A DNA stretch of 44,369 nt, taken from positions 1 through 44,369 of IMG/VR virus record IMGVR_UViG_3300047443_000093. The stretch is one strand, 5' to 3'. This document shows, one piece after another, positions 1-44,369 of the stretch. Origin of the DNA: a virus. Numbering within the stretch: the stretch's first letter is position 1; every line of letters begins with the position of its first letter. The notes beneath the pieces are model-generated. The model saw only the letters and a program-made list of their open reading frames with translations, was not told where the DNA came from and searched no databases. Both the position numbers and the translations under genes were made by a program.

Positions 1-52
1 AACCAAGCACCCAGGGCCTTCCAAGGCCTTCTGATTTGCGCGAGGCACGGAT

Positions 53-128
53 GCCCAGATAGCTCAGTTGGTAGAGCAGCGGATTGAAAATCCGCGTGTC
101 GCTGGTTCGATTCCGGCTCTGGGCACCA
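53..128 (+). tRNA. tRNA-Phe (anticodon GAA)
   Basis: This 76-nt cloverleaf has acceptor strands GCCCAGA and TCTGGGC, a T arm with GGTTCGATTCC, and a genomically encoded CCA. The anticodon loop reads TTGAAAA, giving anticodon GAA and hence Phe. The gene is the chromosomal target of the prophage: its last 15 bases lie inside the 17-bp repeat that recurs at 43661. Insertion therefore rebuilds an intact tRNA at the left border. Confidence 0.96.
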
Positions 129-130
129 CT
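114..130 (+). repeat. attL core (17 bp, tRNA-Phe 3' end)
   Basis: The sequence CGGCTCTGGGCACCACT is repeated exactly at 43661-43677 in the same orientation, and the two copies diverge on both sides. A tRNA 3' end duplicated at both ends of an integrase-bearing element is the standard signature of tyrosine-integrase attachment sites. Confidence 0.93.
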
Positions 131-143
131 ACTAAAAATCACC

Positions 144-215
144 ATTGAAATCGTTGATATTTTCTGTCTTGAATGTCCAACAATATCGCATGAGCTGGAT
201 TTATTGGACACTTTT
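144..215. promoter_or_regulatory. candidate integrase arm-binding sites, left end
   Basis: This gene-free stretch between attL and int holds TTGGACACTTTT (204-215) and an inverted TGTCCAA (174-180). The 12-mer recurs exactly at 43568-43579, and a TGTCCA element recurs at 43614-43619, beside attR. The 9-mer ATTGAAATC (144-152) recurs at 43635-43643. Placing the same short motifs inside both ends of the prophage is what arm-type integrase or excisionase sites look like. The function is inferred. Confidence 0.5.
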
Positions 216-243
216 GTTCGCCGTTTGATCGGCCGGCGAAAAA

Positions 244-1317
244 CTATTCCGGCTTATCGAGAAGCGAAACGGCACCCCTAGCAAGCCGCCTTTGAGAGGC
301 GGCTTTTGTATATCGGTTGACCTCTTTTGAGGTGGTGTGGCCGGTCACCGACATGATCTGTTTCTCGGTGGCGCCGTTGTTTGCCATGCGGGTTGCGGCG
401 ACCTTACGCAGGCCGTGAGCCGCGCAGTGAAACAGGCCGGCCTTGTCGCACTGTTTGCGGAACCAGTTGCCAAACCCGGCGGGCGTGAAGGGCTTGTTGA
501 ACTCGGTAACGAGATAGGTCATATCGCCGCAGGGCGATGCATCAAGAACCTTTTTCAGCTCGGGATGGATCGGCAATTCGAGTGTAACCGGATTCTTGTT
601 TCGGTTCTTGAACTGCGTGAACTTGAATGATCCGTCGACGACATGCTGTCGGCCGAGCACGATAGCGTCGCTCCGGCGCTGGCTCGTGTAGAGCATCAAC
701 GCCAAAGCGAGGCGAGGCTTAGTGCCGATGGGATGGGCTGCCTCAAACTGCGCCACCTCATTCTCCGTCCATGGGTGAAAGCCATCCGATCCACTCTTGA
801 AGTAGGGGATGTCTCGCGCGGGGTTCACGGAGGCCTTCTCGACGCCAGGTGATGTCGCCCACCGGAAAACGGCGCGCAATACCTTCACGCGGCTGTTGGC
901 AGCTTCGGGAAGGTCAACCTTGCGATCGCGAAGGGTGCGGACGGCCACAGCATTGAAGGCAGGTATTGGCACGTCTTCAAACAGGATTTTGGAGCCCGGC
1001 TTGATCGGCTCCGCCCACATGTGTTCGATGATCTGCTTGCGCACCAGCTGGGTTTGAGGATCGAGTAGCTTATATTCCCCGGATTGGAAATATTGCTGAC
1101 AGAGCCACCGGAAGGTGCCTTCCTTTGCCATCTTTGGCCCTTGGGGGGCTTCCTCGATCTGGCCGTTCAGCGCCTTGTAATAGGCCTCGTTGAACTCGTC
1201 GCTGCCCGGCACGCCGGGAAGGCGCACCTTCTTCTGTCCGCGCTTGCGGAAGTAGAATCGGAGCGTTCCGCCTGTCGTATCCTCGACGACGTACTTCTTC
1301 GAAAATTTCTTGGGCAT
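244..1317 (-). CDS. int: tyrosine recombinase (phage integrase)
   Basis: A site-specific recombinase of 357 aa that inserts and excises the prophage at the tRNA-Phe 3' end. The catalytic set is visible: Arg214 in TSQRRSD, His301 and Arg304 in HGLRK, His327 in TGHTT, and the nucleophile Tyr336 in NRYTKA. Residues 70-170 form the helical core-binding domain, and the N-terminal 60 residues are probably the arm-binding part. The start ATG overlaps the stop of the upstream HTH gene by one base (TGATG), implying translational coupling. The gene lies next to attL and reads toward it, as is usual for integrases. Confidence 0.95.
   Translation of the reverse strand: MPKKFSKKYVVEDTTGGTLRFYFRKRGQKKVRLPGVPGSDEFNEAYYKALNGQIEEAPQGPKMAKEGTFRWLCQQYFQSGEYKLLDPQTQLVRKQIIEHMWAEPIKPGSKILFEDVPIPAFNAVAVRTLRDRKVDLPEAANSRVKVLRAVFRWATSPGVEKASVNPARDIPYFKSGSDGFHPWTENEVAQFEAAHPIGTKPRLALALMLYTSQRRSDAIVLGRQHVVDGSFKFTQFKNRNKNPVTLELPIHPELKKVLDASPCGDMTYLVTEFNKPFTPAGFGNWFRKQCDKAGLFHCAAHGLRKVAATRMANNGATEKQIMSVTGHTTSKEVNRYTKAASQRRLARGAVSLLDKPE
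283..307 (+). terminator. rho-independent terminator reading inward from tRNA-Phe
   Basis: The stem AAGCCGCC / GGCGGCTT has a 7-nt loop and runs into a short T tract on the plus strand. It lies within the 3' coding end of the oppositely oriented integrase gene. It would stop transcription coming from the tRNA-Phe promoter before it runs antisense through int. The T tract is short, so strength is uncertain. Confidence 0.45.
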
Positions 1318-1568
1318 CAGACCTCAAACCGCCAGGTGTCGCCGTCGTCTCCATCATCTCCACCGGGCAGGCGGTCGAATGCCCGGTCGAGTGCCAGCCT
1401 GTCCCACACCGTACGGGCGTTGGGCCTCTTTGGCCTCGGCATCCTGCCATCTTTCACCATTTCGTCAAACAGGCTGGCGGATATGCCGATATAGGCAGCG
1501 GCCTGCTCGCGACTAAGGCCGCGTGGCGGAAGGGACGGGGGAAGCACCTCGGCGCGCTGTGTCCGCAT
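1317..1568 (-). CDS. excisionase-like helix-turn-helix protein
   Basis: A small basic protein of 83 aa with a MerR/AlpA-type HTH around residues 15-45 (LSREQAAAYIGISASLFDEM, then KDGRMPRPKR). This pattern is typical of recombination directionality factors and small phage DNA-binding proteins. The start at 1568 is preferred over an upstream in-frame one because GAGGAGG lies just before it. It is coupled to int by a one-base overlap, and the HNH gene upstream ends one base before its start. Position directly upstream of the integrase supports a role in excision or int control. The acidic tail (GGDDGDDGD) is unusual. The excisionase role is inferred from context. Confidence 0.7.
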   Translation of the reverse strand: MRTQRAEVLPPSLPPRGLSREQAAAYIGISASLFDEMVKDGRMPRPKRPNARTVWDRLALDRAFDRLPGGDDGDDGDTWRFEV

Positions 1569-1569
1569 G

Positions 1570-1938
1570 CTAGGCCTCCTCGCAGACGATCTGCGGCCCG
1601 CCATAGCGGTCGATCATCGTCGCTTCCTTGCGCGCCTTCCACTGGCGCTTGATGTTCAGGCTATGACTCACCAGCTCAAGGTGACCTTCATCGTAGCGAA
1701 CGCACAGGCGATTGCGGCACGCGTGGTCAAGCTCCTTGTTGCCGGGGATATAGCCGTGCTCGTTCGTCCACATGACGATGTGCACGGCGACAGTGCGGCC
1801 ATCGAGCGACATGCGCGGATAGCCATTGCCGCGCCCGCTCGATCCAGACGTGCCGCCAGTCCAGATCCAGCATCCTGTTTCTGGGTCGATATGGACGCGC
1901 TCCATGATGCGCGCGCGTATGCGGTCACGACGACTCAT
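1570..1938 (-). CDS. HNH endonuclease (homing-type)
   Basis: A nuclease of 122 aa from the HNH_3 family found free-standing in phages. The N-terminal half carries CWIWTGGTSGSSGRGNGYP and the HNH core follows (ELDHACRNRLCVRYDEGHLELVS, with H, C, C and a terminal H/N region). The start at 1938 is chosen for the GGAGG ten bases upstream; a longer frame extends to 2004 but has no ribosome site there. It heads the HNH-xis-int leftward unit. Such genes can act in homing or as selfish passengers; nothing here fixes its target. Confidence 0.8.
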   Translation of the reverse strand: MSRRDRIRARIMERVHIDPETGCWIWTGGTSGSSGRGNGYPRMSLDGRTVAVHIVMWTNEHGYIPGNKELDHACRNRLCVRYDEGHLELVSHSLNIKRQWKARKEATMIDRYGGPQIVCEEA

Positions 1939-2042
1939 TATTCGCTGTCCTCCGCGCTCGGTGCGGATGTAGTGCGGTCCTGGCATTGCAATGAAGCATT
2001 GCACCGCGCTACCTTCGGCCGCACAACCGAATGGGAGCGGAC

Positions 2043-2639
2043 ATGACGTGGCAGGGAAAATTGTTCATGGCCGCGGCCGTGGCGGTCGGTGTATTGATCA
2101 ATCTTCTCGTTTATGGTCGCGAAGTCTCTGACTGGGTGGGGCCGCTCGACGCAAAGAACGTCCGTGACTGGTTGGGTGCCTTGAGCGGCTGGGCGGCTCT
2201 TTTGGCTGCTGGACCGACAATTTACTATTTGAAAAAGCAGGTTGACGATGCCGATCGACATCAACGAACAACTCTCGAATTTAACCTTCGGAGAGAAACA
2301 ATTCTTGCAAAAAGCGTGATAAGGCTTGCCGACGACGCTGCCGTTATGTTGCGTGATGCGGATGGCCAATTGTCGGATGTCTCTGCACGGCCGGACTTCT
2401 ATCGAGAGGTTATTACAGTTCTTGAAGGTGAAACGATCTCGGCATTTGAGACCGAAATCGCGGTACCTAAAGTCATGCGAGGCAAAATTGTTGCGGGCAT
2501 TGTTAACGCTGGCATACAGGGGGACAACACCAAGGCAAAGGCTGCGCCGGTCTTCGTCAATGGCTATTTCGCGCAAATCCGAACGCAGGCGATGGAATTT
2601 CTTGCAGATGTTAGGGACAAGACCAGCCTGCATAAGTGA
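2043..2639 (+). CDS. membrane protein, accessory (moron) candidate
   Basis: No named family recognised (198 aa). Two hydrophobic segments, around residues 5-22 (LFMAAAVAVGVLINLLVY) and 45-62, are followed by a charged, probably cytoplasmic domain with a coiled-coil-like start (KKQVDDADRHQRTTLEF). The start at 2043 has GGGAG at a suitable distance; an ATG 12 bases upstream is possible. It is the only rightward gene between two leftward units, and its codons look less GC-biased than its neighbours. Both features suit an independently acquired gene expressed from the lysogen. Superinfection exclusion is one possibility but is unproven. Confidence 0.7.
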   Translation: MTWQGKLFMAAAVAVGVLINLLVYGREVSDWVGPLDAKNVRDWLGALSGWAALLAAGPTIYYLKKQVDDADRHQRTTLEFNLRRETILAKSVIRLADDAAVMLRDADGQLSDVSARPDFYREVITVLEGETISAFETEIAVPKVMRGKIVAGIVNAGIQGDNTKAKAAPVFVNGYFAQIRTQAMEFLADVRDKTSLHK

Positions 2640-2664
2640 TCCGATAATGACCCGCCTCAGGATG

Positions 2665-3210
2665 TCATCCATGGCGCTTCCACCCCTCAAAAGCGGCGCG
2701 GAAATCCACCCATCGCTGAGCGGCGGCTGGGTCAGTGTTCAGCTCGCCGCGTGATTTGATCCGGAGGATGTTGCGGACGGACACGGCGATGCGCTCGTTG
2801 TCGGCGACATCAGGCACGTTGTGGCGCTCGACGAGGAAGCGGCGAAACATGCGGTCGCCGCACTTCATGGCGCATTCCGCCGCATAGTCCTTCTTCCGTT
2901 CAGCATGCTCTTGCTGGCGCTGCTGCCGGTTCGCCTGAGGCTCAAGGCTGCGGATCTTGGCGAACGCCGCATCCATCAGCACCAGCAGCGCACGCACGAG
3001 TTCCGGCGCCTTCAGAAGCAGCTGCCGATCGTCATAGGAACAATCGATTGTCAGGAGGGCAATCGGCTCGACTTCGCCGGTCAGGCGATCGACGACACAG
3101 ATTTCGGACTTGCCGGACTTAGTGTTGTAGGACTCGACAAACTGTTCGCTGGCGAGGCCGGCGAGGTGGCGAGCGTCAGGCAAAAGGGTGCGGGCGGTTT
3201 GAAGGTCCAT
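2665..3210 (-). CDS. hypothetical phage protein, last gene of leftward early operon
   Basis: A protein of 181 aa, not recognised as a characterised family. The N-terminal half contains a beta-rich stretch (ICVVDRLTGEVEPIALLTIDC) and a helix (LLLKAPELVRALLVLMDAAF). The middle is a charged, Gln-rich helix (residues 95-115), and the C-terminal part is helical and basic. The start at 3210 overlaps the stop of the DUF1643 gene (TAATG), so the two are translated together. It meets the rightward gene at 2639 end to end with about 25 bp between them. Confidence 0.75.
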   Translation of the reverse strand: MDLQTARTLLPDARHLAGLASEQFVESYNTKSGKSEICVVDRLTGEVEPIALLTIDCSYDDRQLLLKAPELVRALLVLMDAAFAKIRSLEPQANRQQRQQEHAERKKDYAAECAMKCGDRMFRRFLVERHNVPDVADNERIAVSVRNILRIKSRGELNTDPAAAQRWVDFRAAFEGWKRHG

Positions 3211-3785
3211 TACTGCGCCCAATCCATCGTTGCGTCGCGGCCTTTCCGCCACATGACCGGCTGCTGGTCACGAGCAATACGGTTCCTGCCCCGTGACATC
3301 GGGTGCTTAGGGTTGTTTGCCTTCGTGATTCCGAGGCACACCAAATCGACGCCGTGATAGGCAGCCTTTGCGCACATCCAAGTGTCGCGCTCCCGAAAAG
3401 TGCCGCCATCGCCCCATGCCGCTAGCATCGGTGTTGAGTGAGCCAGAGCGTAGTATAACGCCTCACGAAGATACCTGGCGTTCAGCGGGCCGACCGGGTC
3501 CGCCGCCGCCATCATGGCGGAGGGCTGCGGCGCGCGAAACGCGCAGAGATTCACAATGTAAAGACCGCCGTAACCCCACAGTTTGGCGAAATGGACCAGC
3601 TCCCTAACTGTCGGATCGTCTTTCTCGTGATCGGCAGTCGACGGATTAAGCATGCAGACGGGAAGGGAATAGAGGTAGCTATCCCAATGCCGCCGCAGGA
3701 CGTATCGAAAGCGCTCGCAATCAGAAATGGTGGCGAGCTTGCTAATTTCGGGGATCGGCGTGCCGAATAGATCAAGGTTGCTCAT
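3210..3785 (-). CDS. DUF1643 domain protein
   Basis: A protein of 191 aa that matches DUF1643 along most of its length. Diagnostic pieces are CMLNPSTADHEKDDPTVRE near residue 45, the WGYGGLYIVNLCAFRAP segment, AAWGDGG, and a C-terminal CLGITKANNPKHPMSRG. The family is widespread in phages and bacteria without an established activity. It overlaps the clamp gene upstream by four bases (ATGA) and the next gene by one or two, so it is a tightly coupled operon member. Confidence 0.88.
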   Translation of the reverse strand: MSNLDLFGTPIPEISKLATISDCERFRYVLRRHWDSYLYSLPVCMLNPSTADHEKDDPTVRELVHFAKLWGYGGLYIVNLCAFRAPQPSAMMAAADPVGPLNARYLREALYYALAHSTPMLAAWGDGGTFRERDTWMCAKAAYHGVDLVCLGITKANNPKHPMSRGRNRIARDQQPVMWRKGRDATMDWAQ

Positions 3786-4936
3786 CCCTCGGCACCTCGC
3801 GCCATCATCGGCGAGATGACGTAAAGTTCGTCCGAGCCTACCGATGGGTGAAAGACCGCATTCGGCAGGGAGCCGCCGAACCGGATGATGACATCCTGCG
3901 TGTCGATGGTGCTAAGGATGCCGCGCAGGGCCCCGTTGTTGAGGCCGATGGAAAAGCCGGTCTCGCCTTCGTACTGGATCGGCACGTAGTCGACGGCTGA
4001 CTCGCCTTCCTTGCTGGATAGCTCGACGCGCATAGTATCGCGTTCAAGGGTAAGCTTGATGCCGTCCTTGTCTGCCTCGGTGGCGACAAGGCAGACTCGA
4101 GCGACAGCAGCTTTCAGGGAGGCTACCGTCACGAAGATCTCGCGCTCGTAGTTCGAAGGTGCGGCCGTGAGATAGTGTTCCGGAAACTTGCCCTCGATCA
4201 GCTTGGAAATGAGCGTGACGCCATTACATCGGATGCGGATCAGGTTGTCGGCAACCTCGATGTTCGCCGGTTCCTTCACCTCGTCGAACAGCTTGCGGAT
4301 CGCGTGTGCCGTCTTGAGAGGGATGATGATGCCGGGGAAGTCGAGAAGCCGCTCCGTGCGGATCTGCACGGCGGCAAGGCCGATGCCATCCAGCGCGGCA
4401 AAGCCGATCCGCTCATCCTGCATCGGGTGCATGTGAATGCCCATCATGAAGGGGCGGCCGATATCCTTGGTCTGGACCGCGTGCGCGACCTTGCTGAAAG
4501 CGGCCGTCACCTCTGGCATGGCAATATCGAACGTCTTGCCCGCGATCTCGGAAGCCATCGACGGGAAGTCGCTGGCGGGCAGGCTGAAGATTGCAAAGCT
4601 GGATTTGCCCGATCGGATACGCACCTGGCCGTTGTAAGCACCGGGCAAGAACTCGATTTCCGCAGCCTCAGGCAGGTTGCGCACGATGTCGCGCAGATCG
4701 GTGCCCTTGATGGTGAACGCCTCGGCGTTGTCGGCGACATCGAGAAAGTCACAGCTGGACTCGATCTCGATATCCAGATCCGTGGCGCGCAGGACCAGCG
4801 CGTCATACTCGGGGCGCAGGAGAATGTTTCCGAGAACAGGGATCTTGGCGCGCTTGTCGACAGCCTCGAAAACAGCATCGAGCGCCGGCAGGAGCTGGCT
4901 GCGGTGGACGCGGAAATAGGACTGCTGCTTAGCCAT
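3782..4936 (-). CDS. DNA polymerase III beta subunit homologue (sliding clamp)
   Basis: A DnaN-family ring clamp (384 aa, close to the usual size of about 370) that would tether the replicative polymerase to DNA. Recognisable parts include FRVHRSQLLPALDAVFEAVD at the N-terminus, IPVLGNILLRP, TIKGTDLRDIVRNLPEA, LIEGKFPEHY, and the C-terminal YVISPMMA in place of the usual PMR ending. The start at 4936 removes an unconserved 22-residue extension. It overlaps the 60-aa gene upstream by eight bases. The C-terminal extension beyond PMM is unusual for host clamps. Alternatives to replication are decoying host clamp-binding proteins. Confidence 0.92.
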   Translation of the reverse strand: MAKQQSYFRVHRSQLLPALDAVFEAVDKRAKIPVLGNILLRPEYDALVLRATDLDIEIESSCDFLDVADNAEAFTIKGTDLRDIVRNLPEAAEIEFLPGAYNGQVRIRSGKSSFAIFSLPASDFPSMASEIAGKTFDIAMPEVTAAFSKVAHAVQTKDIGRPFMMGIHMHPMQDERIGFAALDGIGLAAVQIRTERLLDFPGIIIPLKTAHAIRKLFDEVKEPANIEVADNLIRIRCNGVTLISKLIEGKFPEHYLTAAPSNYEREIFVTVASLKAAVARVCLVATEADKDGIKLTLERDTMRVELSSKEGESAVDYVPIQYEGETGFSIGLNNGALRGILSTIDTQDVIIRFGGSLPNAVFHPSVGSDELYVISPMMARGAEG

Positions 4937-5111
4937 GAGCGCGGCGCTCCGGCTGGCAGCGGTCGGCAAGGCGCATCTCGTCGACGGGGGGGCGCAGCTC
5001 AAAGTCTCTGCCGAACAGATCGTACATCATCTGCAGGATCTCGCGGCGAGGCTCGCCATAGGCGACGGCGCGATAAAGCTTTTCAATTTCCAGTCTTGAT
5101 ACGTCGCGCAT
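4929..5111 (-). CDS. small hypothetical protein
   Basis: A 60-aa protein with a helical N-terminal half (RLEIEKLYRAVAYGEPRREI) and an acidic-to-basic tail. No family recognised. A clear GGAGG six bases before the ATG and an eight-base overlap with the clamp gene support expression. It may serve mainly to couple translation into the clamp gene. Confidence 0.65.
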   Translation of the reverse strand: MRDVSRLEIEKLYRAVAYGEPRREILQMMYDLFGRDFELRPPVDEMRLADRCQPERRAHG

Positions 5112-5113
5112 CG

Positions 5114-5254
5114 TCAGCCTCCAAAGCCGAAGACGTAGACGGCAGCTGCTGCGGCCATCAGGTCGTTGATGAGAATGATCAGGAAGAGGCTGATGAAGCC
5201 GTTTCGCTTCGCAGCTCTGACCCTATCGGCGGCATGGGTGAAAATTCGCGCCAT
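5114..5254 (-). CDS. small single-pass membrane protein
   Basis: A 46-aa protein with a basic N-terminus (ARIFTHAADRVRAAKRNG) followed by one hydrophobic segment (FISLFLIILINDLMAAAAAVYVFGF). The start at 5254 is placed after the stop of the preceding gene (5260); the longer frame has no membrane-like or conserved character. It is one of two tiny membrane proteins in this operon. Function unknown. Confidence 0.6.
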   Translation of the reverse strand: MARIFTHAADRVRAAKRNGFISLFLIILINDLMAAAAAVYVFGFGG

Positions 5255-5259
5255 AGCCT

Positions 5260-5622
5260 TCAGGCTCCCCTGCGGTCGATCTGCTCGATGCGAGCGATGA
5301 TCAGCGCTGCGGCGCGTACGAGATCGCGGCGCTCGCCCTTCGGCTTCCATGCCTGAAGAGGCCACGGCCAGAACCATGGCGGCCCATCCGTCTGATAGGC
5401 CTCATGCGTCGCGTAGGCTGCGGCTGCCAATGACAGCTGGCAGCCTTGATACTGGTCGTCATGCTGCGCGGTGTAGCCTTCGGCGTTGATCTGCCGCTGG
5501 CGCTCATTGATGACGTCGTTTATTGCCTTGAGCATACCGCCAAGCTCCTTGACTGCGGCGTTCATGGCGTCGCGTCCGCCGATGAAATTGGTGATGGTGG
5601 GGTCCGCTTCGCTCACAGGCAT
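5260..5622 (-). CDS. conserved phage hypothetical protein (NERQRQI...HDDQY family)
   Basis: A protein of 120 aa resembling a family common in phages of Gram-negative bacteria. These carry a helix with NERQRQINAEGYTAQHDDQY, an Ala-rich segment, a WPW motif and a C-terminal KPKGERRDLVRAAALIIARI-type helix. The conserved NERxRQ and HDD residues may be catalytic or metal-binding, but no activity is established that I know of. It overlaps the 56-aa membrane gene by ten bases. Confidence 0.8.
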   Translation of the reverse strand: MPVSEADPTITNFIGGRDAMNAAVKELGGMLKAINDVINERQRQINAEGYTAQHDDQYQGCQLSLAAAAYATHEAYQTDGPPWFWPWPLQAWKPKGERRDLVRAAALIIARIEQIDRRGA

Positions 5623-5783
5623 CTCGCCGCGATGAAGAAGCCGAGCCAGAAGAAGGTGACGCTGGCAAAGGCCAGCTCGATAGCGCGCATGCGCCAGGTG
5701 TGCGCCTCAAGAAGAAGAGCCATCAGCTCCTCGACGCCGGAGCGTCCCTTCTGCCTGTCGATTGCCGGAGTGAAATGATTCAT
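5613..5783 (-). CDS. small membrane protein
   Basis: A 56-aa protein with a polar N-terminal half (residues 1-35, including GVEELMALLLEAHTW) and a C-terminal hydrophobic segment (IELAFASVTFFWLGFFIAA). The start at 5783 has GAGAGGG upstream. It is preceded by a nested inverted repeat at 5803-5834. Unrecognised. Confidence 0.6.
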   Translation of the reverse strand: MNHFTPAIDRQKGRSGVEELMALLLEAHTWRMRAIELAFASVTFFWLGFFIAARCL

Positions 5784-5802
5784 GGTGCCCTCTCGCATCC
5801 GA

Positions 5803-5834
5803 TTGGGAAACCGGCCCGCAGGCCGGAAACCCAA
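5803..5834. repeat. nested inverted repeat in early operon
   Basis: The sequence reads TTGGG-AAA-CCGGCC-CGCA-GGCCGG-AAA-CCCAA, a perfect double stem with symmetric AAA bulges. It lies between the XRE gene and the 56-aa gene. A related structure occurs one gene upstream at 6287-6323. It could be an RNA processing or stability element, or a protein-binding site. Confidence 0.6.
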
Positions 5835-5842
5835 GCGGATCA

Positions 5843-6253
5843 TCACTGGGCGCCGTAGTGGGACGCGCTTTCGAATGAGACCGCGAGATCCACGCCGGAC
5901 ACGAACGGAAGCTTGCCGCTCGCAATTGCCTTGATTGTCTCAAGGCGCTCTTCGGCGGCGGCAAGCCGGTTGTGCAGATGCATGACTGCTGCTGATTGCC
6001 CTGTTGGGGCTGCGCCGATGGCGGGACCGATAACAGCCATCGGCTCAACGCCGAGCGCATGGCAGATGGCAATCAGGGTAGAGACGGCCACACGGTTTGT
6101 GCCCTTCTCGTATTTCTGGACCTGCTGGAACGTGACGCTAATAGCGCCGGCCAACCTCTCCTGGCTGAACCCGGCCTGCTTGCGCAGATTTCGGATGGTG
6201 CCGCCGATCGCAATATCGGTCTCGTGCATTCTCTGAGAAATGGTTTGCTTCAT
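5843..6253 (-). CDS. XRE-family transcriptional regulator
   Basis: A 136-aa protein with a classic HTH_XRE domain at residues 15-75 (IRNLRKQAGFSQERLAGAIS, then VTFQQVQKYEKGTNRVAVST). The C-terminal half (residues 80-136) has no peptidase signature and may mediate oligomerisation. An AGGAG site precedes the start at 6253. It sits in the leftward early operon rather than in the divergent switch, so it probably regulates lytic or early genes. It may be a second repressor. Confidence 0.88.
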   Translation of the reverse strand: MKQTISQRMHETDIAIGGTIRNLRKQAGFSQERLAGAISVTFQQVQKYEKGTNRVAVSTLIAICHALGVEPMAVIGPAIGAAPTGQSAAVMHLHNRLAAAEERLETIKAIASGKLPFVSGVDLAVSFESASHYGAQ

Positions 6254-6286
6254 GGTCGATCTCCTTGACCTGCTTCCGTTTGGGAA

Positions 6287-6323
6287 ACCGCCGACGCCAG
6301 GGGTGAGACGCGGCGGAAACCGA
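6287..6323. repeat. second nested inverted repeat, related to 5803-5834
   Basis: Around CCGCC / GGCGG the flanks read GGG-AAA-CCG and CGG-AAA-CC, as in the downstream element, and the outer arms CCGTTTGGG / CCGAAACGG pair with one mismatch. The loop is longer (about 16 nt). It lies between the 65-aa gene and the XRE gene, again intercistronic. Confidence 0.5.
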
Positions 6324-6334
6324 AACGGATCGAG

Positions 6335-6532
6335 TCAGGCAGCGACACGATTGAGCGACTGTGCGTAGAGCACCGACGCATCATGCGCGTGGCGGTTGAT
6401 CTGCTCCTCGGTGAAGCCGAAGCGGAGATATTCGTCCTTGGTCAGGCCTTCGCCGCGTTCGCGGGCAAGGTCAGCCATTTCCTTCGCAATGTTGCGGGCA
6501 CGTACGGGATTGTATGTGGTCGCTGTCTGCAT
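6335..6532 (-). CDS. small hypothetical protein, first gene of leftward early operon
   Basis: A 65-aa, mostly helical, charged protein (ARNIAKEMADLARERGEGLT then KDEYLRFGFTEEQINRHAHD). It has the look of a small DNA- or protein-binding adaptor, but no family is recognised. GAGAGGA lies before the start. It is the first gene after the leader hairpin and operator-like sites. Confidence 0.6.
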   Translation of the reverse strand: MQTATTYNPVRARNIAKEMADLARERGEGLTKDEYLRFGFTEEQINRHAHDASVLYAQSLNRVAA

Positions 6533-6563
6533 GGTTCTTCCTCTCTGAGCCTCCGAGACCGCG

Positions 6564-6597
6564 CCGCCGCCACTCGGGAGGAGGTGAGTGGCGGCGG
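6564..6597. repeat. 12-bp perfect hairpin in leftward operon leader
   Basis: CCGCCGCCACTC and GAGTGGCGGCGG flank a 10-nt loop. In the leftward RNA the loop would read ACCTCCTCCC, which is complementary to Shine-Dalgarno-type purines, and the ribosome site of the first gene lies just downstream. There is no T tract, so it is not a simple terminator. A leader-RNA regulatory role is inferred. Confidence 0.55.
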
Positions 6598-6654
6598 GCT
6601 TCGGTATCCGGCTTGGGAGGAGGAGATCACCGGACAGGACATAATGTGCATGTT

Positions 6655-6662
6655 ATTCACAT
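6655..6662. promoter_or_regulatory. ATTCACAT operator candidate (early leftward side)
   Basis: This octamer is identical to two copies in the repressor/cro intergenic region (7863-7870 and 7896-7903). Here it forms an imperfect inverted repeat with ATGTG at 6643-6647 and lies upstream of the leftward early operon, where a repressor site would be expected. Confidence 0.4.
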
Positions 6663-6780
6663 AACCGTCAAGAGGTAAGTGCATCACATGAACGTTTGTT
6701 GTCTGCGTGTGAACTCGCAATCCAAATGCGGCGCTAGGGGGGCGCGCTATCGGAAGCGAGAGCCGAAGTTCGGCGCATAA

Positions 6781-6803
6781 GAAAAGCCCGCGTCAAGCGA
6801 GCT
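6781..6803 (-). terminator. leftward terminator candidate
   Basis: In the minus-strand RNA, AGCTCGC pairs with GCGGGCT (one G-U pair) across a 5-nt loop and is followed by TTTTC. It could end transcripts coming leftward from the repressor gene. The surrounding 6663-6920 stretch shows no convincing gene on either strand. Confidence 0.45.
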
Positions 6804-6920
6804 CTCTAAGGGTAACTGAAAATGGAGAGGTTGATTAACGCGAACAGAGATCAAATGGGGCGGTAGCCACTGTTACGTTTTCTCGTGAGGGAGGGTGCGT
6901 TAGGAAATAATTCACAAACC

Positions 6921-6935
6921 GTTCTTGTCTTGTTC
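6921..6935 (+). promoter_or_regulatory. LexA (SOS) box, alphaproteobacterial type
   Basis: GTTC-TTGTCTT-GTTC matches the alphaproteobacterial LexA direct repeat GTTC-N7-GTTC exactly. It overlaps a plausible promoter (TTGTTC at 6930-6935, with TTTTAT or TTTATA 16-17 bp downstream) and lies 50 bp before the 82-aa gene. The copy at 42144 has the same flanking TTGTTT. Repression by host LexA and release on DNA damage are inferred from the motif. Confidence 0.78.
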
Positions 6936-6985
6936 TTGTTTTCGAGTCATGTTTTATACGGTACTCGCGTTAAGGAGGTAGGAAC

Positions 6986-7234
6986 ATGCCATCGTATTTC
7001 GTCGTTCAGTCCTTCAGCTCTGGCAAAGGCGGCGTCTTGCCCGATTCTCCTTTCCAGGCTCAAAATATAGACCATGCGCGCCGAATGGCCCGACGGATGG
7101 CGCAGACGAAGGCAATGGTGGTTGCCTTTATGCGGGAGGGCAATCCAAAGACTGGCGATTATGGCGACCCAAAACTCATCTATGCCCACGGCGAAAATCT
7201 CCCCGAAGAAGTCGCCAGTATGGAACGAGCTTGA
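6986..7234 (+). CDS. small protein under LexA-box control; antirepressor candidate
   Basis: An 82-aa protein, first gene after the SOS box, with a very strong ribosome site (TAAGGAGG). It starts with a hydrophobic beta segment (MPSYFVVQSF), has a Lys/Gly-rich turn, a basic helix (DHARRMARRMAQTKAMVVAF) and an acidic tail (GENLPEEVASMERA). I recognise the type as a small hypothetical protein in Rhizobiales, with no assigned function. Its position next to the repressor suggests an induction role like that of the LexA-controlled tum gene of coliphage 186. That role is inference only. Confidence 0.7.
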   Translation: MPSYFVVQSFSSGKGGVLPDSPFQAQNIDHARRMARRMAQTKAMVVAFMREGNPKTGDYGDPKLIYAHGENLPEEVASMERA

Positions 7235-7247
7235 GGTATCTCTAATT

Positions 7248-7475
7248 ATGGCGATCATTCATCAGATCAGGCCGAAGTATAAGACCCGCAATGAGGAAAT
7301 CGTTGCGGGTCTCTTTAAGGCGGCTGGAGCAGATCCATCGCCGAGCCCCGAAATTATTGTAAAGCGGAAGGCGGCTGAGATCTCATATCTCATGGCGTTG
7401 GTTCACGGCGGCGATTGGCGCGTTGAGATTGATCACCAAGCGGGTTTTGTTCTGATTTCTCCACAGCTGCCGTAG
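7248..7475 (+). CDS. small hypothetical protein overlapping the repressor 3' end
   Basis: A 75-aa, mainly basic protein with a helix (KTRNEEIVAGLFKAAGADP), a second helix (IVKRKAAEISYLMALVHGG) and a C-terminal beta hairpin. It follows the SOS-box gene by 13 bases and is probably cotranscribed. Its last 86 bases overlap the end of the repressor gene on the opposite strand, so its transcript is antisense to the repressor mRNA. No family recognised; the start at 7248 has only a moderate ribosome site. Confidence 0.55.
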   Translation: MAIIHQIRPKYKTRNEEIVAGLFKAAGADPSPSPEIIVKRKAAEISYLMALVHGGDWRVEIDHQAGFVLISPQLP

Positions 7476-7818
7476 GTGACACGAACGTGCCAATGATTGC
7501 GATTGCTCGATCTAGCTGGGAGCGATCCACCCCATAAGCGAGCATCGCTGATCGCAACATCGCATCAGGAGATTTAGCCTGATCCCTATTCTTCGGGTCG
7601 GTACTCAAAAGGTCTGCTGGCGAGCATCCATAAAGGCTAGCCAAGCCCTCGACGTGCTGTTGAAGATATGGAGTTAGAGCATTTTCCATCTTCGATAGTA
7701 GGGCGCGCGACACGTTGATGGCGTCTGCGGCTTCCTGTTGGCCTATTCCTTTGTGATCTCTCCATGCTTGGAGAAAGGTCCGACCAAGAACGGGTTTGGG
7801 TTTCTTTATGGGTGCCAT
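7390..7818 (-). CDS. XRE-family phage repressor candidate (cI position)
   Basis: A 142-aa protein with an HTH_XRE domain at about residues 15-70 (LGRTFLQAWRDHKGIGQQEA, then ADAINVSRALLSKMENALTP). The C-terminal part is short and polar (DRSQLDRAIAIIGTFVSPTA) with no S24/LexA Ser-Lys peptidase signature, so self-cleavage is not expected. Divergent from a small Cro-like gene across 92 bp with repeated ATTCAC motifs, it is the best lysogeny-repressor candidate. The ribosome site is weak or distant. An alternative is that the XRE gene at 5843 is the true immunity repressor. Confidence 0.78.
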   Translation of the reverse strand: MAPIKKPKPVLGRTFLQAWRDHKGIGQQEAADAINVSRALLSKMENALTPYLQQHVEGLASLYGCSPADLLSTDPKNRDQAKSPDAMLRSAMLAYGVDRSQLDRAIAIIGTFVSPTAAVEKSEQNPLGDQSQRANRRREPTP

Positions 7819-7862
7819 ATTCAGATTTTCGCACCCCTCGCAATCGCCGTCGATGCAATGTC

Positions 7863-7903
7863 ATTCACATAGTGCTTGACATTCACGTTCATCATATTCA
7901 CAT
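7863..7903. promoter_or_regulatory. repressor/cro operator-promoter region
   Basis: The intergenic region 7819-7910 holds ATTCACAT (7863-7870), ATTCACGT (7881-7888) and ATTCACAT (7896-7903). A TTGACA -35 element (7876-7881) reads toward the Cro-like gene; no good -10 is visible at 17 bp. Three spaced repeats straddling a divergent promoter between two HTH genes are typical of phage operators. Confidence 0.6.
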
Positions 7904-7910
7904 CTTGAGT

Positions 7911-8105
7911 ATGAAAACGCTCGCTGAACTGATGAAAGAGACTGGCACGACCGATGCGGCACTTGCTGCTTTGGTCAGGTGTGATCGATCGATGATCACC
8001 AAAATTCGCCACAGACAGGCGACTCCTTCTCTGCCTCTCGCGCTCGAGATCAGCAAAGTGACCGGGGTCCAGATTGAAGCGCTTATGCCTGAGGCCGCCG
8101 AATGA
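7911..8105 (+). CDS. Cro-like small HTH protein
   Basis: A 64-aa protein that is nearly all HTH (TLAELMKETGTTDAALAALV, then RCDRSMITKIRHRQATPS). It resembles Cro/YdaS-type regulators that oppose the lysogeny repressor. The start at 7911 lies eight bases after the last ATTCACAT repeat. The longer upstream frame would run through the operator region and is rejected. It is the first gene of the rightward early transcript. Confidence 0.82.
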   Translation: MKTLAELMKETGTTDAALAALVRCDRSMITKIRHRQATPSLPLALEISKVTGVQIEALMPEAAE

Positions 8106-8225
8106 CGCGCCTCTTCCCGTCTGGTGGCTTTGGCCGCATCCGAAGCCACCGATCAACCGCGCCGGTCTCGCCTGACCTGCGCGGTCAGTTTCCCGAGTGC
8201 CGTCTCCTTCATCGCGGCGCCACCT

Positions 8226-8263
8226 CCCACCAGGGTGCATGTCCGCGCTCTGGTGGGTTTTTT
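8226..8263 (+). terminator. rho-independent terminator after the cro-like gene
   Basis: CCCACCAG and CTGGTGGG pair perfectly (8 bp) across a 16-nt loop and are followed by six T residues. Its place between cro and the CII-like gene matches tR1 of lambda. It would limit early rightward transcription unless antiterminated. The 8106-8225 stretch shows no convincing gene. Confidence 0.85.
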
Positions 8264-8283
8264 CATAACGAAAGGACGCCGCC

Positions 8284-8430
8284 ATGTTCCGCCGCATATT
8301 GGATTGCATCCTCGATCGCATTGCGGGGGCCTTGGCACCGCACGTCGATCGCCGGCTTAGGGATCGACAGATCCAGATCTCCGTCGAAACGATACATGAC
8401 AAGGACGGATTCCACCTCTCGCTCAAGTGA
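8284..8430 (+). CDS. small hypothetical protein (48 aa)
   Basis: A short frame of 48 aa with an AAAGGA site upstream and natural amphipathic character (MFRRILDCILDRIAGALAPH, then a basic stretch DRRLRDRQIQISVE and a polar end). It lies just after the terminator and its last eight bases overlap the end of the reverse-strand gene at 8423. Only its composition and ribosome site support it. Confidence 0.5.
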   Translation: MFRRILDCILDRIAGALAPHVDRRLRDRQIQISVETIHDKDGFHLSLK

Positions 8431-8737
8431 GTCCGGAGAGCTGTCCCTTTTGGGACCGGCGCTGAATATCCGCGACCATGGATGTGATTTCGGTCACCGT
8501 TTCGTCGGCTCCCTTTGCGATTTCGAGGATCAATTGGGAGGCATCGACGTTGCCGCCGTCCTCCGCAGCAATTGCATCCTCCCGCAATCTGGTCGTGAAG
8601 TTTGCAAATTTGGCAATCAGTTCCTGTCCGTCCGGTCGCGCAGCGATGAGTTGCGAGACGACCGATTTCAGCACCAGAATGGTGCCATACATGTCGCCGA
8701 CGCTGTGAAATCCGGCAGTCACGTTTCTGTTCGTCAT
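8423..8737 (-). CDS. hypothetical helical protein
   Basis: A 104-aa protein with long helices (SVGDMYGTILVLKSVVSQLI, then ELIAKFANFTTRLRED and ASQLILEIAKGADETVTEIT), suggesting a small helical bundle or dimer. The start at 8737 has GAAGGA about ten bases upstream. It is the only leftward gene inside the rightward early region, so it is probably expressed separately, perhaps in the lysogen. No family recognised. Confidence 0.68.
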   Translation of the reverse strand: MTNRNVTAGFHSVGDMYGTILVLKSVVSQLIAARPDGQELIAKFANFTTRLREDAIAAEDGGNVDASQLILEIAKGADETVTEITSMVADIQRRSQKGQLSGLT

Positions 8738-8793
8738 GGTTGTGATTCCTTCGTTGTTTGGCAACGCGAAACGAGCACGACCATAGCGAGAAG

Positions 8794-8830
8794 TCCAGCA
8801 GCGCGGCGCCGCCTGCGCTGCGCTGCTGGA
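8794..8830. repeat. 11-bp hairpin in divergent intergenic region
   Basis: TCCAGCAGCGC and GCGCTGCTGGA pair perfectly around a 15-nt loop containing GGCGCC. The stretch 8738-8954 otherwise holds only promoters or leaders for the divergent genes at 8737 and 8955. No T tract follows. Confidence 0.5.
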
Positions 8831-8954
8831 TGTTATCGACCGAGATATGCATGCGGACCTCCGTGATGCCTTGGACTCTACGACGCTAGAGACATCTCCC
8901 GCGTCTTTCACCGGAATCTTTTTGGAAAAAATTCCCTTGACGAGGGAGGTCTCC

Positions 8955-8966
8955 TTGCACGTGCAA
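8955..8966. promoter_or_regulatory. 12-bp palindrome over the start codon
   Basis: TTGCACGTGCAA is a perfect palindrome that contains both candidate start codons of the CII-like gene, right after its Shine-Dalgarno sequence. It could be an autoregulatory operator, or chance in coding sequence. Confidence 0.35.
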
Positions 8967-9428
8967 AAACCTGAGAATATCCGCCCGACCACTCCAGAAG
9001 AGCGGCGTGACCTCAAGATGCTGACGCAGCGGGCAGTCCGCAATGTCGGCGGCTCCAACTTCGCGAACGATACCCGCGTCGTGGAGAGCAAGCTTTCGGA
9101 ATATGGCAATCCCGCCATCGAGCGGCAGTTCATGCCGATCGATGTGGTGGCGGATCTGGAGCGCGTCCTTGGCTATCCCATCATCACTGAACATCTTGCG
9201 CAGATGCAGGGATTCAGGGTGGTTTCCGATGAGGCCGTAGCTGAAGAGCCTGACATGGAAGATGTCGGCGCGCTGTCCGATACGCAGGGCAAACTGCTGT
9301 CGATGCTGATCCGCTATGCGCCGAATGGATATGACCATCGCGAGCGCCGCGAGATACTTCCGGTCGCCGAAGCGCTGCTGGTTCAGCTTCAGGAGCTTAT
9401 CAAAGGCCTGAAGGGAGTGGCGATATGA
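8955..9428 (+). CDS. CII-like phage regulatory protein
   Basis: A protein of about 157 aa. Residues around SKLSEYGNPAIERQFMPIDV and ADLERVLGYPIITEHLAQMQ resemble the phage regulatory CII/YmfL-type families, which select targets as a regulator of early genes. A long C-terminal helix follows (VAEALLVQLQELIKGLKGV). The start is taken as TTG 8955 (GTG 8961 is equally possible) because GAGGGAGG ends five bases before; an ATG at 8847 lacks a ribosome site. The start codons lie inside the palindrome TTGCACGTGCAA. Family assignment is moderate. Confidence 0.65.
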   Translation: MHVQKPENIRPTTPEERRDLKMLTQRAVRNVGGSNFANDTRVVESKLSEYGNPAIERQFMPIDVVADLERVLGYPIITEHLAQMQGFRVVSDEAVAEEPDMEDVGALSDTQGKLLSMLIRYAPNGYDHRERREILPVAEALLVQLQELIKGLKGVAI

Positions 9429-9661
9429 CCGCCGTCACCGAACCGGGCGTCAGCCGCAAGGGACGCACGTTGCTGTATCGTGTCTGCATCCAGCAACGTC
9501 GACATGGCCGGCCCTATCGACTTCGCTGTGATGATGACCGCTGCGGCGCAGCCAACGCCTCGCGCGGCGGCTATGTGCGCCGAGTTCCGGATGCTGCCGA
9601 CTTCGTTGCGCTGACGGATAAGGGCGAAGCCTTTCTCCACCGGCTGATGAGGTGCGAATGA
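9425..9661 (+). CDS. small basic hypothetical protein
   Basis: A 78-aa, Arg-rich protein with three cysteines in the second half (RLRCDDDRCG and a final RCE). Its C-terminal helix (DKGEAFLHRLMRCE) resembles a winged-helix end. It is coupled by ATGA overlaps to the genes on both sides, so it is a genuine operon member. Unrecognised. Confidence 0.65.
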   Translation: MTAVTEPGVSRKGRTLLYRVCIQQRRHGRPYRLRCDDDRCGAANASRGGYVRRVPDAADFVALTDKGEAFLHRLMRCE

Positions 9662-9855
9662 TCAAGCGCACCGGATCCGCGCCGGCTGAAACCATGTCGG
9701 CCTTCGATTCCCTTCCCAAGCCGCTCCGGCAAGCCATTGCCGGAGCGGCATTCGTCTATGATCCCAGGGAGATCGCAGCGCGCATCGTGACCGGCAGACG
9801 GCCGGAAACGATCCTGCGCGGGATTCTCCGTTACGAACGGAGGGCGGCGCAGTGA
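9658..9855 (+). CDS. small hypothetical protein, DUF6525-like
   Basis: A 65-aa protein whose core (SAFDSLPKPLRQAIAGAAFVYDP) resembles small phage and alphaproteobacterial proteins of the DUF6525 kind, with an LPxPLR motif. It is followed by a basic helix. The ATG at 9658 overlaps the previous stop. Four-base overlap with the methylase gene downstream. Function unknown. Confidence 0.65.
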   Translation: MIKRTGSAPAETMSAFDSLPKPLRQAIAGAAFVYDPREIAARIVTGRRPETILRGILRYERRAAQ

Positions 9856-11342
9856 CTGAAAAGATCAAGCCCGGCGAACGTGCCAACCGGATCTTGCAGT
9901 CAGCTGTTGCAGACGGTGTTTTTATAGCGATCGATGATGGCGACCGGAAATCAGCAGCGCAGCTCAATGCGCGCCGGCTGTTGTCCCGCGACCGCAAGGA
10001 TGGTCGCAAATGGTATCCAACAGACAAGGCGCGTGAACACATAGCCGCTCAGACGCGGCAGCCGGAACCGCCGCAGGCGCAAAGCGCGGACACATACGGC
10101 AGCAAGTATGCTCTTCCGCGCTACCCTGATCGCATCCCGCATCATGCCTTGGCGGGCCTGTTTCCCATGTTTGCGGCGACAGAGCTGGACGAGCTGGCCG
10201 ACGACATTCGCGCGCGCGGACAGGAGCAGCCGGTCTGGATTCTCGATGGCAAGATCATCGACGGGCGAAACCGCGACGAAGCCTGCCACCGGATCGGCAT
10301 CGATCCGTGGACCAAGGATTACGAGGGAGACGATCCGCTTGGCTTCGTCCTCTCGCTCAATCTTCGCCGCCGTCACCTGACAGATGGTCAGCGCGCCATG
10401 GTCGCGGCGAAGATTGTCGATTGGGATCGCGGCATGAATCAGGCGACGGCCGGGTCAGCAAATTTGCCGACCCGCGAAGCCGCGCGCCGGATGTCTATTT
10501 CGGAACGAGCCGTCACTGCAGCAAAGCGGGTTCGCGACCAGGGGGCGCCGGCGCTCTTGGCAGCCATCGAGGCAGGCAGAATCTCCGTCAATGCCGGCGA
10601 GTCGCTGAGCTACCTCGGACGGCAAGCGCAGGAAGAGGTTTTGCGCGCCGAGAAGAAGGAAATCATCGCCAAGGCGAAAGCGATCCGCACCGAGCGGCAA
10701 CAGCATTCCCGCATGATCCGCACCGCCTTGATCAATCACATCGCCGAGAAGGGCGAGTGTGTAGCGGGTGAAATGCCGCGCGCGGCCTTTGCCATCGGCT
10801 ATTGCGATGTGCCCTGGCAACAGGAGGCATGGAGCGACGAGACCGGGCAGGATAAGGGTCTGCCTTATCCCTCGATGACGGTCGACGAGCTGATGGCGCT
10901 GTGCGCTGGCGACCGAAGCCCGTTCACGCAGGATGCCATCCTTTATTTCTGGACGACGACGAACCGCCTTGATGATGCCCTCAGGATCATCAAGGCGTGG
11001 GGCTTCAGCTATGTCAGCATGATCACATGGGACAAGGTGAATATTGGCATGGGCCGATGGGTGCGCGACCGCACGGAGCATCTGCTCATCTGCAAGCGCG
11101 GCAATTTCCCCGGCATCGATCTCTATACCCCGAAGCCGGAAAGCCTCTACAGCGAAGTAAAGACCGAACATAGCCGCAAGCCCGACTGGTTTTCCGACGA
11201 GATCGACCGTCTCTATCCCGACATGCGCAAGCTGGAACTGTTTCAGCGCAAGGAGAGCCTGCAGCCGGGCGATATCAGGCTCAGCGGCAAATGGGAATTC
11301 TGGGGCAACCAGGCGGGCTCGCCAGAAGGCGAGGCCGCGTGA
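9852..11342 (+). CDS. ParB-like domain fused to MT-A70 adenine methyltransferase
   Basis: A 496-aa protein in three parts: a basic, possibly winged-helix N-terminus (1-75), a ParB/Srx-like domain (about 90-175, with VWILDGKIIDGRNRDEACHR) followed by an HTH-type region to about 260, and an MT-A70 N6-adenine methyltransferase domain (about 312-485). The catalytic motif IV reads DVPW (319-322) rather than DPPW. Later motifs are present (WTTTNRLDDAL, ITWDKV, RTEHLLICKRG, HSRKPDWFSDEI). It probably modifies adenines in phage DNA against host restriction. Whether the variant motif keeps activity is open. Confidence 0.88.
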   Translation: MTEKIKPGERANRILQSAVADGVFIAIDDGDRKSAAQLNARRLLSRDRKDGRKWYPTDKAREHIAAQTRQPEPPQAQSADTYGSKYALPRYPDRIPHHALAGLFPMFAATELDELADDIRARGQEQPVWILDGKIIDGRNRDEACHRIGIDPWTKDYEGDDPLGFVLSLNLRRRHLTDGQRAMVAAKIVDWDRGMNQATAGSANLPTREAARRMSISERAVTAAKRVRDQGAPALLAAIEAGRISVNAGESLSYLGRQAQEEVLRAEKKEIIAKAKAIRTERQQHSRMIRTALINHIAEKGECVAGEMPRAAFAIGYCDVPWQQEAWSDETGQDKGLPYPSMTVDELMALCAGDRSPFTQDAILYFWTTTNRLDDALRIIKAWGFSYVSMITWDKVNIGMGRWVRDRTEHLLICKRGNFPGIDLYTPKPESLYSEVKTEHSRKPDWFSDEIDRLYPDMRKLELFQRKESLQPGDIRLSGKWEFWGNQAGSPEGEAA

Positions 11343-11638
11343 CCGCCTTTCCGCCCGATGTCGATCAATTGGAAGATGCTGAGACCGATCAGCAGCGCGC
11401 CCGCTGGCTTCTGCGTGCGTCGTTATCCCTCCTGCTGCGCGACGAGAGCCATATTCGCCGTCGCCTGCAGCTCGCGCAATTCCAAGCCGGCGTCGTCTAT
11501 CTCGACGCCGAGCTTTCCTTTCTTCGCAATACGCGCCGCGACGACGGCGGTCCCACCGATCTGGTCGGGATCGAAGTCGCTCGTGGCCGCATGGACAGAA
11601 TCGCTAGCGGTCTACCGCCGCGACACATGGGGGCCTGA
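11339..11638 (+). CDS. hypothetical protein between the two methylases
   Basis: A 99-aa protein starting at a GTG that overlaps the methylase stop (GTGA). It is helical and charged (DAETDQQRARWLLRASLSLL then RDESHIRRRLQLAQFQ). No ATG is present in a sensible place in this frame. Stop and the next start abut (TGA-ATG). No family recognised; a longer upstream frame is rejected. Confidence 0.6.
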   Translation: MTAFPPDVDQLEDAETDQQRARWLLRASLSLLLRDESHIRRRLQLAQFQAGVVYLDAELSFLRNTRRDDGGPTDLVGIEVARGRMDRIASGLPPRHMGA

Positions 11639-13645
11639 ATGTACGCGGGGACAATCTTCGGGGATACGACCACATCGCAGATCGTGGCGACCATGCAGGG
11701 TGATGGTGGCCGCTTGCCGCCCATGATCATCGACAGCTTTGCCGGAGGCGGAGGGGCATCCACTGGTATCGAAATGGCTTTGGGCCGCTCGCCGGATATA
11801 GCGATCAACCACAATGCGGATGCGTTGGCGTTGCACGCGGCCAATCATCCCGACACCCTTCACCTGTCTGAGAACGTCTACAAGGTCGATCCTCTCGACT
11901 ATCTCAGGGGCCGGCATATCGGGCTTGCCTGGTTCTCGCCCGACTGCAAGCACTTTTCCAAGGCGAAGGGGGGCAAGCCTGTCGAGCGTAATATCCGCGA
12001 TCTTTGCTGGATCATTCCCGGATGGGTCGACCGCATTCAGAAGAGCGGCGGCAAGGTCGACGTGATCATCATGGAGAACGTCGAGGAGTTCAAGGATTAC
12101 GGCCCGCTGATGCATACCGAGCGCGGCCAGATGCCTGATCCGGAGCGCAAAGGCGAAACCTTCCGTAAGTGGTGCCGGACGATCCGAAAGCTCGGCGGAC
12201 ATATCGAGCATCGCGAGCTGCGTGCCTGCGACTATGGAGCGCCGACGATCCGCAAACGGTTATTCGTGATCATCCGTTTCGACGGGTTGCCTGTGGTCTG
12301 GCCCAAGGCCAGCCACGGCGCACCGGACGATCGCGACGTGATTGCCGGTCGCAAGTTGCCATGGCGTACGGCGGCGGAAATCATCGACTGGTCGTTGCCT
12401 TGCCCTTCGATCTTCGACTCGAGCGCCGAGGTCATGGAAAAGCACGGTCTCAAGTCGGTTAGGCCGCTCGCGGATAACACCATGGCTCGCGTCGCGCGAG
12501 GGATGAAGCGCTATGTGCTGGATGCGGAACGGCCGTTCATCGTCAACCTGACCCATGGTGCGCGCTGCGAGGATCTGGCGCAGCCGTTCAATACCATCAC
12601 AGGGGCGCATCGGGGCGAGAAGGCCGTCGTGTCACCATCGCTTATCTCCGTCGCTCACGGCGATAGCGGAGGCAGGCGGGAATATCCGCTTTCCGATCCT
12701 TTCGGCGTTGTGACGTCTGGAGGTATCGGCCACGCCGTTATCGCTCCGCACCTGATGACGATGCGAAACTCGGGAAAGCCGTTCAACGGCGCTGACGAGC
12801 CGACGCATACGATCACGGCTGGCGGGGCTGGGTTGACGCTTGTTGCTCCCGTTCTAACCGCGGCTCAACAAGGTGGATCTGTCCGTAGCGTCGAGCAGCC
12901 CCATCACACCATCACGGCCAGCAATAAGGATCAGAACTGCGTTGCTACGGCCTTTCTCGCGCAGCACAACAATGACAGTCGGCGCATCGGTGGCGTTAAT
13001 CCGGGTAGATCGTTGGATGAGCCGTTGTCGACCGTGACGGCCAGCGGCGCTCAGCAAGGCGCAGTCGCGGCCTTCATCTCCCGTCAGTTCGGCGCCTCGA
13101 CAGGCCACAAAGCGGACGAGCCTCTGGCGACGACGACGGCGGCAGGCGGTGGAAAGTCGATGCTGGTCGCGCCATACCTCCAGGCATATTACGGGACCGG
13201 AGACGGCGGCGAAGAGGATCAGCCGTGCCGGACGATCACGACCAAAGACCGTCACGGGCATGTCGAGGCACAGGTAGGCGCTCCGCCATTCACCGAGGAT
13301 CAGGAAGCGCGCGCCAGACGGGTTGCCGATTTCCTTCGCTCCCATGGTTTTTGGGATGAGCGCGAATTCGTGAGTATCGTCATAGGCGGCGAAGTCTTCG
13401 TCGTCGTTGACATCGGCATGCGGATGCTGACGCCACGCGAGCTTTACAACGCGCAAGGCTTTCCGCCGCAGTACGTCATAGATGGCGTCTGGATCGCGCC
13501 AGAGGCGGGAGGAGAAGCGGTCTGGCGTGCATTTCCGAAGTCGGTTCAGGTCAGCTGCGTGGGCAACTCAGTGTCGCCCGTTATCGCCGCAGCGCTTGCT
13601 GCTGCCAACGCAGATCATTGCCACGTCGAAAGGATGGCGGCATGA
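11639..13645 (+). CDS. C5-cytosine DNA methyltransferase with repeat-rich recognition region
   Basis: A 668-aa enzyme. Motif I is DSFAGGGGAS (32-41); motif IV is SPDCKHFSKAKGG with catalytic Cys103; motif VI is ENV (146-148); motif VIII is IRKRLF (204-209); motif X is VGNSVSP (641-647). Between VIII and X lie about 235 residues with seven imperfect repeats of 33-41 residues, each keyed by (E/Q/D)P-x-x-T-h-T, at 315, 353, 387, 420, 461, 494 and 528. This replaces an ordinary target-recognition domain. It probably methylates phage DNA for anti-restriction. The N-terminal 28 residues before motif I may be optional if ATG 11723 is used. Confidence 0.93.
   Translation: MYAGTIFGDTTTSQIVATMQGDGGRLPPMIIDSFAGGGGASTGIEMALGRSPDIAINHNADALALHAANHPDTLHLSENVYKVDPLDYLRGRHIGLAWFSPDCKHFSKAKGGKPVERNIRDLCWIIPGWVDRIQKSGGKVDVIIMENVEEFKDYGPLMHTERGQMPDPERKGETFRKWCRTIRKLGGHIEHRELRACDYGAPTIRKRLFVIIRFDGLPVVWPKASHGAPDDRDVIAGRKLPWRTAAEIIDWSLPCPSIFDSSAEVMEKHGLKSVRPLADNTMARVARGMKRYVLDAERPFIVNLTHGARCEDLAQPFNTITGAHRGEKAVVSPSLISVAHGDSGGRREYPLSDPFGVVTSGGIGHAVIAPHLMTMRNSGKPFNGADEPTHTITAGGAGLTLVAPVLTAAQQGGSVRSVEQPHHTITASNKDQNCVATAFLAQHNNDSRRIGGVNPGRSLDEPLSTVTASGAQQGAVAAFISRQFGASTGHKADEPLATTTAAGGGKSMLVAPYLQAYYGTGDGGEEDQPCRTITTKDRHGHVEAQVGAPPFTEDQEARARRVADFLRSHGFWDEREFVSIVIGGEVFVVVDIGMRMLTPRELYNAQGFPPQYVIDGVWIAPEAGGEAVWRAFPKSVQVSCVGNSVSPVIAAALAAANADHCHVERMAA
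12575..13282 (+). repeat. seven imperfect coding repeats in the cytosine methylase
   Basis: The encoded units share an (E/Q/D)PxxTITA core, a Gly-rich or polar turn and a hydrophobic strand such as LVAPxL. Their spacing is 38, 34, 33, 41, 33 and 34 residues. DNA copies are diverged, so this is an old duplication rather than a recent expansion. Confidence 0.75.
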
Positions 13646-14844
13646 GTCAGGAAGCAACCATTCGGCGCGGCGTGCGCAATGCCCGCTACGCTGCCATCCC
13701 GAACCATGTCTTCGAAGACAGTCGGCTCTCCATGGAGGCACGATGGCTGTTGAGCTACTTGCTTTCGAAGCCTGACAATTGGACCGTCGTCATCGGCGAC
13801 ATCATCAAAAAGGGCAATTGCGGGCGCGACAAGGCCCGCAAGATGATCGCGGAGCTTGTCGAGTTTGGCTATGCGGAGCGCGAGCAGGTTCGCGAAGACG
13901 GCAAATTTGGGTCATCGGTTCTGGTGATCTTTGATGAGCCGAGCACAGGCAACGATGCCGGTAGCACCGCAGACGCGGAAAGTGTTGCATTTCTACCGCA
14001 GACGGATTTACCGGCGACGGCAGAACCGTCGCCGGTTTCGCCGTCGCCGGTAAAATCGGCACCTAGTAATAACTTAGATCTACCAAATACTGACTCCTAC
14101 CAAGCGAGCGCTGGCGCGGAAGAGGGAGGATTAGCGCGGTCTGATCGAAAGAAGATCGAGCGAGAGTTCACGCTCTGGTACGCGTCTTGGAAGAAAGGCG
14201 ACATCGGTTATGCCCGAAACGCATGGTTCGCCCTTTCGGACGATGATCGCGCCGAATGCATCGAGAAGACGCCCGCTTATCTGCGGTGGACTAAACCATC
14301 CGACCTGATGGCGGCTGCGGTATATCTCAAAAACCGCCATTGGCATGATGTGCCGGAGGAGGCGACGGCAACGCCGACGCGCGGCATTGCCAAGGTCTGC
14401 GGCAAGCTCTGGATGGGAACGCGGTTAGCTGCGCTTTCGAAGGAGCCTGAGGGCCGGATCATCTTCACGACGTTTGACGAGCGGGAGATTGCGGCTGGAC
14501 GGACCGCCAGGGAGTCGCTGGTGCAAAGCAAGCGCCTTGAGCATGGCTGGCCGCTGGTGACCACCATGCGCGATCTAGCGCGCCGCAAGGAGGCTTTCAT
14601 CACGTCTCTCGGTTTGCTGCCGATTGTTGCCGACTTTCAGGCAGTCTTTCGCGGTAGCCCGCTGATCGACGCATGGGCCGGGCTGCACCAGCGGCGGGGA
14701 TGGCCGTTCATCGAATTCGAGCCGGAGTGGTCTTACTTCCCGCCGATCGATCCTAACGAAAGCAACTTAGACCAGGCCGTCGAGGATGCATTGACGGCGT
14801 TTCTCTCCACAATCAGCGAGGCGGGCCATGACGATGCAGCATAA
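13642..14844 (+). CDS. phage replication initiator-like protein (winged helix)
   Basis: A 400-aa protein with an N-terminal winged-helix domain (residues 20-95; ARWLLSYLLSKPDNWTVVIG, then GRDKARKMIAELVEFGYAER) typical of phage O-type or RepA-type initiators. A Ser/Pro-rich linker (about 115-160) follows, then a conserved-looking C-terminal half with aromatic motifs (FTLWYASWKKGDIGYARNAW). The start ATG overlaps the stop of the cytosine methylase. The linker is encoded by an inverted and direct repeat cluster plus an AT-richer stretch, the place where lambda keeps its origin within gene O. The replication role is inferred from domain and position. Confidence 0.75.
   Translation: MSQEATIRRGVRNARYAAIPNHVFEDSRLSMEARWLLSYLLSKPDNWTVVIGDIIKKGNCGRDKARKMIAELVEFGYAEREQVREDGKFGSSVLVIFDEPSTGNDAGSTADAESVAFLPQTDLPATAEPSPVSPSPVKSAPSNNLDLPNTDSYQASAGAEEGGLARSDRKKIEREFTLWYASWKKGDIGYARNAWFALSDDDRAECIEKTPAYLRWTKPSDLMAAAVYLKNRHWHDVPEEATATPTRGIAKVCGKLWMGTRLAALSKEPEGRIIFTTFDEREIAAGRTARESLVQSKRLEHGWPLVTTMRDLARRKEAFITSLGLLPIVADFQAVFRGSPLIDAWAGLHQRRGWPFIEFEPEWSYFPPIDPNESNLDQAVEDALTAFLSTISEAGHDDAA
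14008..14053. other. candidate replication origin repeats within the initiator gene
   Basis: TTACCGGCGACGG (14008-14020) is mirrored by CCGTCGCCGGT at 14026-14036 and by CCGTCGCCGGTAA at 14041-14053. There are thus three copies of one 11-mer, one inverted. Directly downstream, 14051-14095 is AT-rich for this genome (stretches such as AGTAATAACTTAGATCT). Iterons next to an AT-rich zone inside the initiator gene match the lambda origin layout. Confidence 0.45.
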
Positions 14845-15517
14845 GCGTTACAGCATTGCGGGTGACCCGATCCAGATCCGTCAGTTTGCCAGCGACAAGC
14901 AGGATACAGCCATCACCCTGCATCGCATCCGCATTCGCGAGATCATCGCGGCGAGCAAGCGAATCGCTGACGAGAATCCAGAGCTGGCGGGCTGGTATTG
15001 TCTAACCGTTCTGACGAGCCGGGAATCAGTTGTGGAAAAAGCCTTGGAGCAGGACGCCGTAGAGTGCCTGTTATTGCGAGAGCCAGAGCAGAAGGTCATA
15101 CGGCGCGGCAGGGAATGGACGCTGCCTGGCAAGCTCTGGCTACCCGGCTTTACGCTGGTGCGTTGCGTCCCTTCAAACGAGGCTTTCCGTGGTTTGCTGG
15201 GTATTGGCAATGTGACGGGCATCGTCGGAGGATGGGCGCGGCCATACCGAGTGTCCAATGAATCAATCAGCAAGTTCAATGAGGTTATGCAGGAGCACGA
15301 AGGCGAGCGAGAGCGGAAGCGCCTTGAGCAGGAGGCCAAGAATGCGTCAATCAAGCAGGGCGACAAGGTGCGTATCCGCCTCGGTCCTTTCGGTGGATTC
15401 GAGGCTCGTGTCATCAATCGGCAGAAGGGCACCGGGAAGCGCTGCAAGGTCGAATACAAGCTATTCGGCAAAGTCGGGCAGGCCGACATCCCACTTGCGA
15501 ATCTCGAAAAGTTGTGA
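14828..15517 (+). CDS. NusG-family antitermination paralogue
   Basis: A 229-aa protein: an NGN-like domain (about residues 55-150, with WYCLTVLTSRESVVEKAL and LPGFTLVRC), a charged helical linker (EVMQEHEGERERKRLEQEAK), and a C-terminal KOW domain (IKQGDKVRIRLGPFGGFEAR through VGQADIPLANLEKL). This is the NusG/RfaH architecture, whose members bind RNA polymerase and suppress pausing or termination. It is the last early rightward gene, overlaps the initiator gene by 17 bases, and lies upstream of a structured RNA and the late genes. A dedicated late-gene antiterminator is the likely role. Confidence 0.88.
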   Translation: MTMQHKRYSIAGDPIQIRQFASDKQDTAITLHRIRIREIIAASKRIADENPELAGWYCLTVLTSRESVVEKALEQDAVECLLLREPEQKVIRRGREWTLPGKLWLPGFTLVRCVPSNEAFRGLLGIGNVTGIVGGWARPYRVSNESISKFNEVMQEHEGERERKRLEQEAKNASIKQGDKVRIRLGPFGGFEARVINRQKGTGKRCKVEYKLFGKVGQADIPLANLEKL

Positions 15518-15571
15518 GTACAAATCACCCCAACGGGATGATCTGCGATCTCTGTGCACCCTTGGGCAACA

Positions 15572-15677
15572 GCCCTGAATGCCTCGGCAGGACGCGAGGC
15601 AAAGAGAGGAAACTCTCAGGTCGGTAGCCGGGCAGACCCCGCCTTGAATGTCTCCTAGGGAGGCATCGATTCAGGGC
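15572..15677 (+). ncRNA. structured RNA candidate downstream of the NusG paralogue
   Basis: A perfect 9-bp closing stem, GCCCTGAAT (15572) with ATTCAGGGC (15669), encloses four helices. They are GCCTCG/CGAGGC (15581/15595), GAGAG-GAAA-CTCTC with a GNRA loop (15604-15617), GGTC/GACC (15619/15635), and ATGTCTCC/GGAGGCAT with a 3-nt loop (15648-15666). A smaller hairpin (ATCA-C-CCC, loop AAC, GGG-A-TGAT) lies at 15524-15543. No coding frame covers it. The GAAA loop favours the plus strand. I do not recognise the class. It could be the RNA target of the NusG paralogue, a put- or dfn-like antiterminator, or a phage small RNA. Confidence 0.6.
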
Positions 15678-15688
15678 CAATGCGCAAG

Positions 15689-15877
15689 CTATGACTTCTT
15701 TATCGCCTCAGCTAATTTGTTCGCCTTCTCGCGGCTCGGTCCCGCCTTCTTGATGACCTTCTCGGCGTCGGTGAGCGAAAGACCATGCTTTCTCGCGAAG
15801 TACCTTAGCTCGTAAGTCTCACCGGCTGAAACGAGCTTGCTATCAGCGGCCTTCTTCTTCTTGTCGTCTCCCATCAT
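15689..15877 (-). CDS. DUF3606 family small protein
   Basis: A 62-aa protein with a Lys-rich start and the DUF3606 core (YELRYFARKHGLSLTDAEKV followed by KKAGPSREKANKLAE). The family is common in Rhizobiales and may be a small nucleic-acid-binding helical protein; no function is established. It is the only reverse gene between the early and late blocks and has GGAGGA before its start. It is convergent with the NusG paralogue. Confidence 0.85.
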   Translation of the reverse strand: MMGDDKKKKAADSKLVSAGETYELRYFARKHGLSLTDAEKVIKKAGPSREKANKLAEAIKKS

Positions 15878-15934
15878 GCTCCTCCATGCGCTTGGGAGAT
15901 CGAGATTGTATCACGAGCGCCTAAAAGGCAAGTC

Positions 15935-16318
15935 TTGGTTGTTAAGCCCAAATCATTCCGCCTTCGTGGCACGCCAACCAGCCAGCAGCGGGAGCGCGAG
16001 TACGATCGCGAGCGTGATCAGCAGCCTTGGCGCAAATGGTACAAGACAGCCCGTTGGCAATGCGAGCGCGCTGACTTCCTCGCTCAGCCCGACAACCAAT
16101 TCTGCAGGCGATGCGAGGAAGTCGGCCTGCTGAATGCCGGTCACCTGACGATTCACGGCGAGCTGCAGACGAACAGCCGCCGCATGCATCTGGTGGTCGA
16201 CCACAAGAGGCGCCATCGCGGCAACCCGGTACTGTTCTGGGACCGATCGAATTGGCAACCCCTCTGCCCTGACCACCATGACATCGTGAAGCAATCCGAA
16301 GAGAAGGTAGCAAGATGA
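15935..16318 (+). CDS. HNH endonuclease next to terminase
   Basis: A 127-aa protein. The HNH fold is marked by FCRRCEEVGLLNAGHLTIHG, the HLVVDHKRRHRG stretch and WQPLCPDHHDIV, with paired Cys-x-x-Cys/His ligands. In HK97-like phages a small HNH nuclease beside TerS assists the terminase in cos cleavage, and this placement fits. No ATG start exists in frame; TTG 15935 with AAAAGG upstream is the best choice. It overlaps the next gene by ATGA. Confidence 0.85.
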   Translation: MVVKPKSFRLRGTPTSQQREREYDRERDQQPWRKWYKTARWQCERADFLAQPDNQFCRRCEEVGLLNAGHLTIHGELQTNSRRMHLVVDHKRRHRGNPVLFWDRSNWQPLCPDHHDIVKQSEEKVAR

Positions 16319-16650
16319 CCGAACGTGGCACGGGCAGGACGAAGGCTATGGTTGAGAGACTGCCGGCAGAAGGCGGTCACCTCGTCATCCACACTTGGGC
16401 GTTACGGCGCTACGTAGAGCAGATGATCTTGAGCCTTCGTGGTCCCGACATTGCTAAGCGGACACACGTTCATGTGATCCGTTTTCGAGGCGATGAGGTG
16501 AAGATCATTGGCGCCCTTGGTCACATCGAGATCGACCATGCCTGGCATTCGGAGGTCTCGGTCGACCTCGGCCTGACGATTGACCGCATGGTCGATCAGA
16601 TCAAGGCCATTAGCCCCCAGGGGGGGCGGGTCGAAAGTCTGGAGGCCTGA
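16315..16650 (+). CDS. hypothetical protein between HNH and terminase genes
   Basis: A 111-aa protein. The first half contains GRTKAMVERLPAEGGHLVIH and an Arg-rich helix; the pattern GGHLVIHTW and later RTHVHVIRF suggests alternating strands and helices of a small alpha/beta fold, perhaps P-loop derived. No confident family. Coupled to the HNH gene by a four-base overlap. Confidence 0.65.
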   Translation: MTERGTGRTKAMVERLPAEGGHLVIHTWALRRYVEQMILSLRGPDIAKRTHVHVIRFRGDEVKIIGALGHIEIDHAWHSEVSVDLGLTIDRMVDQIKAISPQGGRVESLEA

Positions 16651-16737
16651 GGGCCTAGACCGGTGGGTGTGCACGCGCACATCGCCGCGAAATTACCGAA
16701 ATATTTTTTTCTCTCTCGCCAAATAGGAGGGCGGACG
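16651..16737. other. intergenic region before TerS, possible cos location
   Basis: This 87-bp non-coding stretch contains TGTGC-ACGC-GCACA (16669-16682), a run of seven T residues, and the TerS ribosome site GGAGGG. In cos-type HK97-like phages the cohesive-end site usually lies just upstream of terS and the HNH gene is required. The site itself cannot be located by eye. Confidence 0.25.
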
Positions 16738-17355
16738 ATGGCACGAGGTCGCAAGCCCGACACGGCAGAGCAACAGGCTGCAAAAGGTGCGCCGGGAAAG
16801 CGCATGACACCGCAGGAAGCGCAGAAGATCCGCGAGCCGAAGGCGCCGACACCTGTCGTGGTCGGCAAGGTTCGGCCGCCGAAGTGGCTCAAGCGCAGCC
16901 GCAAGGCAACTGAGATCTGGAATGATCTCGCGCCGAAGCTTGAGCGGCTGAACCTGCTGAACGATCTCGATGCTACTCCGTTGTCGCGGTACTGCCGCTA
17001 CATCGTCGAGTGGATCGCCGCCGATATCACCGTCCAGAAAGAAGGGACGTGGTTCGAAGCGAAAGACACGAACGGCAACCTTACGAAAAAGCGCCATCCG
17101 GCTTGGCAGGCATGTCAGGACATCGAAAAGATGCTGCGCGACCTTGAGGCGACTTTTGGCATGCGTCCGGATGCCCGATACAAGATCATGCGCGACCAGG
17201 CGGCCGCCCATGGCCTCGGCAACCTGCCGCTTTGGGGCGATCAGCAGCCTACGGTCGGCGAAAAGTCGTCTGCGCCAGAGCCTGAAGCGGGTCAGCAGGA
17301 CGTTATGGGCCTCCTGAAATCCTTCGATTCCGCACCGCCAAGCCGTCCGAACTGA
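16738..17355 (+). CDS. terS: terminase small subunit, P27 family
   Basis: A 205-aa DNA-recognition subunit of the packaging motor. It begins with the family's typical ARGRKPDTAEQQAAKGAPGK followed by a Pro-rich linker. The helical core has WLKRSRKATEIWNDLAPKLE, then the LNLLNDLDATPLSRYC stretch and the conserved WQACQDIEKMLRDLEATFGM. The start at 16738 is set by GGAGGG; a longer frame is unsupported. It sits three bases ahead of the large subunit gene. Confidence 0.92.
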   Translation: MARGRKPDTAEQQAAKGAPGKRMTPQEAQKIREPKAPTPVVVGKVRPPKWLKRSRKATEIWNDLAPKLERLNLLNDLDATPLSRYCRYIVEWIAADITVQKEGTWFEAKDTNGNLTKKRHPAWQACQDIEKMLRDLEATFGMRPDARYKIMRDQAAAHGLGNLPLWGDQQPTVGEKSSAPEPEAGQQDVMGLLKSFDSAPPSRPN

Positions 17356-17358
17356 CAT

Positions 17359-19098
17359 ATGGACGGCGTATCGACGGCGGCAATTCAGGCTTCTGCCGGC
17401 GCGCAGCTGTGGGCCGAACCGGAATGGATCACGGAGGCGGCCGACAATCGGGGCTGGGAGTGGGCACGCATCGCCTGGCGCCGGTGCTGCGGCGTAGCCG
17501 GTGCATGGTTCGACTATGCCAAGGCCGACGCGGCGGTAAAGCTCTTTCCGACGATCTTCCGCCTGACGGAGGATCGTTTCGCCGGCAAGCCATTCCGTCT
17601 TGGCCTCTGGCAGGAAATCATCGTTCGCCTGCTCGTTGGCTGGAAGGCGCCTAACGAGATTATCGACGAGCAGACCGGCGAGCCAATCGTTGTTCACGTT
17701 CGGATCTTCCGGCGTCTCATGCTCTGGGTGCCGCGTAAGAATGGCAAATCCGAGTTTCTGGCGGCGTTGTCGCTGCTGTTCTTCATCCTTGATGGCGTTG
17801 TCGGCGGTCAGGGGTTTGTGTTCGCCAGAGACGAGAACCAAGCCAAGATCATCTTCAACAAGATGAAGGCTATGATCAGCATGGCGCCGCAGCTCGGCGA
17901 CACGCAGATGTTCAAGAAGTCGATCTACCTTCCAAAAATCCACGCGCTGTTTGAGCTGCTGTCGGGAAAGCCGGAAGGCAAGCACGGCAAATCGCCGACC
18001 GTCATCACCGGCGACGAAATGCACGAATGGGAAACGCCGGATTTGGCGAATTTCCTGCGGCAAGGTACTGGCGCACGACTAGAGCCGATCGAACTGTATG
18101 CTTCCACGGCTGGTCTGAAGTCGAATAAGACTGGATATTCTCTCTGGGAAGAAAGCCAGTCCATACTTGACGGACGGATCGAAGATCCTTCGACGTTGGT
18201 CGTCATTTTCGCACTCGATCCTGACGACGATTGGTCGGATGAGGCTAACTGGCACAAGGCAAACCCGTCGCTGGGTATATCGCCGACTGTTCAGTTCCTG
18301 CGGCGCGAAGCGGCAATTGCCAAGGATAACCCGCGCGCTGAACAGCATTTCCGCTGCTACCACGCGAACCAGTGGATCGATGCGGTCACGCGCTGGCTGA
18401 ATATGAAGAAATGGGATGCCTGCGCCGCCGACAAGCAAGCGTGGAAGAGTTGGCGGGACGGTGAGGGTCTTAAACGGCGGAAATGTTTTGCTGCTTTTGA
18501 CGTGTCGTCCAACGAAGACATCACGGCCAAGATATTGGCGTTTCCGCCGGATAGTGAGTTTACGAAATGGATACTGGCAGCTCGCTTTTGGGTGCCGGAA
18601 GACACCGTCTCACGCCGGACGAAGCAGGACCGCATATCCTATGACGCGTGGGTCAAAATGGGAGCTCTTGAGGTTACCCCTGGCGACTACGTCGATCAGG
18701 ACTACGTAAAGAAATCCCTCGCTGAGGACATGAAGAACTTCGACGTTTCGCTGATCGGCTACGATCCATGGAACGCAACGAAGCTCATCACGGACATGCA
18801 GAAGGATGGCGTCGACGAAGAGCGTTTCCAGCTCATGCGTCAGGGTATTCAAACGCTCGGCGAGCCGACGAAGATGGTCGAACGTCTCATCATGGCAGGT
18901 GATCTCGACCATGGTGGCCATCCTGTTCTGGCTTGGATGGCAAAAAACACCGCCATCCGCTTCGACGAAAATCTGAACTACGCGCCGACGAAGAAGAAAA
19001 GCGCCGAAAAGATCGACGGTATCGTCGCCAGCATCATGGCGGTGGGCCTGTCGATGGCCGGCGATGTGGTCGAAAAATCATTCTGGGAGTCGGCATAG
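17359..19098 (+). CDS. terL: terminase large subunit (ATPase/nuclease)
   Basis: A 579-aa Terminase_1 family motor that cuts and pumps DNA into the prohead. The ATPase part has WVPRKNGKSEF as Walker A (about 123-133) and VITGDEMHEW as Walker B (215-224). The C-terminal RNase H-like nuclease has CFAAFDVSSNEDIT, IGYDPWNATKLI and a late Asp in KIDGIVASIMA. Length is normal for HK97-like TerL. The portal gene starts on the base after its stop. Confidence 0.96.
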   Translation: MDGVSTAAIQASAGAQLWAEPEWITEAADNRGWEWARIAWRRCCGVAGAWFDYAKADAAVKLFPTIFRLTEDRFAGKPFRLGLWQEIIVRLLVGWKAPNEIIDEQTGEPIVVHVRIFRRLMLWVPRKNGKSEFLAALSLLFFILDGVVGGQGFVFARDENQAKIIFNKMKAMISMAPQLGDTQMFKKSIYLPKIHALFELLSGKPEGKHGKSPTVITGDEMHEWETPDLANFLRQGTGARLEPIELYASTAGLKSNKTGYSLWEESQSILDGRIEDPSTLVVIFALDPDDDWSDEANWHKANPSLGISPTVQFLRREAAIAKDNPRAEQHFRCYHANQWIDAVTRWLNMKKWDACAADKQAWKSWRDGEGLKRRKCFAAFDVSSNEDITAKILAFPPDSEFTKWILAARFWVPEDTVSRRTKQDRISYDAWVKMGALEVTPGDYVDQDYVKKSLAEDMKNFDVSLIGYDPWNATKLITDMQKDGVDEERFQLMRQGIQTLGEPTKMVERLIMAGDLDHGGHPVLAWMAKNTAIRFDENLNYAPTKKKSAEKIDGIVASIMAVGLSMAGDVVEKSFWESA

Positions 19099-20322
19099 AT
19101 GGGGCTTTGGTCAAAATTATTCGGGCGTGAGGCGAAAAACTCCACGCTTGAGTTATTTCGCGAAATCTACGGCGGCCGTCAAAGCTCGTCGGGCGCCACC
19201 GTAAATGTCGAAACGGCCCTTGAAACCTCGACCGTGTTTTCGATTTGCCGGGTGCTTGCCGATGGTGTGGCGCAGGTGCCATTCCGGCTTTACCAGACGG
19301 ATGGCCTGAGCAGGATGATTGCGACCGATCACCCGCTGAATATGTTGATCAATCGTCGACCAAATCGCTGGCAGACGAGCTTCGAATTCCGCGAAACTAT
19401 GATGTTTCATCTGGTTTTGACCGGAAATTTCTTCTCGTACATCAATCGAGTTGGACGCAATCGCACGATCAAGGAGCTGATTCCCTTGATGCCCGGCGAT
19501 GTCGAGGTCTGCCGACTGCCGGATATGACGATCGAATACCGCGTCCGTGGTCCGGATGGGTCTACTCAGACTTTTCACCAGGGCGACATCTGGCATGTGC
19601 GTGGCCCTTCGTGGAATGGATGGCGCGGACTCGACGCGGTAAAATACGCCAGAAACGCCATCGGTCTTTCGATGGCGCTCGAAACGGCGCACGCGAACCT
19701 GCACAAGTATGGTTCGCAAACATCCGGCCTGCTTTCAGTGGAAGGAAATCTGGGTCCGGAACGCTATAAGGAACTGGCCGAGTGGCTTGATCAATATTCC
19801 ATCGGAGGCGCCCGCTACCAGAAGCCAATGCTTCTGGATAAAGCCGCCAAATGGATGACTATGGCAATGACTGGCGTCGATAGCCAGCATCTTGAGACGC
19901 GCCGCTTTCAGCTCGAGGAACTTTGCCGTGGCGCGCGGGTCATGCCGATCATGGTTGGCCATAGCGACAAGACGGCGGCCTATGCCAGCTCTGAACAGAT
20001 GTTCCTCGCCCATGTCGTTCACTCTCTTTCGCCCTGGTATGAGCGCATTGAGCAGTCGGCCGACGTTTTTCTGCTCACGGACGATGAGCTGCGGCAGGGC
20101 TACTACACCAAATTCACGTCGAATGGCCTAATGCGCGGCGCTGCTGATGCGCGCGCCAATTTCTATGCGAAGGCGCTCGGCTCAGGCGGGACCAAGGGAT
20201 GGATGACCCAGAACGAAGTCCGCGACAGCGAAGATATGGATCGCAGCGACGATCCGGAGGCCGACAAGCTTCCGCAGCCCACCGCGAAACCCCAGCAGAC
20301 CACGGAGCCGCCAAATGCATGA
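19099..20322 (+). CDS. portal protein, HK97 family
   Basis: A 407-aa ring-forming portal at the capsid vertex through which DNA enters. Family landmarks are VFSICRVLADGVAQVPFRLY near residue 45, a TDHPLNMLINRRPNRWQT segment, the WHVRGPSWNGWRGLDAV motif, and the C-terminal YFTNGLMRGA-like region (KFTSNGLMRGAADARANFYA). The disordered Pro/Gln tail is typical. It overlaps the protease gene by eight bases. Confidence 0.95.
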   Translation: MGLWSKLFGREAKNSTLELFREIYGGRQSSSGATVNVETALETSTVFSICRVLADGVAQVPFRLYQTDGLSRMIATDHPLNMLINRRPNRWQTSFEFRETMMFHLVLTGNFFSYINRVGRNRTIKELIPLMPGDVEVCRLPDMTIEYRVRGPDGSTQTFHQGDIWHVRGPSWNGWRGLDAVKYARNAIGLSMALETAHANLHKYGSQTSGLLSVEGNLGPERYKELAEWLDQYSIGGARYQKPMLLDKAAKWMTMAMTGVDSQHLETRRFQLEELCRGARVMPIMVGHSDKTAAYASSEQMFLAHVVHSLSPWYERIEQSADVFLLTDDELRQGYYTKFTSNGLMRGAADARANFYAKALGSGGTKGWMTQNEVRDSEDMDRSDDPEADKLPQPTAKPQQTTEPPNA

Positions 20323-21013
20323 CCGTATTTCCGTGCCCTTCGAGTTCAAATTCGATGCGGGCAGCACGCCAGGCGCGTTCGAAGGCTATGGCGCCGTCTT
20401 CGGTAACGTCGATTCCTATGGCGATGTGATTGCCAAGGGCGCCTTCAAATCCACGCTCGGCGACTGGAAAAAGAAGAAATCCATGCCGAAAATGCTGCTG
20501 CAGCACGGCGGATGGGGCATTTCCGATCGCGACGGCCTTCCGGTCGGCAAATGGGAGGAGATGCAGGAAGACGACCACGGTCTTTTGGTCAAGGGGCGCT
20601 TGATCAACCTCGATACGGAATCCGGCAAGTCGCTTTACGGCGCCATGCGCGAAGGTGTTCTCGACAGCATGTCGATCGGATATCGCGCCAAGGATTTTTC
20701 AATGGGCACGAAGCCCGACGAGCCGCGCCGCACCCTGAAAAAGGTTGACCTGGTCGAAGTGTCGATTGTGACGTTTCCGGCGAATGACCAGGCGACGGTC
20801 ACGTCCATAAAGTCGCTCAGCGAGGCGACCATCCGAGAATTCGAGCGGTCATTGGTCAGCGGGACGCTGCCGCCGATGACCGAGCGCATGGCCAAAGCAC
20901 TTCTTGCCGATGGCTTCAAAGGCATCCGATCCGAGCGGGACGCGACGATGGTGGATGACGAGCTGGCGGACATCATCCGCAAAAACATCAACATTCTTTC
21001 CGCGAAAGGGTAA
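20315..21013 (+). CDS. prohead maturation protease, HK97 family
   Basis: A 232-aa serine protease that trims scaffolding during capsid maturation. It has FEGYGAVFGNVDSYGDVIAK, the catalytic His in MLLQHGG, and the catalytic Ser in VLDSMSIGYR, as in family S78. Later, VDLVEVSIVTFPANDQA is characteristic. The C-terminal 60 residues may contact the scaffold or be cleaved. It lies between portal and capsid, the standard order. Confidence 0.95.
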   Translation: MHDRISVPFEFKFDAGSTPGAFEGYGAVFGNVDSYGDVIAKGAFKSTLGDWKKKKSMPKMLLQHGGWGISDRDGLPVGKWEEMQEDDHGLLVKGRLINLDTESGKSLYGAMREGVLDSMSIGYRAKDFSMGTKPDEPRRTLKKVDLVEVSIVTFPANDQATVTSIKSLSEATIREFERSLVSGTLPPMTERMAKALLADGFKGIRSERDATMVDDELADIIRKNINILSAKG

Positions 21014-21018
21014 CCCCC

Positions 21019-22359
21019 ATGGATATGAGCGAAGTCAAGGCCCTCCTGCAGAAGCAGGGCGAAGCCTTTGAAGCATTCAAGAACAGCACCGCTATGGAGC
21101 TGGTCGAGTTGAAGAAAATTGGCGCTGTCGATCCGCTGACCGCCGATCGCCTGGCAAAAATCGAGAAATCTCTCGATACGGCAGTTGAAGCTAAGGCGCA
21201 GATGGACGCCAAGCTCGATGCCGAGACGAAGGAACGCGAGGAGCTGGAGGCCAAGCTCAATCGCATGAATTTTTCAGGCAAGACTGATGAGGGCAAGCGC
21301 ATCGTCGAGGTGAAGGAATTCAACGACACCCTGCGCCGCTTTAATGCCGAAAAGAACCGCCCTTACGCCGATCTTGATGTCAAAGGTGTGGAAGCCTACA
21401 AGGGCGCCCTGGTGAGCTACATCCGGGTTGGCAAGGACAACTTGTCCCCGGAAGAGGTCAAGACCCTCTCGGTCGGCTCAGATGCTGATGGCGGCTATTA
21501 CGTCACGCCGGATACAAACGGCCGGATTATCACCAAGGTCTACGAAAGCTCCAACATTCGCCAGATTGCCTCTGCGCAGACGATCAGCACTGACGCACTT
21601 GAGGGTATCGAGGATCTCGGCGAAGCGGGTGCCGGCTACGCCGACGAACGCGCGACGAGCGGCAATTTCGACACGCCTCAGATCGGCAAATGGCGCATTC
21701 CCGTCTACTGGATCGATACCGAGCCGAAGACGACGCAGCAGCTCCTCGATGACGCGTCCGTCGATGTCGAGGCCTGGCTGACGGGGAAGGTTTCCCTGAA
21801 GTTCTCCCGCTTCGAAGAGAAGGAATTCTGCACCGGCGCTTCGAAGATCCGCGGCTTCACCTCCTATCCAGTCGCCGCCGACGATGGCAGCGGTGTTGCT
21901 TGGGGTAAGGTCGGCTACGTCGCCTCCGGCGCAGCAGCCGATTTTGCAGGCTCCAATCCCGCTGACAAAATCTTCGACCTGATCGGCGCGCTGAAAAACG
22001 AATACCTCATCAATTCGCGTTTCGTCACGCGGCGTTCTGTCATCACCAAGATACGCAAGTTCAAGGATGGTCAGGGCAATTATCTCTGGCAGCCATCGTT
22101 CGTGCTCGGTCAGCCGGAGATGATCGCGGGCTATGCTGTGACGCGCGCGGAAGACATGCCGACGCTTGGCGATGGCGCACTGTCGCTCGCCTTCGGTGAT
22201 TTCCGCACCGCATACCAGATCGTCGATCGCCAGGGCATTCGCGGCCTTCGCGACAACCTCACCCAGAAGCCCTACGTCAAGTTCTATACGACGAAGCGCG
22301 TCGGTGGCGGCGTCGTGAATTTCGAAGCCTTCAAGGTCATGAAGTTCGGCACGAACTGA
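21019..22359 (+). CDS. major capsid protein, HK97 family
   Basis: A 446-aa shell subunit. Residues 1-85 form a charged coiled coil (the delta or scaffold domain removed by the protease). The HK97 fold follows with SVGSDADGGYYVTPDTNGRI, then YKGALVSYIR upstream and GDFRTAYQIVDRQGIRGLRD near the C-terminus. An AAGGG site precedes the start. A hairpin and T tract follow the stop, as often seen after highly expressed capsid genes. Confidence 0.96.
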   Translation: MDMSEVKALLQKQGEAFEAFKNSTAMELVELKKIGAVDPLTADRLAKIEKSLDTAVEAKAQMDAKLDAETKEREELEAKLNRMNFSGKTDEGKRIVEVKEFNDTLRRFNAEKNRPYADLDVKGVEAYKGALVSYIRVGKDNLSPEEVKTLSVGSDADGGYYVTPDTNGRIITKVYESSNIRQIASAQTISTDALEGIEDLGEAGAGYADERATSGNFDTPQIGKWRIPVYWIDTEPKTTQQLLDDASVDVEAWLTGKVSLKFSRFEEKEFCTGASKIRGFTSYPVAADDGSGVAWGKVGYVASGAAADFAGSNPADKIFDLIGALKNEYLINSRFVTRRSVITKIRKFKDGQGNYLWQPSFVLGQPEMIAGYAVTRAEDMPTLGDGALSLAFGDFRTAYQIVDRQGIRGLRDNLTQKPYVKFYTTKRVGGGVVNFEAFKVMKFGTN

Positions 22360-22360
22360 G

Positions 22361-22405
22361 CTTCGGATTGCCCGAAGTTCACCGGGAGGCTCAATCGGTT
22401 TTTTT
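22361..22405 (+). terminator. partial terminator after the capsid gene
   Basis: A 6-bp hairpin CTTCGG/CCGAAG is followed by ACCG/CGGT and a run of seven T residues (22399-22405). The second stem is short, so it may attenuate rather than stop transcription. It would raise capsid mRNA relative to downstream genes. Confidence 0.45.
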
Positions 22406-22460
22406 GCCTGCCGGTAACATTGGCCTGTGGCCGCACTCTCTCCAAAAAAGGAACATTACC

Positions 22461-22898
22461 ATGCGCGACATCCATTCTGGCATCGCGGTCATTTCCGCGA
22501 TCGGCGCGGCCTTGCTGACGGCCGATGCCACCTCGGCGGCGATCGACCTTCAGGGCTTCGATTCCGCCGAGATCGTCCTTGCGATCGGTATCGGGGGCAT
22601 CACTTTCGACGCCGCTAACAAGATCGAGTTCAAGTTGACTGAGTCGGACGATGATCTGACCTATACGGCGATCACCGATGACGATGTGCTTGGCGTCAGG
22701 AACACATCGAATGGCATCATCAAGGCGCTTACGAGTGCACATGCTGCCGCAAGCGTCCATCGGTTCGGTTATATCGGTGGAAAGCGATACCTCAAGATCG
22801 CCGCCGATTTCTCCGGTACGCATGGCACGGGTACGCCGATTGCGGCGATGGTGCTGCAGGGCAAGCCCTCTCGCCAGCCGGTTGCCGATCAGGCTTGA
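22461..22898 (+). CDS. putative minor head or decoration protein
   Basis: A 145-aa, small-residue-rich, beta-type protein (GIAVISAIGAALLTADATSA, later YTAITDDDVLGVRN and HRFGYIGGKRYLKIAADFSG). The start at 22461 has AAGGA. Its place just after the capsid gene and its own leader region suggest a structural or decoration protein, but no family is certain. Confidence 0.65.
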   Translation: MRDIHSGIAVISAIGAALLTADATSAAIDLQGFDSAEIVLAIGIGGITFDAANKIEFKLTESDDDLTYTAITDDDVLGVRNTSNGIIKALTSAHAAASVHRFGYIGGKRYLKIAADFSGTHGTGTPIAAMVLQGKPSRQPVADQA

Positions 22899-22908
22899 CG
22901 GTAACATT

Positions 22909-22931
22909 GGGCGGCGCTCGCTGCGCCGCCC
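22909..22931. repeat. GC-rich hairpin between head genes
   Basis: GGGCGGCG-CTCGCTG-CGCCGCCC is an 8-bp perfect stem with a 7-nt loop, in the 60-bp gap between two late genes. No T tract follows, so it is more likely an mRNA processing or stabilising hairpin than a terminator. Confidence 0.6.
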
Positions 22932-22958
22932 GTTATTCCGACAGAGGGCACACATTCC

Positions 22959-23624
22959 ATGTTTCGCCATAATCATCACGATCCCTTTCGGCATCACCGC
23001 CACGAATATCCTGCCGTCACCGTCGTCACGCCACCCGCACCCCTCTTCACAGCGCAGGATATTATCGGCGCCCCTGATCCAGATGTTGATGACATGATCG
23101 CCGCGACGATCGCTGAATTCGATGGTCCAGCTGGATGGCTCGGTCGCTCTATCGGTCCACAGACGCTTCGCATGAGCCTTGATTGCTGGCCATTACGGTG
23201 CCTCAAGCTTCCATACGAACCCATCATCAAGATCGTTAGCGTGGAATACACCGATGCTTCCGGCGTTGATCGTACTTTGGATGCTGATAGTTGCGGGCTG
23301 TCCGGAAATTTCCTCTGGTTTAAGCCCACGTGGATCGCGCCTGAACTGATGAATATGCCGCTCCCGGTCAGGATCGAATACGAGGCCGGATATAACGGTA
23401 TTGCTGTTTCGGAGGATGGCACTGGCCCCATTCCGACGCAGATCAAGCGCGCGGTTACGTTATCGGTTCAGTATTTGCGGGCACTCGGCAAGGATGATCT
23501 GTTTCTACAGGTCGATGAAGTCGATGGTGTTGGCCGGAAGCAATATGTCGTTTCGGAAAAGGCCGGTCAGATCATCCGGGATGCTGCCGACCGCCTGCTT
23601 GGCGGTCTGAGGATCTACGGATGA
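22959..23624 (+). CDS. head-tail connector, gp6-like
   Basis: A 221-aa protein. After a His-rich N-terminus (FRHNHHDPFRHHRHEY) come features of the HK97 gp6/connector complex family: an early acidic helical segment (DVDDMIAATIAEFDG), KLPYEPIIKIVSVEYTDASG, and a C-terminal helix pair with IKRAVTLSVQYLRALGKDD. It would dock on the portal and start the neck. Four-base overlap with the next gene. Confidence 0.82.
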   Translation: MFRHNHHDPFRHHRHEYPAVTVVTPPAPLFTAQDIIGAPDPDVDDMIAATIAEFDGPAGWLGRSIGPQTLRMSLDCWPLRCLKLPYEPIIKIVSVEYTDASGVDRTLDADSCGLSGNFLWFKPTWIAPELMNMPLPVRIEYEAGYNGIAVSEDGTGPIPTQIKRAVTLSVQYLRALGKDDLFLQVDEVDGVGRKQYVVSEKAGQIIRDAADRLLGGLRIYG

Positions 23625-23962
23625 CGCCACAGTCTGCGATTTCCTCGTTGGATAACCAGCTCTCCCAGCATGGCAAGACAGTGACCGTCATGCGCGGCAC
23701 GCCTGATGCGCCTTCCGCCTCGCAGGCGGCGAAAGGCTTCGTGCGCGGCGACAAGGCGACCGACATCGCCGGCCAGAGCGGCATCACGCAGCGCGTCAGC
23801 ACAATTGTGCTATCGCCGACCGATTTCGCGGCTTGGCCAGCACCTCTTCCCGAAAAGGATGATTGGTGCACGGTCGCCGGCCAGACGCGCCAGATCATCG
23901 AATTCGACCATATCGCCATCAATGATGTCGTGGTCCGCATAGAGCTGACGGTGGAAGACTGA
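23621..23962 (+). CDS. head closure / head-tail adaptor protein
   Basis: A 113-aa protein. The beta-rich pattern (GKTVTVMRGTPDAPS, then TIVLSPTDFAAWPAPLPEKD, and GQTRQIIEFDHIAINDVVVR) resembles small stopper-type head-closure proteins. Order (connector, closure, tail completion, terminator, tube) supports the call more than sequence does. Confidence 0.7.
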   Translation: MTPQSAISSLDNQLSQHGKTVTVMRGTPDAPSASQAAKGFVRGDKATDIAGQSGITQRVSTIVLSPTDFAAWPAPLPEKDDWCTVAGQTRQIIEFDHIAINDVVVRIELTVED

Positions 23963-24666
23963 TGGCAAAATTCCAGACATTTGACCGCGACATCAAGGTT
24001 GCGACCGCTGGCCTCTCCGAAGAGGCGATCTCCGCCGCGCTTGCGAAGTTCGCCAGATCCGAGCTGGCGCGCGTCATCGAGAGCGGACAGGGCACGCGAG
24101 CCTATTCCCGCTTCGTCAACGGTCGCGAAGGCGCATCGGAAGAGAGCGTCAAGGCGCCGGGTCCGATCGTCTATGTGTTCTCCTGGTGGCAGTCGATCAT
24201 TCGCGATGCCCTGGCGGCACTGATTTCGGTCAGCCCGTCGAAAACAGGCCGCTTTGCGCGCTCCTTTATCGTCATCGTCAACGGCCGCCTGGTCACGGAC
24301 TTTTCGGAGATCGATAGCGCTTCCGAGGTGATCATCACCAATGCGCAGCCCTATGTCCGCAAGATACAGGTCGGCGCCATGAAAATGAGTGTGCCGCCGC
24401 GCATCTTCGAACAGGCCCGTAAGGTGCTATTCGCCAAGTACACACAGCAGCTTCTGAGCTGCCAGGTGACTTTCCTCAATATCGATGGCGGCGTGCATCC
24501 GCTCATTCCTTATATATTGAAGGGTCATCAGCGCACCGCCGTCGTGCGGCAGACGACGCGATCGAGCGCCTTTCGCGCAGGCAGGTCGACGCTCTCCCGC
24601 CGCAAGGATACCGAGGCCGGCCAGCCGATCACCTATCCGGCCCTCGTCATGAACATGGTGCATTGA
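23962..24666 (+). CDS. neck / tail-completion protein (HK97 gp10-like position)
   Basis: A 234-aa protein in the slot of HK97 gp10-like proteins, which connect the neck to the tail. It shows an N-terminal helix bundle (LSEEAISAALAKFARSELAR), a central segment with SVSPSKTGRFARSFIVIVNG, and a basic C-terminus. Longer than typical gp10 proteins (about 150 aa). Overlaps its neighbours by one base on both sides. Confidence 0.65.
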   Translation: MAKFQTFDRDIKVATAGLSEEAISAALAKFARSELARVIESGQGTRAYSRFVNGREGASEESVKAPGPIVYVFSWWQSIIRDALAALISVSPSKTGRFARSFIVIVNGRLVTDFSEIDSASEVIITNAQPYVRKIQVGAMKMSVPPRIFEQARKVLFAKYTQQLLSCQVTFLNIDGGVHPLIPYILKGHQRTAVVRQTTRSSAFRAGRSTLSRRKDTEAGQPITYPALVMNMVH

Positions 24667-25076
24667 TGTCCAGTCCCGAAGCCTATGACACCATACATGA
24701 TTATCTCGTGCCGGCATGGTCAGGCCCGGCGCTCGCCTTTGAAAATGACGGCTTCAAGCTTCCCGCCACGCCGACACACTGGATCCTCGTCGAGATCTTC
24801 GGCGACATCTACGATCAGGCCTCGATCGGCGCCGAAACGGTCACCGCCAACCTCTGGCGCGAGGAAGGCCAGATCCAGGCGCATGTCATGGCGCCGCGCG
24901 GCTCAGGCACGCGTGATGCTCGGCAGTATGCCCGCCAGTTCGTCGACCTGTTCCGTGGACAGGAGATCGGCGACATCGTTTTCGAAACCGCCTCTATTGG
25001 CGCCGGCAATGCTGGCGACACGACGGGCGCCTATTTCCGCATGACCGCGACCATCGACTGGCGTCGCGATATCTGA
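24666..25076 (+). CDS. tail terminator-like protein
   Basis: A 136-aa protein with WILVEIFGDIYDQASIGAET followed by a strand-rich middle and ARQYARQFVDLFRGQEIGDI, in keeping with the alpha/beta fold of tail terminators (DUF4128 type). It is directly upstream of the tail tube gene, where terminators belong. The ATG overlaps the previous stop. Confidence 0.75.
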   Translation: MSSPEAYDTIHDYLVPAWSGPALAFENDGFKLPATPTHWILVEIFGDIYDQASIGAETVTANLWREEGQIQAHVMAPRGSGTRDARQYARQFVDLFRGQEIGDIVFETASIGAGNAGDTTGAYFRMTATIDWRRDI

Positions 25077-25117
25077 ACCCCGGCCGTCATAGGCCATTAC
25101 CCTGATGGAGAAAGACC

Positions 25118-26596
25118 ATGGCTGGTAGTGATACCAATCGCGTCCGCATGACCACCGTGCGGGAAACTGCCCTCGGCGTGACGCCGACGCCCACTCCGCG
25201 CATGCGAGCCCATCGCTTCACGGGTGAGACCCTGGCCTATGAGCCGGTATTCATCGACTCGGAAGAAATCCGCGATGACCGCATGAATTCCGATCCGATC
25301 AAGGTCGACGAGACGAATTCCGGCCCGGTCAATGGCGAGATCTCTTTTCCGGTCGACGGGTCGCCTCTGTCGCAGTTCCTCGAAAGCCTTTTCTTCAACT
25401 TGTGGGTCAATACGCCCTCGCGCGACAATGATGGCACAGCCGCCAGCGTCATTACGGGCGTCACGGCGTCGACTGGCGTCATCGCTGTGACGGCTGGTGC
25501 CGCCTTCGTGGTCGGCCATCTCGTCCGCCTCTCTGGTTTCGCGCAGGCCGGCAACAACGGCCTCTTCCGCATCGCTACGGGTTCCGCCACGGTTCCGGCT
25601 GTCGGTGCGGCCCAACTGACGGATGAGGCGGCCCCTCTGGCGACCGCACGCGCCAAGGTCGTCGGTGCGCAGGGCGTGGCCGGCGATATAGCCGCCGTCG
25701 CCGATGGCGTCACCGCAACAACGCTCGATTTTACCACGCTCGGCCTTGTGATCGGCCAGTGGATCAAGATCGGCGGCATTGGCGCCAACTTCCGCTTCGC
25801 AGCAGCTGCGACGAACGGCTGGGCGCGTGTCATCGCCATCACGGCCGGCAAGCTCACGCTGGACAATCTCCCGACTGGCTGGGGCGCCGATACCGGCACG
25901 GGCAAGACCATCCGCATCTTCTTCGGCGACACGCTGAAAAATGGCACGGCTCTTTTAAGCCAGACCATCGAGCGCGGGTGGATGGGGCAAGCTGTGCCCT
26001 CCTACATCATCCAGCGCGGCATGGTCGTTGGTCAGGGTGAATTCACCTATGAGAGTAAGGCGGTCGCGAAATATGTCTTGACCTTCAGCGGCATGACCGG
26101 CGAAGCCACAACCGCGTCGCTCGACGATACGCCCGATCAGGCCACGACGAACCGCGTTATGGACTCGGCCGTCAGTGTCGGCCGCATTGCCGAAAATGGT
26201 ATTGCCGTGGGCGGCCCGAACTACGTCAAGTCGGCTGGCATTACCATCAATAACAATACCCGCATGCTCGATGCGATCAGGAACGACGGCAAGGTAGGTG
26301 CGGTCGATATCGGCACGGGCAGCTGTGACGTGACCATCAGCCTTCAGACCTATTTCGGCTCGCTCGATCTGCTCACCAGGCTATTCAACTCGGCGGTTAC
26401 CAATCTCAACCTGCGCATCGCCAAGGATAACCAGGCGCTGATCACCGCCGTCCCGCGCATGACGATGACGGGCGGCAGCACGAACGCGTCGGGCAAGAAC
26501 CAGGACTCCATGCTGCCGATCACCGCCAAGGCCTCCAAGGATGCGCTCACCTCGGCGCATATCCTCATGGATCGCCTCGAATATTTCGAAGTCTGA
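25118..26596 (+). CDS. major tail tube protein
   Basis: A 492-aa protein. It opens with a segment typical of the family (VRMTTVRETALGVTPTPTPR, then VFIDSEEIRDDRMNSDPIKV and GEISFPVDGSPLSQFLESLF). An inserted Ala/Gly/Thr-rich region (about 110-270) has the look of an Ig-like or decoration insert exposed on the tail surface. The C-terminal half returns to the tube fold (YFGSLDLLTRLFNSAVTNLN). Longer than minimal tube proteins for this reason. Confidence 0.88.
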   Translation: MAGSDTNRVRMTTVRETALGVTPTPTPRMRAHRFTGETLAYEPVFIDSEEIRDDRMNSDPIKVDETNSGPVNGEISFPVDGSPLSQFLESLFFNLWVNTPSRDNDGTAASVITGVTASTGVIAVTAGAAFVVGHLVRLSGFAQAGNNGLFRIATGSATVPAVGAAQLTDEAAPLATARAKVVGAQGVAGDIAAVADGVTATTLDFTTLGLVIGQWIKIGGIGANFRFAAAATNGWARVIAITAGKLTLDNLPTGWGADTGTGKTIRIFFGDTLKNGTALLSQTIERGWMGQAVPSYIIQRGMVVGQGEFTYESKAVAKYVLTFSGMTGEATTASLDDTPDQATTNRVMDSAVSVGRIAENGIAVGGPNYVKSAGITINNNTRMLDAIRNDGKVGAVDIGTGSCDVTISLQTYFGSLDLLTRLFNSAVTNLNLRIAKDNQALITAVPRMTMTGGSTNASGKNQDSMLPITAKASKDALTSAHILMDRLEYFEV

Positions 26597-26618
26597 TTTC
26601 AGAGAGCAGGAAAAGACA

Positions 26619-27038
26619 ATGGTTGTTAAGCTTACATCCCTCAAGGCCGATCTGGACCGCGAAGCCAAGGGCGACTGGATCGACTATCCGGATTGGCCCG
26701 GCGTGTCATTCAAGGTCAGCTCCACACTTTCGGAGCCGTTCGTGACCGAGCGTGATCTCTTGCTGAAGAGAATGGCGGCGCGTAACAAGCCTGTTTCGGC
26801 CAACGATCCGGAAATGGTGCGCGGTATCGGCACCCTCTATTGCCAGCATATCCTGCATGACTGGACCGGTTTCGACATCACCTATTCCGATGACGTGGCG
26901 CTTGAGACGCTGACGGATGTTACTCATCGAGACATGCGCAACGCGGTGGACTGGTGCGCTCGCAAGTTGGGCGAGGTGAATGTCGAGTTTGTGGATGGCG
27001 CAGTAAAAAACTCCGAAAAGCCTTCCGCTGGCGGCTGA
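26619..27038 (+). CDS. tail assembly chaperone, short form (gpG analogue)
   Basis: A 139-aa protein between tail tube and tape measure, the invariant place of gpG-type chaperones. It contains SFKVSSTLSEPFVTERDLLL and an acidic C-terminal half (FDITYSDDVALETLTDVTHR). Near its end the sequence A-AAA-AAC (27005-27011) is in the right phase for -1 slippage into the downstream frame. The start at 26619 is preferred over the longer frame upstream. Confidence 0.85.
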   Translation: MVVKLTSLKADLDREAKGDWIDYPDWPGVSFKVSSTLSEPFVTERDLLLKRMAARNKPVSANDPEMVRGIGTLYCQHILHDWTGFDITYSDDVALETLTDVTHRDMRNAVDWCARKLGEVNVEFVDGAVKNSEKPSAGG

Positions 27039-27049
27039 CAGAGGAAGGC
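27005..27049 (+). promoter_or_regulatory. programmed -1 ribosomal frameshift site
   Basis: In the chaperone frame the codons read GTA AAA AAC, so A-AAA-AAC is a canonical X-XXY-YYZ heptamer. Eight bases later a perfect 7-bp stem, GCCTTCC (27020-27026) with GGAAGGC (27043-27049), can form. Slip leads into an open frame to 27361. Confidence 0.88.
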
Positions 27050-27361
27050 AATAGCGATTGGCTGGCGGCCCTCGCCGCTGAAAATCCGGATGAGGCGGCG
27101 TTTATAGAGATCAAGACCGCACCCGAAGAGGCGCGGGCCGAGCCGTGGCACGGTCTCTATTTCCGGGCTTGGGAAGATCTCCGTTTTGATCGTTTCTATG
27201 GAGCCTTCGGCGGCGAGGGGCCGATCAGCTATGTCGCGATGAGCCGCTTTGCCGCCGATCATGCCGTTGTAGGCGAGGAGTTCGCTCAGTTCAGGCGTTT
27301 CCTGCAGGCGATCGATGCCGAATGGATCAGCTATGTTGCGGAGAAATCCGGCTCCGATTGA
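27011..27361 (+). CDS. T domain of tail assembly chaperone fusion (gpGT analogue)
   Basis: This frame has no good start of its own. After -1 slippage translation continues with LRKAFRWRLTEEGNSDWLAA and 116 residues in all, giving a fusion of about 247 aa starting at 26619. In lambda the T domain binds the tail tube protein while G coats the tape measure; both forms are needed in a fixed ratio. The acidic, aromatic segment RAWEDLRFDRFYGAFGG fits a protein-binding role. Confidence 0.85.
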   Translation, partial: LRKAFRWRLTEEGNSDWLAALAAENPDEAAFIEIKTAPEEARAEPWHGLYFRAWEDLRFDRFYGAFGGEGPISYVAMSRFAADHAVVGEEFAQFRRFLQAIDAEWISYVAEKSGSD

Positions 27362-27364
27362 TGC

Positions 27365-27673
27365 TTAACAGCGAGCTGCATCGCCAAGATACATTTTGCC
27401 TCGACTGGTGAAAAACTTGAACGGCGTGAAGCCAGCATATCCGCCCATCAAGTTCTTGGCGTTTAGCATCCCGCATATTACGCCGGGCTGAGGCTGATAA
27501 AGCTTCGCAAGTTGCACGGACGCCGGGTCGCTCAATTGGACGAGCACTGCATCCGAAAGGGCTGTCATCGCGGTTTTGTCAATGCCCTTATCGCTGTCAT
27601 CCATGACGGCGAATGCCAGAGCCGGCGATGCGGCTAACAAGCAGCCAAGAAAAGTAGAAATGATGCGGCGCAT
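27365..27673 (-). CDS. secreted small protein, reverse-strand moron
   Basis: A 102-aa protein with a clear signal peptide (MRRIISTFLGCLLAASPALA, cleavage after ALA). The mature part contains LSDPASVQLAKLYQPQ followed by VICGMLNAKNLMGGYAGFTP, resembling a recurring small periplasmic or lipoprotein-like family with CGxxNAKNxxGGYxG. A GGAGGGG site and a possible own promoter precede it. Being opposite to the tail operon, it is probably expressed from the lysogen and alters the host envelope. The biochemical role is unknown. Confidence 0.8.
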   Translation of the reverse strand: MRRIISTFLGCLLAASPALAFAVMDDSDKGIDKTAMTALSDAVLVQLSDPASVQLAKLYQPQPGVICGMLNAKNLMGGYAGFTPFKFFTSRGKMYLGDAARC

Positions 27674-27694
27674 TTTCCCCTCCGATTGGCACGC

Positions 27695-27722
27695 ACAATA
27701 TCCAACATGGATGAAAGGTAAA
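27695..27722 (-). promoter_or_regulatory. candidate promoter of the reverse-strand secreted-protein gene
   Basis: On the minus strand TTTACC (27722-27717) and TATTGT (27700-27695) are separated by 16 bp and lie upstream of the GGAGGGG ribosome site. The same bases hold the ribosome site of the tape measure gene on the other strand. Confidence 0.4.
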
Positions 27723-27727
27723 TAGTC

Positions 27728-30313
27728 GTGGTTGTTGCGCTGTCTTCATTGCGCGTTGGCGCGGAAGTCGATTCAAGCAAATATACCGCTGGCATGGCGG
27801 AGAAGGTTGCGGCTGATAAGCAGGGCGCTGCGTCGAGCGTCGCGGTTGGCGAAGCCATAACGGCCACTAATATCAAGATCAGCCAGAGCGGGGATATCCT
27901 TACCCGCCTCCGTCGTCAGTATGTCGACGGAGCTGCCAGCGCGCAACGCTTCGAAAACGCGATCACGACACTCGGCAGAGGTATTGAGCGTGGCGCCGTG
28001 CCACTTACCGAGGTCAGTTCGATCCTCGACGGGATCTACAAGAAATACCAGCTGACAGCCGACGCTGCCTCCTTGATGGAGCGCGGTCAGGTTGAACTGG
28101 CGCAGGCCGTCGAGAGCGCAAACGCCAAGCTCAAGCAGCAGAACAGCATTGTTCCTGCCAACCAGAACGGCAAATCGGCAAGTCGTTTCGATACGTCCAA
28201 CATCGCCTACCAGTTCCAGGACATTTTCTCCACGGCGGCGCTCGGCATGGACCCCAAGACCATTGCTTTGCAGCAGGGGCCGCAGCTCGCCTCCGTCTTC
28301 ACCGCAATGGGTAGCGGGCGCGAGGTTGTTACTGGCCTCGCCGGTGCTTTTATGTCGCTGGTTAGCCCCGTCTCCCTGATTACGATCGGCCTCACAGGCG
28401 CGGCGGCCGCAGCCATTCAATATTTTACTGCGACCAAAAGCGATTCCGACAAATCGGCCGAAGCGCTGAAAAACCATTCTGCCTTGATCGCTCGGATCAA
28501 GGAGGCATGGCCGCAGGCGGCTGAAGGGCTGCGCGAGTACTCGGCCGAGAGCAAGACGATCCTGACGCAGAACATCAAGGATTCGGTCGAGCTGTACAAA
28601 AAGGCGATCGTTGATGCGTCGAATGCGGCAGCCAGCAACCTTTCTGGCGTCACAAGGCGATCGCGAGCGAGTGGCGATCCGGTTGTCGAGCAGCTGACGC
28701 AGGCATCCAAGGAGCTGATGAATGGCGTGAAGGCCGGTAACCCAGATTTGAAAGTGTTCGTCGAGCGCCTGATTGATATCGAAAATCAGAAGGGCACGCC
28801 GGCAAACCTGAAGGAGATCATCAAGGCGACACGTGAGGCGGCGGCCTCTGGCATCGAGGCACAGGGTAAACTCTCCCCCCTAATCGACACGATCCATGGT
28901 GTCGGGTCGGCTGCGGCGGCAGAAGCAAAGCGGATCGACGCATTCACTAAGGCGCTAAATGAACTTGCTGGTGCCGCTCCCACACCGCTCACTGAAAGCG
29001 AAAAGCTTCAGAACCTGTATGACACGGCCGTGAATCGCGCGACCACGCGCGAACAGAAGGATGATGCTTACAGTTCATTCTATGCGGCTCAGAAGCGTCT
29101 GTCCGACCAGAACCCACTTGTCATGAATTCCGATGGTCGCATGACGACCGTTCCTACGCCGGAAAACAGGCCTCTTGTCGAGTTGGAAGGCCTACCCGGC
29201 GCTGACAAGCTAGCGAAGTCCGCGCAGACCGCCCGGAATGCCTACCGCGATGTGATCAAGAATGCGAACGATCGCATCCAGCAGATGCAGCTGGAAACGC
29301 AGACCGCAGGCTTGACCGGTATCGCCGCCGAGACGCTGAGCTTCAAGTTGAAGCTCCTGCAGGATGCGACCGACAAGGGCCGCACCGTCACGGCGGCGCA
29401 GCGCGTGGAAATCGAGAAGCTTGCGGATGCCTATAGGGCTGCGGCGACCGCCGCCTCCGTCGCCAAGCTGCAACAGGACATTGCATTCCAGCAAAGGCAG
29501 CTCGGCCGCTCCTCGCTGGATCAGACGGTCGCATCCACCCTGCAGCAATACGGCCTGCCGGAGGATCTCAACTCGACTTACGCGCAGCTGATCCGCTCCA
29601 ACGAACAGTTGAAGACGGCGCGCGACCTGGCCGGCGACTTCGCGTCAACGCTGGCAAATGGCCTGCGGCAGGGGGAAGGCCTCTGGCAATCCCTCGGGGA
29701 CGCTGCAACGAGTGTCCTGACGAAGATTTCCGACATGCTGCTCAACGATGTGTTGAACGCCTTATTCAAGGTCAACACCGCTGGCGCATCGAGCGGCGGT
29801 GGTCTTCTGTCTGGTCTGGGGAGTCTTCTGGGTCTAGGTGGGGGATCGTCCGCATCCAGTTCCAGTTCGTTCAATTGGGGCCTGAGCGGCGATTTCGATA
29901 CGGCGATGGCGAGCGGCGGGGCCTTCAGCGGCGGCGTGCGTGCCTTTGCTGGCGGCGGCATCTTCAGCAACAGCATTGTGTCGCGTCCGACGCTGTTCCC
30001 CTTTGCCAATGGAACCGGCCTCATGGGCGAGGCAGGACCGGAGGCGATCATGCCGCTGAAGCGCGATGGCTCGGGAAGGCTCGGCGTCAGCGCTGCGGCT
30101 GGTAATGACAATCGTTCGTCGAGCAGTTCGGGTGCAGGCGGCCTGCATGTGTCCGTGGGCGTTTCCTTCGACCAGGACGAAGGCTTTCGCGCCTATGTGA
30201 AGGATGTTGCGCAAACTGAGGCGGGATCTGCCGTCAACACTGGCATCATGCAATACGACGATCAGATGCCGGATCGCGTTGCGCAGATCAATCTCCACCC
30301 GAGGCGCCGATGA
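27728..30313 (+). CDS. tape measure protein
   Basis: An 861-aa, mostly helical protein that sets tail length. Long Ala/Gln/Lys-rich helices run through most of it, with a hydrophobic segment near residues 200-235 (GLAGAFMSLVSPVSLITIGL then TGAAAAAIQYF). The Gly/Ser-rich end carries the family hallmark FANGTGLMGEAGPEAIMPLK. Translation starts at a GTG with AAAGG upstream. The gene is among the longest in the element, as is usual, and follows the chaperones apart from the inserted reverse gene. Confidence 0.94.
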   Translation: MVVALSSLRVGAEVDSSKYTAGMAEKVAADKQGAASSVAVGEAITATNIKISQSGDILTRLRRQYVDGAASAQRFENAITTLGRGIERGAVPLTEVSSILDGIYKKYQLTADAASLMERGQVELAQAVESANAKLKQQNSIVPANQNGKSASRFDTSNIAYQFQDIFSTAALGMDPKTIALQQGPQLASVFTAMGSGREVVTGLAGAFMSLVSPVSLITIGLTGAAAAAIQYFTATKSDSDKSAEALKNHSALIARIKEAWPQAAEGLREYSAESKTILTQNIKDSVELYKKAIVDASNAAASNLSGVTRRSRASGDPVVEQLTQASKELMNGVKAGNPDLKVFVERLIDIENQKGTPANLKEIIKATREAAASGIEAQGKLSPLIDTIHGVGSAAAAEAKRIDAFTKALNELAGAAPTPLTESEKLQNLYDTAVNRATTREQKDDAYSSFYAAQKRLSDQNPLVMNSDGRMTTVPTPENRPLVELEGLPGADKLAKSAQTARNAYRDVIKNANDRIQQMQLETQTAGLTGIAAETLSFKLKLLQDATDKGRTVTAAQRVEIEKLADAYRAAATAASVAKLQQDIAFQQRQLGRSSLDQTVASTLQQYGLPEDLNSTYAQLIRSNEQLKTARDLAGDFASTLANGLRQGEGLWQSLGDAATSVLTKISDMLLNDVLNALFKVNTAGASSGGGLLSGLGSLLGLGGGSSASSSSSFNWGLSGDFDTAMASGGAFSGGVRAFAGGGIFSNSIVSRPTLFPFANGTGLMGEAGPEAIMPLKRDGSGRLGVSAAAGNDNRSSSSSGAGGLHVSVGVSFDQDEGFRAYVKDVAQTEAGSAVNTGIMQYDDQMPDRVAQINLHPRRR

Positions 30314-30975
30314 CCGTCACATATCCCTATGCGCTTTCCGCCTTTGCGGATCTGCTCAAGATCGCCAGTGTCGTTTGGGATGTCCAGCGAAACGACGAGC
30401 TGAGCGGATCCGGCGACGGGCGCATCTGGCAGGTGGAGCTGGCGCCGCCGCTCTGGACCGGCACGGTGGCGCTCGTACCGATGCTGAACCAGGCCGCAAA
30501 GCAGATCGCCGCCAGGATCCGCAAGCTGCACGGCGCACAGGAAGCGCTGTTTCTCTATGATCCGCTGTCACAATACCCGCAGGCCGATATCGGCGGCGTG
30601 ACGCTCGGTTCCTCGGCCGTCAAGGTCGCCTCTGTCGGCGGCAATTTCGATGCGCTGTCGCTGAAAGGCTTGCCGCCAAACTACGCTTTGACGGTCGGCG
30701 ACAAGATGCAGATCGCCTATGGCTCCAATCCGACCCGCTACGCCTTCCTTGAAGTGTCGGAAACGGTTGTTGCGAATGGTAGTGGCGTCACGGCGGTATT
30801 CGGGGTGTTTCCGTTCGTGCCGACAGGCATCGCCGCCGATCTGTCGGTGACGCTGATCAAGCCGGCCTGCAAATGCATCATCGTTCCCGGTAGCGCCAAT
30901 CCCGGCACGGCGGGCGGCAGCAGTGGCGGCGGCGTTACCTCGGGCCTGACCTTCAAGGTTATTCAGAAGAAGTAG
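30310..30975 (+). CDS. distal tail protein, DUF2460-position
   Basis: A 221-aa beta-rich protein with a Gly/Ser-rich C-terminal linker (GTAGGSSGGGVTSG). It contains WDVQRNDELSGSGDGRIWQV and KLHGAQEALFLYDPLSQYPQ, the latter reminiscent of distal tail proteins whose loops join the tube to the hub. It is followed by DUF2163-like, DUF6950-like and gpJ-like genes, a series common in alphaproteobacterial siphoviruses and gene transfer agents. The call is from position and fold type. Confidence 0.6.
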   Translation: MTVTYPYALSAFADLLKIASVVWDVQRNDELSGSGDGRIWQVELAPPLWTGTVALVPMLNQAAKQIAARIRKLHGAQEALFLYDPLSQYPQADIGGVTLGSSAVKVASVGGNFDALSLKGLPPNYALTVGDKMQIAYGSNPTRYAFLEVSETVVANGSGVTAVFGVFPFVPTGIAADLSVTLIKPACKCIIVPGSANPGTAGGSSGGGVTSGLTFKVIQKK

Positions 30976-30976
30976 C

Positions 30977-31600
30977 ATGAAAAACACATCGACCGCATTT
31001 CTCGCGGCGCTGACAGGCGCGCGCGACAGCGCCCTCGTGCCGCGTCAATTCGCCTGGTTCACGGCGAAGGCGCCCGATACCGGTGCTCCGGTGACCCTCG
31101 GCCTTTGGACCGGCGACGAGGACATCAACATCAGCGTCATCTCCGGCGTGACCGGACTGCCAGAGGCTCGCACCTATTTCGGCGCGAACAATCTCACTAT
31201 TGGAGAGATCGCCCGCACGTCGGACCTCACCATCCAGACGGTCACGATCAAGCTCAGCCAGATCGCCACCGCTGCACAGCAGCTGGTCAGGGGCTATGAT
31301 CTGCGCCTGGCTCAAGTCGAGATCCATGACATGGCGTTCAGTACGGTCTCACGCCAGCCGGTATCGGCGCCGGAGATCTCCTTCCTCGGCCTGGTCGACG
31401 ATGCGCCGATCAAGACGCCATCGGTCGGACAGGACGGCGATATCACCATTAGCTGCGTCTCGGCCGCGATCTCGATGCTGGAGCGTCCGAATACGGTCAA
31501 GAGCAGCTATGAGGGCCAGAAGCGCCGTAACGGCGACGAGTGGGGCCTTTATTCCAGCACGATCGCAACATGGACCATACCTTGGGGGCAAAAGGGATGA
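30977..31600 (+). CDS. tail hub protein, DUF2163-like
   Basis: A 207-aa protein. Strand-rich patterns ITISxVxxTGxP-like (NISVISGVTGLPEARTYFGA), a DLTIQTVTIKLSQI segment and a C-terminal SCVSAAISMLERPN match the N-terminal type of DUF2163 hub proteins. These form the baseplate hub of rhodobacterial gene transfer agents and related phages. It overlaps the DUF6950-like gene by four bases. Confidence 0.7.
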   Translation: MKNTSTAFLAALTGARDSALVPRQFAWFTAKAPDTGAPVTLGLWTGDEDINISVISGVTGLPEARTYFGANNLTIGEIARTSDLTIQTVTIKLSQIATAAQQLVRGYDLRLAQVEIHDMAFSTVSRQPVSAPEISFLGLVDDAPIKTPSVGQDGDITISCVSAAISMLERPNTVKSSYEGQKRRNGDEWGLYSSTIATWTIPWGQKG

Positions 31601-32022
31601 GCGAGCTTGTTCGCTTGCAGGATTGGCGTGCTCGCTTCGTCGCCGAGGTGGATCGCCTGAAGCATACGCCCTTTGCGTGGGGCGAGCATGATTGCGGTCC
31701 TGGCCTTGCCGGCAACCTGGTGCTGGCGATCACCGGAGTCGACTGCGCGGCTCAATGGCGCGGCACCTATGCGAGCGCGGCAGAGGCTCTGACCCTCATG
31801 AAGCAGGCCGGTTTCGGGAATCTTGCCGACATGGTGGCCGTGATGCTTCCGGAGATCCATCCGAGTGAAGCGCGCATCGGTGATATCGCTGCGATCGAGA
31901 TCGATACGCCGTTCGGCTATGCGCTCGGCGTCGTCAATGGCGAGCGCATCTTCGTTCTGCGTGAAGATGGCATGGGAACCGTCGACCTGCTCGACGCCAA
32001 ACGAGCCTTTCGGGTCGGCTGA
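31597..32022 (+). CDS. DUF6950-like tail protein (NlpC/P60 slot)
   Basis: A 141-aa protein with RLQDWRARFVAEVDRL, then FAWGEHDCGPGLAGNLVLAI, RGTYASAAEALTLMKQAG and IGDIAAIEI. The HDC motif near residue 35 and the overall length fit DUF6950. In related phages this slot is held by NlpC/P60-type peptidases that help DNA entry, and the conserved Cys in HDC may be the remnant or variant nucleophile. Peptidase activity is uncertain. Confidence 0.75.
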   Translation: MSELVRLQDWRARFVAEVDRLKHTPFAWGEHDCGPGLAGNLVLAITGVDCAAQWRGTYASAAEALTLMKQAGFGNLADMVAVMLPEIHPSEARIGDIAAIEIDTPFGYALGVVNGERIFVLREDGMGTVDLLDAKRAFRVG

Positions 32023-32025
32023 CAC

Positions 32026-35000
32026 ATGAAAATCCTCTTCATTCTGCTTAACGCGATCTCCGTATGGCTGATGGCGGACCCGGCGCTTGCCGATCCGATC
32101 ACGGCCGCGATCGGCGTCATCGCGAAGTTTGCCCTTGGCAGTGTCATCGGCAAGTTGCTCGTCGGCGTTGCCATCAACTTCGGCGTCTCGCTGATCGCCA
32201 AGGCGATACAGAAGAAGTCCAGCGCCTCGCAGACGCAGACCGGCGTCAAGGTGCAGGTAACCATGGGCGACGACCAGCCCATGTCCATCATCCTCGGCAA
32301 CTATGCGACGGCCGGGCGGCGCAAGTATATCGGCACATGGGGCGACGACGGCAAGACGCCGAATGCCTATCTCACCGATGTCATCGAGCTTGGAAACCTG
32401 CCGGCGTCAGCCCTTAACGGTCTTTGGGCTGACGACCGCAAATGCACCATCCTGTGGGCTGAACCGGCCGCCGATGGTCGCGGCTATCCTGTCTCAGAAT
32501 ACCGGAAGAGCGGCAAGGATTACCTCTGGATCAAGTTCGTCGACGGCACGCAGACGACCGCGGATGCCTTCGTGCGCGCAAAGTTCGGCGACAATGCCGA
32601 TCGGCCATTCAAGTCGACGATGATCGGCTACGGTTGCCCCTATGCCGTGGTGACGGCGCGCTACAATACCGATCTGTTCTCAGGCCTGCCGAACTGGTTG
32701 TTCGAGGTTGGCTCGATCAAGCTCTATGATGTCCGGAAGGACAGCACGAACGGCGGCTCCGGCTCGCACCGCTGGAACACGCCTTCGACATGGGAGCCGT
32801 CGCTCAACCCCGTCGTCATGATCTACAGCATCGTGCGCGGCATCTACTATGGCAGCGATTGGCTTTATGGCGGCCAGAACCTCGCCGCTTTCAGCCTGCC
32901 TTCGTCGAGCTTCATCGCCGGTGCCAACGCCTGCGATATCGCTGTCTCGCTCAGTGGCGGCGGCATGGAGCCATCCTATCGGGCCGGCTTTGAGGCGCAT
33001 TGCGATCAGACGCCGCTCGATACGATCAACGAGCTGCTCAAGGTGGCGAATGCCCGCATGGCCGAGGTCGGCGGCATCTTCAAGATCCTCGTCGGCGTCC
33101 CCGGCGCTGCCGTCTATTCCTTCTCCGATGACGACGTGATTGTCACGCAGGAACAGGATTACCAGCCGTTTCCGCAGTTGTCCGAAACCTATAATGCGAT
33201 TGAGGCGACCTATCCCGAGCCATCGGAGAAATGGTCGACGAAGGACGCGCCCGGTCGCTACTATCCAGCCCTTGAAGCGGCTGACGGCAATCGGCGCCTG
33301 CCGGTTCAGATCGAGCTGCCGGCATCGCCCTACGCCAATCAGGTGCAGCGCGTCGGCCAGGCGATGATATTGGACTATCGCCGTTTCCGGACACATCAGA
33401 TCTATCTGCCGCCAGATGCCTATCCTCTGGAGCCAAATGATTGCATCTCGTGGACGTCGAACCGCAATGGCTACACGAACAAGAAGTTCCTCGTCGTCAA
33501 AGCCGTTCCGCAGCGCAACTTTCTCGTCCTGGTCACGCTGAAGGAAATCGATCCGTCCGATTACGACTGGAATCCGAGCCAGCAGCTGCCGACCGCGACG
33601 GGTTGGGTCGGCCCGATCACGCCGCCTCCGCAGCCTATGTATGGATGGACAGTCGAGCCGGCGACGATCAACGACAGCGCAGGCGTGCCGTGGCGCCCAT
33701 CGATCAAGATCAGCTGCGCGCCGGATCAGGACGATGTCGATCGCGTCTGGACGCAGGTTCGCCTCGCGGCAACCGGAGACATCATCTTCGACAGCGACTC
33801 GACGCGTTACGGTTCGCCCTATAGCTGGGTCATCAATGCCAATTTCAAGGGCAGCACAAATTACGAGGCGCGCGGTAGGTTCATCCCCTCGGGAACGCGG
33901 GTGACGAACTGGTCGGACTGGTTGCCGGTGACCACGCCGAATGTCGTCGTCACGGATCTGTTGGTCGACCTCCAGCACGTCAAGAATGACATTCTCGATC
34001 AGTTCAAGTGGCTGCAGCGGGAGTTGTTGGACGTGCGCCCGCTCGTCGAGCAGCTGCTGATCAATACGCAGTTCTCTGGTGCGGTCCTGAACGAAGCGCA
34101 GCGCAGCCTGGTCGCCTCGGTCGGGCAGAGCAACGCCACCTTCACGGAGAATATTCAGGTGGTCGCCGATGCGGCCAATGCGGCGGCAAGCCAGGTTGTT
34201 ACGCTGACGGCCACCGTCGCCGATAACAAGGCATCGGCGGATACGCAGATTGCTGCCGTCTCCGACGTTGCCAGCGCTGCCGCCGCACAGGCGACGACGC
34301 TAACAGCAACCGTAGGCGATCTCTCGGCGCAGGGGTTGGTGAAGTTCTCGGTCGCAGCCGATCAGACCGGCGTCAATGCGCGCTTCTCAATCGCGCTTAG
34401 AACCTCCGTGGGGGCCAACTATGTCGAGAGCGGCATGTTCCTCGAAATCTACACTGTCGGCGGCATTCAGAAGTCTCGCTTCTCGGTCATGGCCGATCAG
34501 TTCAGCGTACTCAATCCCGACAGCATCGGCACGTCCTTCCTGCCGCTGGTATTTCAGGGCGGCGTACTGAAGCTACAGAACGTCAAGGTTGAATGGGCCG
34601 ATATCGTCAATGCGGTGATCGGCTGGGCGCAGATCCAGACGGCGGTCGTTAATAATTTCGTCGCGACGACCGCGAATATCGGCTCTCTGGTCGTCGGTAC
34701 CTCCAATCTCGGTTACGACTCGATCGCGGCATCGGCATCCAACAACAGAACCGGAACAACTCCGCCAGGCAACGAAAGCGTTGTCGGCGCGACCTGGGTG
34801 ATCAACAACCCGAACCCGACCGCCGTTATGACGGCCTACAAAATTACATTCACGGTGCAGGGCTCACCAAGCGGGGGCAGCATTCGCGTCCGCCTGGTCA
34901 ACGATACGACAAGCCAAGAAATCGCTGGCCTGACCATTAACGTCCCGACCAGCGGCAGCTCCACGCAGACCGTTGACAGCATGACCATCGAGGGCAGGCC

Positions 35001-35094
35001 AGGCGCGGCGGGAAACTATCAATACTCCATTCGCGGCCAGGCTGGCGCGCAGAACATCACCGCGACGATCCAGCAGCTCTGGTGGAAACGGTAA
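32026..35094 (+). CDS. tail tip / host-specificity protein (gpJ-like)
   Basis: A 1022-aa protein, the longest in the window. It starts with hydrophobic segments (residues 3-60), followed by a hub region with repeated strand motifs. A fibronectin-like region lies around residues 530-645 (PSIKISCAPDQDDVDRVWTQ). Coiled-coil stretches (about 650-765) precede a DUF1983-like section (VKFSVAADQTGVNARFSIAL then ADQFSVLNPDSI), and the C-terminal beta domain probably contacts the receptor. It forms the tail tip that determines host range. Confidence 0.9.
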   Translation: MKILFILLNAISVWLMADPALADPITAAIGVIAKFALGSVIGKLLVGVAINFGVSLIAKAIQKKSSASQTQTGVKVQVTMGDDQPMSIILGNYATAGRRKYIGTWGDDGKTPNAYLTDVIELGNLPASALNGLWADDRKCTILWAEPAADGRGYPVSEYRKSGKDYLWIKFVDGTQTTADAFVRAKFGDNADRPFKSTMIGYGCPYAVVTARYNTDLFSGLPNWLFEVGSIKLYDVRKDSTNGGSGSHRWNTPSTWEPSLNPVVMIYSIVRGIYYGSDWLYGGQNLAAFSLPSSSFIAGANACDIAVSLSGGGMEPSYRAGFEAHCDQTPLDTINELLKVANARMAEVGGIFKILVGVPGAAVYSFSDDDVIVTQEQDYQPFPQLSETYNAIEATYPEPSEKWSTKDAPGRYYPALEAADGNRRLPVQIELPASPYANQVQRVGQAMILDYRRFRTHQIYLPPDAYPLEPNDCISWTSNRNGYTNKKFLVVKAVPQRNFLVLVTLKEIDPSDYDWNPSQQLPTATGWVGPITPPPQPMYGWTVEPATINDSAGVPWRPSIKISCAPDQDDVDRVWTQVRLAATGDIIFDSDSTRYGSPYSWVINANFKGSTNYEARGRFIPSGTRVTNWSDWLPVTTPNVVVTDLLVDLQHVKNDILDQFKWLQRELLDVRPLVEQLLINTQFSGAVLNEAQRSLVASVGQSNATFTENIQVVADAANAAASQVVTLTATVADNKASADTQIAAVSDVASAAAAQATTLTATVGDLSAQGLVKFSVAADQTGVNARFSIALRTSVGANYVESGMFLEIYTVGGIQKSRFSVMADQFSVLNPDSIGTSFLPLVFQGGVLKLQNVKVEWADIVNAVIGWAQIQTAVVNNFVATTANIGSLVVGTSNLGYDSIAASASNNRTGTTPPGNESVVGATWVINNPNPTAVMTAYKITFTVQGSPSGGSIRVRLVNDTTSQEIAGLTINVPTSGSSTQTVDSMTIEGRPGAAGNYQYSIRGQAGAQNITATIQQLWWKR

Positions 35095-35106
35095 GGGCAA
35101 GATCTT

Positions 35107-36267
35107 ATGACGACACCTTATACGACAGGCACTATCGCCCTCACCAATGGCTCTGCCGTTGTGACGGGAACCGGCACGGCATGGGCGACTGCTCTGATTG
35201 CAGGCGGCATCATCTATGCCGAGGCGGCGGGCGGCAATGCCATGCCCATCCTGACCGTCGACAGCGATACCCAGATCACGGCGGCCACAAAATGGAAGGG
35301 GGCGACCGGCAGCTATGCTTACGCCCTCGTCATCGACACGGCCTATGATCGCCAGGTGCTTGCGAATGCGACGGCGTTGGCGCAGATCCTCCAGGCACTG
35401 CAAAAGCCATCGATCTCGGCGCTTTCTGCCCTGACGCCGGCCGTGGACAGAGTTCCTTATTTCACTGGATCAAACACGGCGGCGCTCGCCACATTGACCA
35501 CCTTCGCGCGCACTATGCTCGATGATGCGGATGCGAGCACTGCGCTTTCGACGCTTGGTGTATCGACCTTCATCAAGGGCCTGCTCGACGATGCGGATGC
35601 CAGTGCGGCTCTAAGCACGCTGGGCGTGTCGACTTACGCCAAGACGTTGCTGGATGATGCCAGCGCTAGCGCCGCCCTTTCCACTCTTGGTGTCTCTGAC
35701 TTCATCAAAACTCTGCTCGATGATGCGGATGCGGCCACAGCACGGGCTACGCTCAATACCGCATGGGAGCCGATTGGTAACGAAGTGAACTTAGCGGGAT
35801 TGTCTTCTGCGGCCTTTCTGTTGTCGACTAACTACAAAGCATTCAAGCTGCTTCTCTATCAGCTTACGCCCACCGCCTCTATTCTAACCACGGCAAGAAC
35901 TTCTGTGGATGGTGGTGCTAGTTACGCGGTTGGAGCGAGCGACTATTCATATGTGATCGTCAGCGCCATTGGCTCCACAACCACTCCGCAGACGGGACAG
36001 GCGTCTACCTCGAATCTTATATTTACCGGCACTCTTTCCGCCGCTAACGGTCGTGTGGCTGCTGAAATCACGATCGATCCGGGTAGCAGCTCGCAGTATC
36101 CATCATTTATTGGAAAATCTTGCGGTGTTTCCAGCGGCGGTGACTTGCGTATGTTCGATTTCGTGACGCGCCGAGAGGCTACAGCGAGGATTAACGCATT
36201 TGCATTGTTCACAACCAGCGGCACATGGGCGGCGGGATATGCGCGGCTTATGGGGATGAGGAGCTAG
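35107..36267 (+). CDS. tail fibre protein with 22-residue repeats
   Basis: A 386-aa protein. An N-terminal attachment-like domain (residues 1-90, SAVVTGTGTAWATALIAGGI) is followed by three full and one partial copies of a 22-residue unit (LLDDADASAALSTLGVSTYA type, residues 136-219). The C-terminal globular domain (220-386) is beta-rich and is the probable receptor-binding part. The next gene is a fibre assembly chaperone, which supports the call. Confidence 0.85.
   Translation: MTTPYTTGTIALTNGSAVVTGTGTAWATALIAGGIIYAEAAGGNAMPILTVDSDTQITAATKWKGATGSYAYALVIDTAYDRQVLANATALAQILQALQKPSISALSALTPAVDRVPYFTGSNTAALATLTTFARTMLDDADASTALSTLGVSTFIKGLLDDADASAALSTLGVSTYAKTLLDDASASAALSTLGVSDFIKTLLDDADAATARATLNTAWEPIGNEVNLAGLSSAAFLLSTNYKAFKLLLYQLTPTASILTTARTSVDGGASYAVGASDYSYVIVSAIGSTTTPQTGQASTSNLIFTGTLSAANGRVAAEITIDPGSSSQYPSFIGKSCGVSSGGDLRMFDFVTRREATARINAFALFTTSGTWAAGYARLMGMRS
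35512..35763 (+). repeat. tandem 66-bp coding repeats in fibre gene
   Basis: Three full units and one partial unit of 66 bp encode the (T/G)(L/M)LDDADAS-type repeat. The DNA copies are similar but not identical. Such arrays can change copy number by slippage and alter shaft length. Confidence 0.8.
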
Positions 36268-36270
36268 AGC

Positions 36271-36642
36271 ATGACCAAAATCATGACCGTGGGTGGCGAC
36301 GTTGTAGACATCTCGGATGATGAGCTTGTGGCGATGGGGCTGGGCCAAACCGGAGAGCCAATTCCTGTCCTCACTGACTACACCAGCTCCGTCGCGGCGA
36401 TGATGGACGCCAAGGCCATCGATCGGCGGTATGAAAGCGCACTTTCGCTCGCGACCTACCTCGGCAGTACGAATGCGCAATGGGCAGCGGAGGCGCAGGC
36501 CTTTGTTGCTTGGCGCGATCAGGTCTGGGGCTACTGCTACGCCGAGCTGGACAAGGTGCAGAACGGCGAACGCGAGCAGCCGAGCGTCAGCGATTTTCTG
36601 ACCGAGCTGGAAACACAGTTTCCAATGACCTGGCCGGCATAG
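36271..36642 (+). CDS. tail fibre assembly protein
   Basis: A 123-aa protein. The C-terminal half (YESALSLATYLGSTNAQWAA, then EAQAFVAWRDQVWGYCYAEL) matches the conserved region of tail fibre assembly chaperones, which contain an A-x-x-x-W-R-D-x-V motif. It is directly downstream of the fibre gene, with AGGAGC before its start. Confidence 0.82.
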   Translation: MTKIMTVGGDVVDISDDELVAMGLGQTGEPIPVLTDYTSSVAAMMDAKAIDRRYESALSLATYLGSTNAQWAAEAQAFVAWRDQVWGYCYAELDKVQNGEREQPSVSDFLTELETQFPMTWPA

Positions 36643-36703
36643 CCTCGGCCGAGCTGAACATCAGCCGCATCACAACGGCAGAATCCATCAAAAGGAAAAC
36701 ATT

Positions 36704-37336
36704 ATGGATCGCGCGACATTCTTCGCGGCGGTGCGCACGTCTTTGTTTGGCGGGCGCCTGTCGGATAAACAGTTCAACGGCATGGAAGCTATACTGGCCG
36801 AGTGGGCACCAAAGCCCTTCGATAGCCGCTGGCTCGCTTACATGCTGGCGACGGCCTTTCACGAGACGGACAACACCATGTGCGCCATCTCGGAAAACCT
36901 CAACTATTCGGCGTCCGGGCTGCTCGCCACCTTCCCGAAATACTTCGCGGCCTCACAGGCGGCCGTCTATGCCCGGCAGCCGGAGCGCATTGCGAACCGG
37001 GCCTATGCAAACCGCATGGGCAATGGCAGCGAGGCGAGCGGCGACGGCTGGCGCTATCGTGGGCGCGGCCTGGTGCAGATCACCGGGCAGGACAATTACG
37101 CCAAGTACGGCATTGCCGACGATCCGGACAAGGCGCTCGATCCCATCAAGGCCGTCGACATCCTGTTTGACGGCATGATCAACGGCCGCTTCACCGGCAA
37201 GAAGCTCGCCGATTACTTCAGCGCGACGGTGACCGATTGGGTCGGCGCCCGCAAGATCATCAATGGTACCGATCGCGCTATTGATATCGCCGCCTACGCC
37301 AAGAAGTTCGCGGCTGCAATCGAGGCGGCGCGCTGA
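36704..37336 (+). CDS. endolysin, glycoside hydrolase family 19
   Basis: A 210-aa enzyme that cleaves peptidoglycan glycan strands at lysis. It shows LAYMLATAFHETDNTMCAIS with catalytic Glu54, and GDGWRYRGRGLVQITGQDNY (113-132), both signatures of the chitinase-like GH19 endolysins of Gram-negative phages. No signal peptide or SAR segment is evident, so release through a holin is expected. It overlaps the next gene by one base. Confidence 0.94.
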   Translation: MDRATFFAAVRTSLFGGRLSDKQFNGMEAILAEWAPKPFDSRWLAYMLATAFHETDNTMCAISENLNYSASGLLATFPKYFAASQAAVYARQPERIANRAYANRMGNGSEASGDGWRYRGRGLVQITGQDNYAKYGIADDPDKALDPIKAVDILFDGMINGRFTGKKLADYFSATVTDWVGARKIINGTDRAIDIAAYAKKFAAAIEAAR

Positions 37337-37626
37337 TGGCGAAGAGAAAGCACGGCGAACCCGCCTGGGTGTGGCGGCGGGTGATCATCTTCCCTGTCGT
37401 AGCGTGGGCTTGCTATCAGCTGCACCTCCTCATCAACGCGCCCGACACGAGGGTCAACGAGACGATCGCCTACGGATGGATGATGCTGATCGGCATTCTC
37501 ATCCTCGGCTATACCGGCTTTGCGACCGCGCAGGATGTCATCGCCATCTGGCGCACCGGCCGGGCGCTTCCCTATCGCGATGACAGCGACGGGCCGGCCG
37601 ATCCCTGCAATACGGAGGTGAAGTGA
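37336..37626 (+). CDS. small membrane protein of lysis cassette (holin candidate)
   Basis: A 96-aa protein with two hydrophobic segments (about residues 16-33, VIIFPVVAWACYQLHLLI, and 47-67, AYGWMMLIGILILGYTGFAT), a basic N-terminus and a polar tail. That is the layout of a class II holin. The position between endolysin and spanins supports a lysis role, but the gene at 38395 competes for the holin assignment. Confidence 0.6.
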   Translation: MAKRKHGEPAWVWRRVIIFPVVAWACYQLHLLINAPDTRVNETIAYGWMMLIGILILGYTGFATAQDVIAIWRTGRALPYRDDSDGPADPCNTEVK

Positions 37627-38036
37627 TGCTCGGCATACTCGACTATCTGAAAATCGGAGCCGGCTGCGCGGCCGGCATCCTGATCACCTCGCTCTACTGG
37701 ACCGGTCTGCCGATCCTCAACGACTACCCCATCCTCAAGAATATACCGCTCCTCGGCGATATCGCGGTCGGCCATGTCCAGACGGTCAAGGATGAAGCCC
37801 TGAAGGGCTATGTGCTCGAAAGCGAGAAAACCACGGCGGAAGCCAAGGCGACCGAGATGGAGCGCCAACGCAACGCCTATGCGCAATCCTATGAGGAGCT
37901 GCGCAAGCGTGCAGCTGCGGCCGATCAATCCAAGGATCAGAAAGATGCGAAGCTCAAGAAATCCATTGCCGGGGATACTGGCGACGATGACGCTGTTTGG
38001 ACTGGTAGCGATATCGAGTGGCTGCAGCACAACTGA
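37626..38036 (+). CDS. inner-membrane spanin (Rz-like)
   Basis: A 136-aa protein with one N-terminal membrane segment (residues 1-30) followed by a long Ala/Lys/Glu/Gln-rich coiled coil (about 55-120), the standard i-spanin build. The outer-membrane partner is encoded in another frame from 37945, overlapping by 92 bases. Spanins fuse the inner and outer membranes in the last step of lysis. ATG 37626 overlaps the previous stop. Confidence 0.85.
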   Translation: MLGILDYLKIGAGCAAGILITSLYWTGLPILNDYPILKNIPLLGDIAVGHVQTVKDEALKGYVLESEKTTAEAKATEMERQRNAYAQSYEELRKRAAAADQSKDQKDAKLKKSIAGDTGDDDAVWTGSDIEWLQHN

Positions 38037-38277
38037 GGAGCGCCTGACAAAGGCCGCGACGGCCAAGGGGCAGATCGCGGCCGGCGTTGACATCGGCGCA
38101 CTGCCGGAGCGATGCAGGCAGCATATCAGCCGTGTCTATCCAAAGGCGGGCGAGAAAGCCCGCTGGACGCAAAAGGGCTGGGAAAACAGCGCGGGCGTCA
38201 CCGACGACCAGATCGACTTCTGCGCCGCCTTTGATGATGCCAGGCGCGCAAGGCTCGCCAATGGGACGCCGCGATAG
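37945..38277 (+). CDS. outer-membrane spanin lipoprotein (Rz1-like), embedded
   Basis: A 110-aa protein starting inside the Rz-like gene in a different frame, with AAGGA before its ATG. It has a lipoprotein signal (ILATMTLFGLVAISSGC) with the lipidated Cys at residue 27, then a 83-residue periplasmic part. It is longer and less Pro-rich than the classic 40-residue Rz1, and carries cysteines (ERCRQH and DFCAAF) that could form disulfides. Confidence 0.85.
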   Translation: MRSSRNPLPGILATMTLFGLVAISSGCSTTEERLTKAATAKGQIAAGVDIGALPERCRQHISRVYPKAGEKARWTQKGWENSAGVTDDQIDFCAAFDDARRARLANGTPR

Positions 38278-38386
38278 GTCGCGCATTGTCATCATCGCCG
38301 ATCTCCTCGGCTTTCTCACGACATCGGTCATGCTTGCGGCGCTTCTGCTGCTGGCATGGCATTCGGTCTTAATACTCCATCGCTGA
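38261..38386 (+). CDS. tiny membrane protein (41 aa)
   Basis: A basic start (MGRRDRSR) precedes one long hydrophobic stretch (IVIIADLLGFLTTSVMLAAL and onward). It overlaps the end of the spanin lipoprotein gene by 17 bases and ends eight bases before the next gene. It could be a holin regulator or antiholin. Supported by context and composition only. Confidence 0.5.
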   Translation: MGRRDRSRIVIIADLLGFLTTSVMLAALLLLAWHSVLILHR

Positions 38387-38394
38387 GGGGCGAA

Positions 38395-38724
38395 ATGGCT
38401 ATCAATGATTTTATGGACGCACTTGGCATCAAGGTCGGCGTTGCAGTTGCAGGACTAATGGGCGGCGTCCTGCGTGGCCTTTCCCGCCGCCGATACACGG
38501 CACGCGAGATATTTGCCTCGCCGATCTGCGGCGCGATCGCGGCCGCCTATCTGACGGAGCCGGTGCTGTACTATCTTCGGTCGCTCAACTGGCCGCTGCC
38601 AAATCCCGATATTGCCGCTATGAACGCGACGGCCTTCGTGGTCGGCGTCTGCGCCATGTGGATCGCGGATATCATCTTCGACGAGCTGCTGCGCCGGTTC
38701 AAGGATCGCGGCGAACTCCTATAG
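38395..38724 (+). CDS. putative holin
   Basis: A 109-aa protein with three probable membrane segments: VGVAVAGLMGGVLRGL (about 13-28), ASPICGAIAAAYLTEPVLYY (about 42-61) and TAFVVGVCAMWIADIIF (about 82-98). Basic residues separate the first two. This fits class I holins. A GAGGGG site precedes the start. It is the last gene of the late operon, just ahead of a strong terminator. Confidence 0.72.
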   Translation: MAINDFMDALGIKVGVAVAGLMGGVLRGLSRRRYTAREIFASPICGAIAAAYLTEPVLYYLRSLNWPLPNPDIAAMNATAFVVGVCAMWIADIIFDELLRRFKDRGELL

Positions 38725-38743
38725 CGCCGATGTAGTGCGCAAT

Positions 38744-38776
38744 AAAAAAGGCGGACACAAAGTCCGCCTTCTATTT
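38744..38776. terminator. bidirectional terminator ending the late operon
   Basis: AAGGCGGAC-ACAAA-GTCCGCCTT is a perfect 9-bp stem, with A6 on the left and a T-rich right side. It serves both the late operon (plus strand) and the converging membrane-protein pair (minus strand). Confidence 0.88.
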
Positions 38777-38795
38777 CGAAAGAACGATCAAACGC

Positions 38796-39419
38796 CTACG
38801 CAGCGACCATACCGTTATCGTGCATGTCGCTGTGCGAATGGCTCATCTTATGATCCATCTTCGACACGTATCGCGAGATTTTGGTCGTAGCTTCTACCTC
38901 TACTCGTTCGTCTGATGCGGACTGAGCCATAAATGCCTTAAAGGCGGAAGCCGTATCCGGCCAACGAAGGAGAAGCGCGATAAGGCCAGATTTCATCGCT
39001 TTCTCGAACTCTCCATAGAGATCAATTCGAGTTTTGCGAAGGTTTTCAAGCTCGCGATCGACGTCGCCTGAGCTTGTCCGCCGCTTATGTTCCAGCGATC
39101 CTTTGGTAAATTCAGACACAATGTACTGAGCTACGCGGTGGCTAGACAGGCCGTGGCTCATGCCAACGAGCATGGTTAGCAGAGGCGCGCTCAAGGCACC
39201 GTCTGAGCATAGCGTTTTCATTGCGCTATAATGCGCCTCCAGCGCCTGATGGGCGACGGTCAACTCGATGAGCCGCTCCCGATGCCGTCTAGAGCGCGCC
39301 TTGAGATAGGCAGCGACAACAACGCATATCGAGATCGCGACCGCGACGGGGAGCAATATCTGTGTGTCATATGTCATCATGGCACCAAACTGCTGGAGAA
39401 GGGTAAAAGTTCCGTTCAC
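38796..39419 (-). CDS. membrane-anchored hypothetical protein (cassette gene 2)
   Basis: A 207-aa protein. One membrane segment at about residues 20-40 (ILLPVAVAISICVVVAAYLK) is followed by a basic juxtamembrane stretch and a long helical cytoplasmic part, with a His/Met-rich tail (KMDHKMSHSHSDMHDNGM). The tail could bind metal. It is coupled to the preceding gene by an ATGA overlap. Codons appear less GC-biased than the structural genes. An accessory, host-benefit or exclusion role is plausible. No family recognised. Confidence 0.68.
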   Translation of the reverse strand: MNGTFTLLQQFGAMMTYDTQILLPVAVAISICVVVAAYLKARSRRHRERLIELTVAHQALEAHYSAMKTLCSDGALSAPLLTMLVGMSHGLSSHRVAQYIVSEFTKGSLEHKRRTSSGDVDRELENLRKTRIDLYGEFEKAMKSGLIALLLRWPDTASAFKAFMAQSASDERVEVEATTKISRYVSKMDHKMSHSHSDMHDNGMVAA

Positions 39420-39775
39420 TTTACTGGGCTTTTCTTGGTTGAAGCTTGCGGGTCGTTTCTAACCGGCACGTTTGCTCCTGTTTTCTTCTGAGCGAGCTTT
39501 TTGGCTTTTATTTGCTCAAGCTTTACCTCGTTTTGCAACTGGAGTTGCGTGATTTCCAGTTCCTTCATGCTTACTTCGTGCCGGTCATTTCGCTCGGCTC
39601 TGCATATATATAGTAGATAGGCTGCGGAAGGGAAGCCGCAAGCCAACCAAGGGTTGACTTTTAGCCATATCAAAACAATGGCGCAGGCCACAAGTGAAAA
39701 GATCAGCAGCGCCTCCGCCTTCGGAGAAAGCCCTTTCACTATGTTTTTTGCAAGACCAACAAGCATATTTTCCAT
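39416..39775 (-). CDS. membrane protein with coiled-coil tail (cassette gene 1)
   Basis: A 119-aa protein with two hydrophobic segments (about 22-38, EALLIFSLVACAIVLIWL, and 43-56, LACGFPSAAYLLYI) followed by a charged coiled coil (about 65-100) and a Lys-rich end. The start at 39775 is uncertain; no good ribosome site is seen and a GTG at 39832 is possible. With the next gene it makes a two-gene membrane cassette bounded by a terminator. Function unknown. Confidence 0.6.
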   Translation of the reverse strand: MENMLVGLAKNIVKGLSPKAEALLIFSLVACAIVLIWLKVNPWLACGFPSAAYLLYICRAERNDRHEVSMKELEITQLQLQNEVKLEQIKAKKLAQKKTGANVPVRNDPQASTKKSPVK

Positions 39776-39916
39776 AATTGGCACCGGATGTAAATCTGGC
39801 GGACAACTAATGGATTTTATTTTTCTTGTCACTATACACGCGATGCTATTAGCCGGATATTACCAGAAATAAGTAGATCGGTCCCCAATAAGCTTGAAGT
39901 TGTCTTCCGGCGATCC

Positions 39917-40132
39917 TTATTTTTCTGACGCACGCTCCCACGAGCTTGCTGGAACATGCTCAATGAGACTGGTGTCGAGCGTCATTTGACGCGCATTTAT
40001 GTTCGCGTCAAACCAAAGCAGCTCGGCAAGCTCGGTATCAGCCGCTTGCAGGTGAAGCTTGATCACCAGCATCGAAGGGGAGCGCATGCCTTTGGTCCGG
40101 ACGATGTCGCCGAAACGGATTGTTTCACTCAT
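39917..40132 (-). CDS. YodC/DUF2158-like small protein
   Basis: A 71-aa protein. ETIRFGDIVRTKGMRSPSML and AELLWFDANINARQM match the pattern of the YodC family (GDxVxLKSGGPxMTV then WF). Family role unknown. It is the last gene of the LexA-box operon and overlaps the previous gene by ATGA. Confidence 0.72.
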   Translation of the reverse strand: MSETIRFGDIVRTKGMRSPSMLVIKLHLQAADTELAELLWFDANINARQMTLDTSLIEHVPASSWERASEK

Positions 40133-40335
40133 TGGCTTGCCTGCGCCCTTCTGCTCGCTCGTCGTTCCTCGACCCATTCCCGATCGGGAAAGTGATCCCA
40201 GCACCAAAAGCTGTTTTGACCCTTTACCGGCTCATAGCCCAGCATTCCCCACACCTTGCATCCCGGCTCTTCGCAATAGTGCTCGAATAGATGCGATGGA
40301 AGCGGCCGGGCGATGGTCGACGCTTCATCGCCCAT
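40129..40335 (-). CDS. small Cys/His-containing protein
   Basis: A 68-aa protein whose residues HYCEEPGCKVWGMLG followed by FWCWDHFPDREW provide two Cys, one Cys and His ligands for a possible zinc site. The ends are basic. It is translationally coupled on both sides (TGATG and ATGA). Unrecognised. Confidence 0.62.
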   Translation of the reverse strand: MGDEASTIARPLPSHLFEHYCEEPGCKVWGMLGYEPVKGQNSFWCWDHFPDREWVEERRASRRAQASQ

Positions 40336-40634
40336 CAGTTCAGTTCCGCCTTGTGCGCTTTGTCGATCGATCCCAGCAGTGAATCCGAGAAGCCTTCCAA
40401 CGCGACTAGCGCATTCGCGAAGCGCTGCGCATCGGGCGTCCCGAGGACGCTCATTCCGTTATCTTTGAGATCGCGACCGACCTGAACGATCACGGAATTG
40501 GCAAATTCACGCATATCCGGCGTCGTTGATCCGAGGCTGCCGAGTAAATGGCCGATCATGATGTCGTGCATCAGGCAACGTGCATCCAATTCGGCGATAG
40601 TGCTTTCCAGTTTTTTAACGCGGCTCTCGATCAT
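40335..40634 (-). CDS. small coiled-coil hypothetical protein
   Basis: A 99-aa protein. It opens with a short heptad-like helix (VKKLESTIAELDARCLMHDI), as in small phage proteins of this type, and ends in a helical segment (RFANALVALEGFSDSLLGSI). Overlaps the SRAP gene by ATGA. Function unknown. Confidence 0.62.
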   Translation of the reverse strand: MIESRVKKLESTIAELDARCLMHDIMIGHLLGSLGSTTPDMREFANSVIVQVGRDLKDNGMSVLGTPDAQRFANALVALEGFSDSLLGSIDKAHKAELN

Positions 40635-41368
40635 TTTTCATCTCCCGAGGATTTCTTCGCTGGCAACAGCATCAGCTCATCATCTGGCAATGGCCGCTGA
40701 AGCGGCTTCGCTTCTTCCCACGGCGCTGTTAGCCAGGTCCCGACTTCGTCCTGATTTCTTAGGATGACGGGCATAGCCTTTTGATGAATCGGCCCAACGA
40801 TCGCGTTCGGCTCGGTCGTCAGGAAGCCGTAGAGATCGACCGTAATCTCTCCCTCCTTGACCTTCCTCACCGATTGCCATTGCGGCACCCATATGCCTGC
40901 GAAGAACATCAGCGGTTCGTCGGCGCTGCCTGCGAACCATGCGTTTGGAGTTCTGCCGCCCTCGATTTTGCTTGCTGGATCGGGCTCGGCAAACCGGTTG
41001 AAGGGCACAACGCAACGGTTCTCCACGCCTAGCCATCTCTTCCAATGTTTGCTCGATGTGTTGCGGACGTTCGTCGTACCTCCATCAGGCTCCATCCTCA
41101 AAAGCTCGTCGAAGTCGATTTGCTTGCCCTTGGCGCGGAGCTTGTCGGCTCGCTTTGTCGTGGCGTCCAGAAGTGCTTTCTGAGAAGAGGGCAGTCCCCA
41201 TCGAACCTTCACCAGCTCCCGGCCGGCAGACGTATTCCGGACGATCGGTCCCATTTGATCGGGATAGAGGTCCAGCTCCGGCTCAAGGTTCCCGACGCTG
41301 TCGATCAACGCCTTGGTGATCTGGCGAATGGATTCCTGGTTGGTCGAGATATTATAGAGATTGCACAT
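40631..41368 (-). CDS. SRAP-family protein (YedK/HMCES-like)
   Basis: A 245-aa protein that would crosslink to abasic sites in single-stranded DNA and shield them. The catalytic Cys2 follows the initiator Met (MCNLYN). The Asn-Arg motif is TTNVRNTSS (around 98-106), the active-site Glu is E128 in VPFNRFAEP, and the His is H195 in PIHQKAMPVIL. An SOS-type LexA box controls the operon from 42144, in keeping with the family's link to DNA damage. It would protect phage or host DNA during SOS. Confidence 0.93.
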   Translation of the reverse strand: MCNLYNISTNQESIRQITKALIDSVGNLEPELDLYPDQMGPIVRNTSAGRELVKVRWGLPSSQKALLDATTKRADKLRAKGKQIDFDELLRMEPDGGTTNVRNTSSKHWKRWLGVENRCVVPFNRFAEPDPASKIEGGRTPNAWFAGSADEPLMFFAGIWVPQWQSVRKVKEGEITVDLYGFLTTEPNAIVGPIHQKAMPVILRNQDEVGTWLTAPWEEAKPLQRPLPDDELMLLPAKKSSGDEK

Positions 41369-41379
41369 TCAAAACTCCT

Positions 41380-41883
41380 CTATCCTCGCGTTTGCGAGAC
41401 CACGACGATTTTCGCTGAGCCTTTGAGGCTGCATTTCTTGCACCTCAGCAGCTGCGCGGCGTCAGAGACTGGAGCATCCTTTCCTAAGATTTTCTCCAGC
41501 CTTAGTCGTTCAACCTCGGTCTTCCGTCCGCAAGTGCAATGCGCATAGAGCCTATGCCACTCCCTCAGGTCCGAAAATGCAACAGCATCATTCTTTCTGG
41601 CCTTCGGATCGATGTATCCCCTCAGCTTCGCCCATTCTTCGGGCGAAAAGTGAAAATGAAGGCGGCATCGATTGCTAAATCCATTCTCGGTGCGTGTGCA
41701 ACCCAGAGATTTGGCGACCGGTGATAGAAGCGATGGCATCCCGAGATTGCCATACTCTTCCAAAAGCTCCTTTCGATTGAGACGACGCAGGATCTCGCAA
41801 TCCTCGCAGATGACGTCGACGGTCTCCCCCTTGTGGTCAGCAAGCATATTGGGAGGTGATTCTGCACGTTCAGTGTTGCTCAT
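41380..41883 (-). CDS. putative zinc-binding protein
   Basis: A 167-aa protein with CEDC near residue 26, CTCG around 118 and CKKC near 148, giving possible zinc ribbons. A central region with NRCRLHFHFSPEEWAKLRGY may be a DNA- or protein-binding segment. It lies just upstream of the SRAP gene in the LexA-box operon and overlaps the 63-aa gene by 14 bases. No family recognised. Confidence 0.68.
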   Translation of the reverse strand: MSNTERAESPPNMLADHKGETVDVICEDCEILRRLNRKELLEEYGNLGMPSLLSPVAKSLGCTRTENGFSNRCRLHFHFSPEEWAKLRGYIDPKARKNDAVAFSDLREWHRLYAHCTCGRKTEVERLRLEKILGKDAPVSDAAQLLRCKKCSLKGSAKIVVVSQTRG

Positions 41884-42061
41884 CAGATCGCATGTGCTCG
41901 ACTACGGCGCGGGCGTTGGCGATCTTCCGCAGAAATGCATCCGACTTAGCGATGGTGCCGTTTCCCTGCCGCTGATCAAAGACATCCTCACCGAGGAAGG
42001 CGATTAGGTCACGAATGACTTCTGCATCGCCGGGAGTGATTGTGTAGTCGGTCATTTGCAT
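41870..42061 (-). CDS. small hypothetical protein, first gene of LexA-box operon
   Basis: A 63-aa helical protein (PGDAEVIRDLIAFLGEDVFD, later SDAFLRKIANARAVVEHMRS). The GGAG site favours the start at 42061, though an ATG at 42055 is equally near. It is the first gene after the LexA-box promoter. Confidence 0.62.
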   Translation of the reverse strand: MQMTDYTITPGDAEVIRDLIAFLGEDVFDQRQGNGTIAKSDAFLRKIANARAVVEHMRSDEQH

Positions 42062-42143
42062 GGTGCACGTCTCCGTTCCGCCGATCGCGGACGGTCCTCT
42101 TTTTCAAATTGTCGGTAAACCTAGACCGTGCCCGGCCTCGTTT

Positions 42144-42158
42144 GTTCTTATTATGTTC
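42144..42158. promoter_or_regulatory. LexA (SOS) box of the SRAP operon
   Basis: GTTC-TTATTAT-GTTC matches the alphaproteobacterial LexA direct repeat exactly. On the minus strand it reads GAAC-ATAATAA-GAAC and encloses the -10 hexamer of the leftward promoter, so LexA binding would block transcription. Confidence 0.82.
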
Positions 42159-42177
42159 TTGTTTGGCGGCGAGTCAA
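42150..42177 (-). promoter_or_regulatory. promoter of the SRAP operon
   Basis: On the minus strand CTTGACT gives a -35 (TTGACT, 42177-42172), followed by a 16-bp spacer and a CATAAT -10 (42155-42150). The first start codon is about 90 bases downstream. The close match to consensus and the overlapping LexA box make this the clearest promoter in the window. Confidence 0.75.
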
Positions 42178-42196
42178 GAGATGCGTGCAGCATCCG

Positions 42197-42517
42197 TCAA
42201 TCGTGATAAAGCCGCTTCAGGCGTTTATAGGCTTTTCCATGTCGGAAGGACCGGTAGAGTTCATCCTCTTCTCCATCCATATGTTCAAGCTGATGATCGA
42301 GGAGAATGATCATTTCGGCCATCGTATCGATTTCAGACGCGAAGTGGTCGATGTAGAGCTTCGTGACGATGCGAAGCTCGGCAGCTGGCAGGCTGGCACT
42401 CCCGTTGATTATCTGTAACGCGCCGGACTCCAGACCACTGAGGTGCCGATTCGTCTGCTCAATATGGAACATGAGCTTGTCACGTTGGTCCTTCAGGTCC
42501 TCTCTCAAATCATCCAT
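42197..42517 (-). CDS. coiled-coil hypothetical protein
   Basis: A 106-aa, mostly helical protein (DDLREDLKDQRDKLMFHIEQ then a Leu-rich middle and RLKRLYHD at the end). It is probably dimeric. The gene lies 20 bp beyond the SRAP promoter's -35, so it reads into that promoter region and may affect it. No family recognised. Confidence 0.62.
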   Translation of the reverse strand: MDDLREDLKDQRDKLMFHIEQTNRHLSGLESGALQIINGSASLPAAELRIVTKLYIDHFASEIDTMAEMIILLDHQLEHMDGEEDELYRSFRHGKAYKRLKRLYHD

Positions 42518-42528
42518 TTTAGAGACCT

Positions 42529-42762
42529 TTATTTGGTGGGTTTGATTTTCGATAAAATATCGTTCAGCACCTCGATCTGCGCTGAGCCGAGCATCCTATT
42601 GTCAGCCAGCGTCGAGAGGGCGGTCGCTACCTCTTCATCTGACCATCCAGCCGCTTCGGCTCGATCTGCGAGATCGCCGAAGGCGTCGCTCAATGCGGCC
42701 TGGCATTCGAGGTCACGGTCCGGGTGATCTTCAACTACGGCTGGCGGCTTTATATCGCTCAT
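42529..42762 (-). CDS. small acidic hypothetical protein
   Basis: A 77-aa protein with helices (CQAALSDAFGDLADRAEAAG then SDEEVATALSTLADNRMLGS) of a type common in Rhizobiales as short uncharacterised proteins. A GTG start at 42819 would add 19 residues; neither start has a strong ribosome site. The 283 bp upstream (42763-43045) show no gene I can support. Confidence 0.58.
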   Translation of the reverse strand: MSDIKPPAVVEDHPDRDLECQAALSDAFGDLADRAEAAGWSDEEVATALSTLADNRMLGSAQIEVLNDILSKIKPTK

Positions 42763-43045
42763 GACTAAAGTGTCAGCGAGGAAATCGGGAACGTCAATAG
42801 ACGGAAGGCCGGTTAACACTGATCATCCGTCGTTTTACAGCCGCATTGATACTAAACGGCAATTTCGCGTGGGAATGGCTGAGTTTTACAGCTAAGTGCT
42901 GGCGCCATCGACAATAAGTCGAGCTTCCCAAGCTGATGCCGTAAAGATTCTAAGGTTGCATTGCCAAGCGGTCGATCGCATGCATAGATGGAAATGGCGA
43001 CATGGTCGCGCATCGGTTTGCATGGTCGCTGAAGGTGGTGAGTTG

Positions 43046-43552
43046 ATGAGCCCTGAAGAAAAAGCTTACGAGATCAACCTTCGTGCGGCAGAGCGTGAGC
43101 ATGACTCTCTGCGAAAAGCGGCGGAAACGCATAATAGCCAAATCGAAGTATTCTCAATAGCAGCCATGCGCGCGCCAGCCCTTGCGGCGGCTGGCGGAAT
43201 AGCTGCGGCTCTGGGCTTTTATAGCGCAAATCATGTCCAGATATCGGGTAACGCTGCGGCGACCAATGAATTTGGGCAAATCCTAGTTTGGCTCCTAAGC
43301 GCGCTTCTACTAACGATCGTCGCTCCAGGCTTAGCGTATTTTAGTCAGCTTGCGTATGCGTACGCAGCGAGCAGCCAAACCTACACTTGGGAACACCCAT
43401 ACGTTCGGAATGAAAAACTATTTAAGCCCGCTAAACTGATTGGCGACATTTCCAGGTGGGCATGCGTGCTATTTGTTTTGGCTTCCGTTATTTGCACCGC
43501 GATGGGAGGTATATCCCTGCTGCGACTTATCGATGCGATGTCTGGTCCATAA
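43046..43552 (+). CDS. three-pass membrane protein next to attR (moron candidate)
   Basis: A 168-aa protein. A charged N-terminal helix (PEEKAYEINLRAAEREHDSL) is followed by hydrophobic segments at about 45-62 (PALAAAGGIAAALGFYSA), 78-100 (ILVWLLSALLLTIVAPGLAY) and 140-163 (WACVLFVLASVICTAMGGIS). The start at 43046 has GAAGGTGG upstream. Position at the prophage end, opposite in direction to its neighbour, is typical of lysogen-expressed exclusion or conversion genes. No family recognised. Confidence 0.68.
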   Translation: MSPEEKAYEINLRAAEREHDSLRKAAETHNSQIEVFSIAAMRAPALAAAGGIAAALGFYSANHVQISGNAAATNEFGQILVWLLSALLLTIVAPGLAYFSQLAYAYAASSQTYTWEHPYVRNEKLFKPAKLIGDISRWACVLFVLASVICTAMGGISLLRLIDAMSGP

Positions 43553-43567
43553 TAACCGGAAGATGCG

Positions 43568-43643
43568 TTGGACACTTTTCCTAAAAGCATAATGATCTTG
43601 TGTGATCGCTCTGTGTCCAGCTTTTTACCAAGAGATTGAAATC
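43568..43643. promoter_or_regulatory. candidate integrase arm-binding sites, right end
   Basis: TTGGACACTTTT (43568-43579), an inverted GTGTCCA (43613-43619) and ATTGAAATC (43635-43643) repeat the motifs seen inside attL. The rest of 43553-43660 shows no gene. Confidence 0.5.
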
Positions 43644-43660
43644 ATTAAATTGAGGCATCT

Positions 43661-43677
43661 CGGCTCTGGGCACCACT
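43661..43677 (+). repeat. attR core (17 bp)
   Basis: An exact copy of the tRNA-Phe 3' end at 114-130, without the rest of the tRNA. It marks the right junction of the prophage. Confidence 0.93.
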
Positions 43678-43814
43678 TAAATCCACAGGAAAATCAGCGT
43701 TTTATCCAGGTTTCGTCTCTTTCGCGCCGCGTTGTGTTGCAATTCATTCCTCCGCATTTCCAATGCTTTTGTATCTATTCGATTTTTGCGCAATTCCGGG
43801 TGGCGTATTAGCAA

Positions 43815-43934
43815 ATGATCGTTGCACTGCTCGTTCTGGCTCTTCTCGCGATACTCTTCCGGGGAGTCTTACGAACCCTTTTCTTAGCCCTCGCATTGAT
43901 CGTGCTATTTATCATCCTCTTGGTTTCAGTGTGA
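43815..43934 (+). CDS. small hydrophobic protein in host flank (39 aa)
   Basis: The frame encodes a protein that is almost wholly membrane-like (IVALLVLALLAILF, a short basic turn FRGVLRT, then LFLALALIVLFIILLVSV), suggesting a two-helix hairpin. It lies outside the prophage. Ribosome site weak; supported by composition only. Confidence 0.4.
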   Translation: MIVALLVLALLAILFRGVLRTLFLALALIVLFIILLVSV

Positions 43935-44369
43935 GACACGAGATCGAAAGCTAGGTAACCTTCAATCTCCTTGCCTTTCGCCAGATTTGCTCTCTTCTCT
44001 TTGAGGGGGCTCCCATGAACCGGAAACGGGGGTTAGCTTACAGAGCCTTCGCTGTGGTTTTCCCGTCTGTTCGGCCTGGATTATTTGAGCATCAGCGACG
44101 CACTACATCTTGTTTGACGGCTGCGGCGGCCATGGAATGCCGGGCAGGATCGCAATAGGTGTGCATGATAGTCGAGGATGGCGGCGGAGGTTTCGGTGCC
44201 AGCTGGTATTCTTCTTCCCAAATTTCCCATTGTTTCGATCGGGATGCCGCGACCCGGGTCAGGCCGGATGGACGAATTCGGATTCGCGTTTTTCGCGATC
44301 TGCTGACTGCCCCTTTTGATAGAATTTATAAAATTCATTCAACTTTGGGTGAAATTAAAATTAATTCCG
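43935..44369. other. host flank without a supportable gene
   Basis: This 435-bp stretch after attR has only short frames with no family resemblance, the best being a 47-codon ATG frame from 44017. The last 60 bases are AT-rich (stretches like AATTTATAAAATTCATTC), so a promoter region of the next host gene is possible. I see no RNA gene or terminator. Confidence 0.4.

Follow-up and report, generated by a model that had tools for sequence, protein, structure and literature searches.

A putative LexA-controlled antirepressor gene that overlaps a peptidase-less repressor gene in rhizobial-type temperate phages

Introduction

Release of LexA by RecA-stimulated cleavage is established in other systems. 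Among described phage antirepressors, Tum of coliphage 186 and GfoA/GftA of Gifsy act on non-cleavable repressors (PMC3121763). In the Gifsy case, a LexA-controlled small protein is directed against a peptidase-less repressor (GfoR/GtgR), so that induction proceeds via LexA and not via repressor cleavage, and the antirepressor gene lies next to dinI, well away from the immunity region (PMC3121763). Tum is likewise a LexA-controlled antirepressor of a temperate phage, with 146 aa and a DinI-like half (PMC3121763). In TF-smORF induction modules, small proteins also inactivate a phage repressor without proteolysis, in a SOS-independent manner that has been studied with autoproteolytic cI (PMC10432266).

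Here, we describe a candidate module of this kind in the immunity region of an IMG/VR virus sequence of 44,369 nucleotides, the whole of which we refer to as the window, and in 51 non-redundant rhizobial loci obtained by scans with its 75-aa protein. Like the Gifsy and 186 systems, the locus pairs a predicted LexA-controlled small protein with a repressor that has no peptidase domain, but its small gene is convergent with the repressor gene and overlaps it, whereas the Gifsy antirepressor gene is remote; the host class is also different, and the 75-aa protein matches only the family phrog_32610. Unlike Tum, neither small protein of the window matches DinI, and the layout differs from that of 186. 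In contrast to the TF-smORF modules, there is a LexA box and the repressor has no S24 domain. The 75-aa protein has no match among the described antirepressor families in the libraries, and its separation from Tum and GfoA is at the level of these family searches. Our best reading is that the module would work like 186 Tum or Gifsy GfoA/GftA, using an unrelated protein family in a new overlapping layout; we found no description of a rhizobial 75-aa/repressor module in the searchable literature.

Results

The window carries a tRNA-Phe (GAA) gene at 53-128, the 3' end of which is repeated exactly over 13 bases (TCTGGGCACCACT) at 43665-43677 near the right end, and it encodes a tyrosine integrase (247-1317, minus strand) and a terminase. 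Because of these features, we interpret the window as an integrated temperate phage of rhizobial type, with the repeat pair as the likely attL and attR. The features of the module and its surroundings are collected in Table 1. We also found a phage-encoded DNA polymerase III beta sliding clamp with three Pfam domains (3782-5002, minus strand) and, in the left arm, a second XRE protein of 136 aa (5843-6253, minus strand) that by eye resembles rhizobial chromosomal XRE regulators.

Table 1. Coordinates of the module and related features in the window
Feature	Position	Strand	Basis or remark
LexA box GTTC-N7-GTTC, GTTCTTGTCTTGTTC	6921-6935	+	Exact; overlaps the likely -35 region of the 82-aa/75-aa operon
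Shine-Dalgarno sequence TAAGGAGGT of the 82-aa gene	6971-6979	+	Sequence
82-aa gene, putative accessory SOS-regulated protein, optional in the module	6986-7234	+	ORF, locus comparison, predicted fold
75-aa gene (phrog_32610), proposed LexA-controlled antirepressor	7248-7475	+	ORF, PHROG match, conservation across loci
Convergent overlap of the 75-aa gene with the repressor 3' end, 86 bp	7390-7475		Both frames constrained across the family
142-aa XRE repressor without peptidase domain	7390-7818	-	HTH at residues 15-70, helix pair LRSAMLAYGVD..., tail GDQSQRANRRREPTP
Candidate operator ATGTCATTCACAT	7858-7870		Between the repressor and Cro-like genes; predicted binding site
Second candidate operator ATCATATTCACAT, weaker	7891-7903		Sequence, 2 mismatches
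Candidate left operator ATGTTATTCACAT	6650-6662		Upstream of leftward genes; exact recurrence of ATGTnATTCACAT
Cro-like HTH gene, 64 aa	7911-8105	+	Divergent from the repressor; Pfam/PHROG matches
SRAP (SOS response associated peptidase), PF02586	40631-41368	-	Pfam match
Second LexA box	42144-42158	-	83 bp upstream of the SRAP-containing leftward operon (42061 to 40631)

An earlier reading of this DNA, made from the sequence alone, had noted an exact GTTC-N7-GTTC box before the 82-aa gene, and we found that it is indeed present at 6921-6935. Alone, the bare pattern is weak evidence, because it occurs 3 times in the 44-kb window compared to 1.3 times expected by chance. Its extended form, GTTCTTnTnnTGTTCTTGTTT, is found within the window only at 6921-6935 and 42144, with 0 expected. 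The box is located at -65 from the 82-aa start in the window and in the related loci L037 and L038 and at -64 in locus L004. Across the 51 loci, an exact sense box is found at most 450 bp upstream of the 75-aa gene in 37, compared to 7 of 524 control tiles and 0.6% of shuffles; the enrichment of loci over tiles has a Fisher p of about 1e-39, a value that overstates independence since the loci share ancestry, and the box is present in 30 of 42 loci once close relatives are removed. In many loci, TTGACT, a likely -35 element, is directly 3' of the second GTTC. A sigma-70 consensus scan identified no promoter in the region, as may be expected with an alphaproteobacterial promoter. The 14 loci without an exact box include two with a one-mismatch box at the usual place and one with a box in the opposite orientation, and these 14 therefore point to another signal or to decay.

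The sequence GTTCN7GTTC is the published Caulobacter LexA box (PMC12700426, PMC9578287), and where relatives were found in bacterial genomes, all named hosts belong to the Hyphomicrobiales, e.g., Rhizobium, Shinella, Mesorhizobium, and Aminobacter. For a control, we used the lexA promoters of 12 host genomes, all of which contain GAACN7GAAC, the same site read on the other strand, 61 to 97 bp before the lexA start; the recA promoter served less well, with an exact box in only 3 of the 12 hosts. Since every lexA promoter checked carries the same box, we assign GTTC-N7-GTTC as the LexA site of these hosts. The proposal that the small-gene operon is under LexA control is thus well supported by the conservation of the box, to which host LexA would bind.

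Several other elements were seen in these promoters and loci. The second LexA box of the window and the leftward operon behind it (40631-42061), which ends in the SRAP gene, look like a phage-borne SOS repair unit. The inverted repeat AGGAA-N4-TTCCT is present in the promoter of the 75-aa operon in 18 loci (L042, L043, L046, L048, L049, L070-L073, L075, L077, L080, L082, L086, L088, L092, L095, and L097), usually just 3' of the TTGACT -35; some of the loci with this repeat have no exact LexA box, and the repeat is absent elsewhere in these loci. We considered it as a host regulon element and rejected this, as it is not enriched in host genomes. Five loci without a LexA box (L066, L076, L078, L079, and L084) share an element around TGGTCnGACCAcgaatgagggcgcg, located 60 to 100 bp upstream of the 75-aa gene and imperfect in some of them, notably L066, that is perhaps a different control. 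One member of the set, L095, is deposited as 'Synechococcus phage Yong-M2-251' (OM868082) and has the rhizobial module with a GTTCN7GTTC box; its stated cyanobacterial host may be wrong, or its real host may be an associated rhizobial bacterium. In addition, L181 (G007:C1:652339) is a decayed second copy of the module, with an internal stop in the 75-aa frame and the LexA box at -342.

The 75-aa proteins of the loci are 49 to 81% identical to that of the window, which matches phrog_32610, a PHROG family without an annotated function, over residues 9-73 (E 3.6e-14). Beyond this family, it has no PHROG match at E<0.1 and no Pfam match, and its sole NCBIfam match was meaningless. The predicted structure has an alpha-alpha-beta-beta order (pLDDT 86), for which a fold search against solved structures returned nothing convincing and no antirepressor fold. 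In the fold searches of the 75-aa and 82-aa models, the MADS-box and PsaD-like rows were weak or had a large rmsd, and sequence searches among solved structures gave no match. An ImmA-type protease antirepressor is not indicated, as the 75-residue model and the Pfam search show no peptidase domain. Along the part that does not overlap the repressor gene, pN/pS is 0.35 with saturated synonymous sites, which indicates that the 75-aa product is under purifying selection as a protein. A scan with an 82-aa relative added six more modules with the same layout, and the cultured phage RHph_N3_2 has the same overlapping 75-aa/repressor pair without an exact box.

The second small gene had been described as running antisense to the 3' end of the repressor gene over its last 86 bases, and this was confirmed for the 75-aa ORF (7390-7475). 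In all 50 loci with downstream sequence, the last 50 to 149 bp of a short HTH repressor gene are shared with the 75-aa gene, and the antisense phase of this overlap is one and the same throughout. Synonymous codons of the 75-aa gene are strongly constrained inside the overlap and match the expectation from codon usage outside it (22 versus 33 columns; mean excess, 0.137 versus 0.017; p 2.4e-4). Since the constraint is confined to the overlap, the repressor tail is selected too, i.e., both frames are. When synonymous codons were redrawn, the repressor frame stayed open in about 47% of loci, compared to all 50 observed, in a test that is lenient because the observed stop was chosen as the end point.

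This arrangement could also act through the transcript, with LexA-controlled transcription into the repressor gene lowering repressor by RNA pairing or polymerase collision and the small proteins mattering little. The overlap in 50 of 50 loci in one phase, and a codon constraint that is strongest inside it, would be expected if so; however, dual coding accounts for the same constraint, the overlap is confined to the final 50 to 149 bp of the repressor mRNA, far from where this mRNA begins, and the 75-aa product is conserved as a protein outside the overlap. We therefore consider this explanation unlikely, and the earlier suggestion that an opposing transcript by itself lowers repressor is disfavored.

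As the sequence-only reading had stated, the 142-aa XRE repressor lacks a LexA/S24 peptidase signature: its Pfam matches are to HTH families only, and no S24 or LexA peptidase was found in any of the 50 locus repressors. By its domain content, it is thus not a self-cleaving CI of the lambda type, which has a C-terminal S24 peptidase. The N-terminal HTHs of the locus repressors form 5 groups that show no detectable similarity to one another (with a stricter cut, 12). The C-terminus is kept in most loci, with a helix pair that is usually LRSALLAYGVDxxxLxxA and a tail like DQSxPASRRRE. These comparisons indicate that the DNA-binding domain is exchangeable and that the 75-aa protein and the repressor tail stay. 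Near the repressor gene of the window, the candidate operator sequence ATGTnATTCACAT occurs exactly at 7858-7870 and 6650-6662.

We considered covariation between the 75-aa protein and the repressor C-terminus (r 0.26, p 0.001) as evidence of contact and dropped it, because it was lost on exclusion of the overlap (r 0.08, p 0.14), so that direct co-evolution of contact surfaces is unsupported. That result, and the lack of a known-fold match, would suit a 75-aa protein that acts as an SOS effector with no relation to the repressor, e.g., a host-takeover protein, and is trapped beside it by the gene overlap. Yet repeated HTH exchange has not separated the pair, the host genomes have no S24 gene near the 75-aa gene (0 of 45 S24 matches within 20 kb of 19 matches to the 75-aa profile, in 15 genomes), and there would otherwise be no visible route from DNA damage to inactivation of a peptidase-less repressor; we regard an unrelated effector as improbable.

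The 82-aa gene was reported to have a very strong ribosome site, which our analysis reproduced (TAAGGAGGT at 6971-6979, ORF 6986-7234). Its product has no Pfam, NCBIfam, or PHROG match, and its model (beta-beta-alpha-beta-beta, pLDDT 89) gave nothing convincing in a fold search against solved structures. Of the 51 loci, only 7 have the 82-aa gene ahead of the 75-aa gene, and its relatives adjoin plasmid-borne SRAP genes where no 75-aa gene is present, the family being defined by a single-protein scan of one locus relative and an alignment of the window and viral/genome loci only. L004, a Pseudochrobactrum prophage-like region, lacks a 75-aa gene and has an S24-type repressor opposite its LexA box and 82-aa gene. 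A closely similar HTH is found in L050, where the repressor ends in a short C-terminus without S24 and is accompanied by the 75-aa gene. Judged from these two loci, self-cleavage and 75-aa control look as if they had been exchanged in nature, an argument that uses a single S24 example. Although the 82-aa gene is first in the operon, with the strongest ribosome site and a LexA box at -65 that is conserved in several relatives, it is very improbable that the antirepressor is its product, with some other SOS role left to the 75-aa protein, as the 82-aa gene is missing from about 44 of 51 modules and occurs beside a self-cleaving type of repressor and beside plasmid SRAP genes. Thus, the conserved core of the module is the 75-aa gene, not the 82-aa gene, and the earlier prediction of an antirepressor encoded by the small genes fits the first and fits the second poorly. 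The 82-aa protein is best read as a co-regulated SOS accessory and not as the main inducer.

Discussion

We propose, with a probability of about 0.72, that the module is a LexA-controlled antirepressor-repressor pair that confers SOS-responsive immunity on rhizobial-type temperate phages. In the lysogen, host LexA at 6921-6935 would block the operon promoter, and the non-cleavable XRE repressor would hold the lytic promoters, probably at the ATGTnATTCACAT sites. On DNA damage, the normal RecA route would lead to LexA cleavage and so to transcription of the operon; the 75-aa product would then bind the repressor, and our guess is that the contact is most likely in its short C-terminal part (the helix pair and tail). 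The repressor would leave its operators, the Cro-like and lytic genes would turn on, and the prophage would be induced, with convergent transcription through the repressor gene possibly adding to the effect.

A more far-reaching idea, which we hold only tentatively, is that one stretch of DNA encodes, on opposite strands, the antirepressor and the repressor tail that it grips. The DNA-binding domain, and with it immunity, could then be exchanged freely while the SOS switch is kept, and the whole unit could be swapped against a self-cleaving S24 repressor. If this is true, lock and key would be physically inseparable.

The antirepressor-repressor reading proposes a testable function for an unnamed family of phage proteins, and the overlap is a rare example of antisense genes with measurable selection on each frame. 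The same reading would also show by what means SOS inducibility is possible in a large group of rhizobial prophages that have no cleavable repressor, and it warns that a missing S24 domain does not imply that a prophage is not SOS inducible.

Follow-up and report, generated by a model that had tools for sequence, protein, structure and literature searches.

The 44,369-nucleotide stretch of viral DNA analysed here (IMG/VR record IMGVR_UViG_3300047443_000093, hereafter the window) encodes, at positions 15536-15693, what comparative sequence evidence identifies as a real structured RNA, an outcome that confirms in substance the preliminary description of a multi-helix RNA behind a phage NusG paralogue. 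We consider it probable that this element is a cis-acting antitermination leader RNA, which would work together with the NusG paralogue encoded directly upstream. Judged against Rfam, in which the "Rhizobiales-1" motif (Weinberg 2010) carries no number, it represents a new RNA family. Neither the window nor eight homologous loci yielded a family at the gathering threshold, which upholds the earlier remark that the RNA matched no known family and might constitute a new class. The literature searched, from which subscription literature was mostly absent such that an earlier description is possible, contained nothing linking a phage NusG to an RNA. That on rhizobial phages contained nothing on NusG, antitermination or RNA, and the main texts of papers on phi3LM21/phi2LM21 and of those discussing vB_MseS-P1 mention neither NusG nor antitermination.

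Homologues and fold of the element

The NusG-like gene, the element and its parts are as follows.

14828-15517, + strand: NusG-like paralogue, putative protein partner (NGN and KOW domains, N-terminal helical extension)
15536-15693, + strand: whole conserved RNA element, GGAUGA box to end of P8 (144 unique homologues listed; covariation, 58 sequences)
15536-15541, + strand: GGAYGA box, 5' flank of P1, with CCC at 15637-15639 as 3' flank (alignments; most divergent paralogue loci)
15542-15546, + strand: P1 5' arm UCUGC (100% paired, both-sided changes in 5/5 pairs)
15632-15636, + strand: P1 3' arm GCAGA (100% paired, both-sided changes in 5/5 pairs)
15552-15557, + strand: P2 5' arm CUG-U-GC, with 3' arm 15627-15631 (95% paired, 2/6 pairs both-sided)
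15560-15562, + strand: P3 5' arm CCU, with 3' arm AGG at 15618-15620 (96.5% paired, 2/3 pairs both-sided)
15564-15575, + strand: optional hairpin GGGC-AACA-GCCC of the window's subtype (loops AACA, AAUA, GAUA or UUCG in close relatives)
15580-15601, + strand: P4, variable hairpin (from sequence; seen in relatives, poorly aligned)
15604-15617, + strand: P5, GNRA-capped hairpin GAGAG-GAAA-CUCUC (96% paired, 4/4 pairs both-sided)
15641-15677, + strand: P6 (15641-15648/15670-15677) enclosing P7 (15650-15655/15659-15664) (covariation, compensations)
15678-15693, + strand: P8, sequence-conserved hairpin CAAUGC-GCAA-GCUAUG, loops GNNA or UACA/UACU (pattern-found and model-found loci)

A DNA search located the element in Sinorhizobium phage phi3LM21, where it follows the NusG-like gene, and in a further two phage records. 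A 26-letter pattern from the conserved 3' part, derived from an alignment of the first phage elements, matched at least 120 viral-contig stretches and 51 stretches of bacterial genomes, whose titles name Rhizobium, Agrobacterium, Ensifer, Shinella, Brucella, Mesorhizobium and other Rhizobiales; the viral and bacterial pattern matches listed comprise at least 144 unique elements. Because the search pattern could bias any association with NusG, covariance models were built for the 3' domain (R1) and for the whole element of the main type (R2). R1 matched 18 of 200 genomes in the family of the Shinella genome, and in 385 genomes of the class outside that family it gave only two weak matches without a NusG-like ORF; such matches (L196 and L197, one with only 37 nt) were discarded as chance. 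Each phage genome carries one element at E<=0.01 in the model search, located, where genes are annotated, between those for NusG and terminase. One Martelella genome harbours three distinct NusG-element modules (loci L193, L195 and L214), and several related prophages thus seem to coexist there. Nostoc phage Nsp-JY10 (PP395642) has a NusG, an RNA element and a gene order of the Rhizobiales type, so its assignment to a Nostoc host may be wrong, the true host perhaps being a rhizobial companion in the culture.

In the proposed structure, P1 closes a 5' domain of several helices, after which come P6-P7 and then the small hairpin P8. The preliminary description had named a covariation search as the way to check its fold, and the result is strong, with P1, P3, P5, P6 and P7 all covarying. 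Across 58 main-type elements the structure is 89.0% paired, with both-sided changes in 21 of 37 pairs, including every pair of P7. The covariation score is 0.300 against 0.147 +/- 0.006 for shuffles (0/500 reach it) and at most 0.131 for slid alignments, counts that are not probabilities since the shuffles do not keep relatedness. The 3' domain, in 101 sequences, is 92% paired (102 both-sided cells versus 38), and 41 model-found sequences, which are less biased by the pattern, have both-sided changes in 10 of 16 pairs (62 cells versus 18) and supply new compensations in P6, such as CCGUGA/UCACGG (L204) and CCUUA/UAAGG (L195). A crude test of P1 in 42 elements of other types found 27 good helices, where 500 permutations averaged 7.8 and never exceeded 15. 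An artefact is unlikely in view of the slid controls and of how varied the compensations are, and the G-U intermediates seen in P1, P2 and P6 suit an RNA of the + strand, on which nusG and the late genes also run. P4, being poorly aligned, gained no support in the 58-sequence test, and the CUG and CGG of P2 are lost together in Brucella-type elements. The main type also presents CGGUA at 15622-15626, with a near-invariant unpaired GGUA between P3 and P2, which we take to resemble the RfaH ops core and which could be a pause or loading signal.

P8 is near-invariant in sequence (CAGUGC-GNNA/UACA-GCUAUG), a conservation partly ascertained by the search pattern; at model-found loci the inner GUGC...GCUAU is highly conserved and the outer pairs vary. 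Its loops are mostly of GNRA type, with UACA in 16 of 99, and GCAA, GUAA, GAAA, UACA and GACA are among those seen. Loop type was considered as a code for NusG clade and rejected, as UACA loops recur in several clades and leave no clear code, a point that weighs against the antitermination leader.

The preliminary description had centred on a perfect 9-bp closing stem. The complementarity itself stands, as GCCCUGAAU (15572-15580) pairs perfectly with AUUCAGGGC (15669-15677), but conservation of the stem does not: it is 67.5% paired in relatives against 67.1% in shuffles, and with a single both-sided change in 58 homologues it is rejected by covariation. Single-sequence folding prefers this stem (-65.6 versus -61.6 kcal/mol for the comparative structure), and its place in a minimum 4 kcal/mol below the comparative structure explains the earlier error. 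Its 3' arm instead pairs with 15641-15648 to form P6, and it is P1 that closes the 5' domain. Of the four further helices then described, one with a GNRA loop, the GAAA-capped hairpin at 15604-15617 and other helices remain, while the details of the fold do not. The stretch 15518-15688 folds better than 200/200 dinucleotide shuffles (z=-2.99), which by itself is weak evidence for a structured RNA.

The NusG paralogue and its linkage to the RNA

The gene that the element follows ends in a stop codon at 15515-15517, and its product matches Pfam NusG (E=1.3e-9) and phrog_6386, "transcription antiterminator" (E=5e-32), in accord with its earlier identification as NusG-like. A sequence profile of the paralogue aligns to NusG positions 47-217, and its AlphaFold model (pLDDT 89) comprises a helical N-terminal extension, an NGN domain and a KOW barrel. 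The nearest folds retrieved were NusG, RfaH and the NusG-RNA complex 8f5g, among which neither profile nor fold searches made any stand out as a special sister. We propose that this paralogue binds its adjoining RNA.

A link between the RNA and the NusG-like gene, upon which the initial idea depended, is seen at every locus where it could be assessed. Among the matches listed, a NusG-like ORF lies upstream in 136 of 136 elements with enough upstream DNA, ending 112-208 nt before the element's end (8 further elements, with less than 230 nt of upstream DNA, fall outside this count), and the same arrangement holds for 27/27 accepted R1 matches in Rhizobiales genomes. Housekeeping NusG loci (L013, L014) lack the element and continue, as read from the sequence, into an rplK-like start. 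A single-protein genome scan gave no match. The reverse search, of one phage NusG protein against 200 genomes, returned 33 matches, of which 19 carry the R1 domain; P6-P8 is missing at the other 14, which counts against an antitermination leader. Most of the examined NusG matches without R1 retain just a P1-like helix, immediately after the stop codon of nusG. Of 12 divergent loci, which include L010 and L011 from a plasmid search (L010 carrying R1 as well), 9 show by a strict rule a 5-bp helix flanked by a GGAYGA- or GGCCAC-like box at one end and by (A)CCC at the other. The arms of these helices differ and yet remain complementary (GCCGA/UCGGC, CCUGA/UCAGG, CCUGU/ACAGG, UGCCG/CGGCA, UUCGG/CCGAA). 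Since the divergent loci keep this helix, P1 appears to be the most general part of the element, with P6-P8 belonging to the larger subset. Three genomes (L230, L231, L232) share near-identical NusG paralogues and a P1-like RNA followed by 3' sequence that differs between them; these are possibly remnants, or another mobile element with the same module.

Terminators and the late operon

The genes downstream of the element in the window are listed here.

15689-15877, - strand: DUF3606 gene, where relatives have the terminator (Pfam DUF3606, E=2e-7)
15935-16318, + strand: HNH endonuclease, first gene of the downstream operon (PHROG HNH matches, E=1e-15)
16738-17355, + strand: terminase small subunit, TerS (Pfam Terminase_4, E=6e-19)
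17359-19098, + strand: terminase large subunit, TerL (Pfam TerL_nuclease, TerL_ATPase)
19099-20322: portal (Pfam Phage_portal)

At the left end of the window, a tRNA-Phe (53-128) lies beside an integrase gene (244-1317, - strand), suggesting a prophage integrated at tRNA-Phe.

Among the matches listed, a terminator-like hairpin with a U-run follows the RNA by a strict rule in 72 of 98 non-redundant loci, where upstream controls lead one to expect about 8, and in 70 of those 72 it lies 8-26 nt past P8; about a dozen more of the 98 have a weaker U-run by eye. An adjacent terminator is lacking in about 14 of the 98 listed loci and in the window, and hence it is not indispensable. At loci of this kind other genes have been inserted, or HNH follows the RNA without a break. 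At one locus a tRNA-Met (L138:4494-4570) occupies the terminator position. In the window, where the strict rule finds no intrinsic terminator on the + strand after the element, the terminator has been lost to the DUF3606 gene. The region had been described as gene-free, which is true of most of it but not of its 3' end, overlapped by the DUF3606 stop codon on the minus strand; this codon lies antisense inside P8. Across relatives the terminator sequences are exchanged (GGCGGCC.., AGCCCGG.., GAGCGCC..) and the element stays constant, for which reason a conserved terminator-antiterminator pairing was rejected, and the RNA is unlikely to exert control by pairing alternatively with the terminator. 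The next gene's ATG follows the terminator at a median distance of 12 nt (73 loci), which leaves no room for a promoter, so that transcription of the late operon's first gene is expected to rely on upstream readthrough. No sigma-70-like promoter was found near the element by consensus, a consensus that covers alphaproteobacterial promoters poorly.

The position of the element, after nusG and usually before a terminator and the packaging and structural genes, suggests that protein and RNA together form a late-gene switch. In the mechanism that we propose, early transcription would cross nusG and the RNA and, in most relatives, halt at the intrinsic terminator behind it. Once accumulated, the NusG paralogue would be loaded onto RNA polymerase via the nascent RNA, with hairpin P8 and the GGAYGA/P1/CCC motif that nearly all relatives possess as candidate contacts, and the modified polymerase would then read through into HNH, terminase, portal and other late genes. 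The conserved RNA fold, the NusG linkage, the terminator, the gene order and the absence of promoter space support this scheme, from which we infer the RNA-protein binding, the antitermination and its timing. The terminator and the missing promoter space likewise strengthen the original idea that the RNA recruits the paralogue and licenses late transcription. Against the scheme, P8 is so near the terminator that loading of the paralogue would have to be fast.

A small RNA or a 3' UTR would have the same anatomy, in which an intrinsic terminator comes after a conserved RNA. The element might thus act in trans, stabilise the nusG mRNA or feed back on NusG production, with late genes served by another promoter, and its constant place behind nusG could reflect such a 3'-UTR role instead of protein recognition. 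We regard this as fairly unlikely, given that the next gene begins a median of 12 nt past the terminator and that the RNA persists where terminators have been exchanged or lost, which shows it not to be tied to one 3' end. Somewhat less likely still is that the transcript itself renders RNA polymerase resistant to terminators by modifying it in cis, with the NusG paralogue separate or merely assisting. The put RNAs of phage HK022 act in this way, in cis on RNA polymerase and with no need of a phage protein, and occur as two copies near early promoters. A large structured RNA with GNRA-type loops that ends 8-26 nt before the terminator stem would suit immediate action in cis, but the complete linkage to NusG is unexpected if the RNA suffices, and it is present once, on the late side. 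The location just upstream of HNH-TerS-TerL, with two phage records opened near TerS, could also mark a packaging element, be it a cos/pac site in the DNA or an RNA of the packaging motor, and HNH nucleases beside terminases often belong to cos packaging. This we hold to be very improbable: a covarying multi-helix structure of the + strand with G-U intermediates, the NusG linkage and the terminator all indicate a transcribed RNA, HNH and often further genes separate the element from TerS, and a motor with a phi29-type pRNA is at odds with a TerS/TerL pair. The single-sequence z of only about -3 and the unconserved 9-bp stem would suit a chance fold with no real feature, a notion rendered negligible by at least 144 unique homologues, in which most helices show compensatory changes at a level that neither shuffled nor slid controls reach.

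If the antitermination leader is real, it would account for the control of late genes in a group of temperate rhizobial phages, for which we found no described late regulator, and provide a new orthogonal antitermination module for alphaproteobacteria.

Comparison with known systems

Like the put RNAs of HK022, the element is a phage RNA proposed to antiterminate in cis; unlike them it occurs in one copy after nusG (E<=0.01), strictly tied to the NusG paralogue. The lambda nut boxA sequence CTCTTT occurs in 0/101 elements by a simple pattern, and we claim membership of neither the put nor the nut class. With RfaH and ops it shares a specialised NusG paralogue and a nucleic-acid signal in the leader, recruitment being here a proposal, but the ops signal is DNA, a short stretch of the non-template strand at a pause (PMC7819879), whereas the present one is a covarying RNA.

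The correspondence with LoaP and the dfn/mln leader hairpin of Bacillus is closer. LoaP promotes readthrough of hairpin terminators and needs an RNA hairpin for readthrough of the leader terminator (PMC12691694), and a 2025 paper described it as the sole NusG-like protein for which specific association with an RNA element is known (PMC12691694). Common to both are a NusG-family paralogue with NGN and KOW domains, a structured leader RNA, an intrinsic terminator (72/98 relatives listed; absent in the window) and a long operon. They differ in that dfn is a small UNCG-type hairpin of a biosynthetic operon, while here an RNA of ~160 nt and many helices, with P8 loops of GNNA or UACA, is encoded beside its presumed protein partner in a phage. 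The element contains no conserved UNCG-type hairpin, UUCG being limited to the optional hairpin of a few relatives, and for that reason we do not claim membership of the LoaP/dfn class. Were the proposal true, it would add a second protein-RNA pair after LoaP, naturally present in well over a hundred phages and prophages, and the adjacency of protein and RNA in many natural variants would offer a compact system for studying RNA-guided loading of NusG paralogues.

In its layout the locus resembles Q-pR'-6S-tR' of lambda, with a regulator gene, a non-coding leader of ~200 nt, a terminator and late genes. In lambda the regulator licenses readthrough, and the same may apply in rhizobial phages. 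Q is loaded via a DNA element at a sigma-dependent pause (PMC7171158) and is not a NusG homologue, whereas here we find a NusG paralogue with a conserved RNA and have identified no late promoter. Whether the NusG paralogue has replaced Q throughout this Rhizobiales phage group, with the ~160-nt RNA as a dedicated loading platform and hence as a second, structurally unrelated case of an RNA-specific bacterial NusG-family protein after LoaP and the first in phages, we would put at about even chances. The layout equals that of lambda Q, 6S, tR' and late genes, with a NusG paralogue standing in for Q, and, with rather greater confidence, we consider that it probably works in the manner of LoaP.
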